Assembly (NCBI GenBank): GCA_019744975.1
Contig: JAIETP010000014.1
Coordinates: forward strand, 186,001-250,000
DNA from: Burkholderiales bacterium
GTDB lineage: Bacteria > Pseudomonadota > Gammaproteobacteria > Burkholderiales > SG8-41
Direction of reading: 5' to 3'
Length of the DNA stretch: 64,000 bases
Position 1 is the first letter of the stretch, and each line of letters starts with the position of its first letter. A program made the translations under genes and the position numbers. The notes below the pieces were generated by a model. It was given only the letters and a program-made list of their open reading frames with translations, did not search any database and was not told where the DNA came from. Shown in pieces: positions 1 through 64,000 of the stretch.

Positions 1-2816
1 GCCACCGTGCGATTAGTACGCACAGCGCCGGACACGGCGAAGCGCTTGGGCCGGAAGCGCCCGACATAACCGCCGGCTGCACCCGTGCCATCCAGCCCGC
101 TGTTGCCGGCGATGTTGATGCCTGCCGTGATGTAGTCGTTGACGGTCGCGGTCAGGAAAACATTGCCCACTTCGCTGTAACACCAATCGGCGGCCGTTGC
201 CGCGCCTGCGCTGAGCGCGGTGGTTGCCGCACTCGCGCAGGCACCGGGCACGCCGCGCGACACCGTGCCCGCGACCCCGGCCAGATTGGCGCTGCTTGAG
301 ACCGTTGCGGTCGCCGCAAAATTGGGTACCGCGCCGTTGTCGGTGATGTTGACTCCGGCATCCGGCACGCCGTCGTTGTTGGCGTCCTCGCCGCTGGCCC
401 ACTGGTAAGCGGCCACTGTCATCGTGAAGTTGTCGCCGGCTGCCGCGAGCAATGTCGCGGTGTCGGTGGTCCCGTGCTGGACCACGGCGCCTGAATTGGC
501 GCCACGGAACGCCAGGCCGAAGGGCCGCACCACAAACAGGTTTGACGAACCGAGCATCTCGTAACCGGCCACCCCGGTATCGAGGTCAAAACGAGCGTGC
601 AACGAAATCTGCCCGGCGTCGGGGTAGGTAATGACAATGTCCGCTTCCGAGTTGGCGTTGAACAGCAGCGGCACGCCGCCGCCGGTGGCGTAATAATTCG
701 ATGCGCCGGCGGCGCTGTTGTCCGCGCTGGTCGGAATGGCGGTGGTGATGGCGTTACTGGTGATGCTGACTGAGCTGCCGGCGCAGCTGCCGGGGCTGTT
801 GCATTCCGCGCCCATTTCGATGTTTCGTGTTGCCGCCGCCGGGAATCCCGCGACGCAGGCCAGGCTTGCCGTATCGGTGCGGATCGCCTGCAGGCGGATG
901 GTTTTGGCGTTGAAACCGTCGTTTGACGGCTTGCCGGAAATCTGCGTGGGAATCGTATCCGTGCTGTCAGTGATGTTGCGAAAGCGGAAACCCGCCTGCG
1001 CCATGGTGAACAACGGATCATCGGCGGCAATCGCTGCACCCGAGGTTTCGCTGATCACACCGCTGACGGCGTTGAAGCCGAAGATGTCCGACGTGCCCGG
1101 CAGGTTGGCGTAGCGGAAAGACAATTGCGCCGTGCTTGATCCCGCAGCAAAAGTATAGGTCGCGAGGCCATTGCCGGCGCCGACCCCCGTCAAGGTGCCG
1201 CCGCCCGAGACGATGCCGGTCCAGGTGCCGCGGCCGTTGGTCGTCGACAGGCTGACCGCGAGGCTGTTGGCGTTCACCGCGGTGTGGGTGGCGCTGTGCG
1301 CGGTGAGGGTGATGGTATGCACATCACAGGCGACGCCGCTGCCGGCATGCGTAATCGAAAAATGGTTGATGCCCGGCCGCAACGCGAGCATGTGTGTCAC
1401 ACCCGTATCCGCGGCCGGGGGCGAGGTAAACGTGGCGGTGCGCGATCCGGTCAGGCCGGCAGCCGCGCGCAGCTCGGTATTCATCGCCAGCGCAATACCG
1501 ACATCGTTGGGCACGGCGACCGAAGAAGCATCCACCTGCTCGGTCATTCCGGCGACTGCATTCCACACCGTCGCCGAATTCGCGCCGTGGCTGGTGACCA
1601 GCATCGTATTGGTCACGACCCCGGTGTTGATCTGGTTGGCGATATGGCTGGTGCTGCTGGCCGTTGCCTGACCCAGGCTGGCGACGATGGGGTTGCCGGT
1701 ATCGACACCCGAAAAACTGACGATGCCGCCGACCGCCCCCGCATGCAACGGTGCACCCCCAAACGTCCAGGTATACGAGGCGGGTTCCGCGGCAGCCACG
1801 CGCCGGTAGACCACCAGCCTTTGCCCGGAAGCCCCGCCGGTGGTCTGGTCCACCGCATCCACCACAGTCCACCCGGCAGGCGGCGCGACCGACGTCGTGC
1901 AGGCCGCTCCGGAGATGGCGCTGCACGGCCGCCAAGTAATCGAGGCAATCATCACGTCGTCGTTCAGCGTGCCGGCCGGAACGTTGATGGTGACATTGCT
2001 GGCCGGCGCCGGATTCAACGCGATCAGCACCCCGTGATTCTGGTCAGCACCGGCCGACTTCCCCTGACAAAACGGCCCTGTCGCACCCGCTGCGGTCTGC
2101 AAGCCATAGTAGGACCAGATCGAACCGTCGCGGCCTGCCGTGGTGGTGCTGGAATAAGCCAGCGTAAGCGTGGTGAATGCAGCATCAGTGCCACATCCCG
2201 CAGGCGGCGCAGCCGGCGCCGAATCGTCCGCGCTGAAGGCCAGGATCACCAGCATTGCATTGGCCGCGGTGGTGGTTTCAGTGCCGGTTCGGATATAGGC
2301 CTGGTTCTGATTACTCGAGTTTGCGGCCGGCAACTGCACCGGGCTGCTGACCGTGCCGGCGTTCAGAATGGGGGCGTTGGTATCGACACCGGTAAACCTC
2401 GTCATCCTCGCCGCCAGCAGATTGGATGTTCCCGCCTGGGTCACCGTATTGGTATCGGCTCCCGTCGCCACCCGCCAGTAAAGTTTGACCTGATAGTCAG
2501 CCACCGGGGTATCGGTGAACAGCTGATTCCAGCCGGGCATGGTGATGGTCGCCGCATCTTCCCGCGCCACCACCTGTGTAATCAGCAAATCACCTGCCGC
2601 GGTTCCGGCCGGAAAGCCGGGCGTAATCGAACCGGCAGTAGTGCGGGTCACAAAGGTGCCGACTCCGCCGTAGCCGATATTGACCGCTGCCGCGGAAATA
2701 CCCTGCGCTGCGGCACGCACGCCGATCTGCGCCTGTGCCGCCGGCAACAGCAGCAAGGCCATGATTGCCATTGCCAAAAAATTATATATGTATTTGATTT
2801 TATTGATATTTTTCAT
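1..2816 (-). CDS. mshQ: MSHA biogenesis protein MshQ (C-terminus cut by window edge)
   Basis: The frame runs open from ATG 2816 to the window edge, about 938 codons. The N-terminus is a short Lys-rich stretch, a hydrophobic segment and a likely signal-peptidase site after LLLPAAQAQ. The body is a repetitive Ser/Thr/Ala/Gly-rich beta-type sequence with several related blocks, each holding phrases such as TWTFGG or FSGVDTG. The distal part carries the AGFRFRNITDS phrase and widely spaced Cys residues that I associate with the DUF6701 region of MshQ. Known MshQ is the last product of the MSHA pilus operon and is probably a large exported adhesin or tip protein. The ATG overlaps the mshP stop as ATGA, so translation is likely coupled. 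The first 15 codons coincide with an AT-rich repeat also found at 36729 and 62891. The true C-terminus lies outside the window. Confidence 0.82.
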   Translation of the reverse strand, partial: MKNINKIKYIYNFLAMAIMALLLLPAAQAQIGVRAAAQGISAAAVNIGYGGVGTFVTRTTAGSITPGFPAGTAAGDLLITQVVAREDAATITMPGWNQLFTDTPVADYQVKLYWRVATGADTNTVTQAGTSNLLAARMTRFTGVDTNAPILNAGTVSSPVQLPAANSSNQNQAYIRTGTETTTAANAMLVILAFSADDSAPAAPPAGCGTDAAFTTLTLAYSSTTTAGRDGSIWSYYGLQTAAGATGPFCQGKSAGADQNHGVLIALNPAPASNVTINVPAGTLNDDVMIASITWRPCSAISGAACTTSVAPPAGWTVVDAVDQTTGGASGQRLVVYRRVAAAEPASYTWTFGGAPLHAGAVGGIVSFSGVDTGNPIVASLGQATASSTSHIANQINTGVVTNTMLVTSHGANSATVWNAVAGMTEQVDASSVAVPNDVGIALAMNTELRAAAGLTGSRTATFTSPPAADTGVTHMLALRPGINHFSITHAGSGVACDVHTITLTAHSATHTAVNANSLAVSLSTTNGRGTWTGIVSGGGTLTGVGAGNGLATYTFAAGSSTAQLSFRYANLPGTSDIFGFNAVSGVISETSGAAIAADDPLFTMAQAGFRFRNITDSTDTIPTQISGKPSNDGFNAKTIRLQAIRTDTASLACVAGFPAAATRNIEMGAECNSPGSCAGSSVSITSNAITTAIPTSADNSAAGASNYYATGGGVPLLFNANSEADIVITYPDAGQISLHARFDLDTGVAGYEMLGSSNLFVVRPFGLAFRGANSGAVVQHGTTDTATLLAAAGDNFTMTVAAYQWASGEDANNDGVPDAGVNITDNGAVPNFAATATVSSSANLAGVAGTVSRGVPGACASAATTALSAGAATAADWCYSEVGNVFLTATVNDYITAGINIAGNSGLDGTGAAGGYVGRFRPKRFAVSGAVRTNRTV
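2776..2816. repeat. AT-rich dispersed motif, copy 1
   Basis: This AT-rich patch has the core GTATTTGATTTTATTGATA and ends in TTTTTCAT. It aligns almost base for base with 36729-36770 and shares its core with 62891-62930. Here it lies over the mshQ start codon and encodes the first residues of the protein. It stands out in a strongly GC-rich neighbourhood. Its function is unknown. Confidence 0.6.
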
Positions 2817-3355
2817 GGTCCGCAGGCAAAACGCGGCGCGGGGGCCGTCGGATCCTTGCACTTGGCGACGGTGACGACAACACGCCGCTCGACATAACCC
2901 GTCGGGGGCACGGCCGGAGAAACCACGCATGACCCTTGATTACAGGCGGTGGCGGTGATTTCGTAAACGCGAATCTCGCGGTTGGCTTCCGTTGCAGAGG
3001 AGAGGCTGCAACTCAACTGGACGGTGAACGGCGCCAGAGATCCACCCAAACCCGTCAGGGATACCGTCGCCGGCGCAACCGGCGCCGGGCATGGCGCAAA
3101 AGCCGCGGCGCCCGGCGCGATCGTGTTGTCGGGATCCAGGGCCCGGTACATCGCCCAGTTGATGCCGGCGCGCGCCGCGTAATAAGCACGCACGCCAAGC
3201 ACATCATTTTGCACGGTGTTCTGCTGCAGTCCGGTAAAGATCACCATGAACGCGCCCAGCGCCGACAGCACGACCAGCAGAAAAATTCCCGTGACGAGGC
3301 TGAAGCCGCGCATACGCGCGAGCTGGCCTGGACGCGTATTGGTCATGACTTTCAT
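2813..3355 (-). CDS. mshP: MSHA pseudopilin-like protein MshP
   Basis: This 180-residue protein has a type IV prepilin-like N-terminus: a basic leader ending in ARMRG, then FSLVTGIFLLVVLSALGAF as the hydrophobic helix. Position 5 after the presumed peptidase cleavage is Thr, not the usual Glu, as in PilX/GspK-like tip pseudopilins. The rest contains several Cys residues (FAPCPAP, QLSCS, TACNQGSCVV) that could form disulfides. I chose ATG 3355, which overlaps the mshO stop as ATGA, because it leaves a leader of normal length. The position between mshO and mshQ supports the name. It is inferred to be an inner-membrane, then pilus-tip, minor pilin. Confidence 0.82.
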   Translation of the reverse strand: MKVMTNTRPGQLARMRGFSLVTGIFLLVVLSALGAFMVIFTGLQQNTVQNDVLGVRAYYAARAGINWAMYRALDPDNTIAPGAAAFAPCPAPVAPATVSLTGLGGSLAPFTVQLSCSLSSATEANREIRVYEITATACNQGSCVVSPAVPPTGYVERRVVVTVAKCKDPTAPAPRFACGP

Positions 3356-4176
3356 GGCGCGTTGCTCACCTGCGCCTGCTGGAACATGCGCACACGTTCC
3401 ACGCCGCCGCCCGCCGGAGTGCTGTTGATCTGCAGGATGATCGAAACCGTGGCGATCCGTTCGGTCAGCGCGCCGGCGGTATAAACGAACTGGCATTCAC
3501 CGACGTCCACATTTCCGGCCAGCACTGCGCTGCTGCCGCCAACCGGCGGCGCCACCTGCGCGGCGTTGTAGGCATAACCCGAATAACGAATCAACTGGCC
3601 GCCGGTGCAGCCATAGGTCACGGGGCCGCTGACCACATGAAAACGTTTTGCAGGTGACGGCTCCGGAAAGGGCAGCGCGATCACGGGGGCAATGGTAATC
3701 GTCGGTGCAGCGAAACTCGAAAAGGACGCGCGATTGTCGCCAAAATATGCGTTCGATGTAGTGCCCGTGTTGTACAGGTTGTAAACAACAATATGGTTGC
3801 CCGCAGCCAATGTGGGCGCCGGCCCGATCACGTCGAATGTGGGAACGGCTGCCGAAAAATCCAGGATGTTTCCGGTGCCGGTACTGCTCACCTCGGCACG
3901 ATACCGCCCGCCGCCGGTGGTCGCGATGAATTCGACAAACTTGCCGCTGCCGTCCACCCTGACGCTGTTGGGCAGGGCGAGCCGCAGGTCACGCGTCATG
4001 CGCCGCAATGCGGTGTCGGCCTCGTCGGTCAACGCAGCACGCCGTGCGGCATCCGCATAACCCTCAACCGGCCGGCGGATGAACAGCGCGACGGTCGCGG
4101 CAATGATCGACGTGATGGCGATCACCACCACCAGTTCGATCAGTGTCACGCCCTGTATTGATCGCGTCGTGTTCAT
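3352..4176 (-). CDS. mshO: MSHA minor pilin MshO
   Basis: This 274-residue protein has a canonical prepilin leader: RSIQG, cleavage, then VTLIELVVVIAITSIIAATV with Glu at position 5. The long globular C-terminal domain resembles PilW/GspJ-type minor pilins. I chose ATG 4176, four bases after the mshD stop. Upstream in-frame starts at 4194 and 4203 would overlap mshD and lengthen the leader. The product is expected to be processed by the prepilin peptidase and to prime pilus assembly with MshC, MshD and MshP. Reading frames overlap downstream with mshP, which indicates one transcript. Confidence 0.85.
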   Translation of the reverse strand: MNTTRSIQGVTLIELVVVIAITSIIAATVALFIRRPVEGYADAARRAALTDEADTALRRMTRDLRLALPNSVRVDGSGKFVEFIATTGGGRYRAEVSSTGTGNILDFSAAVPTFDVIGPAPTLAAGNHIVVYNLYNTGTTSNAYFGDNRASFSSFAAPTITIAPVIALPFPEPSPAKRFHVVSGPVTYGCTGGQLIRYSGYAYNAAQVAPPVGGSSAVLAGNVDVGECQFVYTAGALTERIATVSIILQINSTPAGGGVERVRMFQQAQVSNAP

Positions 4177-4180
4177 GAAA

Positions 4181-4771
4181 TCAGGGCAGCGCATTGGGCG
4201 CATAACGTGTGCGGTAGCCGTCGAGCACCACAGTGACGTTGTTGGGGCCGGTCACGGTCACCGTGACACGAAGACTTGCCGCCGCCTGCACGGCATCGGC
4301 GCCGACGGCCAGTGCATTCTGCACCACCGCCACCGCCACCTGGTACGCGCCAAGACCGCTGATGGCCGTGCCGTCAATATTGGCCGGTGCAGCCACCGGC
4401 AAAGCGGCGTAATCGCTAACATTGTCGAAGGGTTGCACACCGCCCCTGGTTTCGCCGCCTTCGGCGCCGATGTTCTCGGGAGTGGCGCATACCGTCGCAT
4501 CCTGCGCATCGGCCGCCGCAGGATCATCCGGATCACAATAGGTAAACGGCATCGCCAGCGCTTCCTCGAGATAGGCCTCGGCGATGGCCAGCGCCTGCTT
4601 CTGCGCCAGTGGATCGGCGCTGGCGCGGGTGGTGTAATTCATCACGCCCAGTATGCCGGCCAGGCCGACACTGATGATTGCAATAAACACCACCAGTTCG
4701 ACCAGCGAGATGCCGCGGCAGCGCCGGGCAATGCCTGCGGAAATTCTGACTGTTTCAGTTGGCCGCGACAT
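4181..4771 (-). CDS. mshD: MSHA minor pilin MshD
   Basis: This is a 196-residue minor pilin. After ATG 4771 comes a 23-residue leader ending in RRCRG, then ISLVELVVFIAIISVGLAG, which contains Glu5 of a class III signal and a long hydrophobic helix. The C-terminal domain is PilV/GspI-like with paired Cys (YCDPDD, TVCATPE). The start overlaps the end of mshC by 17 bases; a further in-frame start lies upstream but would bury the leader. It sits in the conserved order mshC-mshD-mshO. It is inferred to be part of the minor-pilin complex at the pilus tip. Confidence 0.83.
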   Translation of the reverse strand: MSRPTETVRISAGIARRCRGISLVELVVFIAIISVGLAGILGVMNYTTRASADPLAQKQALAIAEAYLEEALAMPFTYCDPDDPAAADAQDATVCATPENIGAEGGETRGGVQPFDNVSDYAALPVAAPANIDGTAISGLGAYQVAVAVVQNALAVGADAVQAAASLRVTVTVTGPNNVTVVLDGYRTRYAPNALP

Positions 4772-5201
4772 AACCGGTATTGGCGGCGACAGTAATGCTT
4801 CGTGCCGGATCACCGGCAATCGTACTGGTAAAGGTGATGACAACAGCTCCGGTGCTGGGGCTGCCCAGGCCATCAAAACTGAATTCGACGGGATTCAAGG
4901 TAACGCCGGACGGCGCCGTTTCCACGGCAGCCGTACCGCTCACCGGGTACGTCAGGCGTGTACCGCAACCGGCCGCCGTGCCGGCGATGACCTGGTTCGC
5001 CGTCACACAGACAAAAACCGGCCGCCGCCAGGCAATGGCTGTTTTTTGCGCAAACCGGACCACTGCCACCGACTTGTCGTAAAACCCGCGGGAATCAAAA
5101 GTACTGGCCTGGAAAAAACGCGGCGCCGCCACGGCGGCTACAATCGACAATATGCCGATCGTGACCACCAGCTCCACCAGCGTGAATCCCGCGGTTTTCA
5201 T
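4755..5201 (-). CDS. mshC: MSHA minor pilin MshC
   Basis: This 148-residue protein begins MKTAG, then FTLVELVVTIGILSIVAAVA, a short leader with the consensus Gly-Phe cleavage site and Glu5. ATG 5201 gives this ideal leader, so I preferred it to the longer open frame. The C-terminal domain has the GspH/FimT look, with a Cys pair at FVCVTA and AGCGT. It is separated from the upstream pilin gene by a terminator-like hairpin (5225-5261), so it is probably expressed at a lower level than the major pilin. It overlaps mshD by 17 bases. Confidence 0.84.
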   Translation of the reverse strand: MKTAGFTLVELVVTIGILSIVAAVAAPRFFQASTFDSRGFYDKSVAVVRFAQKTAIAWRRPVFVCVTANQVIAGTAAGCGTRLTYPVSGTAAVETAPSGVTLNPVEFSFDGLGSPSTGAVVITFTSTIAGDPARSITVAANTGYVAAN

Positions 5202-5220
5202 GGCAATTCCGTCGTGTTCG

Positions 5221-5261
5221 AAAAAAAACGGGGGTACGCAGAAAACCGCGCCCCCCGTTTT
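5221..5261 (-). terminator. Intrinsic terminator or attenuator behind the major pilin gene
   Basis: Read on the minus strand, GAAAACGGGGG pairs over 10 bp with CCCCCGTTTT, with a 17-nt loop, and a run of at least eight T follows. It lies 44 bases past the stop of the pilin gene at 5305 and before mshC, inside an otherwise continuous operon. A partial terminator here would let the pilin be made in excess over the minor pilins. Confidence 0.75.
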
Positions 5262-5304
5262 CACCGGCCCGTTCAGACGAGCTCGGGTATCCGCATGAAG
5301 TCGA

Positions 5305-5703
5305 TTACGGACAGGCCTTGGTTGCCGTACCTGTCGCAGCATAAGTCACGGTACAGGCAGAATCGCTGCTCAACGCAAAAACACCAGTGCCCGGTGTATA
5401 GCCGAAACCGCTAAAAGACTGTAACGCATCATCAATGCCGGTGAGAGACGGAATACCGCTGGTCGCATCCACAGTGCTACCACCCATTGTGCAATCACCG
5501 CTGGCCGCACTGCCCGCCGCAACCCATTGCGCCTGACACAGCGCCACCGCCCCGTTAATAGCACCTATCAAACCATCTGCGGCGGCAGATTTTGCTTGGG
5601 TACTGACATCAATAAACTTCGGTAGCGCAGTCGCCGCAAGAATACCGAGAATAGCGATTACGACGATCAGTTCCACCAGGGTAAAACCACGTTGCTGTTT
5701 CAT
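5305..5703 (-). CDS. mshA: MSHA-type pilin, probable major pilin MshA
   Basis: This 132-residue type IV pilin has a very short leader (MKQQRG), then [20 protein letters not shown], the classic N-terminal helix with Glu5. The C-terminal domain carries two Cys pairs (LCQAQ with DCTMG, ACTVT with KACP), fitting the D-loop disulfide of MSHA pilins. A good ribosome site (AGGGAGAAAGAG) precedes ATG 5703. It is second of the two adjacent pilin genes, as mshA is in Vibrio, and is followed by a strong hairpin with a T run, typical behind an abundant subunit. The split of names between this gene and the one at 5802 rests on order and the terminator only. Confidence 0.75.
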
Positions 5704-5801
5704 TGCTCTTTCTCCCTCATTTTCAAATCAAAACCGGATTGAAATTAAATGCTTTACGCCCATAAATCCAATACAAACTTCGCGCCAATCCAAAACCCGC
5801 C

Positions 5802-6281
5802 TCAGCATCCGGAGGTCACCAGCGGACCAAATGTCGGCGACCGGTTGGCCGCAACCGGCGCGGTATAGGTGAAACTGCAGTTCACCGGATCATTGCCCAT
5901 CACCATCAGGCGCAAAACCGCGCCCGCCGCCGGACCGCCGAGTTCGGTGTTGTAACCGTCCTCCGACGTCGGACCGGCATTGATGCCCGCCGCGGTCACA
6001 ATTCCCCCCGCATTCGCGGTCGGATAGGCATGGATCATGGTCACATTGACCCCTTCCATTTCCAGCGTTGCCGTGCACTGTGGAACAGTCGCCAGGCAAG
6101 CCGCATGGGCAAGGGCGCTGGCACCCTTCATCGCACCCATTGCCCCGTTCAGTTTGGCGACACGCGCCTGCACCTGCAGGTTGGCAAAACGCGGCAAGGC
6201 CGTCGCTGCCAAGATTGCCAGAATAATGATCACGATGATCAACTCGATCAGCGTAAAACCGCCTTGAAAACGCTTGCTCAT
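5802..6281 (-). CDS. mshB: MSHA-type pilin, probable MshB
   Basis: This 159-residue pilin begins MSKRFQGG, then FTLIELIIVIIILAILAATA, a consensus class III signal. The C-terminal part has a Cys pair (AACLATVPQC) and a second pair at CSFTY and SGC. It lies between mshF and the second pilin gene, matching mshF-mshB-mshA order. The 98-base gap to the next pilin gene may hold a separate promoter, but I could not define one. It could instead be a second major-type pilin. Confidence 0.75.
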   Translation of the reverse strand: MSKRFQGGFTLIELIIVIIILAILAATALPRFANLQVQARVAKLNGAMGAMKGASALAHAACLATVPQCTATLEMEGVNVTMIHAYPTANAGGIVTAAGINAGPTSEDGYNTELGGPAAGAVLRLMVMGNDPVNCSFTYTAPVAANRSPTFGPLVTSGC

Positions 6282-6356
6282 GTGATTTTTCTCACAAAAC
6301 CCTGTTCATCCCATTGATATTACAGCAAAAGTGGTGCCAAGGTAACCCACCGCGAA

Positions 6357-6860
6357 TCAGGACCAGCGATACGCCGAAGATGGCTGCAGAAAAATCCCGC
6401 CTATGCCCTGGATCTGTTGCGCACCTGCATGGACCTTCTGATAGGCAATCTTCACTTTGAAACGCAACTGTTTGACCCCACTGTGGATTTCCAGCTCCAG
6501 TCCGCGGCTGGAATTCACCACGTACACCAGCTCCTGCGTCGCGGCATCGAAGTACCAAGTCCCCGGTTCAGGCGACTCCGGATAGTCTCCGGCGTAATTT
6601 ATCGGCTTTTCCGACAGCCAGCGTGTCGGATTTTCGACTTCCAGTGTCCGTGCTTCGCCTTCCCGCCGTTGCAGAATCAGTTCCGCCAGCCGGATCTGCA
6701 AAGCGGTCTTGTACAAACGCAGCGTGGCATCAAAGTGGGCGCGCTCCGCCGCCGCCTGGTAATAAGTCAGGCGCTCCAGAAAAACACCCAGCAGTATCGA
6801 CAGCACGACCGCGACCACCGCCAGCTCAAGCAGCGAAAAACCTGTTTCCCGTCGCTTCAT
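6357..6860 (-). CDS. mshF: MSHA biogenesis protein MshF (prepilin-like)
   Basis: This 167-residue protein starts MKRRETG, then FSLLELAVVAVVLSILLGVF, a prepilin-like leader with Glu5. The following region is rich in charged helices (RLAELILQRREGEARTLE) and a Trp-rich segment (PTRWLS, GTWYFD). Position directly after mshG identifies it as MshF, a poorly understood pseudopilin-like member of the MSHA locus. ATG 6860 lies five bases past the mshG stop, indicating translational coupling. Function beyond pilus biogenesis is not established from sequence. Confidence 0.78.
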   Translation of the reverse strand: MKRRETGFSLLELAVVAVVLSILLGVFLERLTYYQAAAERAHFDATLRLYKTALQIRLAELILQRREGEARTLEVENPTRWLSEKPINYAGDYPESPEPGTWYFDAATQELVYVVNSSRGLELEIHSGVKQLRFKVKIAYQKVHAGAQQIQGIGGIFLQPSSAYRWS

Positions 6861-6865
6861 CCCGG

Positions 6866-8092
6866 CTACTTTTTGGCTGTCGCGGCCGAGCCCAGATCCC
6901 AGATCGGCAGAAACACGCCCAGCGCCAGGATCAGCACCAGTATCCCCAGCATGACGATCAGGATCGGCTCAATCTGGGCACTGAGATTTTTCAGGTCGTA
7001 TTCGACTTCGCGCTGGTACATATCGGCAATTTCGCCGGTCAGGTCATCCAGCGCGCCGGATTCCTCACCCACCGCGATCATCTGCAGCACCACCGGCGTA
7101 AACACGCCCGCGTCACGCGCCGTACGCAGCACCGATTCGCCGCGCTCCACGCCTTCGCGCATGCGCACGATGCGTTCGCTGATATGGGCGTTTTCCACGG
7201 TATTGGCCACCATGCCGAGGCTGGTGGTCACCGGCACACCGCTGCGGAACGCCAGCGAAAAACTGCGTGAAAACCGCGCCAGCGTCGCTTTCTGGATGAT
7301 CCGCCCGGCCACCGGTATGCGCAGCTTCATGCGATCCCACTGCATTTGCCCCACGGGGGAACGGGTCCAGGCACGAAAGCCGAAGATTGCGGCGACCAGC
7401 CCGACCAGCATGAACATCCAGTACGCGACCATGAAATCGGAAAAGGCAATCAACACCTTGGTCATCAGCGGCAGTTCGGCCTTGAAGCCCGCGTAAACCT
7501 TGGCGAATGCCGGGATCACAAAAATGTTGATGATCACGATGGCGATGCCCATCGTCGCGACCACAAACGTCGGATAACGGATCGCGGCCTTCACCTGCTC
7601 ACGCATGAATTTCTCAAATTCGAGATGATGGAACAGGCGCAGGAACACCTCCTCCATGCGACCGGTCTGTTCACCGACGCTGACCATCGACGTGTAAAAC
7701 TGGTTGAACACTTCCGGGTGCCGTGCCAGCGACAGGGAAAGTTCACGCCCCGAATCGAGACTTTCCCGCAGGTCGCGCACGACCTCGGCGAAATTCGGAT
7801 TCACCGACGAATCTTCCAGCCCCTTCAAGGCCCCCATGATCGGCACGCCGGCCTTGAGCAGCGTATACAGCTGCCGACTGAACAGCAAAACCTCCATGGG
7901 ATCTATTTTTTTCCTGCGGAAGCCGAGACTGAAACCCGTCCCTTCGCTGGGCGCGGCGGAAGGTTTTATTTCCAGCGGCACCACACCCAGGCCGAACAAT
8001 TGCCCGGCCACCGCGTTGCTGTCCGCGCCCTCGAGTATCCCCTGTACGGCTTCGCCGCGTCCGTTGCGTCCCTTGTAGGCAAAAAACGGCAT
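6866..8092 (-). CDS. mshG: MSHA biogenesis platform protein MshG (PilC/GspF family)
   Basis: This 408-residue inner-membrane protein has the duplicated T2SSF domain of type IV pilus platform proteins. It begins MPFFAYKGRNGRGEAVQG, then shows two similar cytoplasmic helical blocks (LYTLLKAGVPIMGAL and FSLAFRSGVPVTTSL), each followed by transmembrane helices, and ends with a hydrophobic segment (ILIVMLGILVLILALGVFL). ATG 8092 follows the mshE stop by seven bases and matches the family N-terminus; the longer open frame would run into mshE. It is expected to bind the MshE ATPase and transmit rotation to the growing pilus. Confidence 0.92.
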   Translation of the reverse strand: MPFFAYKGRNGRGEAVQGILEGADSNAVAGQLFGLGVVPLEIKPSAAPSEGTGFSLGFRRKKIDPMEVLLFSRQLYTLLKAGVPIMGALKGLEDSSVNPNFAEVVRDLRESLDSGRELSLSLARHPEVFNQFYTSMVSVGEQTGRMEEVFLRLFHHLEFEKFMREQVKAAIRYPTFVVATMGIAIVIINIFVIPAFAKVYAGFKAELPLMTKVLIAFSDFMVAYWMFMLVGLVAAIFGFRAWTRSPVGQMQWDRMKLRIPVAGRIIQKATLARFSRSFSLAFRSGVPVTTSLGMVANTVENAHISERIVRMREGVERGESVLRTARDAGVFTPVVLQMIAVGEESGALDDLTGEIADMYQREVEYDLKNLSAQIEPILIVMLGILVLILALGVFLPIWDLGSAATAKK

Positions 8093-8099
8093 CCGCCGG

Positions 8100-9806
8100 T
8101 CACTCCGCGAGCTGGCTGCTGACGCGCATGGCTTCGTCAGGCGAGGTTCTGCCGGAAGCGGCGAGCAGAGCCGCATGGTGGCGCAGGGTGTGTTTGCCGA
8201 GCTGCTGGCGGGCGACCTGTATGAATTTCTGCACATCCTCCTGATTCGCGGCTTCCACCACCGGCTTGGTCATCTCCAGCATTTCATAAACGCCGGTGCG
8301 GCCGAGATAGCCGGTGCCATTGCAGTACGAACACCCGCGCCCGCGTTTGTAGACCTGTTTGTCGACTTCGTCACCGAGCGCGCCGCGCAACCATTCATGT
8401 TCGCCCGGCAAAGGCTGGTGATCCTCAATGCAGTTTTCGCAGATCACCCGGACCAGGCGCTGCGCAATCACCAGTTGCAGCGACAAGGCAACCATGTAAC
8501 GCGGTGCGCCCATGTCAAGCAGCCGCACCGGGGTGCTGGAAGCGTCGTTGGTGTGCAAGGTGGAGAACACCATGTGGCCGGTCATCGCCGCACGCAATCC
8601 GGTTTCAACGGTGTTTTCATCGCGCATCTCGCCCACCAGCACCACGTCCGGATCCTGGCGCAGGGCGGCGCGCAGCACACGATCAAATGTCAACTCGATT
8701 TTTTCATTGATCTGCACCTGGTTGATGCCGGGCAGGCGGTATTCGACCGGGTCCTCAACCGTGATGATCTTGCGTTCCTGGGTATTCAATTCGTTCAACG
8801 CCGCATACAGCGTTGTGGTTTTGCCGCTGCCCGTCGGTCCGGTGACCAGCACCATGCCGCTCGGCCGGCTGATCACTTCGCGGATCTTGACCAGCATGTC
8901 GGCCGGTATGCCGATGTTGTCGAGCCCGAGGATGCCGCTGCCCTGGTTCAGCAAACGCATCACCACGGATTCGCCATACTGGGTGGGCATGGTCGAAATC
9001 CGCACATCGACCGCGGCATTGCGGATTTTGATGGCAAAACGACCGTCCTGCGGCATGCGTTTTTCGGAAATATCCAGCCCGGACATCAGCTTCAGGCGGA
9101 GCACCACCGCCGAAGCGATCTTGGGGTCGGTTTCGGTCTGCAGATGCAGCACACCGTCGATGCGGAAACGGATCTGCAGCCGTTTTTCCTGGGGCTCGAT
9201 ATGCACGTCCGATGCACGCGCCTGGGTGGCGTCCTCGAACACGGTCTGCAGCAGCTTGACGACCGGCGCTTCTTCCGCGCCCGGCGTCGTGGTCAGCGCG
9301 CCGAAATCGGCAACGACGGCATCGCCCATGTCCGCCCCAAGCTCCTGGGCAAGACCGGTAATCTGCTCGGTGCGCCGGTAGCTGCGGTCAATCGCGCGCA
9401 GCAATTCGGTTTCGGTGACCACCGCAAGTTCGATTTCCCGCTTCAGCAGGCGCGTGATCTCGTCATAGGCGTTGAGATCCGTCGGGTCGGCCATGCCCAC
9501 GGTGTAAGCCTCACCCTTGTCTTCGAGCACCATGGCGCGGAAACGGCGCGCCTGGGTTTCCGGCAGCTTGGCCACCACGTCACGCTTGAAGTTGTAATGC
9601 TTGAGGTCGATATAGACCGCGCCCAGCTGCCGCGCCAGCGCCTTGGAAATCTGCTCCTCGGAGATAAACTTTTTCTCGATCAGCACATGGCCCAGCCGGC
9701 GCCCGGTTTTTTTCCCCTCTTCGAGGCCGAGTTTCAATTGCTCATCGGTCAGCAGTTTTTGCTGGACGAGAATGTCGCCGAGGCGGATTTTTTCAGGACG
9801 GGCCAT
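8100..9806 (-). CDS. mshE: MSHA pilus extension ATPase MshE
   Basis: This 568-residue GspE/PilB-type hexameric ATPase has an N-terminal MshEN domain (about 1-140) and a C-terminal ATPase with Walker A GPTGSGKT (323-330), an Asp/His-box region (TGHMVFSTLHTND), Walker B-like DPDVVLVGEMRD (385-396) and a four-Cys zinc site (C456, C459, C492, C495). It powers pilus extension from the cytoplasmic face, with MshG as partner. MshEN domains of this family bind c-di-GMP through two RLGxx repeats. Both repeats are visible (RLGDILVQQK and RLGHVLIEKK), but in each the usual Gly is Lys. It is the first gene of this MSHA cluster; the mshI-N genes are not upstream. Confidence 0.93.
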   Translation of the reverse strand: MARPEKIRLGDILVQQKLLTDEQLKLGLEEGKKTGRRLGHVLIEKKFISEEQISKALARQLGAVYIDLKHYNFKRDVVAKLPETQARRFRAMVLEDKGEAYTVGMADPTDLNAYDEITRLLKREIELAVVTETELLRAIDRSYRRTEQITGLAQELGADMGDAVVADFGALTTTPGAEEAPVVKLLQTVFEDATQARASDVHIEPQEKRLQIRFRIDGVLHLQTETDPKIASAVVLRLKLMSGLDISEKRMPQDGRFAIKIRNAAVDVRISTMPTQYGESVVMRLLNQGSGILGLDNIGIPADMLVKIREVISRPSGMVLVTGPTGSGKTTTLYAALNELNTQERKIITVEDPVEYRLPGINQVQINEKIELTFDRVLRAALRQDPDVVLVGEMRDENTVETGLRAAMTGHMVFSTLHTNDASSTPVRLLDMGAPRYMVALSLQLVIAQRLVRVICENCIEDHQPLPGEHEWLRGALGDEVDKQVYKRGRGCSYCNGTGYLGRTGVYEMLEMTKPVVEAANQEDVQKFIQVARQQLGKHTLRHHAALLAASGRTSPDEAMRVSSQLAE

Positions 9807-9857
9807 TCAGTTTTCGCTCAAAATGGGGAGTGATCAGGCAAACGCCGTGCCATCATT

Positions 9858-9891
9858 GATGTCGCGATTCGATGTCACGATTCGATATCAC
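9858..9891. repeat. 13-bp tandem repeat between mshE and trmL
   Basis: GATGTCGCGATTC is followed at once by GATGTCACGATTC and then the partial unit GATATCAC. It lies in the 179-base divergent gap that must hold the mshE and trmL promoters, so it could be an operator or a replication-slippage scar. Confidence 0.6.
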
Positions 9892-9985
9892 CTGTTTGGC
9901 CGCGCATTGCGCATGTTATTGATATTTAAGGATATCCGCTTAAGCGCCTGATGACAACCCGACAAACCCATTCTGCCGCCGTCTG

Positions 9986-10450
9986 ATGTTCGACATCGTG
10001 CTGTACGAACCGGAGATCGCCCCCAATACCGGCAACGTGATGCGGCTGGCCGCCAATACCGGCGCCAGACTGCACCTGGTCCGGCCGCTCGGATTCACGC
10101 TGAGCGACCGTACGCTGGCGCGCGCGGGTCTGGATTATGGGACACGCACCGCGATGACCGTGCATGACGACTGGCCGGCCTGTCTCGCGCATTTTTCCGG
10201 GCAACGCCTGCTGGCCGTCACCACCCGCGGCAAGATACGTTATGACTCCATCCAGTACCTTGCCGGCGATGTGCTGTTATTCGGTCCGGAAACCCGCGGT
10301 CTGCCGGCCGTCGTGCTGGATGGTTTGCCGGACAACCGGCGTCTGCGGCTGCCGATGCTCGCGGGCAATCGCAGCCTGAACCTGTCCAACGCCGTAGCGA
10401 TTGTGGTCTATGAAGCCTGGCGCCAGTGCGGCTTTGACAAAGGCGCTTGA
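9986..10450 (+). CDS. trmL: tRNA (cytidine(34)-2'-O)-methyltransferase TrmL
   Basis: This 154-residue SPOUT-family methyltransferase shows the family N-terminus (MFDIVLYEPEIAPNTGNVMR), the central FGPETRGLP motif and the C-terminal NRSLNLSNAVAIVVYE loop that forms the knotted SAM site. TrmL methylates the wobble 2'-O of tRNA-Leu isoacceptors. Length is typical. The gene is convergent with gpsA, whose stop lies five bases away, so the two transcripts probably overlap. The promoter must lie in the divergent region shared with mshE. Confidence 0.93.
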   Translation: MFDIVLYEPEIAPNTGNVMRLAANTGARLHLVRPLGFTLSDRTLARAGLDYGTRTAMTVHDDWPACLAHFSGQRLLAVTTRGKIRYDSIQYLAGDVLLFGPETRGLPAVVLDGLPDNRRLRLPMLAGNRSLNLSNAVAIVVYEAWRQCGFDKGA

Positions 10451-10455
10451 AAGTT

Positions 10456-11475
10456 TCAGCGGCCTGCCGAATTTGACCCGACAGTTGACCCGGCATGCTC
10501 CGGCTTGGGATCGCGTGCGAGCAACGCACGAACCACTTCAGCCGCCCGCCCCGGTTGTTCCAGCAAACGACACACCGCATCGGTAATTGGCATGTCGATG
10601 CCGCGCTCACGGGCACGACGGTGCACTTCGCCGGCGGTGTACACCCCTTCGGCGACATGGCCTAGGCCCGCCTGGGCTCTGGCCGCACTTTCACCCCGCG
10701 CCAGCGCGAGGCCGATCCGGCGATTGCGCGACAAGTCCCCGGTGCAGGTCAACAACAGGTCGCCGACGCCCGCCAGCCCCATGAAAGTTTCGGCACGTCC
10801 GCCCAGCGCCACGCCGAAACGGGTCATCTCCGCGAGTCCGCGGGTCATCAGTGCCGCGCGGGCGTTGAGGCCCAGGCTCAGCCCGTCGCAGACACCGGCC
10901 GCGATTGCGATCACATTTTTGACCGCTCCGCCGACTTCGACACCGATCACGTCATCGTGTGAATACACCCGCAACACCGGACCATGCAGGGCCTGCGCTG
11001 CGGCACTCGCCAGCTGGCGATTCGCCGCCGCCAAAGTCAGCGCGGCGGGAAGACCGGCGGCGACTTCCTGCGCAAAACTGGGGCCGGACAGCACGGCGCC
11101 GGCAGCAGCGCCCATCTCTTCGGCAAAAACCTCGTGCGGCAAGCGCGCGTCGGGGCGCTCGAAGCCCTTGCACAGCCAGATCACCGGTGTCGTGCAGCGC
11201 ATTTCACGCACAGCGCGCAGTGTCGCGCGCAAACCCGCGACCGGCACCGCGACAATCAGGTAATTGCAGCCGGTGATCGCGTGGCGCAAATCCGCGTCCG
11301 GCTGCAGCGCATCGGGAAATCCGCAGCCGGGCAGATAGCGGTCATTGCTGCGGCGTTTCCGCATCGCCTCGATTTGGACCGGATCGCGCGCCCACAAGCT
11401 GACCGCATGACGGGCCGCCAGATTGATGGCAAGGGCGGTGCCCCAGGCGCCGGCGCCCAATACGGTGATTTTCAC
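10456..11475 (-). CDS. gpsA: NAD(P)+-dependent glycerol-3-phosphate dehydrogenase
   Basis: This 339-residue protein has an N-terminal Rossmann motif GAGAWGTA (7-14), the WLCKGFE and [10 protein letters not shown] phrases of the family, the catalytic-Lys segment [13 protein letters not shown], and the C-terminal [14 protein letters not shown] region. It makes sn-glycerol 3-phosphate for phospholipid synthesis in the cytoplasm. The start is GTG (11475), which gives the normal [13 protein letters not shown]-terminus. It is followed upstream by the SH3 gene, secB, grxC and a rhodanese on the same strand, a conserved betaproteobacterial order. Confidence 0.96.
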
Positions 11476-11521
11476 GATTCAGCCGCGCGTTCGACGAGTC
11501 CTGCGGCGACGGACATGCCGG

Positions 11522-12010
11522 TCATTCGCCCCAGACATCGGCGGCACGCACATAACCGGCGCTGCCGTCGCGGTGTTTGACATGAACCCACCCCGCGCTC
11601 GCAGCCTCCAGCCTCTCCAGCAGCAGATCACGCTGGGCTTCAAACACAACGGGCGCGTCATCGGCGGGTTTCTGCCGCACGGTTGCCGCCGTCCGGAGCA
11701 ATACGTTGCGCTTATTGTCCAGCGCCTTGGTTTCAGCCCAGGACAGGGTGCCGGCGGCATCGCGCACCTTGACCCAGCCCTCGACCTGCACCACGACTTC
11801 CAGCGGATAACCGCGGCTGACAATATAGAGTTTGCGCGCTTTCGCCGACGGCGCGTCATAGAGCACCACTGCAGCCTCGGCCGCGGAACGGAAATCCGCG
11901 GCGCCCGCTGCCGCTGCCTGGCCGAAAACCAGAACCGCCGCGATAACGAGGGTGCGTGCAGCATTGACGGGGTTGCGTACCGAAGTTACGAAGTTGCGTA
12001 ACATAGCCAT
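11522..12010 (-). CDS. SH3 domain-containing exported protein
   Basis: This 162-residue protein has a signal peptide (hydrophobic TLVIAAVLVFGQAAAAGAA after a basic start) and bacterial SH3-like repeats: about 35-95 (VVLYDAPSAKARKLYIVSRGYPLEV-type) and about 100-160 (LLRTAATVRQKP ... GWVHVKHRDGSAGYVRAADVWG). Such domains usually bind peptidoglycan or peptides in the periplasm. I chose ATG 12010, four bases after the secB stop; ATG 12004 is also possible. Its place between secB and gpsA is common in betaproteobacteria, but no specific role is known to me. Confidence 0.85.
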   Translation of the reverse strand: MAMLRNFVTSVRNPVNAARTLVIAAVLVFGQAAAAGAADFRSAAEAAVVLYDAPSAKARKLYIVSRGYPLEVVVQVEGWVKVRDAAGTLSWAETKALDNKRNVLLRTAATVRQKPADDAPVVFEAQRDLLLERLEAASAGWVHVKHRDGSAGYVRAADVWGE

Positions 12011-12014
12011 CACT

Positions 12015-12482
12015 TCAGGTCGGCGCGCCGACCTTGGCCGCCTGCTCCTGCTGCAGCTGGCGAACACGCTCCTGGTACGCCGCATCGAAATTCATGTGCT
12101 GCAGCAGCACCGGCGGGAATCCGGCGCGGGTGATCAGGCTGGCCACCGCTTCGCGCGCATAAGGCAGCAACGTGCCCGGGCACAACACCCCGAGTACGGC
12201 ATCGAGTTCCTGCGGCGGCAGGTTGACGATCTGGAAAATTCCAGCCTGCGCAACCTCCACCAGAAATGCGGTCTTGTCCTTGAGCTTGGCGGTCACCGTC
12301 ACCGTCAGCACGGCTTCGTAGAGGCCCGGCTGCTCCAGAGGGCCTGCCCCGTTGTGGACATTGATTTCAATCTGCGGAGTATCACGCTCCAGGAAAACCT
12401 GCGGCGCATTGGGAATTTCCAGCGACAGATCCTTCAGGTAAATCTTCTCGATGCCAAACTGTGGTTGCTGCTGCTCACTCAT
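12015..12482 (-). CDS. secB: Protein-export chaperone SecB
   Basis: This 155-residue protein has the SecB signature: QFGIEKIYLKDLSLEIPNAP at the N-terminus, then VHNGAG in the middle and the conserved CPGTLLPYAREAVASL segment, then GFPPVLLQHMNFDAAY. The tetramer keeps preproteins unfolded and delivers them to SecA. A ribosome site (GAGGAA) precedes ATG 12482. It is in the same orientation as grxC and the rhodanese upstream, forming a likely operon with short gaps. Confidence 0.97.
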   Translation of the reverse strand: MSEQQQPQFGIEKIYLKDLSLEIPNAPQVFLERDTPQIEINVHNGAGPLEQPGLYEAVLTVTVTAKLKDKTAFLVEVAQAGIFQIVNLPPQELDAVLGVLCPGTLLPYAREAVASLITRAGFPPVLLQHMNFDAAYQERVRQLQQEQAAKVGAPT

Positions 12483-12522
12483 TGCGGAAATTCCTCGGGG
12501 CTTAGTTGGGGTTTGTTAAAAA

Positions 12523-12777
12523 TCACGATGCGAGCAGCGGATCGAGCTTGCCGGCGCGGTCGAGCGCGGCGAGGTCATCGTAGCCGCCGACATGGGTGTC
12601 GCCGACGTAAATCTGCGGCACCGTGCGACGACCGGTTTTTTCCATCATCGCCGTGCGTTCGGCCGGATCAAGGTCGATGCGGATTTTTTCGATCTCGGCG
12701 CCCTTGGCCTGCAGCAGGCGCTCGGCCATCTGGCAGAACGGACAAACGGCGGTGGTGTACATGCGAACCCTGGCCAT
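12523..12777 (-). CDS. grxC: Glutaredoxin 3
   Basis: This 84-residue glutaredoxin has the redox motif CPFC (12-15), the TVPQIYVG cis-Pro motif and the GGYDDL glutathione-binding turn. It reduces mixed disulfides with glutathione in the cytoplasm. ATG 12777 gives MARVRMYTTAVCPFC, the normal N-terminus; the upstream open extension overlaps the rhodanese gene. It lies 16 bases after that gene and 40 before secB. Confidence 0.95.
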   Translation of the reverse strand: MARVRMYTTAVCPFCQMAERLLQAKGAEIEKIRIDLDPAERTAMMEKTGRRTVPQIYVGDTHVGGYDDLAALDRAGKLDPLLAS

Positions 12778-12793
12778 GGCCCCTGATCCCCCG

Positions 12794-13228
12794 CTATCTT
12801 TTCTCGAGCGGCATGCCGCCCTGCACCCAGGCAGCGATGCCGCCCTGCAGGTTGACCGCTTCGTTGAAACCACCGCGGCGCAGCACCTGCACCGCAACGC
12901 TGGAGCGCACTCCGCTGCGGCACACCACGAGCAGCGCCCGGTCCTTGAATTTTTCGAGTTCCTTCAGACGCTCAGCCAGCTGCTTCTCGGGCACATGCCG
13001 GGCGCCGGCGATATGCCCGGCTTCGTATTCCCCGGTATCGCGCACGTCGATCACCAGCGCGTCCTTGCGGTTGATCAGTTGCACGGCCTCGACAACGCCC
13101 ACTTCACGCCCGGCGCGGAATGGACGCATCACCATTGGCCAGAGCAGCATCAGGCCGGTGGCAACCGCGCCACCGAACAACATCATGTTGAACGGATTTT
13201 TCTGCAGAAAAACGATGAATGATTCCAT
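12794..13228 (-). CDS. Membrane-anchored rhodanese-like protein
   Basis: This 144-residue protein starts with a hydrophobic anchor (about 13-33, MMLFGGAVATGLMLLWPMVM) and continues as a single rhodanese domain with VIDVRDTGEYEAGHI and the active-site loop CRSGVRSS. The Cys implies sulfur transfer or a related thiol reaction near the membrane. The gene heads the grxC-secB-gpsA cluster, a standard betaproteobacterial arrangement. The physiological sulfur donor is unknown. Confidence 0.9.
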   Translation of the reverse strand: MESFIVFLQKNPFNMMLFGGAVATGLMLLWPMVMRPFRAGREVGVVEAVQLINRKDALVIDVRDTGEYEAGHIAGARHVPEKQLAERLKELEKFKDRALLVVCRSGVRSSVAVQVLRRGGFNEAVNLQGGIAAWVQGGMPLEKR

Positions 13229-13236
13229 GAAAGGCG

Positions 13237-15048
13237 CTATTTGACGGGCTGTGGCGTGGACGGCGATTCTATCAGAGGAAGGAAACGCGCCGGGTGCTCA
13301 CGGGCAAGGCGCGCCAGATCACGTTCGAATTCCGGCGGCACAGCCGGGTAGACCCGCCGCACACGAGCCAGCAGTGCCTGCGCCTCCGGCAAACGCCCGG
13401 CCAGCGCCAGCAGCAGCACCTGGCGATAAACCAGCACGGAAACCGGGGTAAACCGGATCACCCGCCCGTTCAGCAGCAAGCGCCCCGACAGGTTTTCCTC
13501 CGCCACCGCCGATGGAAACGCCGTGAACAATTCGACATAAGGGGTCAACAGTGCATTTTGGTGCAGCCGCGTCATCACCGCGGCAAAATCAACGCTGCGG
13601 ATCTGCTCGGGCGAAGGGCGGAGCACCGACTCAAACCGGCGATAGTCGTTCCATAAAATGCCGAGGTTCCAGGCGCCGACAAGAATCACCGTGGCGGCAA
13701 AAGCCCGTCCGACCCGCGCCAGGCGCGGCACAAAAACCGGGCCTCCACCAAGGCCCAGCAGCAATGCGGCGATGCCGAGAAAATAGGCATACCAAAGCGG
13801 ATATTCCAGCATGCTGTGTATTGCGAATACGCCGAGGGTCGCCAGCAACCACCATAACCGGGCATCGGGCCTGATTTTGAACACGACAACCGCCCACGCC
13901 GCCACTGGTGTCAAAAACAGTATCAGGCCGGTTAAGCCGGTCTCTGCAAACAACTGCAGCAGTATGTTGTGCGTGTTGTTATAAAGGCCCGGCGGGGCAA
14001 TGATGCCGGGTTCGGTAATGAAATCGAAATAGCGCCCTGAAAATGCTCCCCAGCCGACTCCAAGCAGAGGGTGCTCCAGAGCAATCGGCCAGGCTGCGCT
14101 CCACAGCCCGAGACGATCCGTAACACTCTCTGCCCCGGAAAACAGGCGCTCGACGGCGGTGACCGCGACCCCTTGAGAAGGCTTGAGCCAGCCTGCCCCG
14201 ACCGCGGCCTGCAATACGTAATGCAATATCAGGAACATGCCCGCCCACAGAAACAGGCGTCGCGCCGGGCTGTCGCCGGATGCCGATCGCAGCCAGACCG
14301 CAAAACCAAATGCCGCCAGCAGGTAGAGCCAGGGACTGCGTGATCCCGACACCCCCAGCACAAACAACAGCGGCAGACTGCAGATGACCGCGACAGGCAG
14401 CGGCAAACGGCCGCGGCTGTGGAGATACGCGAAACTCAGCAATCCCAGCGTTGTATAGGCTGCAAAGTGGTTGGGCTGTGCCAGATTGCCAAATATTGCA
14501 GCGCCGTGCAGACGCACAATAAAAGCATTCAGTGGCGTGATGATGTTGAAATACTGGATCACGCCGATCGCCGCGCTCAGCAGCGCGCCTGCCGCAAGGC
14601 TGGTCGCGATTACCGAATACACGGTCTCCATGCCGCAGACCCGCACCAACGCCCGCGCCGCAATCATCAGCAAACCCGCCCAGACCAGATACAGGGCGCC
14701 GGTGAGTGCATGCCCGAAATAAGGCGACCAGCCGAGTGCGCCGTGGATGATCAGCAACAAGGCCAGCGCAAAAGGCCCGAGCACGACCCACGGTATCCCG
14801 GCAGAAATCCAGGCCCGGGAATCGAGCAATACGATCATCACGCCCAGCCCCAGCGCAAACGCCAGCCATTCGGTGTAAAACGCAGTCAGCGGGTATTGAT
14901 GGAACGGCTGCAGGAACGGGAGTACGCAAAGCAGCGCGACGCAGGCCAGACTGGCGTAAATCAGCGGACCACGCGCAGTGGCCTGATCGGTGGCGTGCTC
15001 CGTTGCGTACTCAGTTGCGTGATCAATGATCTGATTCAAGGACGACAT
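13237..15048 (-). CDS. PglL/Wzy-type O-antigen ligase family protein
   Basis: This 603-residue polytopic membrane protein has about a dozen hydrophobic segments. The N-terminal phrase PFHQYPLTAFYTEWLA resembles the PglL signature, and the LYNNTHNILLQLFAETG segment contains the conserved His of the Wzy_C ligase domain. A soluble C-terminal tail (about 480-603) follows. PglL enzymes transfer lipid-linked glycans to pilins and other proteins in the periplasm, while related proteins ligate or polymerise O-antigen. The nearby MSHA locus makes pilin glycosylation plausible, but that is inference. Residues 10-26 are a four-residue repeat (ATEYATEHATDQAT) from a 12-bp tandem repeat. Confidence 0.82.
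   Translation of the reverse strand: MSSLNQIIDHATEYATEHATDQATARGPLIYASLACVALLCVLPFLQPFHQYPLTAFYTEWLAFALGLGVMIVLLDSRAWISAGIPWVVLGPFALALLLIIHGALGWSPYFGHALTGALYLVWAGLLMIAARALVRVCGMETVYSVIATSLAAGALLSAAIGVIQYFNIITPLNAFIVRLHGAAIFGNLAQPNHFAAYTTLGLLSFAYLHSRGRLPLPVAVICSLPLLFVLGVSGSRSPWLYLLAAFGFAVWLRSASGDSPARRLFLWAGMFLILHYVLQAAVGAGWLKPSQGVAVTAVERLFSGAESVTDRLGLWSAAWPIALEHPLLGVGWGAFSGRYFDFITEPGIIAPPGLYNNTHNILLQLFAETGLTGLILFLTPVAAWAVVVFKIRPDARLWWLLATLGVFAIHSMLEYPLWYAYFLGIAALLLGLGGGPVFVPRLARVGRAFAATVILVGAWNLGILWNDYRRFESVLRPSPEQIRSVDFAAVMTRLHQNALLTPYVELFTAFPSAVAEENLSGRLLLNGRVIRFTPVSVLVYRQVLLLALAGRLPEAQALLARVRRVYPAVPPEFERDLARLAREHPARFLPLIESPSTPQPVK
14978..15025. repeat. 12-bp tandem repeat in the 5' end of the ligase gene
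   Basis: Four 12-bp units follow one another: GTGGCCTGATCG, GTGGCGTGCTCC, GTTGCGTACTCA and GTTGCGTGATCA. Because 12 is a multiple of three, copy-number change would keep the frame and only alter the cytoplasmic N-terminal tail. Confidence 0.75.
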
Positions 15049-15202
15049 CGGCTAGGCGCGGTGTGTATGCCGTTGGCGGCGGGCGACGATACGTACACTG
15101 CTGGCTGTTCGGTCATGACTTTCGACTTTCCCTGCGCGCCCAAGCGGGTGGAAATGATTTAGAATCCCATTGTATCGCAATTTAAAAAATATCATTAAAA
15201 TC

Positions 15203-16726
15203 ATGAAGATAACACCGGTATTACTGGTGATACTCGACGGTTTCGGCCATCGCGAAGCCTGTGACGACAACGCCATCTGCCAGGCTCGCAAACCGCACTG
15301 GAATTTCCTCTGGAAAACCGCGCCGCACACCATCATCGATGCCTCCGAAAAATGGGTCGGGCTTCCGGCACAGCAAATGGGCAACTCCGAAGTCGGCCAC
15401 ATGAACATCGGCGCCGGACGCGTGGTCTATCAGGATTACACCAAGATCGAGCATGCCATTGAAACCGGTGAATTCGCCGACAACGCGGTGCTGAAGTCCG
15501 CGATCAGCCAGTCCCGCAACGGCGCGCTGCATGTGCTGGGACTGCTGTCACCGGGCGGCGTACACAGCCACGAATCGCAGATCCACGCCCTGCTCGACCT
15601 CGCCGCCAAAGGCGGTGCAAAACAAGTCTGCGTGCATGCCTTCCTCGACGGCCGCGACACGCCGCCGCAAAGTGCCGAGGCCTCGCTGGTCGCGCTGCAG
15701 GACAAATGCCGGGCGCTGGGCCAGACGCAAATCGCCTCGATCTGCGGCCGCTATTTTGCGATGGACCGCGACCAGCGCTGGGAACGCCTGCAGGCCGCCT
15801 ATGAGCTGATCACCGCCGGCATTGCGCCGTATTCCGCACCGGATGCACTGTCCGGGCTCAAGGCCGCCTACGCCCGCGGCGAGACCGATGAATTCGTGAA
15901 AGCGACCGTCGTCGGCCGGCCGGTACGCATCAACGACGGCGACGCCGTGGTGTTCATGAACTTCCGTTCCGACCGCGCGCGGCAACTGACCTCCGCGCTG
16001 ACAGACCCCGCGTTCAGCGGCTTCGCGCGCAAACACCCGCCCAAACTCGGCTACTACTGCACACTGACCAGTTACGGCGAAGATTTCGCGCACATACCCG
16101 CGGCATTCGGCCCGCAGCAGATCCGCGAGGGTTTCGGTGAATACCTGGCGCAGCAGGGCTTGCGCCAGCTGCGCATCGCCGAAACGGAGAAATACGCGCA
16201 TGTGACGTACTTTTTCAACGGCGGCGTGGAAACACCATACCCCGGCGAGGACCGCGTGCTGGTGCCCTCGCCCAAGGTGGCCACTTACGACCTGCAACCC
16301 GAGATGAGCGCGCGCGAAGTCACCGACAAGCTGGTCGCCGCGATCAAGTCACGCCAGTACGATGCCATTGTCTGCAATTACGCCAATGGCGACATGGTCG
16401 GACATACCGGCAACCTTGCCGCCGCCACCCGCGCCATCGAAGTGCTGGACGAATGCATCGGGCGCATTGTCGAAGCCATGCGCGACATCGGCGGTGAAGT
16501 GCTGATCACCGCGGATCATGGCAACGCCGAAACCATGCGCGATGAAGAATCGCAGCAGCCGCACACCGCGCATACCCTCAACCTGGTGCCGCTGCTCTAC
16601 ATCGGCCGCAAGGCGCAGATCGCCGACGGCGGCGCGCTGCAGGATGTCGCACCCACGCTGCTCGCCATGATGGGCCTGCCCAAGCCCGCGGCGATGACGG
16701 GGCGCTCGCTGCTCGAGTTTGCGTGA
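15203..16726 (+). CDS. gpmI: 2,3-bisphosphoglycerate-independent phosphoglycerate mutase
   Basis: This 507-residue enzyme of the alkaline-phosphatase superfamily interconverts 3- and 2-phosphoglycerate with two Mn ions. Visible signatures are LDGFGHRE with the first metal Asp, MGNSEVGHMNIGAGR with the phosphorylated Ser, the FLDGRDTPP motif, NFRSDRARQ, and the C-terminal metal residues in NYANGDMVGHTG and TADHGNAE. Length is typical. I chose ATG 15203 to give MKITPVLLVILDG; an upstream in-frame ATG lies in AT-rich leader sequence. No clear Shine-Dalgarno is visible. It overlaps envC by four bases. Confidence 0.96.
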   Translation: MKITPVLLVILDGFGHREACDDNAICQARKPHWNFLWKTAPHTIIDASEKWVGLPAQQMGNSEVGHMNIGAGRVVYQDYTKIEHAIETGEFADNAVLKSAISQSRNGALHVLGLLSPGGVHSHESQIHALLDLAAKGGAKQVCVHAFLDGRDTPPQSAEASLVALQDKCRALGQTQIASICGRYFAMDRDQRWERLQAAYELITAGIAPYSAPDALSGLKAAYARGETDEFVKATVVGRPVRINDGDAVVFMNFRSDRARQLTSALTDPAFSGFARKHPPKLGYYCTLTSYGEDFAHIPAAFGPQQIREGFGEYLAQQGLRQLRIAETEKYAHVTYFFNGGVETPYPGEDRVLVPSPKVATYDLQPEMSAREVTDKLVAAIKSRQYDAIVCNYANGDMVGHTGNLAAATRAIEVLDECIGRIVEAMRDIGGEVLITADHGNAETMRDEESQQPHTAHTLNLVPLLYIGRKAQIADGGALQDVAPTLLAMMGLPKPAAMTGRSLLEFA

Positions 16727-17949
16727 CCCGCATTTGTTTAATCCGCGTTTGGGTAAACAGCATCACGCGACTGCTGCTGATATCGGCGGCCCTGGCCTCC
16801 GTCACGGCCGGCGCCGCGACCCCGAGGCCAACCCAGGAGGAAGTGGACCAACAGCGGCGTGAACTGCGCGGGCGCATTTCCGCCCTGCAAAAAAAACTGG
16901 CCGCCGCGGAAGAAATCAAATCCGAAGCCTCGGATGCGCTGCGCGAATCCGAACTGGCGATCTCGGAAGCCAACCGCGAACTGCGCCTGCTCAACCGTCA
17001 GTCGCGTGAGTCCAACGCCAAGCTCGGCACTTTGCGCAAATCATCGCAGGACACCACCGATGCCCTGCGCGCCCAGCAGAACCTGCTCGGCCGCATGCTG
17101 CGCCAGCAATACCTGCAGGGCCAGTCCGATGCCCTGCGTCTGGCATTGAATCGCGAGGACCCCAATGAAATGGCCCGCCAGTTGCACTACCTGGCGCACA
17201 TCGCCCGCGCCCGCGCGCAACTGGTCGAGGGCCTGCGCAACAACCTGCGCGAGATCGACCGCCTCAGGGCGGAAATCGCCGAAGAAGCGGCGGCCATTGC
17301 GCGCATCGCCGCCGAACAGACCGCCCAGAGAAAACGCCTGCAACAGGAAAAACGCGCCCGCGCCGACGTGTTGTCACGGGTATCGCGTGACATCCGCAGC
17401 CAGCAGCGCGAAATGCGCGCGATGCAGGCCAACGAAAACCGGCTGGCCCGACTCGTCGACCAGCTCTCGAAACTGGTCCGCAAACCGGCGGTAACCCCAC
17501 GTCCCCGGCAACGCACCGAGACCCTGCCGTCCACTCCGGGTGACGGCAGCCCGTTCAACGCGCTGCGCGGCAAGCTCTCATTGCCGGTGCGCGGGGAACT
17601 TGGCAACCGGTTTGGCAGTCCACGTATGGACGGAGGTGTGACCTGGAAAGGATTGTTCATCACGGCAAAACCCGGGGAGGAAGTGCGGGCGGTGGCTGAC
17701 GGGCGGGTGGTGTACGCGGACTGGCTGCGCGGCTTCGGCAACCTGCTGATCCTTGACCATGGAAACAACTACATGACCTTGTACGCGAATGCGGAAGCGC
17801 TGCTGAAACAGGTGGGTGACGCCATCCGTGGCGGTGAATCCGTTGCCACTGTGGGCAACAGCGGCGGCAACCCGGAATCGGGTTTATACTTTGAAATGCG
17901 TCACGAAGGCCGGCCTTTCGACCCCCTGCAATGGGTCAAATTGCGTTAG
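16723..17949 (+). CDS. envC: Murein hydrolase activator EnvC (M23/LytM family)
   Basis: This 408-residue exported protein has a signal peptide to about residue 32, a long coiled coil (about 38-260, heptad-rich with RELRGRISALQKKLAAAEE), a Pro-rich linker and a C-terminal LytM domain (about 290-408). The zinc ligands of active M23 peptidases look degenerate: the HxxxD position reads GGVTWKGLFITA, and the last His motif reads YFEMRHEGRP. That fits EnvC proteins, which activate amidases at the septum and do not cut peptidoglycan. The GTG start overlaps the gpmI stop as GTGA. The pairing gpmI-envC-ctpA is conserved in betaproteobacteria. Confidence 0.93.
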   Translation: MTRICLIRVWVNSITRLLLISAALASVTAGAATPRPTQEEVDQQRRELRGRISALQKKLAAAEEIKSEASDALRESELAISEANRELRLLNRQSRESNAKLGTLRKSSQDTTDALRAQQNLLGRMLRQQYLQGQSDALRLALNREDPNEMARQLHYLAHIARARAQLVEGLRNNLREIDRLRAEIAEEAAAIARIAAEQTAQRKRLQQEKRARADVLSRVSRDIRSQQREMRAMQANENRLARLVDQLSKLVRKPAVTPRPRQRTETLPSTPGDGSPFNALRGKLSLPVRGELGNRFGSPRMDGGVTWKGLFITAKPGEEVRAVADGRVVYADWLRGFGNLLILDHGNNYMTLYANAEALLKQVGDAIRGGESVATVGNSGGNPESGLYFEMRHEGRPFDPLQWVKLR

Positions 17950-17989
17950 CCCTGCCCTTGCCCTTTTAGCCCGTTTTTACCTGCCTTGC

Positions 17990-18021
17990 CAGTTACCAAT
18001 TATCAGTTACCGGTTCAGTTA
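17990..18021. repeat. Short direct repeat CAGTTAC (three copies) upstream of ctpA
   Basis: CAGTTAC occurs at 17990, 18004 and 18015 in the envC-ctpA gap, mixed with TTACCAATTA words. It resembles the word-like spacer repeat at 34892. No clear fold is formed here. Confidence 0.4.
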
Positions 18022-18066
18022 CATTAGCCTTTACCCATTAGCCGCAGTTTGCGGCAGGAGCATCAG

Positions 18067-19494
18067 ATGCGCAGCAAATTCAGTCAGATAGGCCTGGTCA
18101 TTGGCGGCGTGCTGATCGGCGTCGCGATCAGCCTCAATTATTCGGCCATTGCCCAGCGTGAAACCGCGGCAGCGCAACCGCTGCCGATCGAGGAACTGCG
18201 TGCCTTCACCGAAGTTTTCGGCCGCGTCAAAAGCGATTACGTCGAACCGGTCGCCGACAAAAAACTGATCACCGAAGCCATCAACGGCATGCTCACCGGT
18301 CTGGATCCGCATTCGGCCTACCTCGACCAGGAAGCCTTCAAGGAAATGCAGGTCGGCACCCAGGGTGAATTCGGCGGACTCGGCATCGAAGTCGGCATGG
18401 AAGACGGTTTTGTGCGCGTGGTGTCGCCGATCGATGATTCTCCCGCCTCGCGCGCCGGCGTCAAGGCCGGCGATCTGATTGTCAAACTCGACGAAACTTC
18501 GGTCAAGGGCATGACACTCAACGATGCGGTCAAACGCATGCGCGGCAAACCCAACACTCCGATCGTCCTCACCATAGTACGCAAGGGCGAAACCAAACCC
18601 ATCGTGCTGACACTGACCCGCGCGGTGATCAAGATCCAGAGCGTCAAATCGAAGCTGCTGGAGCCGGGATACGCCTATGTGCGCGTCAGCCAGTTCCAGG
18701 AACACACCGGCGACACGCTGGCGCAGTCGGTCGAGCGCATGTTCAAGGAAAACCAGGGCGCCATGAAGGGGCTGGTGCTTGACCTGCGCAACGATCCGGG
18801 CGGCTTGCTGAACGGCGCGGTGGCGGTATCCGCGGCATTCCTGCCCAGGGACGCGCTGGTGGTCTACACCGACGGCCGCACCGAAGACGCAAAAATGAAA
18901 CTCAACGCCAGCCCGGAACACTACCTGCGCGGACGCAACAAGGAGGATTTCCTGAAACGGCTGCCGGCGGAAGCAAAGACGGTGCCGATGGTGGTGCTGG
19001 TCAACGGCGGCTCGGCTTCGGCCTCGGAAATCGTCGCAGGTGCGCTGCAGGACCATGACCGCGCGGTGATCATGGGCCAGCAGACCTTCGGCAAAGGTTC
19101 CGTGCAGACCATTCTGCCCTTGGGCAACAATACGGCGATCAAGCTGACCACCGCGCGTTATTACACGCCGAAAGGCCGCTCCATCCAGGCCAAGGGCATC
19201 ACGCCGGACATCCCTCTGGACGAATTCGCCACCGACCGCTCGGCGCTGAAGCTGCGCGAGGCCGATCTGACCAAACATCTGGGCGAAACCGCGAAAGCCG
19301 AGACACCCGATGAAAAAGCTGCGGCTGCGGCAAAATCGGCATTGAAATACAAGTTCACGCCGGCCCCGCGGCCCAAGGATGTCGATGAAAAAACGCTGCG
19401 TCCCGAACCCGGCGCCATCGTATCCCCCAACGATTACGAACTGAACCAGGCCATCGCTTACCTGAAAAGCCGCTCCGGAACCAAAACGAACTGA
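18067..19494 (+). CDS. ctpA: C-terminal processing peptidase, S41 family
   Basis: This 475-residue protein has an N-terminal membrane or signal segment, a PDZ domain (about 90-175, including GGLGIEVGMEDG and SRAGVKAGDLIVKL), and an S41 protease domain with the catalytic Ser in NGGSASASEIVAGAL and the Lys in TFGKGSVQT. It likely cleaves tails of periplasmic proteins. The start ATG 18067 is preceded by CAGGAG at 18055. A strong hairpin at 19508 ends the gpmI-envC-ctpA unit. Confidence 0.94.
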   Translation: MRSKFSQIGLVIGGVLIGVAISLNYSAIAQRETAAAQPLPIEELRAFTEVFGRVKSDYVEPVADKKLITEAINGMLTGLDPHSAYLDQEAFKEMQVGTQGEFGGLGIEVGMEDGFVRVVSPIDDSPASRAGVKAGDLIVKLDETSVKGMTLNDAVKRMRGKPNTPIVLTIVRKGETKPIVLTLTRAVIKIQSVKSKLLEPGYAYVRVSQFQEHTGDTLAQSVERMFKENQGAMKGLVLDLRNDPGGLLNGAVAVSAAFLPRDALVVYTDGRTEDAKMKLNASPEHYLRGRNKEDFLKRLPAEAKTVPMVVLVNGGSASASEIVAGALQDHDRAVIMGQQTFGKGSVQTILPLGNNTAIKLTTARYYTPKGRSIQAKGITPDIPLDEFATDRSALKLREADLTKHLGETAKAETPDEKAAAAAKSALKYKFTPAPRPKDVDEKTLRPEPGAIVSPNDYELNQAIAYLKSRSGTKTN

Positions 19495-19507
19495 GCCACA
19501 CCGCTTT

Positions 19508-19541
19508 CAACAACGCCCGGTTGAACCGGGCGTTGTTGTTT
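19508..19541 (+). terminator. Rho-independent terminator after ctpA
   Basis: CAACAACGCCCGGT pairs perfectly over 14 bp with ACCGGGCGTTGTTG around a three-base loop, followed by TTT. It lies 14 bases past the ctpA stop and before the moeB/thiF-like gene. Confidence 0.8.
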
Positions 19542-19587
19542 CGGAACCCGTGTTGTCTTAGAACCCGCCAACCGCCAGATTCGCGCC

Positions 19588-20337
19588 ATGGACGACCACC
19601 AGTTGCTGCGTTACAGCCGGCACATCCTGCTGCCGGAAATCGGCATCGAGGGCCAGCAAAGCCTGCTCGACGCGCACGCACTTTTGATCGGCGCCGGCGG
19701 CCTCGGTTCGCCGGCCGCGCTGTACCTGGCCTCCGCAGGCGTCGGCACACTGACGATCTGCGACGGCGATACGGTTGATCTGACCAACCTGCAACGCCAG
19801 ATCGTGCATCGCGAAGCGGCGGTCGGCGCCAAAAAAGTGGATTCGGCACGCGACACCCTGCTCGGGCTCAATCCCGCGATTCGCATCAATGCCGTGGCCG
19901 AACGTGTCGCCGGGGAACAATTGCAGTCACTGGTGGCCGCTGCCGACGTGGTGCTCGACGGCAGCGACAATTTTGCGACCCGCCACGCGGTCAACCGCGC
20001 CTGCGTCAAGGCGCGCAAACCGCTGGTATCGGGTGCCGGCATCCGTTTTGACGGACAGCTTGCGGTATTCGACCTCCGGCGCGCGGATTCGCCGTGTTAT
20101 GCCTGCCTGTTTCCGGAAGCGGGTGAAACCGAGGAGATGCGCTGCGCGGTGATGGGGGTGTTCGCGCCGCTGGTTGGCATCATCGGTGCGATGCAGGCCG
20201 CGGAAGCGCTGAAAATCCTCATCGCTGCGGGAGAATCTTTGACCGGCCGCCTGCTGCTGCTCGACGCGCTGGGCATGGATGTACGCACCATCAACCTGAA
20301 AAAAGATCCTGCCTGCGCGGTCTGCGCAGGGCGCTGA
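19588..20337 (+). CDS. HesA/MoeB/ThiF family adenylyltransferase
   Basis: This 249-residue E1-like enzyme has the nucleotide-binding loop GAGGLG (35-40), the DGDTVDLTNLQRQ motif with the conserved Arg, DGSDNFATR, and two zinc-binding pairs (CYAC and CAVC). Enzymes of this group adenylate the C-terminal Gly of a ubiquitin-fold sulfur carrier (MoaD or ThiS). No rhodanese domain is fused. No mo or thi genes are adjacent, so I cannot choose between molybdopterin and thiamin roles. It follows ctpA in the order commonly seen in betaproteobacteria. Confidence 0.9.
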   Translation: MDDHQLLRYSRHILLPEIGIEGQQSLLDAHALLIGAGGLGSPAALYLASAGVGTLTICDGDTVDLTNLQRQIVHREAAVGAKKVDSARDTLLGLNPAIRINAVAERVAGEQLQSLVAAADVVLDGSDNFATRHAVNRACVKARKPLVSGAGIRFDGQLAVFDLRRADSPCYACLFPEAGETEEMRCAVMGVFAPLVGIIGAMQAAEALKILIAAGESLTGRLLLLDALGMDVRTINLKKDPACAVCAGR

Positions 20338-20385
20338 CTGTTTTCGGGCCGGCACCATCGTTCCAGGACCCGGCCAACGACTGCC

Positions 20386-20709
20386 TCAGGTCGTCATGTC
20401 CAGTGAATCAGCAGCGGGCGTACCGCCCGCAGCCGCGGGACGACCGCTGACCAGGACTTCGAGATCACGCGTCACGCGATCGAGATCCGGCGCATTGCGG
20501 CTGATCATCTGCAACAGCAGCCGCGACGGAAAATCGGCCAGCGTTTCCGCGTGATTGGAGCGAATCCGCGACGCGGTTTCGAGTGTCGGCCGGACATGGG
20601 TGAATTTGAAGCCGGCTTTCGAGTTTTCGATCGAGTCGATCACTGCCAGCTGCGCCCGCGCCACGCCAATCATCAGTTGCGCGAGTTGCTGTGTAGTCAC
20701 TTCTGCCAT
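20386..20709 (-). CDS. Small conserved-looking protein of unknown function
   Basis: This 107-residue protein begins MAEVTTQQLAQLMIGVARAQ and ends in a Gly/Ala/Pro-rich tail. No membrane segment or catalytic motif is visible; the body is mostly helical. An excellent ribosome site (GAGGAGGAG) precedes ATG 20709, which argues that it is translated. It lies 37 bases downstream of slmA on the same strand and may be its operon partner. I do not recognise a named family. Confidence 0.7.
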   Translation of the reverse strand: MAEVTTQQLAQLMIGVARAQLAVIDSIENSKAGFKFTHVRPTLETASRIRSNHAETLADFPSRLLLQMISRNAPDLDRVTRDLEVLVSGRPAAAGGTPAADSLDMTT

Positions 20710-20746
20710 GGCTTACTCCTCCTCGTCTTGATTCCTGGATAAACGC

Positions 20747-21331
20747 TCAGGCAAGCACGCCTTCCATCAACTGCTTCCACTGCCGCTGCCAATACTCCAC
20801 AGGGTCACGGCGGAATCCGCTTTTTGCGTACTGGTGCCAGCGGCCGGCGACAAAACTCATCAGCGCATTGGCCTGCGCCGCGAGATCGACATCTTCCGCC
20901 ACTTCTTTCTGCGTCACCGCGAAACGCAGCGCCTGCTTCAGCGCGGCCTCTATACGGTCGTGAATCTGGTTGATGCGCGCCTGCAGCGCCTCGTCCTCGG
21001 TGACCAGTGCGTCGCCGATCAGCACCCGGGTCATGCCGCGGTTCTTCTGCGCAAAACCGAGCAACATGCTGATGATCGCCTCGGTCTGGCGCAGCCCGCT
21101 CTGCTCCTCGGTGGTGATCTTGTTGATCAGCGTGAACAGCGTCTGCTCGACAAAATCAATGAGGCCGGCGAACATGTCGGCCTTGCCCTTGAAATGCCGG
21201 TAGAGCGCGGCCTCGGAGACCTCGATGCGGGCGGCCAGCGCCGCGGTGGTGATGCGTTCCGCGGACGGCCCTTCCAGCATTTGTGCCAGGGTTTGCAGTA
21301 TCTGGGTCTTGCGTTCGCCGCTGCGTGCCAT
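20747..21331 (-). CDS. slmA: Nucleoid occlusion factor SlmA (TetR family)
   Basis: This 194-residue TetR-family protein has an N-terminal helix-turn-helix (about 8-55: ITTAALAARIEVSEAALYRHFKGKADMFAGLI) and the SlmA-like all-helical C-terminal domain (AQKNRGMTRVLIGDAL, ARINQIHDRIE). SlmA binds chromosomal sites and blocks FtsZ ring assembly over the nucleoid. The order argB-nucleotidase-slmA is typical of betaproteobacteria. A ribosome site (AAAGGAAG) sits just upstream of ATG 21331. A 267-bp repeat element ends 13 bases before the start codon, so transcription must pass through or begin within it. Confidence 0.92.
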   Translation of the reverse strand: MARSGERKTQILQTLAQMLEGPSAERITTAALAARIEVSEAALYRHFKGKADMFAGLIDFVEQTLFTLINKITTEEQSGLRQTEAIISMLLGFAQKNRGMTRVLIGDALVTEDEALQARINQIHDRIEAALKQALRFAVTQKEVAEDVDLAAQANALMSFVAGRWHQYAKSGFRRDPVEYWQRQWKQLMEGVLA

Positions 21332-21343
21332 GCGCTTCCTTTA

Positions 21344-21610
21344 GGGCCTGTTAACCATTACTTCGTGAGATGCGTTGTGGCTAAAATCGTCATTGGCAAG
21401 GCGCTTGCCGCGGCCCATATCGAGAATATGGGCTAGGCAAGCAACGCCGCCAGTGGCGATTTTAGCCACAACCCGTAGGGACGGGACGATTTGGCCCCAG
21501 GCCATTGTCGCACCTTCGCTCATTTGCCGACGGGCAAACCGCGCTCGGAGCTTCGCGTCCTGGAGCCAAATCGTCGCCGTCGCACTCATGAAGTAATGGT
21601 TAACAGGCCC
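21344..21610. repeat. 267-bp structured repeat element, copy A
   Basis: The ends are 26-bp inverted repeats (GGGCCTGTTAACCATTACTT onward, 25 of 26 matching). Inside are two long hairpins. The first, 21374-21472, is closed by GTTGTGGCTAAAATCG and its perfect complement and capped by GCCCATAT-CGAGA-ATATGGGC. The second, 21486-21574, is closed by ACGATTTGGCCCCAGG against a near-perfect partner. Copy B (27119-27385) is also 267 bp, in reverse orientation and alignable throughout. I see no conserved open frame, so it behaves as a MITE-like or structured-RNA element. It lies inside the nucleotidase-slmA transcription unit. Confidence 0.9.
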
Positions 21611-22262
21611 GATACAGTGTTGCCGCGTAATTGGAAATTCTGGAAATCCCGGCAATATCGGGGACATGCACATCAACATAACCCGGCACTCGCTTCGTCC
21701 GGGATATCCAGACCGTCTTCATGCCCAGTTTTTTTGCGGTGCGCAGGTTTTCCAGCGAATCCTCGACCATGATACAGCGCCGCGGCCGCAGGTGATGCGT
21801 GCGGCACAAGCGCAGAAAACCGTAGGCGTCGGGTTTGGGACGGAAACGCACGCGCTCAATCGAAAACACCGCATCGAACAGGTTTCCGATGCCGAGCACG
21901 TCCAGCACCGCTTTTGCGTAATGCACCGGTGCGTTGGAAAACACGAACTTGCGGCCCGGCAAACACCGCAGCGTGTGCCGCAGCAGCGGTTCCCGCACCA
22001 CCATGCGCCCGAGATCGGGAAACTGGTGGGTATGCCAGAGGAAATGGCCGGGGTCGGTGTCGTGATGGCGCATCATGCCAAGCAGTGTCGCGCCGTAGCG
22101 CCGCCAGTAATGGCGTCGCAACTCGCCGGCAGCCGCCTCGTCGAGTTGCAAATGCTGCTGCAGGTAAGCGGTCATCGCGCGATTAATGTGCGGAAAAATA
22201 TGCGGCGTCGCATTGTGCAGCGTATTGTCGAGGTCGAATATCCACGCCACATTGCGGGTCAT
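21600..22262 (-). CDS. HAD-family pyrimidine 5'-nucleotidase
   Basis: This 220-residue haloacid-dehalogenase hydrolase has motif I DLDNTLH (9-15), motif II FSNAP, the motif III Lys in RPKPDAYG and motif IV MVEDSLENL. It resembles the SDT1/YjjG-type pyrimidine 5'-nucleotidases that are commonly encoded between argB and slmA in betaproteobacteria. The last three residues (Arg-Ala-Cys) and the TAA stop are supplied by the end of repeat copy A, so the original C-terminus has probably been changed. Its start is 16 bases from the argB stop. Confidence 0.88.
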   Translation of the reverse strand: MTRNVAWIFDLDNTLHNATPHIFPHINRAMTAYLQQHLQLDEAAAGELRRHYWRRYGATLLGMMRHHDTDPGHFLWHTHQFPDLGRMVVREPLLRHTLRCLPGRKFVFSNAPVHYAKAVLDVLGIGNLFDAVFSIERVRFRPKPDAYGFLRLCRTHHLRPRRCIMVEDSLENLRTAKKLGMKTVWISRTKRVPGYVDVHVPDIAGISRISNYAATLYRAC

Positions 22263-22277
22263 GACGCTGGCGACGGG

Positions 22278-23303
<1,026 letters not shown>

Positions 23304-23328
23304 TCAGCCTGCTTCGTTCGGTTGATGC

Positions 23329-23760
23329 TCAGTTGATGGAAAGGCGCCGGGCGCTGACCGCGGCTTTTTTCGGCAACGTCAGTTCCAGCACACCGTCGGC
23401 GTACTTGGCCGCGGCCTTGTCTTCATCGACCGCCTGGCCCAGCGTGAACGCGCGATAAATCTTGCCGTAATGCCGCTCGGCGCGCAGCACACGCTCACCT
23501 TCCTTGACCTCGCGTTCATTGCGCGTCTCGGCGCTGATCGCGATCTGATCGGCATCAATGGTGACATGAATGTCTTCCTTTTTCACGCCGGGGATGTCGG
23601 CATGCACCGTGTAGGCGTTGTCGTCTTCACGGACATCGACACGGAAGGACTGTGCTGTCTGTGGCGCGGATCCTTCAAAAGCCATCGGACGCACAAAAAA
23701 TCCACGCAGCAGCTCGTCGAAGGAATCGTCAAACGGGGTAAAGCGGGTAACATTGACCAT
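23329..23760 (-). CDS. Small heat-shock protein (Hsp20 family)
   Basis: This 143-residue protein has a short N-terminal arm (MVNVTRFTPFDDSFDELLRG) and an alpha-crystallin domain (about 38-135) with VREDDNAYTVHADIPGVKKEDI and the conserved GVLELTLPKK near the end. It holds unfolded proteins during heat stress. ATG 23760 is preceded by AAGGAGA. A near-consensus RpoH promoter lies 48-75 bases upstream (23808-23835) and a terminator follows, so the gene is a monocistronic heat-shock unit. Confidence 0.94.
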   Translation of the reverse strand: MVNVTRFTPFDDSFDELLRGFFVRPMAFEGSAPQTAQSFRVDVREDDNAYTVHADIPGVKKEDIHVTIDADQIAISAETRNEREVKEGERVLRAERHYGKIYRAFTLGQAVDEDKAAAKYADGVLELTLPKKAAVSARRLSIN

Positions 23761-23807
23761 GCTGGTTCTCCTTGAATTAGTCATGGCGCGCTGCGCCAGT
23801 GTTTCAA

Positions 23808-23835
23808 ATATGGGTGCCTCCTGAATCATTTCAAG
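23808..23835 (-). promoter_or_regulatory. RpoH (sigma-32) promoter of hsp20
   Basis: On the minus strand CTTGAAA (23835-23829) is followed after 14 bases by CCCATAT (23814-23808). The heat-shock sigma consensus is CTTGAAA, 11-16 bases, CCCATNT, so the match is essentially exact. The start of transcription would be near 23800, about 40 bases before the hsp20 ATG. Confidence 0.85.
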
Positions 23836-23847
23836 GGCTGCAGACTC

Positions 23848-23876
23848 TTGCCGGGTTATCGCCCAGAGAATAATTA
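23848..23876 (+). promoter_or_regulatory. Possible promoter of the ECF sigma gene
   Basis: TTGCCG, 17 bases, TAATTA resembles a sigma-70 promoter with correct spacing. Transcription would begin near 23883, about 26 bases before the start codon at 23909. Confidence 0.4.
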
Positions 23877-23908
23877 CAAGTTATTGTTTTAAAAGGAATT
23901 TTTTGTTT

Positions 23909-24493
23909 ATGCCGGAAACCGGCCCCAGCCCCGTGCTGTCCACGGCGATTGAACGCGAGCGCAGCTACCTGCTGCGTTACGCGCGCCTGCAATTGCGCGA
24001 TCCGGCACTGGCGGAAGATGCCGTGCAGGAAACCCTGCTCGCCGCCCTTGAAGGCGCTGCGCGGTTTGCCGGCAAATCATCGCTGCGCACCTGGCTCACC
24101 GGCATCCTCAAACACAAAATCATCGACCACCTGCGCCGCGCCGGACGCGAACAGCCGCTGACCGGCGCCAACGATGATCGATCCGAGGCCGAAGCCGTGG
24201 ATGCACTGTTTGCCGCGGACGGACACTGGCGTGAATTTCCGGCGCAATGGGGCAATCCGGCTGCCGCGCTCGAAAACAGCCGCTTCTGGATCGCCTTCGA
24301 ACAGTGCACCCAGCGCCTGCCGGCACGCACTGCCCGGGTGTTCATGATGCGTGAAATCATGGACATGCCGACAGAGGAGATCTGTAAGGAGCTCGACATC
24401 TCCGCGACGAACTGCTGGGTCATGCTGCATCGTGCGCGCCTGACCCTGCGCGAATGCCTCGAACTGCAGTGGTTCGGAAAGTCAGACCAATGA
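23909..24493 (+). CDS. RNA polymerase ECF-type sigma factor
   Basis: This 194-residue protein has sigma region 2 (about 14-80: YLLRYARLQLRDPALAEDAVQETLLAAL, then SSLRTWLTGILKHKIID) and region 4 (about 130-185: LPARTARVFMMREIMDMPTEEICKELDISATNCWVMLHRARLTLRE). The spacer between the regions is longer than in minimal ECF factors. ATG 23909 is preceded by AAAAGGAA; a TTG two codons upstream is less likely. It overlaps the zinc-finger gene by four bases, the usual sign of a sigma/anti-sigma pair. Its regulon cannot be read from this window. Confidence 0.92.
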   Translation: MPETGPSPVLSTAIERERSYLLRYARLQLRDPALAEDAVQETLLAALEGAARFAGKSSLRTWLTGILKHKIIDHLRRAGREQPLTGANDDRSEAEAVDALFAADGHWREFPAQWGNPAAALENSRFWIAFEQCTQRLPARTARVFMMREIMDMPTEEICKELDISATNCWVMLHRARLTLRECLELQWFGKSDQ

Positions 24494-24669
24494 TCCCGAA
24501 TTGCAAACACACCTCTGAACTGCTGTCACAGGCCCAGGACCGGTCGCTGACGCTGCCGGAAAAATTGCGCCTGGAACTGCACCTGCTGATCTGCGAACGC
24601 TGCCGCAACTTCAACCGGCAGCTTGAATTCATGCGCGCAGCGCTGCGCCGGTACCGCGACCGCGACTGA
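24490..24669 (+). CDS. zf-HC2 zinc-finger protein, probable partner of the ECF sigma factor
   Basis: This 59-residue protein contains HLLICERCRNF, an H-x3-C-x2-C zinc motif typical of anti-sigma zinc-finger domains, with an upstream Cys in PNCKHTSELL. There is no membrane segment, so it would be a soluble, possibly redox- or zinc-responsive, regulator. The ATG overlaps the sigma stop as ATGA. It is at the small end of the family and lacks a C-terminal sensory domain, so its anti-sigma role is inferred from position. Confidence 0.82.
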   Translation: MIPNCKHTSELLSQAQDRSLTLPEKLRLELHLLICERCRNFNRQLEFMRAALRRYRDRD

Positions 24670-24770
24670 GCGCCGGGGGAACTTCACCGGCAGGGCCCGG
24701 TCTGCCTGATGTCGCACGCCACATTGACGCCGATTCACACATCGACACCGGAATCACAACTCCGCATGGT

Positions 24771-24776
24771 TATAAT
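24771..24776 (+). promoter_or_regulatory. Consensus -10 box upstream of dacC
   Basis: TATAAT lies 17 bases before the dacC ATG. No convincing -35 hexamer is spaced correctly, so this is only a candidate. Confidence 0.3.
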
Positions 24777-24792
24777 CGGGCTTTTTCCGCAC

Positions 24793-25962
24793 ATGAAACT
24801 TTCGAAACTCTTCTTGTCCAGATTCTTCTCCAGATTCCTCACCGCCTGCGCACTCGCCACCTGCCTGCTGCCGCTGAACGCTTCAGCACAACTTGCGGCG
24901 CCGCCCCCACCCGCCCTTGAAGGCAGGGCCTGGCTGCTGCTCGATGTCAACAGCGGACAGGTGCTGGCCAGCCAGAATGCCGACAACCGTTTTGAACCGG
25001 CATCACTGACCAAGCTGATGACGGCGTACCTGGCCTTCGCCGCGCTGAAACAGAAATCGCTGAAGCCCGAACAGGTGGTGCCGGTATCCACCCGCGCCTG
25101 GAAAGCCGAGGGTTCGCGGATGTTCATCGAGCCGAACAAACCGGTCACCGTTGATGAACTGCTGCGCGGCATGATCATCCAGTCCGGCAACGATGCCAGC
25201 ATCGCGCTGGCCGAAGCCATCGGCGGCAACGAAGAAGTGTTTGCGCAGATGATGAACCGCGAAGCCAAACGCCTCGGCCTCACTAACACCAATTTCACCA
25301 ACGCCACCGGGTTGCCCAATCCGCAACTCTATTCGACGGCGCAGGACCTGTCGCAACTGGTGGTTGCGCTGATCCGCGATTACCCCGAACACTATTCGCT
25401 GTATTCACAGAAGGAATACCGCTACAACAACATCTCCCAGACCAACCGCAACCGCCTGCTGTGGCTGGATCCGACGGTCGACGGCGTCAAGACCGGCTAC
25501 ACCGAGAACGCCGGGTACTGCCTGATCACTTCCGCACGCCGTGGAGAACGCCGGCTGATCTCGGTGGTGCTGGGCACCGCCTCCGAATCAGCGCGCGCCA
25601 CCGAAAGCCAGAAGCTGCTGAACTGGGGCTTCCAGTTCTACGACAGCGTGCGCCTGTATGCGCGCAACCAGCCGGTCACCCAGCTGCGCGTCTGGAAGGG
25701 TTCTTCCGACATGCTGAAGGCCGGCTTCACCAGCGACCTTTATATCGCCGTGCCCAAGGGCCAGGGTGACAAAATCAAGGCCACCGTCGAAAGCCTGCAG
25801 CCACTGCTCGCCCCGGTCAGCCCCGGCCAGCGGGTCGCGACTCTCAAACTGGAGATCGACGGCAAACCCTGGCGTGAACTGCCGGTGGTGGCACTGGAAC
25901 CGGTACCGGTCGCCGGAATATTCGGTCGCGCCTGGGACACACTGCGGCTGTTGTTCAAATAG
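24793..25962 (+). CDS. dacC: D-alanyl-D-alanine carboxypeptidase (PBP5/6 type)
   Basis: This 389-residue enzyme has a signal peptide ending near NASAQ, the penicillin-binding motifs SLTK (active Ser and Lys), SGN in IIQSGNDAS and KTG in VDGVKTGYT, and a C-terminal beta domain ending in an amphipathic helix (AWDTLRLLFK) that anchors it to the outer face of the inner membrane. It trims the terminal D-Ala of peptidoglycan stem peptides. ATG 24793 gives a normal signal peptide. It starts the conserved dacC-dat-ybeD series, with 15 bases to dat. The symbol could equally be dacA. Confidence 0.94.
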   Translation: MKLSKLFLSRFFSRFLTACALATCLLPLNASAQLAAPPPPALEGRAWLLLDVNSGQVLASQNADNRFEPASLTKLMTAYLAFAALKQKSLKPEQVVPVSTRAWKAEGSRMFIEPNKPVTVDELLRGMIIQSGNDASIALAEAIGGNEEVFAQMMNREAKRLGLTNTNFTNATGLPNPQLYSTAQDLSQLVVALIRDYPEHYSLYSQKEYRYNNISQTNRNRLLWLDPTVDGVKTGYTENAGYCLITSARRGERRLISVVLGTASESARATESQKLLNWGFQFYDSVRLYARNQPVTQLRVWKGSSDMLKAGFTSDLYIAVPKGQGDKIKATVESLQPLLAPVSPGQRVATLKLEIDGKPWRELPVVALEPVPVAGIFGRAWDTLRLLFK

Positions 25963-25977
25963 GCTTAAAATTTCACC

Positions 25978-26838
25978 ATGAGCGACATTGTTTACCTGAA
26001 CGGCGAATTCATGCCGATCGAAAAAGCATACATTCCCGTGCTCGACCGCGGCTTCATTTTCGGCGACGGTGTGTATGAAGTGATCCCGGCGTATTCGAAA
26101 CATCCCTTCCGCCTCGCCGAACACCTGCGGCGGCTGCAGCACAGCCTTGACAAGGTGCGGATCACCAACCCGCACAGCGACGCTGAATGGAGCCGCCTGA
26201 CCGGCGAAATCCTGCAACGCAATGCCGGCGACGATCAGTCGGTGTACCTGCAGGTCACGCGCGGCGTCGCCAAACGCGACCATGCCTTTCCAAAGGGCGT
26301 GAAACCCACCGTGTTCATGATGAGCACGCCGCTGGTCACGCCCGCCCCGGCGCTGGTCGAATCCGGCGTTGCCTGCATCACCGCGCAGGATCACCGCTGG
26401 CTCAACTGCGACATCAAATCGGTGTCGCTGCTCGGCAACTGCATGCTGCGCCAGTTGTCGGCGGACGCGGGCGCCGCCGAGACCATCCTGTTCCGCGACG
26501 GCCAGCTGACGGAGGCCTCGGCCAGCAATGTGTTCGTCGTCAAGGACGGCGTGGTGCTGGCCCCCCCCAAGGACAATCTGGTGCTGCCGGGCATCACCTA
26601 TGATGTGGTGATCGAAATCGCCCGCGCCCGCGAATTTGAGATCGAGGTACGGCCGGTCAGCGAAGCCGAGGTGCGCAGCGCCGATGAAATCTGGGTGACC
26701 TCGTCGACCAAGGAGGTGCTGGCGGTAACCACCCTGGACGGCAAACCCGTCGGCGACGGCAAACCCGGCCTGCTGTTCCGGCGCATGCACGCGCTGTATC
26801 AGTCATTCAAAAAAGACCAGATGAGAACGGCGGCGTGA
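25978..26838 (+). CDS. dat: D-amino-acid aminotransferase (class IV PLP enzyme)
   Basis: This 286-residue fold-type IV aminotransferase has the N-terminal VYLNGEFMPIEKAYIPVLDRG motif, the PLP Lys in CDIKSVSLLGN and the EASASNVFVV phosphate-site segment. It interconverts D-alanine and D-glutamate with their oxo acids. The family includes branched-chain and 4-amino-4-deoxychorismate enzymes; position between dacC and ybeD favours the D-amino-acid type. It overlaps the next gene by four bases (GTGA). Confidence 0.92.
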   Translation: MSDIVYLNGEFMPIEKAYIPVLDRGFIFGDGVYEVIPAYSKHPFRLAEHLRRLQHSLDKVRITNPHSDAEWSRLTGEILQRNAGDDQSVYLQVTRGVAKRDHAFPKGVKPTVFMMSTPLVTPAPALVESGVACITAQDHRWLNCDIKSVSLLGNCMLRQLSADAGAAETILFRDGQLTEASASNVFVVKDGVVLAPPKDNLVLPGITYDVVIEIARAREFEIEVRPVSEAEVRSADEIWVTSSTKEVLAVTTLDGKPVGDGKPGLLFRRMHALYQSFKKDQMRTAA

Positions 26839-27119
26839 CTGCGACACCACCCGCCACCCCCGAGCCGTCGCTGATCGAATATCCCAGCGATTTCCCGCTG
26901 AAAATACTCGGCCACACCCGGCCCGGATTCGCGCAGGAAGTGCTCAAAGTGGTGAAACGGCACGCGCCCGATTTTAACGATACGACCATGGAAATGAGGC
27001 CCAGCAAGAAGGGCAAGTACCTCAGCTTGACCTGCGTGATCCGCGCCACCTCGCGCGAACAGCTCGATGCCTTGTATCAGGAGTTGTGCGACCTGCCGCA
27101 AGTCGTCATGGTGCTGTAG
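26835..27119 (+). CDS. ybeD: YbeD/DUF493 family protein
   Basis: This 94-residue ACT-like small protein contains FPLKILGHTRPGFAQEVLKVVKRHAPDF and the C-terminal LPQVVMVL strand of the DUF493 family. Such proteins sit between dat or dacA and lipB and have been linked to control of lipoate enzymes. The GTG start overlaps the dat stop. The stop codon TAG uses the first G of repeat copy B, so the element was placed exactly at the end of the gene. lipB, its usual next neighbour, is displaced by about 1.5 kb. Confidence 0.92.
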   Translation: MTATPPATPEPSLIEYPSDFPLKILGHTRPGFAQEVLKVVKRHAPDFNDTTMEMRPSKKGKYLSLTCVIRATSREQLDALYQELCDLPQVVMVL

Positions 27120-27385
27120 GGCCTGTTAACCATCATTTCATGAGTGCGACGGCGACGATTTGGCCTCAGGGCTAGGAGCGTCGAGCGCCGTTTGCCCGTT
27201 GGCAAACAAGCGAAGGCGCGACAACGCACTGGGGCCAAATCGTCCCGTCCCTCCGGGTTGAGGCCAAAATCGCCACTGGCTGCGTTGCTTGCCTTGCCCA
27301 TATTCTCGATATGAGCGGCGGCAATCGCCTTGCCACTGCCGATTTTGGCCACAACGCATCTCACGAAATGATGGTTAACAGGCCC
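27119..27385. repeat. 267-bp structured repeat element, copy B
   Basis: The same length and architecture as 21344-21610 but inverted, with terminal GGGCCTGTTAACCAT repeats. The long hairpin is closed by GTTGAGGCCAAAATCG (27257-27272) against 27340-27355, and a second apex reads GTTTGCC-CGTT-GGCAAAC (27190-27207). TA flanks it on both sides, which would fit a TA target duplication. In copy A one stem pair is T-A where copy B has C-G, a compensatory change. Its right end supplies the last residues and stop codon of the minus-strand gene at 27375. Confidence 0.9.
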
Positions 27386-27998
27386 TAGTCTTTTTCAGCC
27401 GGCTCAGTTGCCAATCGTGCCGGCGGCCCAGCGCCAGCAGCGCGAGTACCGCCCCGGTCAGCGCCATGAACATGTCCCACTGCGTGTCCCAGACATCACC
27501 TTGGGTGCCGAGGAATTCGTCGGCGCCGGCGCCGATCGCCACCGCCGCCCACCACTCGATCAGTTCGTAGAACGCACTGATCGCCAGCGCCACGCAGATC
27601 ACAAGAAAGTTGAGAATTTTCCGGCCTTCGATGCGAAACACCCGCAACAACAACTCGCGGGCGACCATCGCCGGTACAAAACCCTGCGCCAGGTGCCCGA
27701 TCCGGTCGTAGGGATTGCGCTCGAACCCGAGCATTTCCTGCAACCAGAAGCCAAGGGGAACGCGGGCATAGGTATAGGCGCCGCCGTAAATCAGGATCAG
27801 GCCGTGGATCGCGATCAGCACGTAGACCAGCGTCGTCAAAGGCAAACGGTTACGCGTGGCAATCAGTATCGGCGCCGCGATCAACACCGGCAGCACCTCC
27901 ATGAACCAGGTCAGCCGGTCGTAAGGCGAAATGCCTGAAGCAATCAGCGCCAGCGCCCAGATTGCGCAAATGACCGTCAGTGTGCGATCGGCCGGCAT
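27375..27998 (-). CDS. DUF2238/YjdF-like membrane protein
   Basis: This 207-residue polytopic membrane protein has about six hydrophobic segments and the acidic motifs YDRIGHLAQGFVPAMVAREL and FYELIEWWAAVAIGAGADEFLGTQGDVWDTQWDM, which I associate with the DUF2238 family. The function is unknown. The final Arg-Ala-Cys and TAA come from the end of repeat copy B. The gene is convergent with ybeD and, with the next gene, interrupts the normal ybeD-lipB neighbourhood. Confidence 0.82.
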   Translation of the reverse strand: MPADRTLTVICAIWALALIASGISPYDRLTWFMEVLPVLIAAPILIATRNRLPLTTLVYVLIAIHGLILIYGGAYTYARVPLGFWLQEMLGFERNPYDRIGHLAQGFVPAMVARELLLRVFRIEGRKILNFLVICVALAISAFYELIEWWAAVAIGAGADEFLGTQGDVWDTQWDMFMALTGAVLALLALGRRHDWQLSRLKKTRAC

Positions 27999-28030
27999 CA
28001 GGCGGTGGCTGCAACGCGGGACATGGACGC

Positions 28031-28531
28031 TTATTTCGGTAACTTGCGTTTGCGCAGTTCGCGCAATTCGTCGGCGTAATCCTTGTGGAAATCCGAACCC
28101 GAACCCGTCAGGTAATTGCGGAAATCAGCGCAGACCTGCTCAATACCGTCGCGCGGTTGCGCCAGGATCTGGTCGCGATTTTCAGTGCGGTACTCGAGTA
28201 TTGATCCTTCATATTTGCCGACGTTGCGCATATACTCTTTTTCGTCCTTCGACGCGCCGCGGATCATCAGCGTCAGTCTCGCATCAAGTTCGTTCAGCAG
28301 CGCCTTGTGGCGGGCCTGCCAGGCGGCATAGGCTTTTTCGCCGGCTTTCGCCTGCGCCGGCAAGGCCTGGTCACAGGCTTCACGCAGCGCCAGCAGGCGC
28401 TGGTGGGCAAAATAGATCCTGCTCAGATTGGCGCCGTAATCGCCGGAACTTTCCGCCGCCGCCACCGGCAAGCCGGCGGACAACACCGCGCACAGCAACA
28501 CTTTTCCCAGAACGTCGACACGCACCGTCAT
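28031..28531 (-). CDS. Exported hypothetical protein
   Basis: This 166-residue protein has a signal peptide (VLLCAVLSAGLPVAAAES) and a mostly helical, charged mature part (QAKAGEKAYAAWQARHKALLNELDARL and KDYADELRELRKRKLPK). Two Cys lie at ACDQ and VCADF. No enzyme motif is visible and I do not recognise the family. It is 32 bases upstream of the DUF2238 gene on the same strand, so the two may form an operon. The divergent lipB promoter must lie in the 86 bases beyond its start. Confidence 0.7.
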   Translation of the reverse strand: MTVRVDVLGKVLLCAVLSAGLPVAAAESSGDYGANLSRIYFAHQRLLALREACDQALPAQAKAGEKAYAAWQARHKALLNELDARLTLMIRGASKDEKEYMRNVGKYEGSILEYRTENRDQILAQPRDGIEQVCADFRNYLTGSGSDFHKDYADELRELRKRKLPK

Positions 28532-28617
28532 CTCCTGATCGTCTTATAATGCGGTCTGATTATCCATCATTCTGCGGGCGCGGTGCCCGTGCAGTGCCCA
28601 TCTACAGGGTTAGCCTG

Positions 28618-29280
28618 GTGTCCCGACTTTCTACAACACCATTTTCCTCAGCTCCGGTTTCGATTGCCGCCGAACCGCCGGTCGTGCGCCGGCCCGGACT
28701 GGTGCCGTACGTGCCGACCTGGGAACGGATGCGCGAGTTCACGCTGGCGCGCACCGATCAAACCCCCGATGAACTGTGGCTGCTCGAACATCCGCCGGTG
28801 TACACCGTCGGCATCGCCGGCAAAACCGAACACTGGCCGCGTATCGACAACGGCATTCCGGTGGTGCGCGTTGATCGCGGCGGACAGATCACCTATCACG
28901 GCCCGGGCCAGCTGGTGGCCTACCTGCTGCTCGACATGCGTCGTCGCGGGCTGACCATCCGGCCGCTGGTGCGGCTGATGGAACAGGCGGTGATCAAGCT
29001 GCTCGCTGATTACGGCATCGAAGCGCAGGGCCGCAACGACGCGCCCGGCGTGTATGTCGGTGCCGCCAAAATCGCCGCGCTGGGCCTGCGCGTCAAAAAC
29101 GGCTGTTGTTATCACGGCCTCGCATTGAACGTGGATGTCGACCTCGATCCGTTCCACGCCATCAACCCCTGCGGTTATGCCGGACTCGAAGTCACCAGTA
29201 CACGGCGCCTGGGCATTACCGACAGCAAAGAGCTGATCGCTGCCCGCCTCATCCAGCACCTCCAAGACGCATTAAAATGA
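28618..29280 (+). CDS. lipB: Octanoyl-[ACP]:protein N-octanoyltransferase LipB
   Basis: This 220-residue enzyme moves the octanoyl group from ACP to lipoyl domains. It shows [19 protein letters not shown], the substrate loop [20 protein letters not shown], the [19 protein letters not shown] segment with the catalytic Lys, and the acyl-Cys region NPCGYAG. I chose GTG 28618, because [20 protein letters not shown] before the first ATG still matches the family. It overlaps lipA as ATGA. It normally follows ybeD directly. Confidence 0.92.
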
Positions 29281-30212
29281 ACACCGACGAAAAACAGAAG
29301 GGCCGCGCCAAAACCGCGCGCATCCCGATCAAGATCGTCCCGGTCACGCCGCTGAAAAAGCCGGACTGGATCCGCGTGCGGCTGGGCAACAGCGAACGTT
29401 TCCAGGAAATCAAGCAGATCCTGCGCGAGCAGAAACTGCATACCGTGTGCGAAGAAGCCTCCTGCCCGAACATCGGTGAATGTTTCGGCAAGGGCACGGC
29501 AACCTTCATGATCCTCGGCGACCTGTGCACGCGACGCTGCCCGTTCTGCGACGTCGCCCACGGCCGGCCGAAACCGCCGGACGTTGATGAACCGCGGCAC
29601 CTCGCCGAAACCATCGCCGCGCTGAAACTGAAGTACGTGGTCATCACGAGCGTCGACCGCGATGATCTGCGCGACGGCGGCGCGCAGCATTTCAAGGACT
29701 GCATCCGCGCGGTGCGCGAACTCTCGCCGCAAACCCGCATCGAAATCCTGGTGCCGGATTTCCGTGGCCGCCTTGATGTGGCGTTGGACATCCTGTCAGC
29801 CTGCCCGCCGGACGTGATGAACCACAATCTCGAAACCGTGCCGCGACTCTACAAACAGGCGCGGCCCGGTTCCGATTACGCGCACTCGCTAAAGCTGCTG
29901 AAGGATTTCAAGGCGCGTTTCCCGCACATTCCAGCGAAGTCGGGCCTGATGGTCGGACTGGGCGAGACCGATGAGGAAATTCTTCAGGTCATGCGCGACC
30001 TGCGGGCACACGACGTCGACATGCTGACCATCGGCCAGTACCTGCAGCCCTCGGCGCACCACCTGCCGGTGCTGCGTTACGTCGAACCGGCGATTTTTGA
30101 CATGTATGCCGCGGAAGCGGAGCGCATGGGCTTCAACCATGCCGCCAGCGGACCGCTGGTGCGCTCCTCGTACCACGCCGACCAGCAGGCGCATGATGCG
30201 GGGGTGGTTTAA
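29277..30212 (+). CDS. lipA: Lipoyl synthase LipA
   Basis: This 311-residue radical-SAM enzyme inserts two sulfurs into protein-bound octanoate. It has the auxiliary cluster motif [12 protein letters not shown], the radical-SAM motif CTRRCPFC, and the C-terminal family ending [13 protein letters not shown] with the conserved Arg-Ser-Ser. The GLGETDEE loop and [14 protein letters not shown] segments are typical. It is coupled to lipB by a four-base overlap. Lipoyl targets such as LpdA (53451) are encoded in the same window. Confidence 0.96.
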
Positions 30213-30222
30213 GAGCAGGGCT

Positions 30223-30297
30223 TTTACAGGATATACAAGATAAAACCGGAACGCGGTTTGCACCCTTAATCCTGCATATCCTGTCCATCCTGTTAAA
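30223..30297. repeat. ACAGGAT-word hairpin repeat after lipA
   Basis: The left arm TTTACAGGATATACAAGAT can fold on the right arm ATCCTGCATATCCTGT, followed by CCATCCTGTTAAA. The word ACAGGAT or its complement occurs four times. The element lies between convergent lipA and the tlpA-like gene and may act as a bidirectional terminator. Confidence 0.6.
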
Positions 30298-30314
30298 TGC
30301 CTTGCCCTTTGTAA

Positions 30315-30818
30315 CTAAGTTTCTTTAAGTTTTTCTTCCAGCAGGGCATGCAGCTTGGCGAAATCCGGTTCGCCCAAGATGCGCATCACCAGCTTGCCCT
30401 GCTTGTCGATGATGAAGGTCGTCGGCGTCAGCTTCACTTCACCGAAGGCCTTGGCGAGGACGCCCATCGGGTCCAGCGCCACCTTGAACGGCAGTTTGTT
30501 TTTTTCGGTGTAATTCAGCACGTAATTGGGCGGATCGTGTTTCATCGCCACCGCGATGGTTTCGAAGCCCTGTGCCCGGTACTTGTTGTAGGTGGCCGTG
30601 ATGTCAGGCATTTCCTTGACGCAGGTCGCGCAGTCGGTTGCCCAGAAATTGACCAGCACCACCTTGCCGCGCAAATCGGCCATGGTAATTTTTTCGCCCT
30701 GCAGCGAAATGAAGGTAACCAGCGGCGCCGCCGGTTTGGCGCTCCAGATCGCAAACCCGGCAAATGCCAGCACACCGGCAACAACCACGGTTAGAATAAG
30801 GTTTCTGGATTTCAACAT
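30315..30818 (-). CDS. TlpA-like thioredoxin-fold membrane-anchored protein
   Basis: This 167-residue protein has an N-terminal anchor (LILTVVVAGVLAFAGFAIW) and a thioredoxin domain of the AhpC/TSA-Redoxin type with the active site WATDCATCVKEMP and the cis-Pro motif TPTTFIID. It probably acts as a periplasmic thiol reductant, for example in cytochrome c maturation, but no ccm genes are nearby. Length is typical. It is convergent with lipA. Confidence 0.88.
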   Translation of the reverse strand: MLKSRNLILTVVVAGVLAFAGFAIWSAKPAAPLVTFISLQGEKITMADLRGKVVLVNFWATDCATCVKEMPDITATYNKYRAQGFETIAVAMKHDPPNYVLNYTEKNKLPFKVALDPMGVLAKAFGEVKLTPTTFIIDKQGKLVMRILGEPDFAKLHALLEEKLKET

Positions 30819-30848
30819 GCGGCCCGACCGCGGTGAGGAGTTTTGGAC

Positions 30849-31571
30849 ATGAACATTATGATCTTCAACAGGATGTATATTCTGAGAGTTCTGCTGGCCG
30901 CTGTCATTATTTCCGTCACCACCCCGCTCATCACTTCACCGGCCATTGCGGGGATTGCCGACATCAGCAATGCCGATGCCAGCAATGGTTTGAGGCAGGC
31001 ATTGACCGATGGTTCCGCCGCCGCGGTAAAACTGCTGGGGGCGGAAAACGGTTATTTCGGCAACGCCAAGGTCAAAATCCCGCTGCCGCCCAGTCTGCAG
31101 AAGGTTGAAGGCGCCATGCGCATGATGGGCATGAAAAAGCAGGCCGATGAACTGGTGCTGTCGATGAACCGGGCAGCCGAGGCCGCGGCGCCGGAAGCCC
31201 GGCAGCTGCTGACCGATGCCGTCAAAAAGATGTCGGTGCAGGACGCCAAGGGCATACTCACCGGCGGCGACACCGCTGCCACGGAATATTTCAAACGCAC
31301 CACGCAGGCGCAGCTGACCCAGCGTTTCCTGCCCATTGTCAAAAAAGCCACCGACCGCGTCGGCCTCGCCCAGCAATACAACAACCTGGCCGGTCAAGGC
31401 GTGAAACTGGGTGTGGTCAAGCAGGATGACGCGTCGATCGAAACTTACGTCACGCGCAAGGCCTTGGACGGCCTGTACCTGATGATCGCCGAGCAGGAAA
31501 AATCCTTTCGTACCGATCCGGTGGGCGCCAGCAGCAGCATCGTCAAGAAGGTGTTCGGCGCGCTGCGTTGA
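30849..31571 (+). CDS. DUF4197 domain-containing exported protein
   Basis: This 240-residue protein has a signal peptide (LRVLLAAVIISVTTPLITSPAIAG) and the helical DUF4197 body: ASNGLRQALTDGSAAAVKLL, then GYFGNAKVKIPLPPSLQKVE, and MSVQDAKGILTGGDTAATEYFK. The function of the family is unknown. I chose ATG 30849 with GAGGAG eight bases upstream; TTG 30843 is possible. It ends 39 bases before convergent polA. Confidence 0.85.
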   Translation: MNIMIFNRMYILRVLLAAVIISVTTPLITSPAIAGIADISNADASNGLRQALTDGSAAAVKLLGAENGYFGNAKVKIPLPPSLQKVEGAMRMMGMKKQADELVLSMNRAAEAAAPEARQLLTDAVKKMSVQDAKGILTGGDTAATEYFKRTTQAQLTQRFLPIVKKATDRVGLAQQYNNLAGQGVKLGVVKQDDASIETYVTRKALDGLYLMIAEQEKSFRTDPVGASSSIVKKVFGALR

Positions 31572-31577
31572 TCCGCC

Positions 31578-31593
31578 GCGGGCATCAGCCCGC
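31578..31593. terminator. Small hairpin between DUF4197 gene and polA
   Basis: GCGGGC-ATCA-GCCCGC forms a perfect 6-bp stem in the 38-base convergent gap. It has no T run, so any terminator activity would be weak or Rho-assisted. Confidence 0.35.
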
Positions 31594-31609
31594 CCTTAAT
31601 GCATTCGCT

Positions 31610-34336
31610 TTAATGCGCTTTATCCCAGTTCGGACCGCTGCCGATTTCCACCAGCAGCGGCACCGCCAGTTGCGCAACCCCTGCCATCAGACGCGCAAGG
31701 CCGGTCTTGATGGTTTCAAGCTCCGCATCGGGCACCTCCAGCACCAGTTCGTCGTGCACCTGCATGATCAGTTTTGACGCGAGTTTTTGTTCGATCAACC
31801 AGTGCTGCACGGCAATCATCGCGAGTTTGATCAGGTCCGCCGCCGTGCCCTGCATCGGCGCATTGATCGCCGCGCGTTCGGCGCCTTGGCGGCGCGCCTG
31901 GTTGCTGCCGCGGATTTCCGGCAGCCACAAGCGGCGGCCGAACACGGTTTCGACATAACCCTGCTCCCGCGCCTGCTCGCGGGTGATACGCATGTATTCG
32001 GCAACACCCGGGTAACGCTGGAAATAACGATCCATGTACTGTTGCGCCGCCGAACGCTCGATGTCGAGCTGGCGCGCAAGGCCGAACGCCGACATGCCAT
32101 AGATCAAGCCGAAGTTGATGACCTTGGCGTAACGCCGCTGCTCGTTGTCCACGGTTTGCGGCGTGAGGCCGAAAATCTCCGCGGCGGTCGCACGATGGAT
32201 GTCCTCGCCGGCGGCGAAAGCCTTCAACAGACTTTCGTCGCGCGAGATATGCGCCATGATGCGCAATTCGATCTGTGAATAGTCGGCGGAAACAATGTGG
32301 CTGCCGGACGGCGCGATGAAGGCTTCGCGGATGCGCCGGCCTTCCGCGGTGCGGATGGGTATGTTCTGCAGATTGGGATCGGTGCTCGCCAATCGTCCCG
32401 TTACCGCCGTCGCCTGGCCGTAACTGGTATGTACACGGCCGGTGTTGCGGTTGACCATCAGCGGCAATTTGTCGGTGTAGGTCGATTTCAGCTTCGCCAG
32501 GCCGCGGTATTCGAGGATCAGTTTCGGCAAGGGATGATCGAGCGCCAGCTCCGCCAGCGATTCCTCGTCGGTGGACGGCGCACCACCGGGGGTTTTTTTG
32601 ACCGGCTTCAGACCCTGCTTGTCGAACAGGATTTCCTGGATCTGTTTCGGTGAACTGAGGTTGAACGGTTGCCCCGCCTGTTCATGCGCACTTTTTTCGA
32701 TATCGATCATCTTGGCGCCGAACTCGGCCGACAGTTCCGCCAGCAGTTTGCTGTCGATCAGCACGCCGTTACGTTCCATCGCATACAACACCGGCATCGC
32801 CGGCATCTCGATGTCGGCATAGATATGGTTCAGTTTTTGGTCGGCGACGATGCGCGGATGCAGTGCCTGGTGCAGTTGCAGCGTGATATCTGCATCTTCG
32901 GCGGCGTAATTGGAGGCGAGCTCGACAGCCACCTGTTCAAAACCGATGCGTTTTGCGCCTTTACCCGTAACTTCGTCATAACTTATTGTTTTTATTGATA
33001 AAATTCTCTGCGCCATGGAATCCATGTCATGCCGCTGATGGCTTTCCAGCACATAGGATTCGAGCAGCGTGTCATGCCGGACACCGGCGACGCGCACACC
33101 GTAATTGGCAAACACATGCATGTCGTATTTGATGTGCTGACCGAGTTTTGCGCGCTGCGGATTTTCCAGCCAGGGTTTCAATTTGGTTAGCACAACATCA
33201 CGTGACAACTGTTCGGGTGCGCCAGCGTAAACATGACCGACGGGTATGTACGCGGCATGACCCGGTTCCACTGAAAGCGAGATTCCCACCAGCTCCGCAG
33301 CCATCGCATCGAGACTGGTGGTTTCGGTATCGACTGCGGTCAGCGGCGCGGCTTCAATACGTGCCAGCCATTGCGCCAGTGCGTCGTCAGTGGTCACGGT
33401 TTCATAATGCCGTTCATATTGCGGCGCGGCCGGAATCACCGCGGCAGCCGGTATATCCGTATTGGCAGCAACCGCAGGCGCCTCGGCAGCACCGCCATCC
33501 AGCTCACGCCGCCAGGTCCGGAATTCGAAGCGCTCAAACAGCTCGGCGAGTTTAGTCTTGTCCTGTTCCTGCGGCGCCAGATCCTGCATCTGCACCGGCA
33601 GTTCGACATCGCATTTGATGGTCAGCAGCGCCTGCGCCCGCGGCAGCCAGTCCAGCGATTGACGCAAATTTTCCCCAACCGCACCACTGATGTCGGGCGC
33701 GTTTTTGATGATGTTGTCCAGCGTGCCGTACTGGGTCAGCCATTTCACCGCGGTTTTCGGCCCGACCTTGGGCACCCCCGGCACGTTGTCCACGCTGTCA
33801 CCGATCAGCGTCAGGTAATCAATCATGCGCTCGGGTGGCACACCGAATTTTTTCTCGACGCCGGCAATGTCGAGGACTTCATTGGACATGGTGTTGACCA
33901 GCGTAATCTGAGCCGACACCAGTTGCGTGATGTCCTTGTCCCCGGTGGAAATCACCACGCGCATCCCCGCCTGTTCGGCCTGCCGCGCCAGTGTGCCTAT
34001 CACGTCGTCGGCCTCGACGCCGCCGACTTCCAGCAGCGGCCAGCCCATTGCGACAATCGCCTCCTTCAGCGGGCCGATCTGCGATGCCAGTTCATCGGGC
34101 ATCGCCGGGCGGTTGGCCTTGTATTCGGCGTAGAGGTCGTCGCGGAAGGTTCTGCCCTTGGCATCGAACACGCAGGCGCTGTATTCGGCCGGCACCTCCT
34201 TGTGCAGCTTGCGCAGCATGTTGAGCACGCCATAAATGGCGTTGGTGGGTTCACCGCGGCTGGTGCTCAGCTCGCGTATCGCATGGAACGCACGGTAAAG
34301 ATAGGACGATCCATCGACGAGGAGCAGGGTTTTCAT
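31610..34336 (-). CDS. polA: DNA polymerase I
   Basis: This 908-residue protein has all three domains. The 5'-3' exonuclease is at 1-290 (LLLVDGSSYLYRAFHA, GDKDITQLV, SDNVPGVPKVG). The 3'-5' exonuclease is around residue 340 with the acidic motif DTETTSLD, so proofreading looks intact. The polymerase domain has motif A DYSQIELRIMAHIS (about 690), the O-helix RRYAKVINFGLIYG and motif C VHDELVLEV (about 864). It fills gaps in repair and removes RNA primers. An AT-rich patch at about 32978-33004 encodes the normal LSIKTISYDEV segment. It is convergent with the DUF4197 gene. Confidence 0.97.
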   Translation of the reverse strand: MKTLLLVDGSSYLYRAFHAIRELSTSRGEPTNAIYGVLNMLRKLHKEVPAEYSACVFDAKGRTFRDDLYAEYKANRPAMPDELASQIGPLKEAIVAMGWPLLEVGGVEADDVIGTLARQAEQAGMRVVISTGDKDITQLVSAQITLVNTMSNEVLDIAGVEKKFGVPPERMIDYLTLIGDSVDNVPGVPKVGPKTAVKWLTQYGTLDNIIKNAPDISGAVGENLRQSLDWLPRAQALLTIKCDVELPVQMQDLAPQEQDKTKLAELFERFEFRTWRRELDGGAAEAPAVAANTDIPAAAVIPAAPQYERHYETVTTDDALAQWLARIEAAPLTAVDTETTSLDAMAAELVGISLSVEPGHAAYIPVGHVYAGAPEQLSRDVVLTKLKPWLENPQRAKLGQHIKYDMHVFANYGVRVAGVRHDTLLESYVLESHQRHDMDSMAQRILSIKTISYDEVTGKGAKRIGFEQVAVELASNYAAEDADITLQLHQALHPRIVADQKLNHIYADIEMPAMPVLYAMERNGVLIDSKLLAELSAEFGAKMIDIEKSAHEQAGQPFNLSSPKQIQEILFDKQGLKPVKKTPGGAPSTDEESLAELALDHPLPKLILEYRGLAKLKSTYTDKLPLMVNRNTGRVHTSYGQATAVTGRLASTDPNLQNIPIRTAEGRRIREAFIAPSGSHIVSADYSQIELRIMAHISRDESLLKAFAAGEDIHRATAAEIFGLTPQTVDNEQRRYAKVINFGLIYGMSAFGLARQLDIERSAAQQYMDRYFQRYPGVAEYMRITREQAREQGYVETVFGRRLWLPEIRGSNQARRQGAERAAINAPMQGTAADLIKLAMIAVQHWLIEQKLASKLIMQVHDELVLEVPDAELETIKTGLARLMAGVAQLAVPLLVEIGSGPNWDKAH

Positions 34337-34492
34337 GCGGGGCCCGGTAAGTCAGTCGCAGCGATGCCGTGTTGCCGCTGCGTGCAGCCGGAATTATCGC
34401 AGAGTTATCGCAAAACTCGCGCGGCGCCCCTGTCGCGTTCGCTTTCAAAACGCCGGCGAAAGCCGGATAATGGAAAAGACTGGAGCCCCGAC

Positions 34493-34891
34493 ATGCGACA
34501 TGCACTGACCCTGAACCTGAGCCTTTTAGCCGCTGCTGCAGCCCTTGCGCTGACTGGAGTCTCACAAAATGCGATCGCGCTGGATGTGATCGCACAAGCG
34601 GCCCCGGCGCAGAAAAAACCCGCCGCGCAGCCGATTCCGGAGCCGCCCCCGCCGCCCCCCGGATTTGAGCTCGATCCGGCGGCGGAGCCGCAGGTAACCA
34701 TCCGCAAACGCGGCGAGGACACGGTCGAGGAATACCGCATCGCCGGCAAGCTCTACATGATGAAGGTCACGCCGGCCGGCGGCGGGCCCTCGTATTACCT
34801 GATCGATGAACGCGGTGACGGCAAATTCGCGCGCCAGGAAGGACCGGGAACCGGCGTCCGGCCACCGATGTGGGTGATCCATTCCTGGTAA
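34493..34891 (+). CDS. DUF2782 domain-containing exported protein
   Basis: This 132-residue protein has a signal peptide (LTLNLSLLAAAAALALTGVSQ), a Pro-rich linker and the DUF2782 core EPQVTIRKRGEDTVEEYRIAGKLYMMKVTP, then SYYLIDERGDGKF, ending in PMWVIHSW. ATG 34493 is preceded by GGAG. The family is found between polA and thrB in betaproteobacteria; its function is unknown. Confidence 0.88.
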   Translation: MRHALTLNLSLLAAAAALALTGVSQNAIALDVIAQAAPAQKKPAAQPIPEPPPPPPGFELDPAAEPQVTIRKRGEDTVEEYRIAGKLYMMKVTPAGGGPSYYLIDERGDGKFARQEGPGTGVRPPMWVIHSW

Positions 34892-34979
34892 TTGGTGACT
34901 GGTAAATGGTAATTGGCAAAGCGCGTGTATCCCCAAGGGGTTTCACCAGTCACCAATTACCCTTTACCAGTCACCACTA
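34892..34979. repeat. Word-repeat hairpin between the DUF2782 gene and thrB
   Basis: ATTGGTGACTGGT (left) pairs perfectly with ACCAGTCACCAAT (right) across a loop of about 38 bases. The loop and flanks repeat the words GGTAATTGG and TTACCAGT. It occupies nearly the whole gap. Confidence 0.65.
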
Positions 34980-34983
34980 AGCA

Positions 34984-35934
34984 ATGTCCGTTTTCACCAC
35001 GGTAAGCCCTGAGGACCTGCGCCACTGGCTGCAGGATTACGCCGTCGGCGAACTGCAGGACCTGCGCGGCATTGCCGCAGGCATCGAAAACACAAACTAT
35101 TTCGTCACCACCGGCACAGGTCGTTATGTGCTGACGCTGTTCGAGAAACTGACGGCGCGGGAGCTGCCCTTCTACCTGAACCTGATGGCACACCTCGCCG
35201 AACGCGGTGTGCCCAGCGCACATCCGGTCGCGAACCGCAGCGGCCATTACCTCGGCACGCTCAAAGGCAAACCTGCCGCGCTGGTCGCGCGTCTCGACGG
35301 CAGTGATGTCTCCAAACCAACGGCTGCGCAATGCGGCGCGGTCGGCGCCGTGCTGGCGCGCCTGCATCTGGCCGGCGGATCGTACCCGGTCACCATGAAC
35401 AATCCGCGCGGACCGAAGTGGTGGACCGGCGTGTTGCCGGACATCCTGCCCTTCCTGCCGGCGCCCGAAGCCGGGCTGCTGCAGGATGAAGTGCGTTTCC
35501 AGTCGCAATACCGTTTTTCGAACCTGCCCCGCGGCACAATCCACGCCGACCTCTTTCGCGACAACGTGCTGTTCGCGGGCGGGCGTGTCGCCGGGGTCAT
35601 CGATTTTTATTTCGCCTGCACCGACGTGCTGCTCTACGACATCGCCATCACCGTCAACGACTGGTGTATCAACGCCGATGGTGTACTGGATACTGCACGC
35701 ACCCGCGCCCTGCTTGATGCCTATGCGGCAGTACGCCCTTACACCGCGGTTGAGCGCGGCGCCTGGCCGGTGATGCTGCGCGCCGCCGCACTGCGCTTCT
35801 GGGTGTCGCGGCTCTACGATTTTCATCTGCCGCGTGCCGGCGAACTGACCCATGCCAAGGACCCGGGCCACTTCCGCCGCATCCTTGAGCTGCGCATACA
35901 GCAAGAAGACATGCTGCCCGTACTGACGGGCTGA
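34984..35934 (+). CDS. thrB: Homoserine kinase ThrB (APH-fold type)
   Basis: This 316-residue kinase of the aminoglycoside-phosphotransferase fold has the N-terminal GIAAGIENTNYFV nucleotide loop, the catalytic loop GTIHADLFRDNVLF and the metal-binding VIDFYFACTDVLLYDIA. It phosphorylates homoserine in threonine synthesis. This form is distinct from the GHMP-type ThrB of E. coli and is common in betaproteobacteria. The polA-DUF2782-thrB-BPSS1780 order supports the call. Confidence 0.93.
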   Translation: MSVFTTVSPEDLRHWLQDYAVGELQDLRGIAAGIENTNYFVTTGTGRYVLTLFEKLTARELPFYLNLMAHLAERGVPSAHPVANRSGHYLGTLKGKPAALVARLDGSDVSKPTAAQCGAVGAVLARLHLAGGSYPVTMNNPRGPKWWTGVLPDILPFLPAPEAGLLQDEVRFQSQYRFSNLPRGTIHADLFRDNVLFAGGRVAGVIDFYFACTDVLLYDIAITVNDWCINADGVLDTARTRALLDAYAAVRPYTAVERGAWPVMLRAAALRFWVSRLYDFHLPRAGELTHAKDPGHFRRILELRIQQEDMLPVLTG

Positions 35935-35980
35935 ACAACACGCGGGCCGCGCCTATAATCAGGGCAGGGAGGAAAACGGT

Positions 35981-36730
35981 ATGGAAATACGCACTGCAGC
36001 TGCCGGCCGGGGCTGGGAATGGATCGTTGAAGGATTCCGGATTTTCCGCAAACAACCGCTGACCTGGATCGCGCTGGTCATGGTCATGGTGGTGATCTGG
36101 CTGGTCTCCCTGGCCCTGCCGCTGTTCGGACCGCTGGCGATCCACCTGCTGTCGCCGGTATTTTTCGCCGGACTGATGCTCGCCTGCAAAACCACCGACG
36201 AAGACGGCGAACCCGAATTTGCGCAGTTGTTCGCCGCCTTCAAAACCCACGCCAGTCCGCTGATCACCGTCGGCGGCATTTATCTGGTCGGCAATATCGT
36301 TGCGGTCGGCATCGTATTCGCGGTTGCCGGTGGCACCGCACTGCCGGCCTTGCTGGGCAAAGCCGGCACCGACATTGAAACCATGCGTGTGGCCGTGCGC
36401 GGCCTGCTGCTGGGCATGGTCGTGGGCATGGCGGTATTCATCCCGGTATTGATGGCGGTCTGGTTCGCGCCGCTGCTGATCGTGTTTCACAACAGACCGC
36501 CGGTTGAAGCGATGAAAATGTCCTACACCGCCAGCCTGCGCAACACCCTGCCGCTGCTGGTTTACGGTGTCGCCGCGCTGGTGCTGGGCATCATTGCATC
36601 GATCCCGCTGATGCTCGGCCTGATCGTGCTGCTGCCGGTGCTGGTGTGTTCGATCTACGCGAGTTACAAGGATATTTTCCCGGCGGCAGCTGTGGCGCCG
36701 GTTCCGGCGTCGGAAACGCCGAATCCGTAA
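35981..36730 (+). CDS. BPSS1780 family membrane protein
   Basis: This 249-residue polytopic membrane protein starts with EIRTAAAGRGWEWIVEGFRIFRKQP, then has about six transmembrane segments and an acidic loop (TTDEDGEPEFAQLFAAFK). The C-terminal tail is Ala/Pro-rich. The family is named from a Burkholderia gene and its function is unknown. It lies 46 bases after thrB and ends in the AT-rich repeat copy 2, tail to tail with uvrD. Confidence 0.87.
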   Translation: MEIRTAAAGRGWEWIVEGFRIFRKQPLTWIALVMVMVVIWLVSLALPLFGPLAIHLLSPVFFAGLMLACKTTDEDGEPEFAQLFAAFKTHASPLITVGGIYLVGNIVAVGIVFAVAGGTALPALLGKAGTDIETMRVAVRGLLLGMVVGMAVFIPVLMAVWFAPLLIVFHNRPPVEAMKMSYTASLRNTLPLLVYGVAALVLGIIASIPLMLGLIVLLPVLVCSIYASYKDIFPAAAVAPVPASETPNP

Positions 36731-36770
36731 AAATTATTGTAAGTATTTGATTTAATTGATATTTTTCATG
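36729..36770. repeat. AT-rich dispersed motif, copy 2
   Basis: AAAAATTATTGTAAGTATTT, then GATTTAATTGATATTTTTCATG, fills the gap between the convergent BPSS1780 gene and uvrD and overlaps the uvrD stop. It nearly repeats 2776-2816. A T-rich run on both sides could help terminate transcription, though no GC hairpin is present. Confidence 0.6.
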
Positions 36771-38988
36771 CGGGCGTCAGTTTCGCGTATTCGAGCATCA
36801 GCCACTTCAGGCCCGAGTCGCGGAAATTCACCTGCACCCGCGCATCGTTGCCGCCACCCTCGGCGTTGACGATCACGCCGGCGCCGAACTTGGCGTGGGT
36901 CACCGCCTGGCCGATGCGCCATGGCGAATTCGGCGAGAACATCGCCGGTGCAGTGGAAACACCACGAGTCCCGGCACGCGCCGGACCGTAAGACGGCGAC
37001 AACTGGCGCGCATAGGCAGAATTTGAAGTCGGCGCCTGCCGCACATGGTTCACACGCTGCAGCAGTGCTTCCGGCAATTCCTGGAAAAACCGCGACGGCA
37101 CGTTGTAACGCGTCTGGCCGTGCAACATGCGGCTTTGCGCCAATAACAAATAAAGCCGGCGCCGCGCCCTTGTCAGCGCGACATACATCAGGCGGCGTTC
37201 TTCCTCGACACCGTCGCCCTCGGTCATGCTGTTTTCGTGCGGAAATAAACCTTCTTCCAGCCCGGTGACAAACACCGCGTGAAATTCCAGACCCTTCGCC
37301 GAATGTACCGTCATCAGTTGTAAAGCATCGGCCCCGGCAAGCGCCTGGTGTTCGCCGGCTTCCAGCGCGGCATGCGCGAGGAAGGCGGTCAATTCATCCA
37401 TCTCTTCTTCTACGGGCGCGCCTTCCGCCGGCACCCAGGTCGCGCGTTCATCGACAAACACCGCGGCGGCATTGATCAATTCATCCAGATTCTCGATGCG
37501 ATCCGCGCCTTCCTTCTCGTTGCGGTAATACGCCTTCAGCCCGCTGTGTTCGACGACATGGCCGATCACTTCCGGCAAGGGCAGGCCGGCGGTGGCGCTG
37601 CGCATGGCTTCAATCAATTTCACAAAAGCAGCGATGCTGCTCGCAGCCTTGCCGGACAACGTGTTGGCACAGGCTGCCGCCCACAAGCTCATGCCCGCTT
37701 CCTTGGCCATGCCCTGCAATTGTTCCAGGCTGCGATTGCCGATGCCGCGCGTCGGAAAATTGATGATGCGCAGCAAGGCGCCGTCGTCTTCCTGATTCGC
37801 GACCAGCCGCAGGTAAGCCAGCGCGTGTTTGATTTCCTGGCGCTCGAAAAAGCGCAGGCCGCCATAGACCCGGTACGGCATGCCGGCCGTGAACAGCGCA
37901 TGTTCGATGACCCGCGACTGTGCGTTGGAGCGATAAAGAATCGCGATGTCGGCAAGCGGAGTGCCTTCGTTGCGCAGGCTGCGCACTTCATCAACGACGT
38001 AGGCGGCCTCCTCGAAATCAGTGGCGGCCTCGAACACCCGCAGCGGTTCGCCCTTGTCATCCGCCGTCCACAGGCTTTTACCGAGGCGCTTGCGGTTGTG
38101 TCCGATCAGCGCATTGGCAGCGTCGAGGATATTGCCGTGTGAGCGGTAGTTCTGTTCCAGCTTGATAACTTTTTCGACATGGAAATCACGCTGCAGATCC
38201 TGCATGTTCGCCGTCGTCGCGCCGCGCCAGCCATAAATCGACTGGTCATCGTCACCGACCGCGAATATCGCGTTGTGCTGCCCGGCCAGCAATTGCAGCC
38301 AGCGGTACTGCAGGCGGTTGGTGTCCTGGAATTCATCGACGAGAATATGGCGAAAACGGCCGGCATAGTGTTCACGCAGGTGATCGTTGCGAGCGAGCAA
38401 TTCATAGGAACGCAGCAGCAGTTCGGCGAAATCGACCACGCCTTCGCGCTGGCACTGGCGGTCGTATTCGGCGTAAAAATCGACCATGCGCCGCGAAAAA
38501 TCGTCATAGGGCTCGACCTTGTCGGCACGTTTGCCCTCTTCCTTCTGCGCCGCGATGAACCACTGCGCCTGACGCGGCGGATAACGCTCTTCATCGATGT
38601 TCAAGGCCCGCATCAGCCGTTTGACCAGCGCGAGTTGATCCTGCGAGTCGAGGATCTGGAACATCTGCGGCAAACCGGCTTCGCGGTAATGCGCGCGCAG
38701 CATGCGGTTGCACAGGCCGTGGAAGGTGCCGACCCACATGCCGCGGGTGTTGATCGGCAGCATCGCCGACAGCCGCGTCATCATTTCCTTCGCCGCCTTG
38801 TTGGTGAAAGTCACGGCGAGCAGGCTCATCGGACTGATCTGCCCGGTCTGGATCAGCCAGGCCATACGCGTGGTCAGCACGCGGGTCTTGCCGCTGCCGG
38901 CGCCGGCGAGAATCAGCGCGGACTGGTGCGGCAGGGTTACGGCTTCAAGTTGCTCGTCGTTGAGGCCGGAGAGAAAGGCGGGGGTCAT
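36766..38988 (-). CDS. uvrD: DNA helicase II UvrD
   Basis: This 740-residue SF1A helicase has the Q-motif LNDEQLEAV, Walker A AGAGSGKT (28-35), motif Ia TFTNKAAKEM, motif II DEFQDTN, motif III DDDQSIYGWRGA, motif IV QNYRS, motif V TVHSAKGLEF and motif VI VALTRARRRLYL. It acts in nucleotide-excision and mismatch repair. I chose ATG 38988; a TTG seven codons upstream also opens the frame. The C-terminal tail ends with a Tudor-like segment (GQAVTHAKFGAGVIVNAEG) common to UvrD. Confidence 0.96.
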   Translation of the reverse strand: MTPAFLSGLNDEQLEAVTLPHQSALILAGAGSGKTRVLTTRMAWLIQTGQISPMSLLAVTFTNKAAKEMMTRLSAMLPINTRGMWVGTFHGLCNRMLRAHYREAGLPQMFQILDSQDQLALVKRLMRALNIDEERYPPRQAQWFIAAQKEEGKRADKVEPYDDFSRRMVDFYAEYDRQCQREGVVDFAELLLRSYELLARNDHLREHYAGRFRHILVDEFQDTNRLQYRWLQLLAGQHNAIFAVGDDDQSIYGWRGATTANMQDLQRDFHVEKVIKLEQNYRSHGNILDAANALIGHNRKRLGKSLWTADDKGEPLRVFEAATDFEEAAYVVDEVRSLRNEGTPLADIAILYRSNAQSRVIEHALFTAGMPYRVYGGLRFFERQEIKHALAYLRLVANQEDDGALLRIINFPTRGIGNRSLEQLQGMAKEAGMSLWAAACANTLSGKAASSIAAFVKLIEAMRSATAGLPLPEVIGHVVEHSGLKAYYRNEKEGADRIENLDELINAAAVFVDERATWVPAEGAPVEEEMDELTAFLAHAALEAGEHQALAGADALQLMTVHSAKGLEFHAVFVTGLEEGLFPHENSMTEGDGVEEERRLMYVALTRARRRLYLLLAQSRMLHGQTRYNVPSRFFQELPEALLQRVNHVRQAPTSNSAYARQLSPSYGPARAGTRGVSTAPAMFSPNSPWRIGQAVTHAKFGAGVIVNAEGGGNDARVQVNFRDSGLKWLMLEYAKLTPA

Positions 38989-39039
38989 TGCGCGCTGCGG
39001 ATTGGACAACCCGGATTATACGCGGCGCACCCCACGCCA

Positions 39040-39927
39040 TCAGCCTTCTGTCGGGTAACCGGCCTTGCGCAAGGCAGCCGCCATCTGCGCGGCATCCTCC
39101 GCGCTGCCGAGTCCGATGACATCCACGGCATAACGCAGGCCGCCATCGGCACCGCCGTTTGCACGGTATGCGCGCACGCGCGCCGGATAACCTTCCGAAC
39201 GCAACTTGCCGGAGAGTGCCGCCGCAGCGCCCTCGTCAGCCACGGCTGCGAGCGATACACGATGTTTGCCGCCGCGGCGGCTGGCGCCGCTGGCCGGAGC
39301 GATCTCGGTCTCGACCGCCCATTCCTGCAGTTGCGCCGCCGGCACAGGGGCCACCGGCTGGCGTTTGCCATCACGTCCGGCGATAAAAAACGACAGCGGA
39401 TCCTGCATGGTGAAAGCCTGGTCCTGGTGCTGCACATAGATGCGGCCTTCGATCAGGCACACCACGTCGCGCTCATTCGAGGATTTGCCCCAGACATCGG
39501 TGCCGCGGATACCCGCGGTGACGGTGGTGATGCGGATGTTCAGGTCACGGCTGGCGCGCGGTGAACCGAACACCCGCGTCGTGAAGCGGAAGGCGCCCTG
39601 CACCACATCGAGCGCACCGCTGACCACCCGCCCGGCAGCACCACCCTTGTCGGACAGGCGGTCGACACCAAGGCTGGCGTTCTCCCCGAGTTTGACGGCA
39701 CTGCCCTCGGCCATGCGCAGCAGCGCCCGCGCGCCGCTGCCGGTCAGTACGCGATCACCGTCGCGCAGCACCGCGCCCGGCACCAGCGGTTCGCGGGCCC
39801 CGCCGGCATGTTCGACCCAGGCCGGACTGACCACCGCCTCGACGGTCAGCGTGCGCGCGCCGACCACCGCGGCGGCGAACATCAAAAGCACTGAAAAAAT
39901 TACTGACAACAGGCTGCGCATCATCAT
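39040..39927 (-). CDS. FecR domain protein with C-terminal SPOR domain
   Basis: This 295-residue exported protein has a signal peptide (LLSVIFSVLLMFAAAVVGA), a FecR-like beta domain (about 30-170, including AVLRDGDRVLTGSGARALLRMAEGS and TVTAGIRGTDVWGK) and a C-terminal SPOR-like domain (about 215-295, KHRVSLAAVADEGAAAAL ... ALRKAGYPTEG). SPOR domains bind denuded glycan at division sites, and FecR domains of this kind occur in surface or sensing proteins. ATG 39927 is preceded by GGAGAG. No sigma/FecA genes are adjacent, so iron signalling is unlikely. Confidence 0.82.
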   Translation of the reverse strand: MMMRSLLSVIFSVLLMFAAAVVGARTLTVEAVVSPAWVEHAGGAREPLVPGAVLRDGDRVLTGSGARALLRMAEGSAVKLGENASLGVDRLSDKGGAAGRVVSGALDVVQGAFRFTTRVFGSPRASRDLNIRITTVTAGIRGTDVWGKSSNERDVVCLIEGRIYVQHQDQAFTMQDPLSFFIAGRDGKRQPVAPVPAAQLQEWAVETEIAPASGASRRGGKHRVSLAAVADEGAAAALSGKLRSEGYPARVRAYRANGGADGGLRYAVDVIGLGSAEDAAQMAAALRKAGYPTEG

Positions 39928-39986
39928 CGATCTCTCCAGTTGCCCGGCCTCATGCAGGCCGGGGTTACACACGGAACCGTTTATAA

Positions 39987-42828
<2,842 letters not shown>

Positions 42829-42830
<2 letters not shown>

Positions 42831-42881
42831 GCGTGATGATCTGAACGTAATGAAATGAACGTGATAAGCTGAACCGCGATG
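42829..42881. repeat. 14-bp tandem repeat spanning the leuS-lptE junction
   Basis: Four units of exactly 14 bp follow each other from the leuS stop to the lptE start: GAGCGTGATGATCT, GAACGTAATGAAAT, GAACGTGATAAGCT and the partial GAACCGCGATG. The lptE ATG is the end of the last unit. Confidence 0.75.
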
Positions 42882-43397
42882 AAAACGCTGCTTGCAATGT
42901 TGTGCACACTGCTGGCTTCCAGCCTGATTTCCGGCTGCGGTTTCCAGCTGCGCGGCGCGGCCAACCTGCCCTTTGATACGCTGTACGTGCAGGCGCCCGT
43001 GGCTTCGCAGTTCGCCCAGCAGTTCAGGCGCGTGGTTGCCGCGGGCAGCGCCACCAAAATCGTCGATGATCCAAAATCCGCTGCGGCAACCCTGGTGCTG
43101 GTCCAGGAGTTGCGCGAAAAAAGCATCCTGTCGCTGTCCGGCGCCGGACGGGTGAGTGAGTTCCAATTGCGTTACAGGATGTCGTACCGGCTGCTCGACA
43201 AAAACGCGATGGAGACCATTCCGGTATCGGAAATCGTACTGTCACGCGATTTCTCGTTCAACGACCAGAATACGCTGTCCAAGGAATCGGAAGAGGCCCT
43301 GCTCTTCCGCGACATGCAGAGCGACGCCGTGCAGCAACTGGTGCGACGCTTGCAGGCGGCGCGTCTCCCGCCGCAGGCCGCCAAACCGCTGTCGTAA
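42879..43397 (+). CDS. lptE: LPS-assembly lipoprotein LptE
   Basis: This 172-residue protein has a lipoprotein signal peptide with the lipobox LISGC (Cys about residue 20), then GFQLRGAANLPFDTLYV, the conserved LptE N-terminus. It forms the outer-membrane LPS translocon with LptD. The position leuS-lptE-holA is conserved. Its 5' leader is made entirely of a 14-bp tandem repeat, which leaves no clear Shine-Dalgarno; translation may depend on ribosomes leaving leuS. Confidence 0.94.
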   Translation: MKTLLAMLCTLLASSLISGCGFQLRGAANLPFDTLYVQAPVASQFAQQFRRVVAAGSATKIVDDPKSAAATLVLVQELREKSILSLSGAGRVSEFQLRYRMSYRLLDKNAMETIPVSEIVLSRDFSFNDQNTLSKESEEALLFRDMQSDAVQQLVRRLQAARLPPQAAKPLS

Positions 43398-43452
43398 AAA
43401 CCGATTACTGTGATTGCTGTAAGCCAGCGCGTTCTGTAGGATACGCGCACCG

Positions 43453-44535
43453 ATGCGCCTGCCTTCCGAACAACTCGCGAGCCACCTCGCGCGGGACCTC
43501 AAACCGCTGTACACGGTATTCGGCAACGAACCCCTGCTCGCACTCGAGGCCAGCGACCGCATCCGCGCCAAGGCGCGCGCCGAAGGTTACACCGAGCGCG
43601 AAGTGCTGACGGTCGATTCCGGCTTCAAATGGAACCAGCTGGCGCTCGCCGGCAATTCACAATCGCTGTTCGCCTCGCGCAAGCTGCTGGAACTGCGCAT
43701 CCCCACCGGAAAACCCGGCAAGGAAGGCGGTGAAGCACTGCAAAAATACTGCGAGTCGCTGCCGCCGGACACCATCACCCTGATTTACGTCTCCGAGCTC
43801 GACTGGCGTGGCCAGAAGGCGGCCTGGTTCGAAGCGCTGGAACGCAGCGGCGTTGCGGTTGAAGCCAAAGCGGTATTGCGCCGCGCCCTGCCGCAATGGA
43901 TCGCCGGCCGATTGAAGGAACAGCAGCAGGACGCCGATGCCGCAACTTTGGATTTCATCGCCGATCGCGTCGAAGGTAATTTGATGGCGGCGCATCAGGA
44001 AGTGCAAAAACTGGCACTGCTGTTCCCTGCCGGCCCGATCAGCTTTGATCAGGTCAACGCCTCGGTGCTGGACGTGGCGCGTTACGACGTGTTCAACCTC
44101 GGTGAAATCATGCTCGAAGGCGATCCGCTGCGCGTCGCCCGCGTATTGGACGGTCTGCAGGGCGAAGGCACGGCAGCACCCCTGGTGCTGTGGGCCTTCA
44201 CCGAAGAAATCCGCGCCATCGGCAAAGTCCTCGCCGGCGTCAACACCGGCAAACCGGCATCGATGATGCTGCGCGAAGCCCGCATCTGGGGCCCGTCACA
44301 CCAGAGCGCGATGCAGAACAACCTCAAACGTTTCACGCTGGGACAGGTCACCGAAGCCCTGCGCCACGCCGCGGTCATCGACCGCATGGTCAAGGGTCTG
44401 GTGCGTGGCGACACCTGGAATGAACTGCTGCAGCTTGCGTTGCGGTTTGCGCGGAATAACCCTGGCACCGTTAAGGCGCAACCTGGAAGACGGGTTGTGC
44501 CTGCGGCGTTTGCAGCGCACCCCGCACTGTTTTAG
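43453..44535 (+). CDS. holA: DNA polymerase III subunit delta
   Basis: This 360-residue clamp-loader subunit has the N-terminal LYTVFGNEPLLALEASDRIR segment, TLIYVSELDWRGQK, and the C-terminal helical collar with ADRVEGNLMAAHQEVQKLALL and DVARYDVFNLGEIMLEGD. It opens the beta clamp for loading. Length is typical. The C-terminal Arg/Ala tail runs to within two bases of convergent higA. Confidence 0.93.
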   Translation: MRLPSEQLASHLARDLKPLYTVFGNEPLLALEASDRIRAKARAEGYTEREVLTVDSGFKWNQLALAGNSQSLFASRKLLELRIPTGKPGKEGGEALQKYCESLPPDTITLIYVSELDWRGQKAAWFEALERSGVAVEAKAVLRRALPQWIAGRLKEQQQDADAATLDFIADRVEGNLMAAHQEVQKLALLFPAGPISFDQVNASVLDVARYDVFNLGEIMLEGDPLRVARVLDGLQGEGTAAPLVLWAFTEEIRAIGKVLAGVNTGKPASMMLREARIWGPSHQSAMQNNLKRFTLGQVTEALRHAAVIDRMVKGLVRGDTWNELLQLALRFARNNPGTVKAQPGRRVVPAAFAAHPALF

Positions 44536-44537
44536 TT

Positions 44538-44843
44538 TCAGCCTTCGCTCGCGTGCATCCGCACGCGCGGCTCCACCTTGAGCCAGGTCGTGCGTTTCGC
44601 CACACGCAAATCGTAATCAGCTTGCAGGCCCAGCCAGGTTTCCGGGGAAACGCGGAAGTACTTGCCCAGCCGTAGCGCGGTGTCGGCCGTGATCGAACGT
44701 TTGCCGTTGACGATATCGCTGATGCGATTGGGCGGCACTGCGATCTCGCGCGCCAGCGCATTGATGCTCACTCCCAGTGGCTTCATGAATTCCTCGTACA
44801 AAATCTCTCCCGGCGGAATCGGGTCAAGCTGTTTGGCTGCCAT
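44538..44843 (-). CDS. higA: HigA-family antitoxin
   Basis: This 101-residue protein has PIPPGEILYEEFMKPLGVSINALAREIAVPPNRISDIVNGKRSITADTALRLGKYF-type sequence, an XRE helix-turn-helix (about 25-75) of the HigA/VapI type. It would neutralise HigB and repress the pair through DNA binding. ATG 44843 lies eight bases after the higB stop, and toxin-first order is normal for higBA. The pair lies between holA and proA, which are usually adjacent. Confidence 0.9.
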   Translation of the reverse strand: MAAKQLDPIPPGEILYEEFMKPLGVSINALAREIAVPPNRISDIVNGKRSITADTALRLGKYFRVSPETWLGLQADYDLRVAKRTTWLKVEPRVRMHASEG

Positions 44844-44851
44844 GGCATCTC

Positions 44852-45133
44852 CTATGCGTGGTAATCCACGATTTCGACCTCGTAAGCATGTCCATCCGAC
44901 CAGCGGAAACAGATTCGCCACTGGTCGTTGATGCGAATGCTGTGCTGGCCCTTGCGATCGCCCTTGAGCGCCTCCAGCCGGTTACCGGGCGGCACCATCA
45001 GATCCCGAAGCACACGCGCCTGGGCAAGGTATAAAAGCTTGCGGCGGGCCTGTCGCTCAATGGCCCTGAAGCGGACCACCTGCCGGTCGTTGAACAGCGC
45101 TTCCGTTTCAGTCGAGCGAAAGGATTTGATCAC
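44852..45133 (-). CDS. higB: HigB-family mRNA interferase toxin
   Basis: This 93-residue RelE-fold toxin begins MIKSFRSTETEALFNDRQV and has the HigB core ARRKLLYLAQARVLRDLMVPPGNRLE and HSIRINDQWRICFRW. It would cut mRNA on the ribosome. The start codon is GTG (45133), chosen because it gives the family N-terminus. A palindromic operator candidate lies immediately upstream. The length and key Arg/Lys positions look intact. Confidence 0.9.
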   Translation of the reverse strand: MIKSFRSTETEALFNDRQVVRFRAIERQARRKLLYLAQARVLRDLMVPPGNRLEALKGDRKGQHSIRINDQWRICFRWSDGHAYEVEIVDYHA

Positions 45134-45142
45134 ACGCCAAGG

Positions 45143-45168
45143 GTATTACGTCACTCGTAATACGTCAA
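45143..45168 (-). promoter_or_regulatory. Operator/promoter of higBA
   Basis: GTATTACG-TCACT-CGTAATAC is a perfect 8-bp inverted repeat ten bases before the higB start. On the minus strand a TTGACG -35-like box (45168-45163) overlaps it, so HigA binding here would block transcription. Confidence 0.6.
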
Positions 45169-45274
45169 GCTAAAGGGCTGGCTCCGGCCGGGACGGCCAC
45201 CACCCGGCTCGGCATGCTGTGGCTGATGCCTCCACCGGCAAATACCCCACCCCCACCTGCTAGAATCTCTCCCC

Positions 45275-46531
45275 ATGGATGTCCAAACCTACATGCTCGG
45301 CATCGGCAAAGCCGCCCGCGCCGCATCGCGCGCGATGGCGGTCGCCGACAGCCATGCCAAAAACACCGCGCTGACCGCGATGGCGACCGCGATCGAACAC
45401 GCGGCGAAGGTGCTGCTGCACGAAAACGCGCGCGACCTTGAAGCTGCAAAAGTAAAAAACCTCGACGCTGCCGCCATTGACCGGCTGACGCTGACCCCGG
45501 CGCGCATCGCCGCGATGGCCGACGGCCTGCGCCAGATTGCAGCACTCCCCGATCCGGTCGGCGAGATCAGCGGTCTCAAGTATCGGCCCACCGGCATCCA
45601 GGTCGGGCAGATGCGTGTGCCGCTGGGTGTGGTCGGCATCATTTATGAGTCGCGGCCGAACGTGACCGCGGACGCGGCCGGGCTGTGCCTCAAATCCGGC
45701 AATGCGGCGATCCTGCGCGGCGGTTCGGAAGCGCTGCATTCGAATCAGGCGATTGCCGCCTGCGTACACGCGGGCCTCAAGGCCGCCGGCCTGCCGGAAA
45801 CCGCGGTGCAGGTGATAGCAACCACCGACCGCGCTGCCGTCGGCGAGTTGATCACCATGCACGAGTACGTCGACATCATCGTGCCGCGCGGCGGCAAGGG
45901 TTTGATCGAGCGGCTGATGCAGGAATCGCGCATCCCGATGATCAAGCACCTGCACGGCGTCTGCCATGTCTACATCGACGATGCAGCCGATTTCGACAAG
46001 GCGCTGCGCATCGCAGACAACGCAAAAACCCAGCGCCTCGGCACCTGCAACACCATGGAAACGCTGCTGGTGGCGCGCGGCATTGCCGACAAGATCCTGC
46101 CGCCGCTGTGCAAAATCTACGCCGACAAGAAGATTGAGCTGCGTGGCGATGACGCGGCGCGCAGGATCGTACCGGGCATGAAAGCCGCGACCGAAGACGA
46201 CTGGTACACCGAATATCTTGACGCGATATTGTCCATTCGCATCGTCGACGGGCTCGACGCGGCCATCGACCACATCACGCGTTACGGTTCGCAGCATACC
46301 GATGCCATCGTCACCGAAAACATCACGCGTGCACGGCGTTTCCTGCGCGAAGTCGATTCGAGTTCGGTGATGGTCAATGCATCAACGCGTTTTGCCGACG
46401 GTTATGAATACGGCCTCGGCGCTGAGATCGGCATTTCCACCGACAAGCTGCACGCGCGTGGTCCGGTGGGACTCGAAGGCCTGACCTCATTGAAATACGT
46501 GGTGATTGGCGACGGCCACATTCGCGTCTAG
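45275..46531 (+). CDS. proA: Gamma-glutamyl phosphate reductase
   Basis: This 418-residue aldehyde-dehydrogenase-fold enzyme reduces gamma-glutamyl phosphate in proline synthesis. It shows [19 protein letters not shown], the nucleotide-binding [13 protein letters not shown] and the catalytic Cys in [13 protein letters not shown], and ends with the family [14 protein letters not shown] segment. Length is typical. It is normally followed by nadD in betaproteobacteria; here the Wadjet-like operon starts 66 bases downstream. Confidence 0.96.
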
Positions 46532-46597
46532 TTAAAAATATCAATAAATACAATTAGATATACTATCTTTGCGTTAGCCCTCAAAACCCACTGACGC

Positions 46598-47890
46598 ATG
46601 GACAACAGCAAAACCGATCACAACGAAGACCTGCCGCTCGATCAATACCTTGCGCATGGTGTGCGCGAAAGTGATGTGCAAGCGCTTGTGCCGCTAAAGC
46701 GTTCGGGTGCGATGTTGAACGCCTTCATCATGGTATTTCGTGGCGGTGAAGCCGACGTGCTGATACGCCTGCTGGTAATGCGCGAAATCGGCAATCGGCC
46801 CGATGCGCCGCGCTGGAGCCCTCAAGAACTCGCACAACATTTTTCCTATCTCGATGCCACCAAACTCAACACGGTTCTGGGACGCCTGAAAGATTTTGGT
46901 TTGCTTTTGTGGGATCCGGAAGACCGCACGTATCAGTTAAGTGGTGCGGCACGTGTGGCGCTTTCGGCACTAGCCAATGTGCTGGAGCTCCCAGCCGGTG
47001 ACGATGCTGATCTCACCTATATTACCTCGCAGGTCGCTGCGGGCCAGGCGATGGGGCGACCTTCGCTGGAGGCGCTCAATCTGCTGCTCACCAAATATCG
47101 CGAACTGCAAAAAGAATTTGGGGATGCCGTCGAAAGCGGCTCGGAATTCCGCATTCGCCAGGCCGGCACAAAATTCAGCGCGGTCGAGTCCGCCATCGAG
47201 AAAGGCACCGAGATCATCCGCTCCCTGTTAAAGGGCGGCGAACTCGAAGACGCCATGTACCGCAACGCGCAGGCCATTGGCCAAGCACAAAGCCGCCTGC
47301 TGCGAATGCAGGCCACGTTTCAGCGCAACCTGCACCAGCTTGAACTGCAAAGCGTGGCACTTGCCAATAGCGGCTTATCATCGTCGGACATATTGCAATG
47401 GCTGCGCACGCTCGATCAGGAACACCTTGCTGCACTCGGCCAAAATACCTTTGGCGGCATGCTGTCCCTGCCTTTCGCCATGAGCGATTTGATGCTCGAT
47501 GTGGCTGAGTACGAATTGCTCGAACGCGAACGCGCAGCGCAGGAAAAAACCGCCTTGCCGCCGCCCTGCGATGCGCCCGATACCACGGAAGTATCCAACG
47601 ACCGTTTCGCCGCACTGGATCGCTATGTCGATCAACTCGCGCAGCTTGCCGCGCCAACGTCGCTGGTCGATGCCGTGGTCAGCGGTGGTTACGCGCTTTC
47701 GGCTTACCGGCTATCGCTGCTGTCGCTGATTGGCGATGCGGAATCCACCGAAATGCGCGGACGCATCGCGGATTTGGCGCGTCTGCCGTTGCGGGTGAGC
47801 CTTTCTGGCGATTACGAGATCGTGGCCCGCGAAGAAGTGGCGGAAGTAAGCTGTGGTGTGATCACCCCCATCGAAGAGACCAATCGATGA
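46598..47890 (+). CDS. jetA: Wadjet-like JetA/MksF (kleisin-like) subunit
   Basis: This 430-residue protein opens a four-gene operon with MukE-, SMC- and TOPRIM-like partners. A winged-helix region (about 65-130: WSPQELAQHFSYLDATKLNTVLGRLKDFGLLLW, then DRTYQLSGAARVALSAL) is followed by a long helical section (about 155-270) as in MukF-type kleisins, and a C-terminal Val-rich winged-helix-like part. It is expected to bridge the heads of the SMC protein. It overlaps jetB by four bases. Base use looks slightly less GC-rich than the flanks by eye. No clear Shine-Dalgarno is seen before ATG 46598. The name rests on operon architecture more than on sequence identity. Confidence 0.75.
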   Translation: MDNSKTDHNEDLPLDQYLAHGVRESDVQALVPLKRSGAMLNAFIMVFRGGEADVLIRLLVMREIGNRPDAPRWSPQELAQHFSYLDATKLNTVLGRLKDFGLLLWDPEDRTYQLSGAARVALSALANVLELPAGDDADLTYITSQVAAGQAMGRPSLEALNLLLTKYRELQKEFGDAVESGSEFRIRQAGTKFSAVESAIEKGTEIIRSLLKGGELEDAMYRNAQAIGQAQSRLLRMQATFQRNLHQLELQSVALANSGLSSSDILQWLRTLDQEHLAALGQNTFGGMLSLPFAMSDLMLDVAEYELLERERAAQEKTALPPPCDAPDTTEVSNDRFAALDRYVDQLAQLAAPTSLVDAVVSGGYALSAYRLSLLSLIGDAESTEMRGRIADLARLPLRVSLSGDYEIVAREEVAEVSCGVITPIEETNR

Positions 47891-48540
47891 CCGACGATGC
47901 CCAGGTATTGATCGCACGTCTCATTGCCGAACGCTGGATTCGGCGCGCCGAACCATTAGCGCGTCGTGCGCTGGTGGATGAAGAATTTCGCGAGGAAGTC
48001 ACGCGTCGCCTGGCCGCTTGTGGATTGCGCCTGCTCGACAACCCATACGCCACGCATATCGCGTTGGGGCTGGAGTCCGTTGCTGAAGAACCCGTGCTCG
48101 CACGCAATGGGCAATGGCTGTCAAATAATCTCGCACTGCCGCGGGATTGCGTGGCATTGCTGGTAGTGTTGTGGGCGTTGCTGATTTTACCCAAGCGCGA
48201 ACGACAAATCTCGCGCCGTGACAGCGCTGATACGCAGCAAAACGACATGTTCGGGCTGGAAAAACCCATCCCCACCGGCGGTGATGTCGAAGGCAGTCTG
48301 CCGGAACGCACCTTGCTCGCGGATTTCGGCAAACAACTAGGCGGTAAAACACGCATCGGTTTTAACCTCGGCATACTGTCGCGTCACGGCTTTATCGAGC
48401 GGCATCTGAGCGTCATTCGTGAAGGGCCGCTGCTCGATCTGGCACTTGATCACGGCGTGCTTGCTCCACGGATACTTGACGGCGCCCTGGCGGAGTTACT
48501 CGCCACGCGCGCCGCCAAGATTGCCATTAAAGAAGAATAA
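47887..48540 (+). CDS. jetB: Wadjet-like JetB/MksE subunit
   Basis: This 217-residue protein has an all-helical start (VLIARLIAERWIRRAEPLARRALVDEEFREEVTRRL), a small beta segment (CGLRLLDNPYATHIAL) and a C-terminal winged-helix-like part (LLADFGKQLGGKTRIGFNLGILSRHGFIERH). The size and layout match MukE/JetB (DUF4194-like) subunits, which bind the kleisin. ATG 47887 overlaps the jetA stop. There are five bases before jetC. The assignment is by size, fold-like pattern and position. Confidence 0.72.
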   Translation: MTDDAQVLIARLIAERWIRRAEPLARRALVDEEFREEVTRRLAACGLRLLDNPYATHIALGLESVAEEPVLARNGQWLSNNLALPRDCVALLVVLWALLILPKRERQISRRDSADTQQNDMFGLEKPIPTGGDVEGSLPERTLLADFGKQLGGKTRIGFNLGILSRHGFIERHLSVIREGPLLDLALDHGVLAPRILDGALAELLATRAAKIAIKEE

Positions 48541-48545
48541 CCTCG

Positions 48546-51353
48546 ATGTTTCATCTCAAAAGCATCGAGCTTGTGCATTGGGATTACTGGCAGCGCTTTC
48601 GCCAGACTCTCGACGCCAGTATCGTCGCCATTGTCGGCCCGAACGGCTCGGGCAAGACCACCTTGCTTGACGCACTGCGTACGCTGTTTGCGCTGCAATG
48701 CGCGGGGAAACGCGATTACAAGCGTTACGTGCGGCATTCCGGCGAGTCTTTTGCGTGGCTGCGCGCAGTGGTGGATAACCGGCGCATCGGTAACGCCCGG
48801 CATCCGTTTTTTCCGTTGCTCGAAGATGAAGTGACACTGGTGTGCCGCATCCGAAAACAAGGCGGCGATTGGCAACGCCAGTATTTGATCGCGCCCGGCG
48901 ATGCGCCGATTGATGAGGCCATGGAACGCTCGCCCGACTGGCTCGGCGTGCGTGATTACGAACGGCGCCTGGCAAACGGCGGATTGAGTGCCGCCATCGC
49001 ACAAGTGCTTTCTCTCGAACAGGGTGAAACCGACCGCTTGTGCGAATACACACCCAAGGCACTGCTCGATCTGGTGTTTCACGTGTTCGGCGACAAACGC
49101 GTACTGGACGATTACACGCAAGCGCGCGCCGATCAGCGCGACAGCGAATCCGAGCTCGACAAACTCGACGGCGATCTCAAGCGCACTGAAAACGAATACG
49201 AAACATTTATTCAGCGCGCCAATCGTTATCAGGAATGGCGCGATCTAAAAAATGAAGAGAATCAATTACTTGCAGAAATCCGCCCGCGTGTGGAGCTGGC
49301 TGAATTACGGCTTGCGATAAAAAACGCGGAAGCACGGCTTGAAACCCTGCGCCGCCAGTCAGCGGATCATCAAATTCAGATTGCGCACGAAGAACGGCGT
49401 CTCGCACGCAACGCCGATGCGCTCGCCGTAAACGCCGGCGCACAGAAAAATGCCGCGCGCGCACACGAAGATGCTGCTACACGCCACAACGCCGCGCTGA
49501 TTAACGTGACCAGTACGCGCAATCTGCTTGCCGAGCGCGACAAGCTGCGCGCGCAAGCCGCCGCTGCCGGAAACGACAGCGCCGAGGCGGCCACGCGACT
49601 GGAGCGTGATCGCCCCCGGCTGGCGGAAATCAAAACGCAACGCACAGTGCTCACGCAGCAACACGCCGAGACGAGCGCGCGCCTGGCCGCGCTGCGCGGA
49701 GGCAAGAGCACGCCGGAACACTTTGTCACCAAACTGCGCGGTGCGCTGGATGAAGCCGGCATCCCCCATGTGATGCTCACTGAAATGGTGGAAGTCAGTG
49801 ATGCAGGCTGGCAGACTGCGGTGGAAGCGTTGCTCGCGCCGTACCGTCATCTGGTCGTGCTCAAACGGGCGCGTGACCGCGATAAGGCATGGCGTATCGG
49901 CGAACAGTTGCAGTATCGCGGATTCGTCACGCCCGAGGCAGAGCCACCTCCTGCAGCAAACGCAGGCAGTGTACTGGAAGTGCTGCGTTTATCGAGTGAG
50001 GCGCCAGCGTGGCTGACCACGTGGCTTAATCGCATACAACGCGTCAAAGACACTGCCACTGGCACAAAACTCAACGCAGAACAGGACTGGATAACCCGCG
50101 CGGGTTATCACCGTGAGCGGCGCGGCGCACGGCATCGCGGCGTGAGCGCACATGAATTCCGGTTTGGTGAAGCAGCTCGGCGCGCACAGATGAAAGCACT
50201 GGAAGACGATGTTCCGCGTTTTATTGCGGAACTCGAAAAATGTTCAGCCGAAGAAAAGTCCCTGCTTGCCGCCATCAGTCGCGATCAAGCCGTGGTGTCG
50301 GGCGTGGATGCAGCCAACTGGCTGGCCAGCCGCGCCGAGGAATTTGCCGCAGCGCAAACGCGCTTAGTCGATGAACAAGCCACAGAGCAAGGCGCTGGCG
50401 CAGCGCAAAAAACAGCCATAGAAGCCGAAGGTCAATTGCGTATGGAGCACGGAAAACTGGGTGCGGAAAAGCAGCAAATCGAAACCGCGTTGCGCGATGC
50501 ACGTAGTGGGCTGACCGTGGCGCAGCAACACATAAATATGCAAGCCGACGAGCAGCAAAAACGTGCCGAACGTGATGCGCAATTGCGCAGCGGCATGCCT
50601 GCTGCATGGCTTGATGCGGATGCACTGGAACAATTACTCGCCGCGCATAACTCGCTGCACAACGTGGATGCCCGTATCGCGCAAATCCAGCGCCAACTGC
50701 AACAAGGGCAATGGGAGACCGACGAGACCGTGATCGTGCGCCGCGACAAGCTGGCCGACGATGTGCGCGGCAAACGTGAACGTGTGGAAGCCGCGCGCAA
50801 TCAATGCGAGCGCGCAAAAAAAATCACCGAGGGTGCGCGCGGGGAGTATCTGAATGTGCTGCGAGCCACGGTGCGCGGTTACGGGCGGCATCTGAAAGAT
50901 CTGGGCTTGAAGGCCGGCATCGAAGTCGACTACGAAATGCCACACCTGGCCAACGACGACACCGCACTGGCGCAGGCCGGGTTGAACGTAAAATTCAACT
51001 TCGATCAAAAAGGCATGATCGGCATGAACGACGGCGAGGCCTCCGGCGGGCAGCAGGTGATGAAATCGCTGATTTTGCTGATCGCGCTGACGATGGAGAA
51101 CGATCGCCCCGGCGGATTCGTGTTCATCGACGAGCCATTCGCACATCTGGATGTGATGAATATCGACCGCGTTGCAGCATTTCTGCGTGCAACCCGGGCG
51201 CAGTATCTGATTACCACACCCAGCACACACAACATCAATGTATTCAGTCCCGTGCAACTCACGCTGGTAACACAGAAGAAACGCCCCGGTGAACGCTGGG
51301 CCCCGCCAGTGGCCATGCTGCGCAAAGATGAATCCGCCGCCAACACCGGTTGA
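48546..51353 (+). CDS. jetC: Wadjet-like JetC/MksB, SMC-family ATPase
   Basis: This 935-residue protein has an N-terminal half-ATPase with Walker A GPNGSGKT (31-38) and a Q-loop-like SLEQGETDRL (about 156-165). Coiled coil covers about 190-395, a hinge-like globular region about 400-540 (GIPHVMLTEMVEVSDAGWQT), and returning coiled coil about 545-790. The C-terminal head has the signature EASGGQQVMKS (about 831-841), Walker B FVFIDEPF (858-865) and D-loop AHLD. This is full SMC architecture but short for MukB/JetC proteins, implying shorter arms. It should extrude DNA loops with JetA and JetB. It overlaps jetD by 26 bases. Confidence 0.88.
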   Translation: MFHLKSIELVHWDYWQRFRQTLDASIVAIVGPNGSGKTTLLDALRTLFALQCAGKRDYKRYVRHSGESFAWLRAVVDNRRIGNARHPFFPLLEDEVTLVCRIRKQGGDWQRQYLIAPGDAPIDEAMERSPDWLGVRDYERRLANGGLSAAIAQVLSLEQGETDRLCEYTPKALLDLVFHVFGDKRVLDDYTQARADQRDSESELDKLDGDLKRTENEYETFIQRANRYQEWRDLKNEENQLLAEIRPRVELAELRLAIKNAEARLETLRRQSADHQIQIAHEERRLARNADALAVNAGAQKNAARAHEDAATRHNAALINVTSTRNLLAERDKLRAQAAAAGNDSAEAATRLERDRPRLAEIKTQRTVLTQQHAETSARLAALRGGKSTPEHFVTKLRGALDEAGIPHVMLTEMVEVSDAGWQTAVEALLAPYRHLVVLKRARDRDKAWRIGEQLQYRGFVTPEAEPPPAANAGSVLEVLRLSSEAPAWLTTWLNRIQRVKDTATGTKLNAEQDWITRAGYHRERRGARHRGVSAHEFRFGEAARRAQMKALEDDVPRFIAELEKCSAEEKSLLAAISRDQAVVSGVDAANWLASRAEEFAAAQTRLVDEQATEQGAGAAQKTAIEAEGQLRMEHGKLGAEKQQIETALRDARSGLTVAQQHINMQADEQQKRAERDAQLRSGMPAAWLDADALEQLLAAHNSLHNVDARIAQIQRQLQQGQWETDETVIVRRDKLADDVRGKRERVEAARNQCERAKKITEGARGEYLNVLRATVRGYGRHLKDLGLKAGIEVDYEMPHLANDDTALAQAGLNVKFNFDQKGMIGMNDGEASGGQQVMKSLILLIALTMENDRPGGFVFIDEPFAHLDVMNIDRVAAFLRATRAQYLITTPSTHNINVFSPVQLTLVTQKKRPGERWAPPVAMLRKDESAANTG

Positions 51354-52551
51354 CTGGCCCGCGCCCGGCGCGGATGGGATCAGTGTGCGCCTGCTGGATG
51401 TTGGTGCAAAAACCACGCTGCGCAGGCGGCGTCTGCGACGCGCGCTCAATGCCAATATGCACGAACTCGCAACCTGGCCTGCCGCGTGGCGCGACCTTCT
51501 GAGAGAGTGGCTGGATGGCGCATCCAAACGCCGTTGGGATACCTTGATCAGCCGTGCTGGTAACGCAAGATTCAATATTGCACACGAGTTACTGCGTGCG
51601 CTGCTGGGTGCCGGGCTGATTGAAACGGATGAGTCTCGCGAACAAGGTCAGTGGAAAACGCGCCAGGTAACGTTTATTAATCCAGCGGCGATGCGCAGCG
51701 CCTTGGGCATGCCGGATACCGCCGGCCTGCGGGAACAACTCGCGCATGAAATTGCCTCGCCGCCGGTCGATAACCGGCTCACGCCGCTGTGGAATGATCT
51801 GGCAGCGTATCCGCCCTCACGCGGCATTACCCGGTGCGCATTGCTGCGAAAGCTCGATACGTGGCTTGCCGAAAACCGCTTCGGCACCCGCCGCGACTTT
51901 GCTCTGTTTGCACGAGGCGGAACCAAAGCCGTCAGTAGCGCCGAGTGGCAGTGGCTGGAAACATTGCCGGATTTTGATGCGTTCGGCATTGAGCGTCATG
52001 CGCCTGCGCTGTGGTTGCGTGCCCCGCTAACGTTGTGTTTCGGTGGGAAAACCATCGATCTATCGGTAATTCCCGACATGATCGGCCTTTCATCCGCTAC
52101 GTTCGATGCACTTGATGGGATCAAGGGGAATATAGCCTGCTGGCGCTTGGTCGAGAATCGCACCAGCTTCGAGCGAGCAGCGCGTGAACACGGCGCAGTC
52201 GACGGCGTAATCTGGCTACCGGGATTTGCGCCAAGTTGGTGGAAAAAATGCGTGCGCCGAATCCTTCAGCATAAACCTGGGCCAGCCGAGATCGCGTGCG
52301 ACCCTGATCCCGCCGGCATCAACATCGCGCTTGACGCCGGTGCTGTTTGGCAGTCCTGTGGACTTGCTTGGGCGCCGTGGAAAATGGACGCGCACGCATT
52401 GATGCAGCTTGATGCGCGCTCGCCCTTAACCAGCCATGATAAAGTCCTGCTCGAGCAATTGTCAGCGCGAAAACTTCCTGCGCCATTGCACGATCTTGCG
52501 GACTGGATGCAAGCACACGATGAGAAGGGCGAACAGGAGGGTTATCTGTAG
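51328..52551 (+). CDS. jetD: Wadjet-like JetD, TOPRIM nuclease subunit
   Basis: This 407-residue protein has a winged-helix-like N-terminal half (GNARFNIAHELLRALLGAGLIE at about 79-100) and a C-terminal TOPRIM domain with Glu276 in LVENRTSFE and the DxD motif ACDPDPAGINIA (D325, D327). These acidic residues bind Mg in topoisomerase VI-like and JetD nucleases. JetD proteins cut plasmid DNA held by the SMC complex. ATG 51328 lies inside the jetC end and gives a normal length. The DPDPAG motif differs from the GDLD-type of many JetD proteins, so I do not assign a Wadjet subtype. Confidence 0.8.
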   Translation: MNPPPTPVDWPAPGADGISVRLLDVGAKTTLRRRRLRRALNANMHELATWPAAWRDLLREWLDGASKRRWDTLISRAGNARFNIAHELLRALLGAGLIETDESREQGQWKTRQVTFINPAAMRSALGMPDTAGLREQLAHEIASPPVDNRLTPLWNDLAAYPPSRGITRCALLRKLDTWLAENRFGTRRDFALFARGGTKAVSSAEWQWLETLPDFDAFGIERHAPALWLRAPLTLCFGGKTIDLSVIPDMIGLSSATFDALDGIKGNIACWRLVENRTSFERAAREHGAVDGVIWLPGFAPSWWKKCVRRILQHKPGPAEIACDPDPAGINIALDAGAVWQSCGLAWAPWKMDAHALMQLDARSPLTSHDKVLLEQLSARKLPAPLHDLADWMQAHDEKGEQEGYL

Positions 52552-52587
52552 CAAGCCCCGGGCACGACTCCATTAAATTTTAGGTAA

Positions 52588-53373
52588 TTAGGGCGAAACG
52601 TAACCAAAATAGATGTTTAAGAACTGCTTAAAAACGTTCTCTTTTCGGTGATTAAAGCGGTATTCGATTTCTTTCAGATACATCGGGAAGTGATACTTCG
52701 AGACGCCCCGGTAGTTGTAGAGAATGTGCTTAGCATAGCTCCAGAATCCCTCAATGCCGTTGATGTGATTTTTGGTGCGCTTGTCGACGAAAGATTTATG
52801 GTGACTGATCGTATGGTGTTTACCAAACCGCTTGAGCGATCGATACCCGCGGAAGGCGTCGGTGTAGTAGACCGATCCCTTCTTGGTGCGCGCCTTGATA
52901 TGGTTCATCAGCGTCTCGGCCGAGACCGACTCGACGACTTTGGTGTAGACCCTGCCTTCCCTCTCCAGCAGACCGAAAACGACACTTTTGCCGGCAGCGC
53001 CACGACCTCGCTTGCCTTTGCGCCGGCCGCCGAAATAGGCCTCATCCAGCTCGATCTCGCCTTTGAGTCGGCCGCCCTCCAGCTCACACAGATGAAACAA
53101 AGCCTCGCGCAGATGCTGGTAGACGCGAGTAACAACTTTGATATCCAGCCCCAGATCGACTGCGAGCCGATAAGCCGGCTGAAGTTGGTAGAACCCTTGC
53201 AAAATCGCAATCTCCCGGCGCAGCCTGGACAAGCTCTTGGTCTTGCCGCAACCGCGACATTTGACGTAACCGCGTGCCGTACGCAGCACCTTGAACGAAC
53301 CACAGAAAATGCACTTGCGACCCCTCAAAAAGTTGGCCGCACAACTAAAATGACTGCTTTTCCCAATAACCAT
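52588..53373 (-). CDS. IS1595-family (ISXO2-like) transposase
   Basis: This 261-residue transposase has an N-terminal zinc ribbon (CIFCGSFK ... CRGCGK) and the DDE-type catalytic core: Asp in ELDEAYFGGRRKGKRG, Asp in YYTDAFRGYRSL and the NxxE-like HINGIEGFWSYAK. These are signatures of the ISXO2-like DDE_Tnp_IS1595 group. The stop codon lies inside the left terminal repeat, and the start codon lies inside a perfect hairpin near the right end. No frameshift or internal stop is seen, so the element may be active. Confidence 0.95.
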   Translation of the reverse strand: MVIGKSSHFSCAANFLRGRKCIFCGSFKVLRTARGYVKCRGCGKTKSLSRLRREIAILQGFYQLQPAYRLAVDLGLDIKVVTRVYQHLREALFHLCELEGGRLKGEIELDEAYFGGRRKGKRGRGAAGKSVVFGLLEREGRVYTKVVESVSAETLMNHIKARTKKGSVYYTDAFRGYRSLKRFGKHHTISHHKSFVDKRTKNHINGIEGFWSYAKHILYNYRGVSKYHFPMYLKEIEYRFNHRKENVFKQFLNIYFGYVSP

Positions 53374-53399
53374 AGGTACTTACCTTATACCTATGGTTA
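53367..53399 (-). promoter_or_regulatory. Hairpin covering the transposase start codon
   Basis: TAACCATAGGTA (53367-53378) and TACCTATGGTTA (53388-53399) form a perfect 12-bp stem with a 9-base loop. The transposase ATG lies in the stem and the AAGG ribosome site in the loop, so transcripts entering from outside would hide the start. Confidence 0.7.
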
Positions 53400-53450
53400 C
53401 GAAACGCCCTAATTACCAAATTTTAACTATCTGTTTTTATTGGATTTTTA

Positions 53451-55253
53451 ATGTCGAAGCTGATTGAAGTCAAAGTCCCGGATATCGGAGACTACAAAAA
53501 CATTCCTGTGATCGAAGTGCTGGTCAAAGCCGGCGATACCGTCAACAAGGAAGACCCGCTGGTCACGCTGGAATCCGACAAGGCGACGATGGACATCCCC
53601 GCGCCGTCCAGCGGCGTGGTCAAGGCGCTGAGCCTGAAGCCCGGCGACAAGGTGTCCAAAGGCACGCTGATCCTGACGCTGGAAGAAGGTGCCGGCACTG
53701 CCGCAGCACCGGCAGCGAAACCGGCTGCAGCAGCGGCTCCTGCTCCGGCCACCGCATCTGCCCCTGCAAAACCTGCACCCGCAACTGCGCCCGCTGCAGC
53801 CGCTGCAGCCAAAACCGATATCTCCGGCATCAAAGCCGACTTCCACGCTGAAGTCGTGGTGCTCGGCGCCGGACCCGGCGGTTACACCGCGGCCTTCCGC
53901 GCCGCCGACCTCGGCAAAAAAGTGGTGCTGATCGAACGTTATCCGACGCTGGGCGGTGTCTGCCTCAACGTCGGCTGCATCCCGTCAAAAGCGCTGCTGC
54001 ACATGGCGAAAGTCATCACCGAAGCCGATGAAGCCAGTCACGCCGGCATCAGTTTCGGCAAACCGGTCATCGACATCGACAAGCTGCGCAGCTGGAAAGA
54101 CGGCGTGCTCGGCAAGCTGACCAAGGGCCTCGGCGGCATGGCCAAACAGCGCAAGGTGCAGGTCGTCACCGGTCGCGGCGAATTTGCCTCGGCCAACACC
54201 ATTCGTGTCGAAACCGCGGACGGCGTCAAAACCGTTGCCTTCGAGAACTGCATCATCGCCGCCGGCTCGTCGGTGGCGCGCATCCCCGGTTTTCCCTACG
54301 ACGATCCGCGCATCATCGATTCCACCGGTGCGCTGAAACTCGCCGAAGTGCCGAAACGCCTGCTGGTCATCGGCGGTGGCATCATCGGCCTTGAAATGGC
54401 CACCGTGTACGATGCGCTGGGCAGCAAGATCACCGTCGTCGAACTGATGGACGCGCTGATTCCGGGAGCCGACAAGGACATCGTGCGCGTACTCTCGAAA
54501 CGCATCGAGAAACGTTACGAAAAAATCTTGCTCAAAACCAAGGTCGCGAAAATCGAAGCGCAGAAGGCCGGATTGAAAGTGACTTTCGAGGGCACGGATG
54601 GGACGACAACCACCGACACCTTTGATGCCGCACTGATGGCCGTCGGCCGTCGCCCCAACGGCCGCGAGATCAAGGCCGAAGCGGCAGGCGTCACGGTCAA
54701 CGAACGCGGTTACATCCCCGCCGACAAACAGCAGCGCACCAACGTCCCGCATATCTACGCCATCGGTGACATCTGCGGAGAACCCATGCTCGCGCACAAG
54801 GCCACGCACGAAGCCAAGATCGCCGCCGAAGTCATCGCCGGCCACAAGGCTTTCTTTGATGCGCGCACCATTCCTTCGGTGGCCTACACCGATCCCGAGA
54901 TTGCATGGATGGGCCTGACCGAAACCCAGGCGCAGGCACAGGGCATCGAATACGAAAAGGCTTCCTTCCCCTGGGCCGCCAGCGGCCGCGCACTCGCCAC
55001 CGGCCGCGACGACGGCATGACCAAACTGCTGCTCGACAAACAATCGCGCCGCGTACTCGGCGCCGCCATCGTCGGCGTCAATGCCGGCGAACTGATCGCC
55101 GAAGCGGTGCTGGCACTGGAAATGGGCGCCGACGCCACCGACCTCAGCCTGACCATTCATCCGCATCCGACCTTGTCGGAAACTTTGTTCTTTGCCGCGG
55201 AAATCGCGGAAGGATCGATTACCGATCTGTATATGCCGAAGAAGCCCGCGTAG
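53451..55253 (+). CDS. lpdA: Dihydrolipoamide dehydrogenase with N-terminal lipoyl domain
   Basis: This 600-residue protein has a lipoyl domain (1-80) with the lipoylated Lys in LESDKATMDIP, an Ala/Pro linker (about 82-125) and an E3 flavoprotein (128-600) with GAGPGGYTAAFRA, the redox disulfide GGVCLNVGCIPSKAL, the NAD site IGGGIIGLEMATVY and the C-terminal His-Glu pair in HPHPTLSE. This fused form is the E3 of pyruvate dehydrogenase in many betaproteobacteria, usually after aceE-aceF. Here those genes are not upstream; the IS element ends 33 bases before the start. Its promoter is therefore unclear. Confidence 0.95.
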   Translation: MSKLIEVKVPDIGDYKNIPVIEVLVKAGDTVNKEDPLVTLESDKATMDIPAPSSGVVKALSLKPGDKVSKGTLILTLEEGAGTAAAPAAKPAAAAAPAPATASAPAKPAPATAPAAAAAAKTDISGIKADFHAEVVVLGAGPGGYTAAFRAADLGKKVVLIERYPTLGGVCLNVGCIPSKALLHMAKVITEADEASHAGISFGKPVIDIDKLRSWKDGVLGKLTKGLGGMAKQRKVQVVTGRGEFASANTIRVETADGVKTVAFENCIIAAGSSVARIPGFPYDDPRIIDSTGALKLAEVPKRLLVIGGGIIGLEMATVYDALGSKITVVELMDALIPGADKDIVRVLSKRIEKRYEKILLKTKVAKIEAQKAGLKVTFEGTDGTTTTDTFDAALMAVGRRPNGREIKAEAAGVTVNERGYIPADKQQRTNVPHIYAIGDICGEPMLAHKATHEAKIAAEVIAGHKAFFDARTIPSVAYTDPEIAWMGLTETQAQAQGIEYEKASFPWAASGRALATGRDDGMTKLLLDKQSRRVLGAAIVGVNAGELIAEAVLALEMGADATDLSLTIHPHPTLSETLFFAAEIAEGSITDLYMPKKPA

Positions 55254-55347
55254 GGCGCAATAACCGAAGGGCATTGCGCCGCATGCGGTGATTAAGAATA
55301 CGGGTACATCCGCGCGGACTCTCGGGTGTCCGGGTGGCCACGGCATA

Positions 55348-55363
55348 TGCATCGATTGATGCA
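55348..55363. promoter_or_regulatory. Candidate operator upstream of hicBA
   Basis: TGCATC-GATT-GATGCA is a perfect 6-bp inverted repeat 59 bases before hicB. A TAGAAT -10-like box follows at 55386. It could be the autoregulatory site of HicB. Confidence 0.45.
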
Positions 55364-55421
55364 GTGGATTCGTGTTTTTAGCTGCTAGAATGTCCTTCGC
55401 TTTGTCTTGAGGATAACAACC

Positions 55422-55631
55422 ATGCACGCTTATACCGCCGTAATCGAGCGCTGCCCCGATACCAATCTCTACGTGGGCCATGTCCCCGGCTTCCCTGGCG
55501 CGCACAGCCAGGGCGTCACGCTCGATGAATTGCATGCGAATCTGCGGGAAGTGATCGCCATGCTGCTTGGTGACGGTGAACCGAGGCTCAATACCGAGTT
55601 TGTCGGAATTCAAACCGTCGTCGTGGATTGA
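55422..55631 (+). CDS. hicB: HicB-family antitoxin
   Basis: This 69-residue protein has the HicB partial RNase-H fold: YTAVIERCPDTNLYVGHVPGFPGAHSQG, then TLDELHANLREVIAMLL. It lacks a C-terminal DNA-binding domain, so it is the short form. ATG 55422 lies after GAGGATAA. The stop is directly followed by the hicA ATG. Confidence 0.9.
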   Translation: MHAYTAVIERCPDTNLYVGHVPGFPGAHSQGVTLDELHANLREVIAMLLGDGEPRLNTEFVGIQTVVVD

Positions 55632-55856
55632 ATGTCGGGTATCCCGGTTCTGAAGCCCCGCGAGGTCATCGCGATTCTCACTGCACTGGGTTTTGTTGAA
55701 GTGCGACAACGCGGCTCACACAAACAGTTCCGCCATCCCGATGGTCGTGCGACCACCGTGCCGTTCCACACTGGTCGTGACTTATCGCCGATCCTCGTGC
55801 GCCAGATCGCCAAGGACATAGGCTTGACCACCGAGCAATTTATCCAGCACCGCTAA
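55632..55856 (+). CDS. hicA: HicA-family mRNA interferase toxin
   Basis: This 74-residue double-stranded-RNA-binding-fold toxin has PVLKPREVIAILTALGFVEV, then RQRGSHKQFRHPDG with the catalytic His in GSHKQF, and ends RDLSPILVRQIAKDIGL. The order hicB-hicA is the reverse of the classic arrangement but common. It seems complete. Confidence 0.92.
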   Translation: MSGIPVLKPREVIAILTALGFVEVRQRGSHKQFRHPDGRATTVPFHTGRDLSPILVRQIAKDIGLTTEQFIQHR

Positions 55857-55977
55857 GTCCCGGTTTGATATATTTTCCAGCCACCAGACTGTGGTACTAA
55901 AAACACCAAGGCGATATAACTCAAAAAAACCGCCACATCTAAATCCACTGCTGCAATTTTCCGCGAGGAGGCTGAAA

Positions 55978-56964
55978 ATGGGCAAAACGAAAATGCCGCT
56001 GCTCGGACTGGCTGGATGCGCCACGGCGCTGATGCTGCTGACCGGCGCGGTGCAGGCGCAGAAATATCCCGAACGCCCGGTACGCCTGGTCGTGCCCTAC
56101 CCCTCCGGCGCCAGCTCCAACGACATCCTTGCCCGGCAGATCGCACCAAAACTCACCGAGCGCCTGGGCCACAACGTCGTGGTCGACAATCGTTCCGGCG
56201 CCAGCGGCAACATCGGTGCGGAGCTGGTGGCGCGTTCACCGGCCGACGGCCACACGCTGCTCTATGGCACCGGCGGCCTGTTCTCGATCGGACCACATCT
56301 CTACAAAAAACTCGCCTACAGCCCGGACAGGGACCTCGCACCGGTGGCGCTGGTTGCCGTGGTGCCGTACATGCTGGTCATCAACGCCTCGTTGCCGGTG
56401 AAAAACCTGGCGGAGTTCATTGCCTACGCCAAGTCGCGTCCGGGGAAACTGTCCTTCGCCTCGTCCGGCGTCGGCGGCACACCGCACCTGTGCATTGAGA
56501 TGCTCAAGATGATGGCAGGCATCGACCTGTTGCATGTGCCGTACAAAGGCGGCGCGCCGGCGGTGGTGGATACCATCGCCGGTCAGACCCAGGCCTACTG
56601 CGCCGGCCTTGCGGCGACCATGCCCCATGTCAATTCCGGAAAATTGCGCGCACTCGGCGTGACCACGCTGAAACGTTCGTCCGGCGCGCCGGACATGCCG
56701 ACGCTCGACGAGCAGGGACTGAAGGGTTTCGACGTCAATTCCTGGGGCGCGATCTTCGTTCCGGCAAAAACCCCGAAACACGCGGTGCAGAAACTGCACA
56801 GCACGCTGGCCGCGGTGATGGAAACCGACGACATGCGCAACACACTGATCAAGCAGGGCATGGATCCGCTGTTCCTCGGCCCGCAGCAACTCGCCGACCT
56901 GATCAGGACGGAGTCGGCCAACTGGGCGAAGGTGATCAAAACCGCGGGCATCAAGCTGGAATAA
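55978..56964 (+). CDS. Bug-family tripartite tricarboxylate transporter substrate-binding protein
   Basis: This 328-residue periplasmic receptor has a signal peptide (LLGLAGCATALMLLTGAVQAQ), then the Bug signature YPERPVRLVVPYPSGASSNDILARQI, NRSGASGNIGAELVA and the HVPYKGGAPAVVDTIAGQ segment. A strong ribosome site (GAGGAGG) precedes ATG 55978. No TctA/TctB membrane genes are nearby, as is usual for orphan Bug receptors in betaproteobacteria. The ligand cannot be predicted, but carboxylates are typical. The upstream Cys in the signal is probably not a lipobox. Confidence 0.93.
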   Translation: MGKTKMPLLGLAGCATALMLLTGAVQAQKYPERPVRLVVPYPSGASSNDILARQIAPKLTERLGHNVVVDNRSGASGNIGAELVARSPADGHTLLYGTGGLFSIGPHLYKKLAYSPDRDLAPVALVAVVPYMLVINASLPVKNLAEFIAYAKSRPGKLSFASSGVGGTPHLCIEMLKMMAGIDLLHVPYKGGAPAVVDTIAGQTQAYCAGLAATMPHVNSGKLRALGVTTLKRSSGAPDMPTLDEQGLKGFDVNSWGAIFVPAKTPKHAVQKLHSTLAAVMETDDMRNTLIKQGMDPLFLGPQQLADLIRTESANWAKVIKTAGIKLE

Positions 56965-57193
56965 AATCAGGATTAATATTTCAATAAAAACAATGGGTTA
57001 TAAAATCCGCCCGGACAGGCAATACCCCTGGTCATCCCCCATGCGCCGGGCGTTGTGAATACGAACAGGCGGAGTTTTCATCCCGCACACACAGGCTCTT
57101 CATCTTTCATTCCCTGCAGCAAGGGCGTAGTATTTCCGACACTTTTGGTCACGCTACCCAGTAGTGCGAATAGCCAAATAAAAACAAGTACAT

Positions 57194-57219
57194 GTAGTCA
57201 ACAGCAGTAGCCAACAGCA
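57194..57219. repeat. 13-bp tandem repeat upstream of korC
   Basis: GTAGTCAACAGCA is followed directly by GTAGCCAACAGCA, 14 bases before the TTG start at 57234. The rest of the 269-base gap (56965-57233) shows an AT-rich start and no other structure I can define. Confidence 0.6.
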
Positions 57220-57233
57220 GGCAGGAGTGTTTT

Positions 57234-59093
57234 TTGAAACCCACCGATATTGCGCACCCCGATTACTTTCATAAAGTCGTCGATTGTCAGTGGGCTTGTC
57301 CGGCCCACACCCCCGTCCCCGAATACATCCGTTTGATCGCTGCAGGTCGCTACGGCGACGCCTACATGGTCAACTGGAATTCCAATGTGTTCCCCGGCAT
57401 TCTCGGCCGCACCTGTGACCGCCCCTGTGAACCCGCCTGCCGCCGCGGCCGCGTTGAAGAAGGCAACGTCGAAATTCGCAAACCGGTTGCTCACGAACAT
57501 GGCACGCAACCGGAGCCGGTCGCGATCTGCCGGCTGAAACGTGTCGCCGCCGACAACAAGGAAGACATCAGCGCAAGACTGCCGAAAGCACCCAAACAGA
57601 AAAACGGCAAACGCATCGCCTGCATCGGTGGCGGGCCGGCTTCACTCACGGTGGCGCGCGATCTGGCGCCGCTGGGTTACGACATCACCATTTACGAAGC
57701 CGATCCCAAGGCCGGCGGCTTCATGCGCTCGCAGGTGCCGCGTTTCCGCCTGCCGGAAGCGGTGATCGACGAGGAAGTCGGTTACATCACCGGCATCGGC
57801 AACATCGAAGTCAAAACCGGCACCCGCGTCGACAGCCTGAAAAAAATACTCGCCGAAAATTATGACGCGGTGTTCGTCGGCACCGGCGCGCCGCGCGGCC
57901 GCGACCTCGACGTACCAGGCCGTGCTGAAGCCGCAAAAAACGTCCATCTCGGCATCGACTGGCTGGCCAGCGTGTCGTTCGGGCATATCGACAAGATCGG
58001 CAAACGCGTGATCGTGCTCGGCGGCGGCAATACCGCAATGGACTGCTGCCGTTCAGCGAAACGCCTGGGTGGTGAAGACGTCAAGGTCATCGTGCGTTCG
58101 GGTTACGAGGAAATGAAAGCCAGCCCCTGGGAAAAGGAAGATGCCATCGAAGAGGGCATTCCGATCCTCAATTTCCTGGTGCCGAAATCGTGCAGGGTCG
58201 AAAACGGCAAACTGACCGGAATGAGCTTCGAGAAGGTCAAAGCCGAATACGATGCCAAGGGCAAACGTAACTTGGTACCCACCGGCGAAGCGGAACAGTT
58301 TTTTGAATGCGACGATGTGCTGGTCGCCATCGGCCAGGAAAACGCTTTCCCGTGGATTGAGCGTGATGCAGGCGTCGAGTTTGATAAATGGAATATGCCG
58401 GTGGTCGACAAGGTCACCTTCCAGTCGACCAATCCGAAAGTGTTTTTCGGCGGTGACTCGGCTTTTGGCCCGAAAAACATCATCTGGGCCGTGGCCCACG
58501 GCCACGAAGCCGCGGTGTCCATCGACAAAATGTTCAGCGGCGAAGAAATGAAGGATCGCCCGCTGCCGGCCGTCACCGTGATCTCGCAGAAAATGGGCAT
58601 CCACGAGTGGAGCTACGACAACGACATCTCCGCGGCGCTGCGCAACAAGGTGCCTTGGCAGGACCAGAAACTGACGCTGAAAAACATCAAGGTTGAAGTC
58701 GAACTCGGTTTTGATGCCAAGGCCGGTTTTGCCGAAGCCCAGCGCTGCCTGAACTGCGATGTGCAGACCGTGTTCGCACCCAAGCTGTGCATAGAATGCG
58801 ACGCCTGCGTCGACATCTGCCCGATGGATTGCATCACCTTCACTGAAAACGCCGAAGAGGCGGAGCTGCGCACGCAACTCACCGCGCCCTCGCTGCATCC
58901 CGACCAGGATCTCTACGTCTCGGAAAAACTGCGCATGACCGGCCGCATCATGGCCAAGGACGAGGACGTCTGCCTGCACTGCGGGCTGTGCGCCGAGCGC
59001 TGCCCGACAGGCGCCTGGGACATGCAGAAATACCTGATCAAGATGACCCACGCGGGTCCGGGCTGCCGCAAACCGCAACGCAAGGCAGCCTGA
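57234..59093 (+). CDS. korC: FAD/NAD(P) oxidoreductase with ferredoxin domains, KorC-like subunit
   Basis: This 619-residue GltD-like protein has an N-terminal cluster domain (Cys 18, 22, 61, 65 and 69 in CQWAC and CDRPCEPAC), an FAD site IGGGPAS (131-137), a second NAD(P) site VIVLGGGNTAMDC, and a C-terminal bacterial-ferredoxin pair (CIECDACVDICPMDC and CLHCGLCAERCPTG). It would pass electrons between ferredoxin-type clusters and NADP. In Thauera and Azoarcus a third subunit of this kind accompanies 2-oxoglutarate:ferredoxin oxidoreductase. The start is TTG with AGGAG upstream. It heads the kor cluster. Confidence 0.85.
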   Translation: MKPTDIAHPDYFHKVVDCQWACPAHTPVPEYIRLIAAGRYGDAYMVNWNSNVFPGILGRTCDRPCEPACRRGRVEEGNVEIRKPVAHEHGTQPEPVAICRLKRVAADNKEDISARLPKAPKQKNGKRIACIGGGPASLTVARDLAPLGYDITIYEADPKAGGFMRSQVPRFRLPEAVIDEEVGYITGIGNIEVKTGTRVDSLKKILAENYDAVFVGTGAPRGRDLDVPGRAEAAKNVHLGIDWLASVSFGHIDKIGKRVIVLGGGNTAMDCCRSAKRLGGEDVKVIVRSGYEEMKASPWEKEDAIEEGIPILNFLVPKSCRVENGKLTGMSFEKVKAEYDAKGKRNLVPTGEAEQFFECDDVLVAIGQENAFPWIERDAGVEFDKWNMPVVDKVTFQSTNPKVFFGGDSAFGPKNIIWAVAHGHEAAVSIDKMFSGEEMKDRPLPAVTVISQKMGIHEWSYDNDISAALRNKVPWQDQKLTLKNIKVEVELGFDAKAGFAEAQRCLNCDVQTVFAPKLCIECDACVDICPMDCITFTENAEEAELRTQLTAPSLHPDQDLYVSEKLRMTGRIMAKDEDVCLHCGLCAERCPTGAWDMQKYLIKMTHAGPGCRKPQRKAA

Positions 59094-59110
59094 AATCAAA
59101 TGCATGACTC

Positions 59111-59166
59111 CGTTCGGGCTGAGCCTGTCGAAGCCCATTCACCCTTCGACAAGCTCAGGGCGAACG
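59111..59166. repeat. Common TCGACAAGCTCAG-type palindromic repeat
   Basis: A left arm ending GAGCCTGTCGAAG and a right arm starting CTTCGACAAGCTC pair at 20 of 23 positions around a 10-base loop. This is a widespread intergenic repeat of proteobacteria. It lies in the 99-base korC-korA gap. Confidence 0.8.
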
Positions 59167-59192
59167 ACCTTGGAATTTGAACTGGGAATGGA

Positions 59193-61031
59193 ATGAGACA
59201 AATCACCGCCATCAACGACTTCGTCGTCAAATTCGCCAACGTCAACGGCTCCGGCTCGGCTTCGGCCAATGAACTGTTCGCGCGCGCCATCCTGCGCATG
59301 GGTGTACCGGTCAGCCCGCGTAATATTTTCCCGTCGAACATCCAGGGCCTGCCGACCTGGTACGAGGTAAGGGTCAACGAAAAGGGCTACCAGGGCCGCC
59401 GCGGTGGTGTCGACCTGATGGTGTCGATGAACCCGCAGACCTGGGACAACGACCTGAAGGAAATCGAATCCGGCGGCTATCTGTTCTACGACAACTCCAA
59501 GCCGCTCCCGGCCAGTAAATTCCGCAACGACGTCACGCCCATCGGCATGCCGCTGACGGAAATCTGCAACACCACTTACAGCGATCCGCGCCAGCGCCAG
59601 TTGTTCAAGAACATCATTTATGTCGGCGCGCTGTCGGCGCTGCTGGATCTGGACCCCAAGGAAATCGAACAACTGTTCACCGAGCAGTACAAGGGCAAGG
59701 AAGCGCTGCTGCAGTCAAACATCAAGGCCTTGCACCTCGGCCGCGACTACGCGCTGAAACACCTGCCCTGCCCGCTGGGCATCCGGCTGCAGCGCGCCGA
59801 CAATGTCGGCGACCGGATTTTCACCGACGGCAACAGCGCGATCGCGCTGGGCGCCGTTTATGGCGGCGCTTCGGTCTGTGCCTGGTATCCGATCACACCG
59901 TCGTCGTCAGTGGCCGAAGCCTTCATCGCCTACTGCAAAAAACTGCGCACCGACACTGCCTCCGGCAAAAACAAATACGCGATCATCCAGGGCGAAGATG
60001 AGCTGGCCTCCATCGGCATCGCCATTGGCGCCGGCTGGAACGGCGCGCGTTCCTTCACCGCGACTTCCGGCCCCGGCATTTCGCTGATGTCGGAATTCAT
60101 CGGCTTGGCCTATTTCGCCGAGATTCCGGTGGTACTGGTCGACGTGCAACGCGGCGGACCGTCCACCGGCATGCCGACCCGCACCCAGCAGTCCGACCTC
60201 TTGGCCTGTGCCTATGCCTCGCACGGCGATACCAAACATGTGCTGCTGTTCCCGGAAGATCCGACCGAGTGTTTTGAGCTGACCGCGCAAGCCTTCGACT
60301 TGGCGGAGCGCTTGCAGACACCGGTGTTTGTGATGACCGATCTCGACATCGGCATGAACACCCGCCTGTGCCGGCCCTATGCCTGGGATGACAGCAGGGA
60401 ATACGACCGCGGCAAGGTGATGACTTACGAACGGCTCGATGCCGGCGCGGACTTCGGCCGTTATCTCGACGTCGATGGCGACGGCATTCCGTTCCGCACC
60501 TACCCCGGCACCCATCCAACCCGCGGCGGTTATTTCACCCGCGGCACCACCAAGAATCGTTATGCGCAGTATTCAGAAGCCGGGCCGGATTACGTCGACA
60601 ACATGCAGCGCCTGATGCGCAAGTTCGAGACCGCCAAATCGCTGGTGCCGAAACCGCTGCTCTACCCGGCGGAAAAACCGGCGCGTTTCGGCGCGATTTT
60701 CTACGGCTCGACCAGCCCTGCGATGCAGGAAGCGCTGGACACGCTGTCGGAGAAGGGTATCCACGTCAATGCGCTGCGCATCCGCGGTTTCCCTTTTGCC
60801 GACGAACTCAGCGATTTTGTCGCCTCCCACCCCTGGGTGTTCGTGATTGAGCAGAACCGCGATGCACAGCTCAAAACCCTGATGGTCACCGACGGCAAAA
60901 TCAACCCGGCACGGCTGATTTCAGTGCTGCATTACGACGGTACGCCAATCACCGCACGTTTCATTGTCGAGCAGATTTCCCGGCATGCCGGCGCACGTTC
61001 CGTGGTACCGCTGAAAAAGGCAGTTGCCTAG
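59193..61031 (+). CDS. korA: 2-oxoacid:ferredoxin oxidoreductase, fused gamma-alpha subunit (KorA-like)
   Basis: This 612-residue protein joins a gamma domain (about 1-190, with NGSGSASANELFARAILRMG and YEVRVNEKGYQGRRGG) to an alpha pyrimidine-binding domain (about 200-612, GNSAIALGAVYGGASVCAWYPITPSSSVAEAF, then EDELASIGIAIGAGWNGARSFTATSGPG and RGGPSTGMPTRTQQSDL). With KorB it oxidatively decarboxylates a 2-oxoacid to the acyl-CoA, reducing ferredoxin. The substrate is most likely 2-oxoglutarate by analogy with kor clusters, but pyruvate or other oxoacids are possible. No iron-sulfur domain is in this subunit. Confidence 0.9.
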   Translation: MRQITAINDFVVKFANVNGSGSASANELFARAILRMGVPVSPRNIFPSNIQGLPTWYEVRVNEKGYQGRRGGVDLMVSMNPQTWDNDLKEIESGGYLFYDNSKPLPASKFRNDVTPIGMPLTEICNTTYSDPRQRQLFKNIIYVGALSALLDLDPKEIEQLFTEQYKGKEALLQSNIKALHLGRDYALKHLPCPLGIRLQRADNVGDRIFTDGNSAIALGAVYGGASVCAWYPITPSSSVAEAFIAYCKKLRTDTASGKNKYAIIQGEDELASIGIAIGAGWNGARSFTATSGPGISLMSEFIGLAYFAEIPVVLVDVQRGGPSTGMPTRTQQSDLLACAYASHGDTKHVLLFPEDPTECFELTAQAFDLAERLQTPVFVMTDLDIGMNTRLCRPYAWDDSREYDRGKVMTYERLDAGADFGRYLDVDGDGIPFRTYPGTHPTRGGYFTRGTTKNRYAQYSEAGPDYVDNMQRLMRKFETAKSLVPKPLLYPAEKPARFGAIFYGSTSPAMQEALDTLSEKGIHVNALRIRGFPFADELSDFVASHPWVFVIEQNRDAQLKTLMVTDGKINPARLISVLHYDGTPITARFIVEQISRHAGARSVVPLKKAVA

Positions 61032-61035
61032 GATT

Positions 61036-61096
61036 GCGGATTGAGGAATGAGCGTCCCAATGGATCGCTTTCCTCAATCCTCACTCCTCAATCCTG
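61036..61096. repeat. Word-repeat hairpin between korA and korB
   Basis: GGATTGAGGAATGAG (left) pairs with CTCACTCCTCAATCC (right) at 14 of 15 positions. The word TTGAGGA or its complement recurs. The hairpin fills most of the 78-base gap and resembles the spacer repeats at 30223 and 34892. Confidence 0.65.
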
Positions 61097-61109
61097 ACCA
61101 AAGATTAAA

Positions 61110-62165
61110 ATGACCTATCTCGCCAAACCCAAGCTGCACCATCCCTCGCTGGCCCCGAATGCTGCGGGCTACACCCGCCGCGATTACGAGGGCAAGATCT
61201 CGACGCTCTGCGCCGGCTGCGGTCACGATTCGATTTCGGCCTCGATCATCCAGGCCTGCTGGGAACTCGACATCCAGCCGCACCGCGTCGCCAAACTCTC
61301 GGGCATCGGCTGCTCCTCAAAAACCCCGGACTATTTCCTCGGCAATTCGCACGGCTTCAACAGCGTGCACGGCCGCATGCCGTCGGTGCTGACGGGCGCC
61401 AACCTCGCCAACCGCGATTTGCTGTATCTCGGCGTATCCGGCGACGGTGATTCGGCGTCGATCGGCCTTGGCCAGTTCGCGCATTGCATTCGCCGCGGTG
61501 TGAACATGGTCTACATCGTCGAAAACAACGGCGTCTACGGCCTGACCAAGGGCCAGTTCTCCGCCACCGCAACCAAGGGTTCGAAATCCAAACGCGGCGT
61601 ATTGAACCCGGACGAACCGGTGGATCTGGTCGGCATGGCATTGCTGCTGCGCGCGACCTTCGTCGCCCGTGCCTTCTCCGGTGACAAAAAACAGCTGGTG
61701 CCGCTGATCAAGGCCGCGATCAAACATCCGGGGCCGTCGTTCATCGACGTGATCTCGCCCTGCGTCGCCTTCAACAATCACGAAGGTTCGACAAAATCCT
61801 ACGACTACGTGCGCCAGCACAACGCCGCGGTGAACCGCCTCGACTTCATCGAAAGCCGCGAGGAAATCACCGCCGACTACGCCCCGGGCGAAGTCATCAA
61901 CATCGCCCAGCACGACGGCTCACAGCTCCGCCTGCGCAAACTCGCCGCCGACTACGACCCCACCGACCGCATCAAGGCGATGAACCATGTGCAGGAGCGC
62001 GCAGCAGCCGGCGAAATCGTCACCGGCCTGCTCTACCTCGCCTCCGAAGCCGCCGATCTGCACCAGTACATCAGCACCGTGGACACCCCGCTGAACCAGC
62101 TCGGCACCAAGGAGTTGTGCCCGGGTTCGGCGGCGCTGGAGAAGATTAACGCCGGGTTGCGCTGA
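61110..62165 (+). CDS. korB: 2-oxoacid:ferredoxin oxidoreductase beta subunit (KorB-like)
   Basis: This 351-residue thiamin-diphosphate-binding subunit has STLCAGCGHDSIS, the conserved GIGCSSKTPDYFLG and the TPP motif GVSGDGDSASIG ... NNGVYGLTKGQFSAT. The Cys residues of the cluster loop are kept. It pairs with KorA. The C-terminal extension (about 300-351) is longer than in the smallest KorB proteins. The order korC-korA-korB with 78-99 base gaps suggests one transcript. Confidence 0.92.
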   Translation: MTYLAKPKLHHPSLAPNAAGYTRRDYEGKISTLCAGCGHDSISASIIQACWELDIQPHRVAKLSGIGCSSKTPDYFLGNSHGFNSVHGRMPSVLTGANLANRDLLYLGVSGDGDSASIGLGQFAHCIRRGVNMVYIVENNGVYGLTKGQFSATATKGSKSKRGVLNPDEPVDLVGMALLLRATFVARAFSGDKKQLVPLIKAAIKHPGPSFIDVISPCVAFNNHEGSTKSYDYVRQHNAAVNRLDFIESREEITADYAPGEVINIAQHDGSQLRLRKLAADYDPTDRIKAMNHVQERAAAGEIVTGLLYLASEAADLHQYISTVDTPLNQLGTKELCPGSAALEKINAGLR

Positions 62166-62280
62166 ACACTCCGGCAGTAATCTGGCGAGGGAAGGCAAGA
62201 TTACCCAAACGGGTATGTCCGGCAACTCACCACGATAACGCCCAGTGGAGGTATTTGATGATTGACCAGCGGAAGCCCCG

Positions 62281-62835
62281 ATGAAAATACACGAGCTGGT
62301 CACCCTTTGCGCCCTCGCCCGCGAAAGCGCCGACCCGATGGCCGCGATGCGCGAGGTGCTGGAAAACCTGCGCAGCAAAGTCGGCGAAATCGAGCAGGCG
62401 CTGAGTTACGTCTCCGGCACCGGCGGCAACGCGCGGCAGGTGTTTTATCGCTCGCCCGACCTGACGCTGCTCAAGGTGCGTTTTCCCAATGGCCGGCGTA
62501 CGCCGCCGCACGACCACGGCACCTGGGCCTCGATCCTGCTGCTCTCGGGCGAGGAGAAGAACACGCTGTACCGCACTGACGACGGAAAACTGCGGCGTGC
62601 CAGCGAAGTCACGCTGACGCGGGGTTCCATCCTGACCATGCGCGCGGAGACGGCGCATGTCGCGGAATGCCTGGGCGACACACCGGCGATCGGTCTGCAT
62701 GTCTACGGCGGGGACATTTTCGAACTGCCGCGCCGGATGTGGCATCCGCAGACGCTCACCGCCCACCCGCTCGACTGGGCACTCTACGAAAACTTTGCGC
62801 AAATGGCCTCGGCAGCCGCCGGCGCACCGCCCTGA
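62281..62835 (+). CDS. Cupin-fold metal-dependent protein (cysteine dioxygenase-like)
   Basis: This 184-residue protein has a cupin core with the metal-binding HxH and Glu in RTPPHDHGTWASILLLSGEEKNTLY and a second His in RAETAHVAECLG. This matches the predicted metal-dependent double-stranded beta-helix group related to cysteine dioxygenase. The substrate is unknown. It follows korB by 115 bases in the same direction and may be co-transcribed. It is not a standard kor partner. Confidence 0.8.
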   Translation: MKIHELVTLCALARESADPMAAMREVLENLRSKVGEIEQALSYVSGTGGNARQVFYRSPDLTLLKVRFPNGRRTPPHDHGTWASILLLSGEEKNTLYRTDDGKLRRASEVTLTRGSILTMRAETAHVAECLGDTPAIGLHVYGGDIFELPRRMWHPQTLTAHPLDWALYENFAQMASAAAGAPP

Positions 62836-62853
62836 TATCACCCTGGATCCTGA

Positions 62854-62868
62854 GGAGGCCATGCCTCC
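62854..62868. other. Small palindrome GGAGGC-CAT-GCCTCC
   Basis: A perfect 6-bp inverted repeat with a three-base loop lies 18 bases after the cupin gene. There is no T run close by, so it is only a weak terminator candidate. Confidence 0.35.
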
Positions 62869-62890
62869 CAAAATGACCCTTGTTGTATTC

Positions 62891-62930
62891 TCATTAAATT
62901 ATAAGTATTTGATTTTATTAATTATTTTAA
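62891..62930. repeat. AT-rich dispersed motif, copy 3
   Basis: TAAGTATTTGATTTTATTAA shares the AGTATTTGATTTTATT core with the patches at 2776 and 36729. It lies in the 201-base gap before kup, which otherwise holds only the small palindrome and the kup ribosome site. Confidence 0.55.
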
Positions 62931-63036
62931 GAATCCATCGCCCAAACCAAGTTAGCATGCACTGGCTTACTTGCTATTTGTGCGGCGCAGCATGAGAATC
63001 CCCGCTCTCCTTTAACAACAAGAAAAGGAGGCCGGC

Positions 63037-64000
63037 ATGGAAACCGACCCGCGTCTGAAACAGTCCCGCGCTGCACTCACCCTCGCCGCACTCGGCATCG
63101 TCTACGGCGACATCGGCACCAGCCCCCTCTACGCCGTCAAGGAAACCTTCGCGCCCGGCCACGGCATTCCCCTGAGCACTGAAACCATCACCGGCGGCAT
63201 CTCGGCGATTTTCTGGGCACTGATGCTGGTGGTGTCATTGAAGTACGTGGTGCTGATCATGCGCGCCCACAACAAGGGCGAGGGCGGCATCATGGCGCTG
63301 CTGGCACTGGCCTCCTCCGCCTGCAAAAACAATCCCCGCCAGTACGCCGCGATCCTGTTCGCGGGCCTGGCGGGTGCGGCACTGTTCTACGGCGACGCGG
63401 TGCTGACCCCCGCAATCTCGGTGCTCTCCGCGGTCGAAGGCCTGGAAATCGGCACCAGCGCGTTCAAACCCTATGTGCTACCGATCGCCATCGCCGTGCT
63501 GATCGTGCTGTTTTCATTCCAGCGTTACGGCACGGCGCGGGTCGGCGCCCTGTTCGGCCCCATAGTCATCCTGTGGTTCCTGGCACTCGGCGCCGCGGGC
63601 ATCCACGGCATCCTGCAGGCCCCCGCCATCCTGCAGGCGCTGAACCCCGCGCATGGTTTCGCGTTTGTGACCCAGCATGGCATTGCCTCTTTTATCGTGC
63701 TCGGCGCGGTGCTGCTGGCTTTCACCGGCGCCGAGGCGCTGTATGCCGACATGGGCCATTTCGGCAAACAGGCGATCCGCATTGCGTGGTTCAGCCTGGT
63801 GTTTCCGGCGCTGGCGCTGAATTACCTGGGCCAGGGCGCGCTGCTGATCATCAATCCAGCGGCCGTCAGCAATCCCTTTTACCTGCTGTATCCGCAGTGG
63901 GCGCTGTATCCGATGGTGGCGCTGGCCACCGCCGCAACAGTCATCGCGTCGCAGGCAACGATCTCCGGCGCCTATTCACTGACGCGACAGGCAATCCAGC
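63037..64000 (+). CDS. kup: Kup-family potassium transporter (C-terminus cut by window edge)
   Basis: The first 321 codons of a KUP/HAK/KT transporter are present. The N-terminus has the family signature [20 protein letters not shown], then many transmembrane helices, [22 protein letters not shown] and the [31 protein letters not shown] segment. It imports potassium with protons. A strong ribosome site (AAAAGGAGG) lies just before ATG 63037. The frame is open to the window end; the soluble C-terminal domain is outside. Confidence 0.95.

What the first reader, a model, noticed from the sequence alone, without database searches (positions are those of the whole stretch)
46598..52551. Four-gene Wadjet-like SMC/nuclease defence operon with compact SMC
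Four tightly overlapping genes encode, in order, a winged-helix kleisin-like protein, a MukE-sized protein, a full SMC ATPase with Walker A, hinge-like centre, SGGQQ signature and Walker B, and a TOPRIM protein. This is the jetABCD logic of plasmid-restricting Wadjet systems. The SMC is only 935 residues, so its coiled coils are shorter than in MukB-like JetC. By length and motifs it does not clearly match the types I know, so it may be a divergent subtype.
Basis: partly seen in the sequence, partly recalled or inferred. Interest (0 to 1): 0.78.

Follow-up and report, generated by a model that had tools for sequence, protein, structure and literature searches.

The report
Divergent compact Wadjet-like plasmid-cutting operon
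Four neighbouring genes look like a DNA-reeling machine armed with a DNA-cutting subunit that would destroy small circular DNA, from a branch that the defence-gene catalogue used here misses and in which many relatives have no cutting subunit.

Summary
A (430 aa), B (217), C (SMC, 935) and D (TOPRIM, 407 from its better start) form one tight operon. PADLOC, Pfam and NCBIfam give no relevant hit for A or B. C and D match Wadjet type I weakly (JetC1 6e-21, JetD1 4e-16), whereas an ordinary type I operon in the same genome scores 2e-77 or better in all four genes. Predicted folds make B a JetB-like tandem winged-helix (KITE) protein and A a MukF-like kleisin (weaker). D aligns with type I JetD over most of its length, TOPRIM acids kept. 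NCBIfam's Mks condensin models do not match. Of the 80 closest SMC relatives kept, 22 have D beside the SMC. C and D trees of D-bearing members agree (19 of 23 splits, no strong conflict), so if D was ancestral it was lost about a dozen times; some Ds have altered catalytic motifs or lie elsewhere. In the window's genus the operon fills a proA-lpd gap that is empty in 12 of the 13 other genomes fetched. Best reading: a divergent compact Wadjet lineage near type I, in which some members became nuclease-free SMC complexes. Function is untested.

The parts
46598..47890 (+). gene A, JetA/MukF-like kleisin (430 aa): N-terminal winged helix, long helices, C-terminal winged helix with beta hairpin
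   Evidence: ORF; AlphaFold model pLDDT 78.5, pTM 0.43; best PDB match 9gm7_C (MukBEF, MukF-sized chain) E 6.3e-4; no profile hit
47887..48540 (+). gene B, JetB/MukE-like KITE protein (217 aa), two winged-helix domains
   Evidence: ORF; AlphaFold model pLDDT 71.3, pTM 0.47; best PDB matches JetABC chains 8as8_C 9.2e-6 and 8dk1_F 3.3e-5
48546..51353 (+). gene C, compact SMC ATPase (935 aa)
   Evidence: SGGQQ and Walker B invariant and Walker A invariant but for one nearly invariant position in 23 rows; hinge homologous to type I JetC, hhalign 99.8%
48636..48659 (+). SMC Walker A GPNGSGKT (residues 31-38)
49677..50264 (+). SMC hinge region, about residues 378-573, with the conserved basic stretch RERRGAR (523-529)
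   Evidence: blastp to own-genome type I JetC, hhalign, conservation
50712..50723 (+). WETD motif (residues 723-726) before the C-terminal head; T725 in 19 of 20 rows with linked D and 12 of 53 D-less rows; candidate D-contact or activation site
   Evidence: exploratory
51042..51056 (+). SMC signature SGGQQ (residues 833-837)
51120..51137 (+). SMC Walker B VFIDEP (residues 859-864)
51328..52551 (+). gene D, JetD-like TOPRIM nuclease (407 aa)
   Evidence: PADLOC JetD1 3.9e-16; hhalign 98.8% to type I JetD over model columns 77-403; no Pfam hit
52153..52155 (+). TOPRIM glutamate E276 (VENRTSF)
   Evidence: aligned with IENLTTF of type I JetD
52300..52308 (+). TOPRIM DxD, D325-P-D327
   Evidence: aligned with GDIDEGG of type I JetD
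45275..46531 (+). proA-like flank, left border of the slot (gene name by recognition, not by a profile)
53451..55253 (+). lpd-like (dihydrolipoamide dehydrogenase) flank, right border of the slot (gene name by recognition, not by a profile)
52580..53420 (-). IS1595-family insertion between D and lpd (27-nt inverted ends, 85% complementary); not part of the operon

Best explanation
The operon encodes a divergent, compact Wadjet-like complex. A (kleisin), B (KITE) and C (SMC) form an ATP-driven loop-extruding motor. D is a TOPRIM endonuclease presumed to be held inactive until the motor has reeled in a whole small circle, and then cuts it, so that small circular DNA such as plasmids is destroyed and the chromosome is spared. 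Shown here by computation: gene architecture, intact ATPase and TOPRIM motifs, homology of D and of the C hinge to Wadjet type I, agreement of the C and D trees, purifying selection, and a patchy, fixed slot in the genome. Inferred from characterised Wadjets: loop extrusion, size sensing, cutting, and the plasmid as target. The lineage does not match NCBIfam's Mks condensin models, and relatives without D are presumed to be nuclease-free SMC complexes.
For: Operon with conserved ATPase motifs. D homologous to JetD with the acids kept. C hinge homologous to type I JetC. B fold JetB-like, A fold MukF-like. C and D trees share 19 of 23 splits with 0 strong conflicts in 26 rows. B and D occur in the same 7 of 74 genomes of the family. 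Slot empty in 12 of 13 other genomes of the genus fetched, of 20; dS 0.93-1.54 in the operon against 0.35 and 0.47 in the flanks for window versus G631.
Against: No experiment. A has no sequence-level link to any kleisin and only a marginal fold match (E 6e-4, TM about 0.15). B's global superpositions are poor (TM 0.35-0.42), and hhalign links neither A nor B to type I, although the two type I JetB groups do find each other (94.5%) and L118 MksE finds one of them (65.6%). 58 of the 80 relatives kept lack D beside the SMC, so the motor's main role in the clade may not be defence. Over pairs of four window-family loci the SMC is on average more, not less, conserved than neighbouring ORFs (77.6 vs 72.6%), against the faster divergence seen in the one congener pair. 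L011/L025 (one locus fetched twice), a close D-bearing relative, has CDPHPAG, the second acid of DxD changed.
Confidence: 0.72

Rival explanations
1. It is simply a Wadjet type I system that the 2023 profiles fail to reach, a new member and not a distinct lineage.
For: Best Wadjet hits of C and D are JetC1 and JetD1. PADLOC type I already lumps JetA families that hhalign does not link to each other here (DUF5716-type vs DUF3375-type, 0.8%).
Against: A and B hit no PADLOC model at E<=1, while the own-genome type I operon and two others hit strongly; B is not linked to either type I JetB group although these find each other; SMC 216 aa shorter than the own-genome JetC; long stem between the clade and three type I SMCs in the C tree.
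Confidence: 0.3
2. A condensin-like chromosome organiser in which D acts on the host's own DNA, for example as a topoisomerase-like or decatenation aid, and not as a plasmid killer.
For: 58 of 80 relatives kept have ABC or C without a D beside it. D-less operons are mostly as conserved as, or more conserved than, their flanking ORFs within genera. The JetD TOPRIM resembles that of topoisomerase VI (PMC10586767, section read).
Against: In the window's family the operon is patchy (7 of 74) and had D in all 7; it fills a slot that is empty in congeners and differs more than its flanks in one congener pair. I did not test D for a catalytic tyrosine.
Confidence: 0.15
3. Target is phage or other invading DNA rather than plasmids.
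For: Patchy occurrence as in defence genes.
Against: Characterised Wadjets act on smaller circular DNA and spare linear DNA (PMC10586767, passages read).
Confidence: 0.08

Closest known systems
Wadjet type I (JetABCD, DUF5716/DUF4194 group), e.g. the second operon of this same genome (G000:C28, L019) and, by structure, PA14 and E. coli JetABC
   Same: Gene order kleisin-KITE-SMC-TOPRIM; homologous JetD over most of its length with the same catalytic acids; homologous hinge; JetB-like fold
   Different: A and B not recognisable by sequence; SMC 935 vs 1151 aa with shorter spans between Walker A, hinge and signature; 58 of 80 relatives kept lack D beside the SMC
MksBEF condensin (NCBIfam NF040857-NF040859; that these models rest on Pseudomonas is my recollection)
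   Same: Three-subunit kleisin/KITE/SMC complex with an SMC of similar size (926-position model); L118 has no D model hit in the 12 kb fetched
   Different: Window A and B, and A, B, C of L030 (D-less) and L097 (with D), show no match to these models; L118 matches all three, though below their curated cut-offs; no significant profile link of C to the L118 SMC (7%)
Wadjet types II and III
   Same: Nuclease-armed SMC logic
   Different: No JetA2/A3 or JetB2/B3 hit for A or B. A 2025 paper says Wadjet-II and -III lack the hinge channel and tend to have longer coiled coils, a few Wadjet-III excepted (PMC12647877, passages); here the SMC is short and the hinge is homologous to type I
MukBEF
   Same: A's best fold matches are MukF-sized MukBEF chains; MukE is among B's fold matches
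   Different: Much shorter SMC (MukB length recalled), Pfam MukB N-terminal domain only 13 bits (cut-off 23), and a nuclease gene is present

Membership tests
Wadjet (as a kind) | Operon of kleisin, KITE, SMC and TOPRIM nuclease | tested here: met
   A is the weakest (fold match E 6e-4)
Wadjet (as a kind) | JetD with TOPRIM E and DxD plus N-terminal part | tested here: met
   hhalign 98.8% over model columns 77-403, motifs aligned; D was not modelled
Wadjet (as a kind) | ATP-dependent restriction of circular plasmids | not testable with these tools
   needs experiment
Wadjet type I | JetA1 and JetB1 profiles | tested here: not met
   no hit at E<=1; own-genome control hits 2.6e-174 and 2.4e-77
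Wadjet type I | JetC1 and JetD1 profiles over the full length | tested here: inconclusive
   JetC1 6.4e-21, best stretch 188-726; JetD1 4.2e-16, C-terminal half only
Wadjet types II/III | JetA2/A3 and JetB2/B3 profiles | tested here: not met
   9 of the 16 D rows scanned, the window's not among them, also show a weak JetD2 hit, best 3.8e-8
MksBEF condensin | NCBIfam NF040857-NF040859 models | tested here: not met
   no hit for window A and B (E<=1), none among the best 25 shown of 78 for C; none for L030 and L097 A, B, C at 1e-5, while L118 hits 5e-47, 3e-22, 5e-102 (below the curated cut-offs)
MksBEF condensin | Direct comparison with P. aeruginosa PAO1 proteins | not tested
   no named P. 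aeruginosa chromosome was reachable after the single genome-contig scan
MukBEF | MukB N-terminal domain, MukE and MukF profiles | tested here: not met
   PF04310 13.2 bits, cut-off 23; A and B without Pfam hits at E<=1; PF21980 (MksE) absent in the own genome

The most novel reading that the evidence does not exclude
This clade is a natural series of conversions between a plasmid-cutting SMC nuclease and a nuclease-free SMC complex: an ancestral JetD-armed machine lost its nuclease about a dozen times, with surviving intermediates (D with altered catalytic acids, D moved to another locus), while the motor stayed under strong selection, probably for chromosome work. One SMC motif near the C-terminal head (WETD, T725 with R733) relaxes when D is gone and may mark where the motor triggers the nuclease.
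Probability: 0.45. Interest if true: 0.75.

Novelty: new variant of a known kind. Interest (0 to 1): 0.6.

Why it matters
A defence lineage whose kleisin and KITE genes the PADLOC, Pfam and NCBIfam models used here do not see could be counted as absent in beta- and gammaproteobacteria. The idea that chromosome-organising complexes such as MukBEF and MksBEF arose from Wadjets is so far called a tempting speculation (PMC10586767, section read). This clade offers related versions of one machine with D, with altered D, with displaced D and without D, which makes that question directly testable, and it points to a candidate residue for how the motor and the nuclease communicate.

Tried and rejected
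Viral or plasmid-borne origin: a viral-contig scan with D alone found nothing (a single protein reaches close relatives only) and the phages collection held no B at 1e-5; plasmids held two partial Variovorax C matches beside IS1071.

A replacement effector in D-less operons: I listed the ORFs within 1.5 kb downstream of C in all 58 D-less loci and printed those of seven. Six ORFs from six of these loci were run against Pfam: RlmL-like methyltransferase (two loci), redoxin, elongation factor G, RibD and a nucleotidyltransferase, none nuclease-like; several lie hundreds of bases away, one on the other strand. The rest were not typed, and ORF picks are noisy in GC-rich DNA, so a replacement is not excluded elsewhere.

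Sequence homology of A and B by hhalign: A 0.1-0.6%, B 0.2-3.8%. For A the control of type I JetA group against group was equally silent (0.8%), so that says little. For B the control was not silent (type I group against group 94.5%, type I against L118 MksE 65.6%), so B is truly remote by sequence. D against the second type I group (one sequence) gave 0.1%. Flaws of the reference sets: one JetA row (L130) was read out of frame and reduced to a 31-aa piece, and L128 was taken from a guessed start.

Filing it under MksBEF because many relatives lack D: not borne out by NCBIfam.

D-linked residues in A and B: none of 430 and 217 columns passed the filter; 2 of 935 did in C. The independent-pair test for T725 is underpowered (mean 4.0 of 6 pairs the same way, 0 opposite, median p 0.125), although T725 ranks first of 122 scanned columns. 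L096 keeps D but has E at 725, 12 of 53 D-less rows keep T, and the three Chromobacterium with unlinked D have Q.

'Operon evolves faster than its surroundings' as a general rule: holds for window versus G631 but not in the group averages.

Rows dropped: L084 (no room downstream) from loss counts and the residue scan; L041, L047, L067, L072, L076 (taken as near copies) and L064 (short C) from the tree; L023 and L011 from the D tree; L043, L048, L055 and the three unlinked rows from the residue scan.
Full report
OBSERVATION. Four + strand genes lie head to tail: A 46598-47890, B 47887-48540, C 48546-51353 and D, whose conserved start is ATG 51328, ending at 52551. A and B overlap by 4 bp, B and C are 5 bp apart, C and D overlap by 26 bp. 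C has Walker A, SGGQQ and Walker B, invariant in 23 rows but for one nearly invariant Walker A position. D has the TOPRIM acids.

PROFILES. Against PADLOC at E<=1, A and B give no hit; C gives JetC1 6.4e-21 (best stretch 188-726; second of 86 families after mad3, 4.4e-22) and D gives JetD1 4.2e-16 (C-terminal half). Pfam at E<=1: A, B and D nothing, C SMC_N and other ATPase families. NCBIfam at E<=1: A and D nothing, B only a chance-level hit to a lantibiotic family (0.14), C general SMC and ATPase models. Positive control: the window's own genome holds a second, ordinary type I operon on contig C28 (L019), whose four proteins hit JetA1 2.6e-174, JetB1 2.4e-77, JetC1 0 and JetD1 1.4e-142. Two further type I operons also hit their models strongly (L121 A, B, C and L123 A, B, C, D). 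The gap is therefore specific to the window's operon. NCBIfam's Mks condensin models hit neither window A nor B, were not among the 25 best families shown of 78 for C, and hit none of A, B, C of two relatives, L030 and L097, at 1e-5, whereas L118, a three-ORF operon of 413/190/946 aa, hits all three at 5e-47, 3e-22 and 5e-102, below their curated cut-offs.

STRUCTURE AND REMOTE HOMOLOGY. AlphaFold of B (pLDDT 71.3, pTM 0.47) shows two winged-helix domains; the three PDB matches under 0.001 are chains of JetABC structures from E. coli (9.2e-6) and PA14 (3.3e-5, 3.5e-5) that by length are JetB, followed by Nse1/3, ScpB and MukE entries. A (pLDDT 78.5, pTM 0.43) has an N-terminal winged helix, long helices and a C-terminal winged helix; the only match under 0.001 is a 440-aa chain of MukBEF (6.3e-4), MukF by size, with further MukF entries below it and unrelated methyltransferases and winged-helix regulators between them. 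TM-scores are low in both, so these rest on local similarity. hhalign: D against type I JetD 98.8%, columns 77-403, with E276, D325/D327 and the C-terminal QE aligned with their counterparts; C against type I JetC 99.8%, strongest over the hinge; A and B not significant. For A this says little, because two JetA groups both filed under type I score 0.8% against each other. For B it does say something: the two type I JetB groups find each other at 94.5%, so B is remote by sequence and its place rests on fold and operon position.

COMPACTNESS. Walker A to hinge motif is 388 residues against 467 in the own-genome type I JetC, hinge motif to signature 414 against 513. A 2025 paper reports that Wadjet-II, Wadjet-III and MukBEF lack the hinge channel and, a few Wadjet-III excepted, tend to have longer coiled coils, and that the Wadjet-I hinge lets the motor bypass obstacles (PMC12647877; passages, section 7). 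The window's SMC is short and has a hinge homologous to type I with a conserved basic stretch (RERRGAR), which fits that trade-off; that it has a channel is my inference.

RELATIVES. One scan of genome contigs with C found 413 pattern matches, 355 relatives and kept the best 80, by their titles from beta- and gammaproteobacteria. A was found in 75, B in 77 (one partial), C in 80 (one short; median 936 aa) and D in 22 (one cut by the contig end). Of the 58 loci without D one had too little room to see it. I searched the whole genomes of 50 of the 58 for D: 3 had it at another place, all Chromobacterium. In samples of the class the family is rare: B in 2 of 369 genomes and A in 4 of 369, own genome included, one of the four in fragments and one marginal at 2.6e-4. 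The 80 are those most like the window, so the proportions are not those of the whole family.

LOSS OF THE NUCLEASE. On a quick LG+G4 tree of 76 in-clade SMCs and 3 type I outgroup rows, linked D needs 10 changes, at least 8 forced by well-supported branches. For 26 D-bearing rows (the 3 unlinked included) the C and D trees share 19 of 23 splits with no strong conflict, so D has travelled with C and absence is best read as loss: 15-16 losses on the resolved tree, 12-13 after collapsing weak branches, if D was ancestral. Transfer of whole operons would also keep the trees congruent, and the tree has long branches that meet. Possible intermediates: E to Q in L043; E to Q and DxD to DxS in L048 and L055; DxD to DxA in two of the three unlinked Chromobacterium Ds; DPH for DPD in L011/L025. 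Whether these are inactive is inference. D-less A, B and C are mostly at least as conserved within genera as their neighbours (C 93 vs flank 86 in Chromobacterium, 96 vs 78 in Janthinobacterium; Lysobacter A, 80 vs 82, is an exception). Aquitalea, which has D, shows the same (C 97.5 vs 90.5), and so, less strongly, do four window-family loci (C 77.6, D 69.5, flank 72.6), so conservation does not separate armed from disarmed; the flank figures may include antisense ORFs. Downstream of C in six D-less loci, Pfam found ordinary enzymes and an elongation factor, no nuclease.

GENOMIC SLOT. B and D occur in the same 7 of 74 genomes of the window's family, 2 of 21 in its genus (one B gene, in G680, has an internal stop). 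I fetched the region after proA in 13 of the 20 other genomes of the genus: in 12 lpd follows proA directly, and in G631 the ABCD operon sits there. L020, L022, L025 and two Nitrosospira records (L026, L027) have it in the same slot. Between window and G631 the flanks are 96% identical (dS 0.35 and 0.47) and the operon genes 73-87% (dS 0.93-1.54), whereas against L022 and L020 flanks and operon are similarly distant. One pair is thin evidence, but it fits exchange of the cassette at a fixed spot by recombination in the flanks. In the window an IS1595-family element lies between D and lpd; no other locus has a match to it.

A POSSIBLE TRIGGER SITE. Of 1582 columns in A, B and C, two pass a filter of >=95% in rows with linked D and <=45% in D-less rows: T725 and R733 of C, eight residues apart. 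T725 ranks first of 122 conserved columns by independent pairs but the test is underpowered (median p 0.125). Exploratory.

MECHANISM. JetABCD is known to cleave smaller circular DNA, probably after extrusion, and to spare linear DNA (PMC10586767, passages). I infer the same for this operon. Nothing here tests it.

NOVELTY. Searches of the held library for Wadjet and Mks types, subtypes and variants and for JetD loss listed no paper that, by title, start of abstract or the passages I saw, describes this clade; the listings were capped, most subscription papers are not held, and the 2011 MksBEF paper is not held. I rate it a new variant of a known kind.

Noticed in passing
G000:C28, locus L019 3256-10053: The same genome carries a second, ordinary Wadjet type I operon (JetA 499, JetB 226, JetC 1151, JetD 389 aa), preceded by a WYL-domain protein.
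   Followed up: yes
window 52580-53420: IS1595-family transposase with 27-nt inverted ends between D and lpd; the other loci compared have no match to it.
   Followed up: partly
window 44538-45133: HigB-like toxin and helix-turn-helix protein pair on the minus strand between the gene ending at 44535 and proA, upstream of the operon slot.
   Followed up: partly
L136 10604-11851, L137 8790-10487, L138 7252-8598: Three Chromobacterium genomes keep a D gene away from their ABC operon; no A, B or C match lies in the 18 kb fetched around it.
   Followed up: yes
L102 and L192: Variovorax plasmids carry a C fragment plus a D-like gene behind an IS1071 transposase and beside xseAB; the L102 D-like ORF matches the D model at 7e-85.
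   Followed up: partly
L130: A Vibrio nigripulchritudo plasmid has an annotated Wadjet operon whose SMC part is interrupted by an IS3-family transposase gene; described only.
   Followed up: no
NCBIfam NF040857 and NF040859: The model called MksB has 412 positions and hits the kleisin-sized protein of L118, the one called MksF has 926 and hits its SMC-sized protein; the names look swapped.
   Followed up: no
L124 (G227): A divergent A gene in several frames (four pieces) with a partial D match; looks like a decayed operon; described only.
   Followed up: no
L020, L022: Record titles name Bordetella parapertussis, but these are MAGs that share the window family's proA-ABCD-lpd locus; the labels look doubtful.
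   Followed up: no
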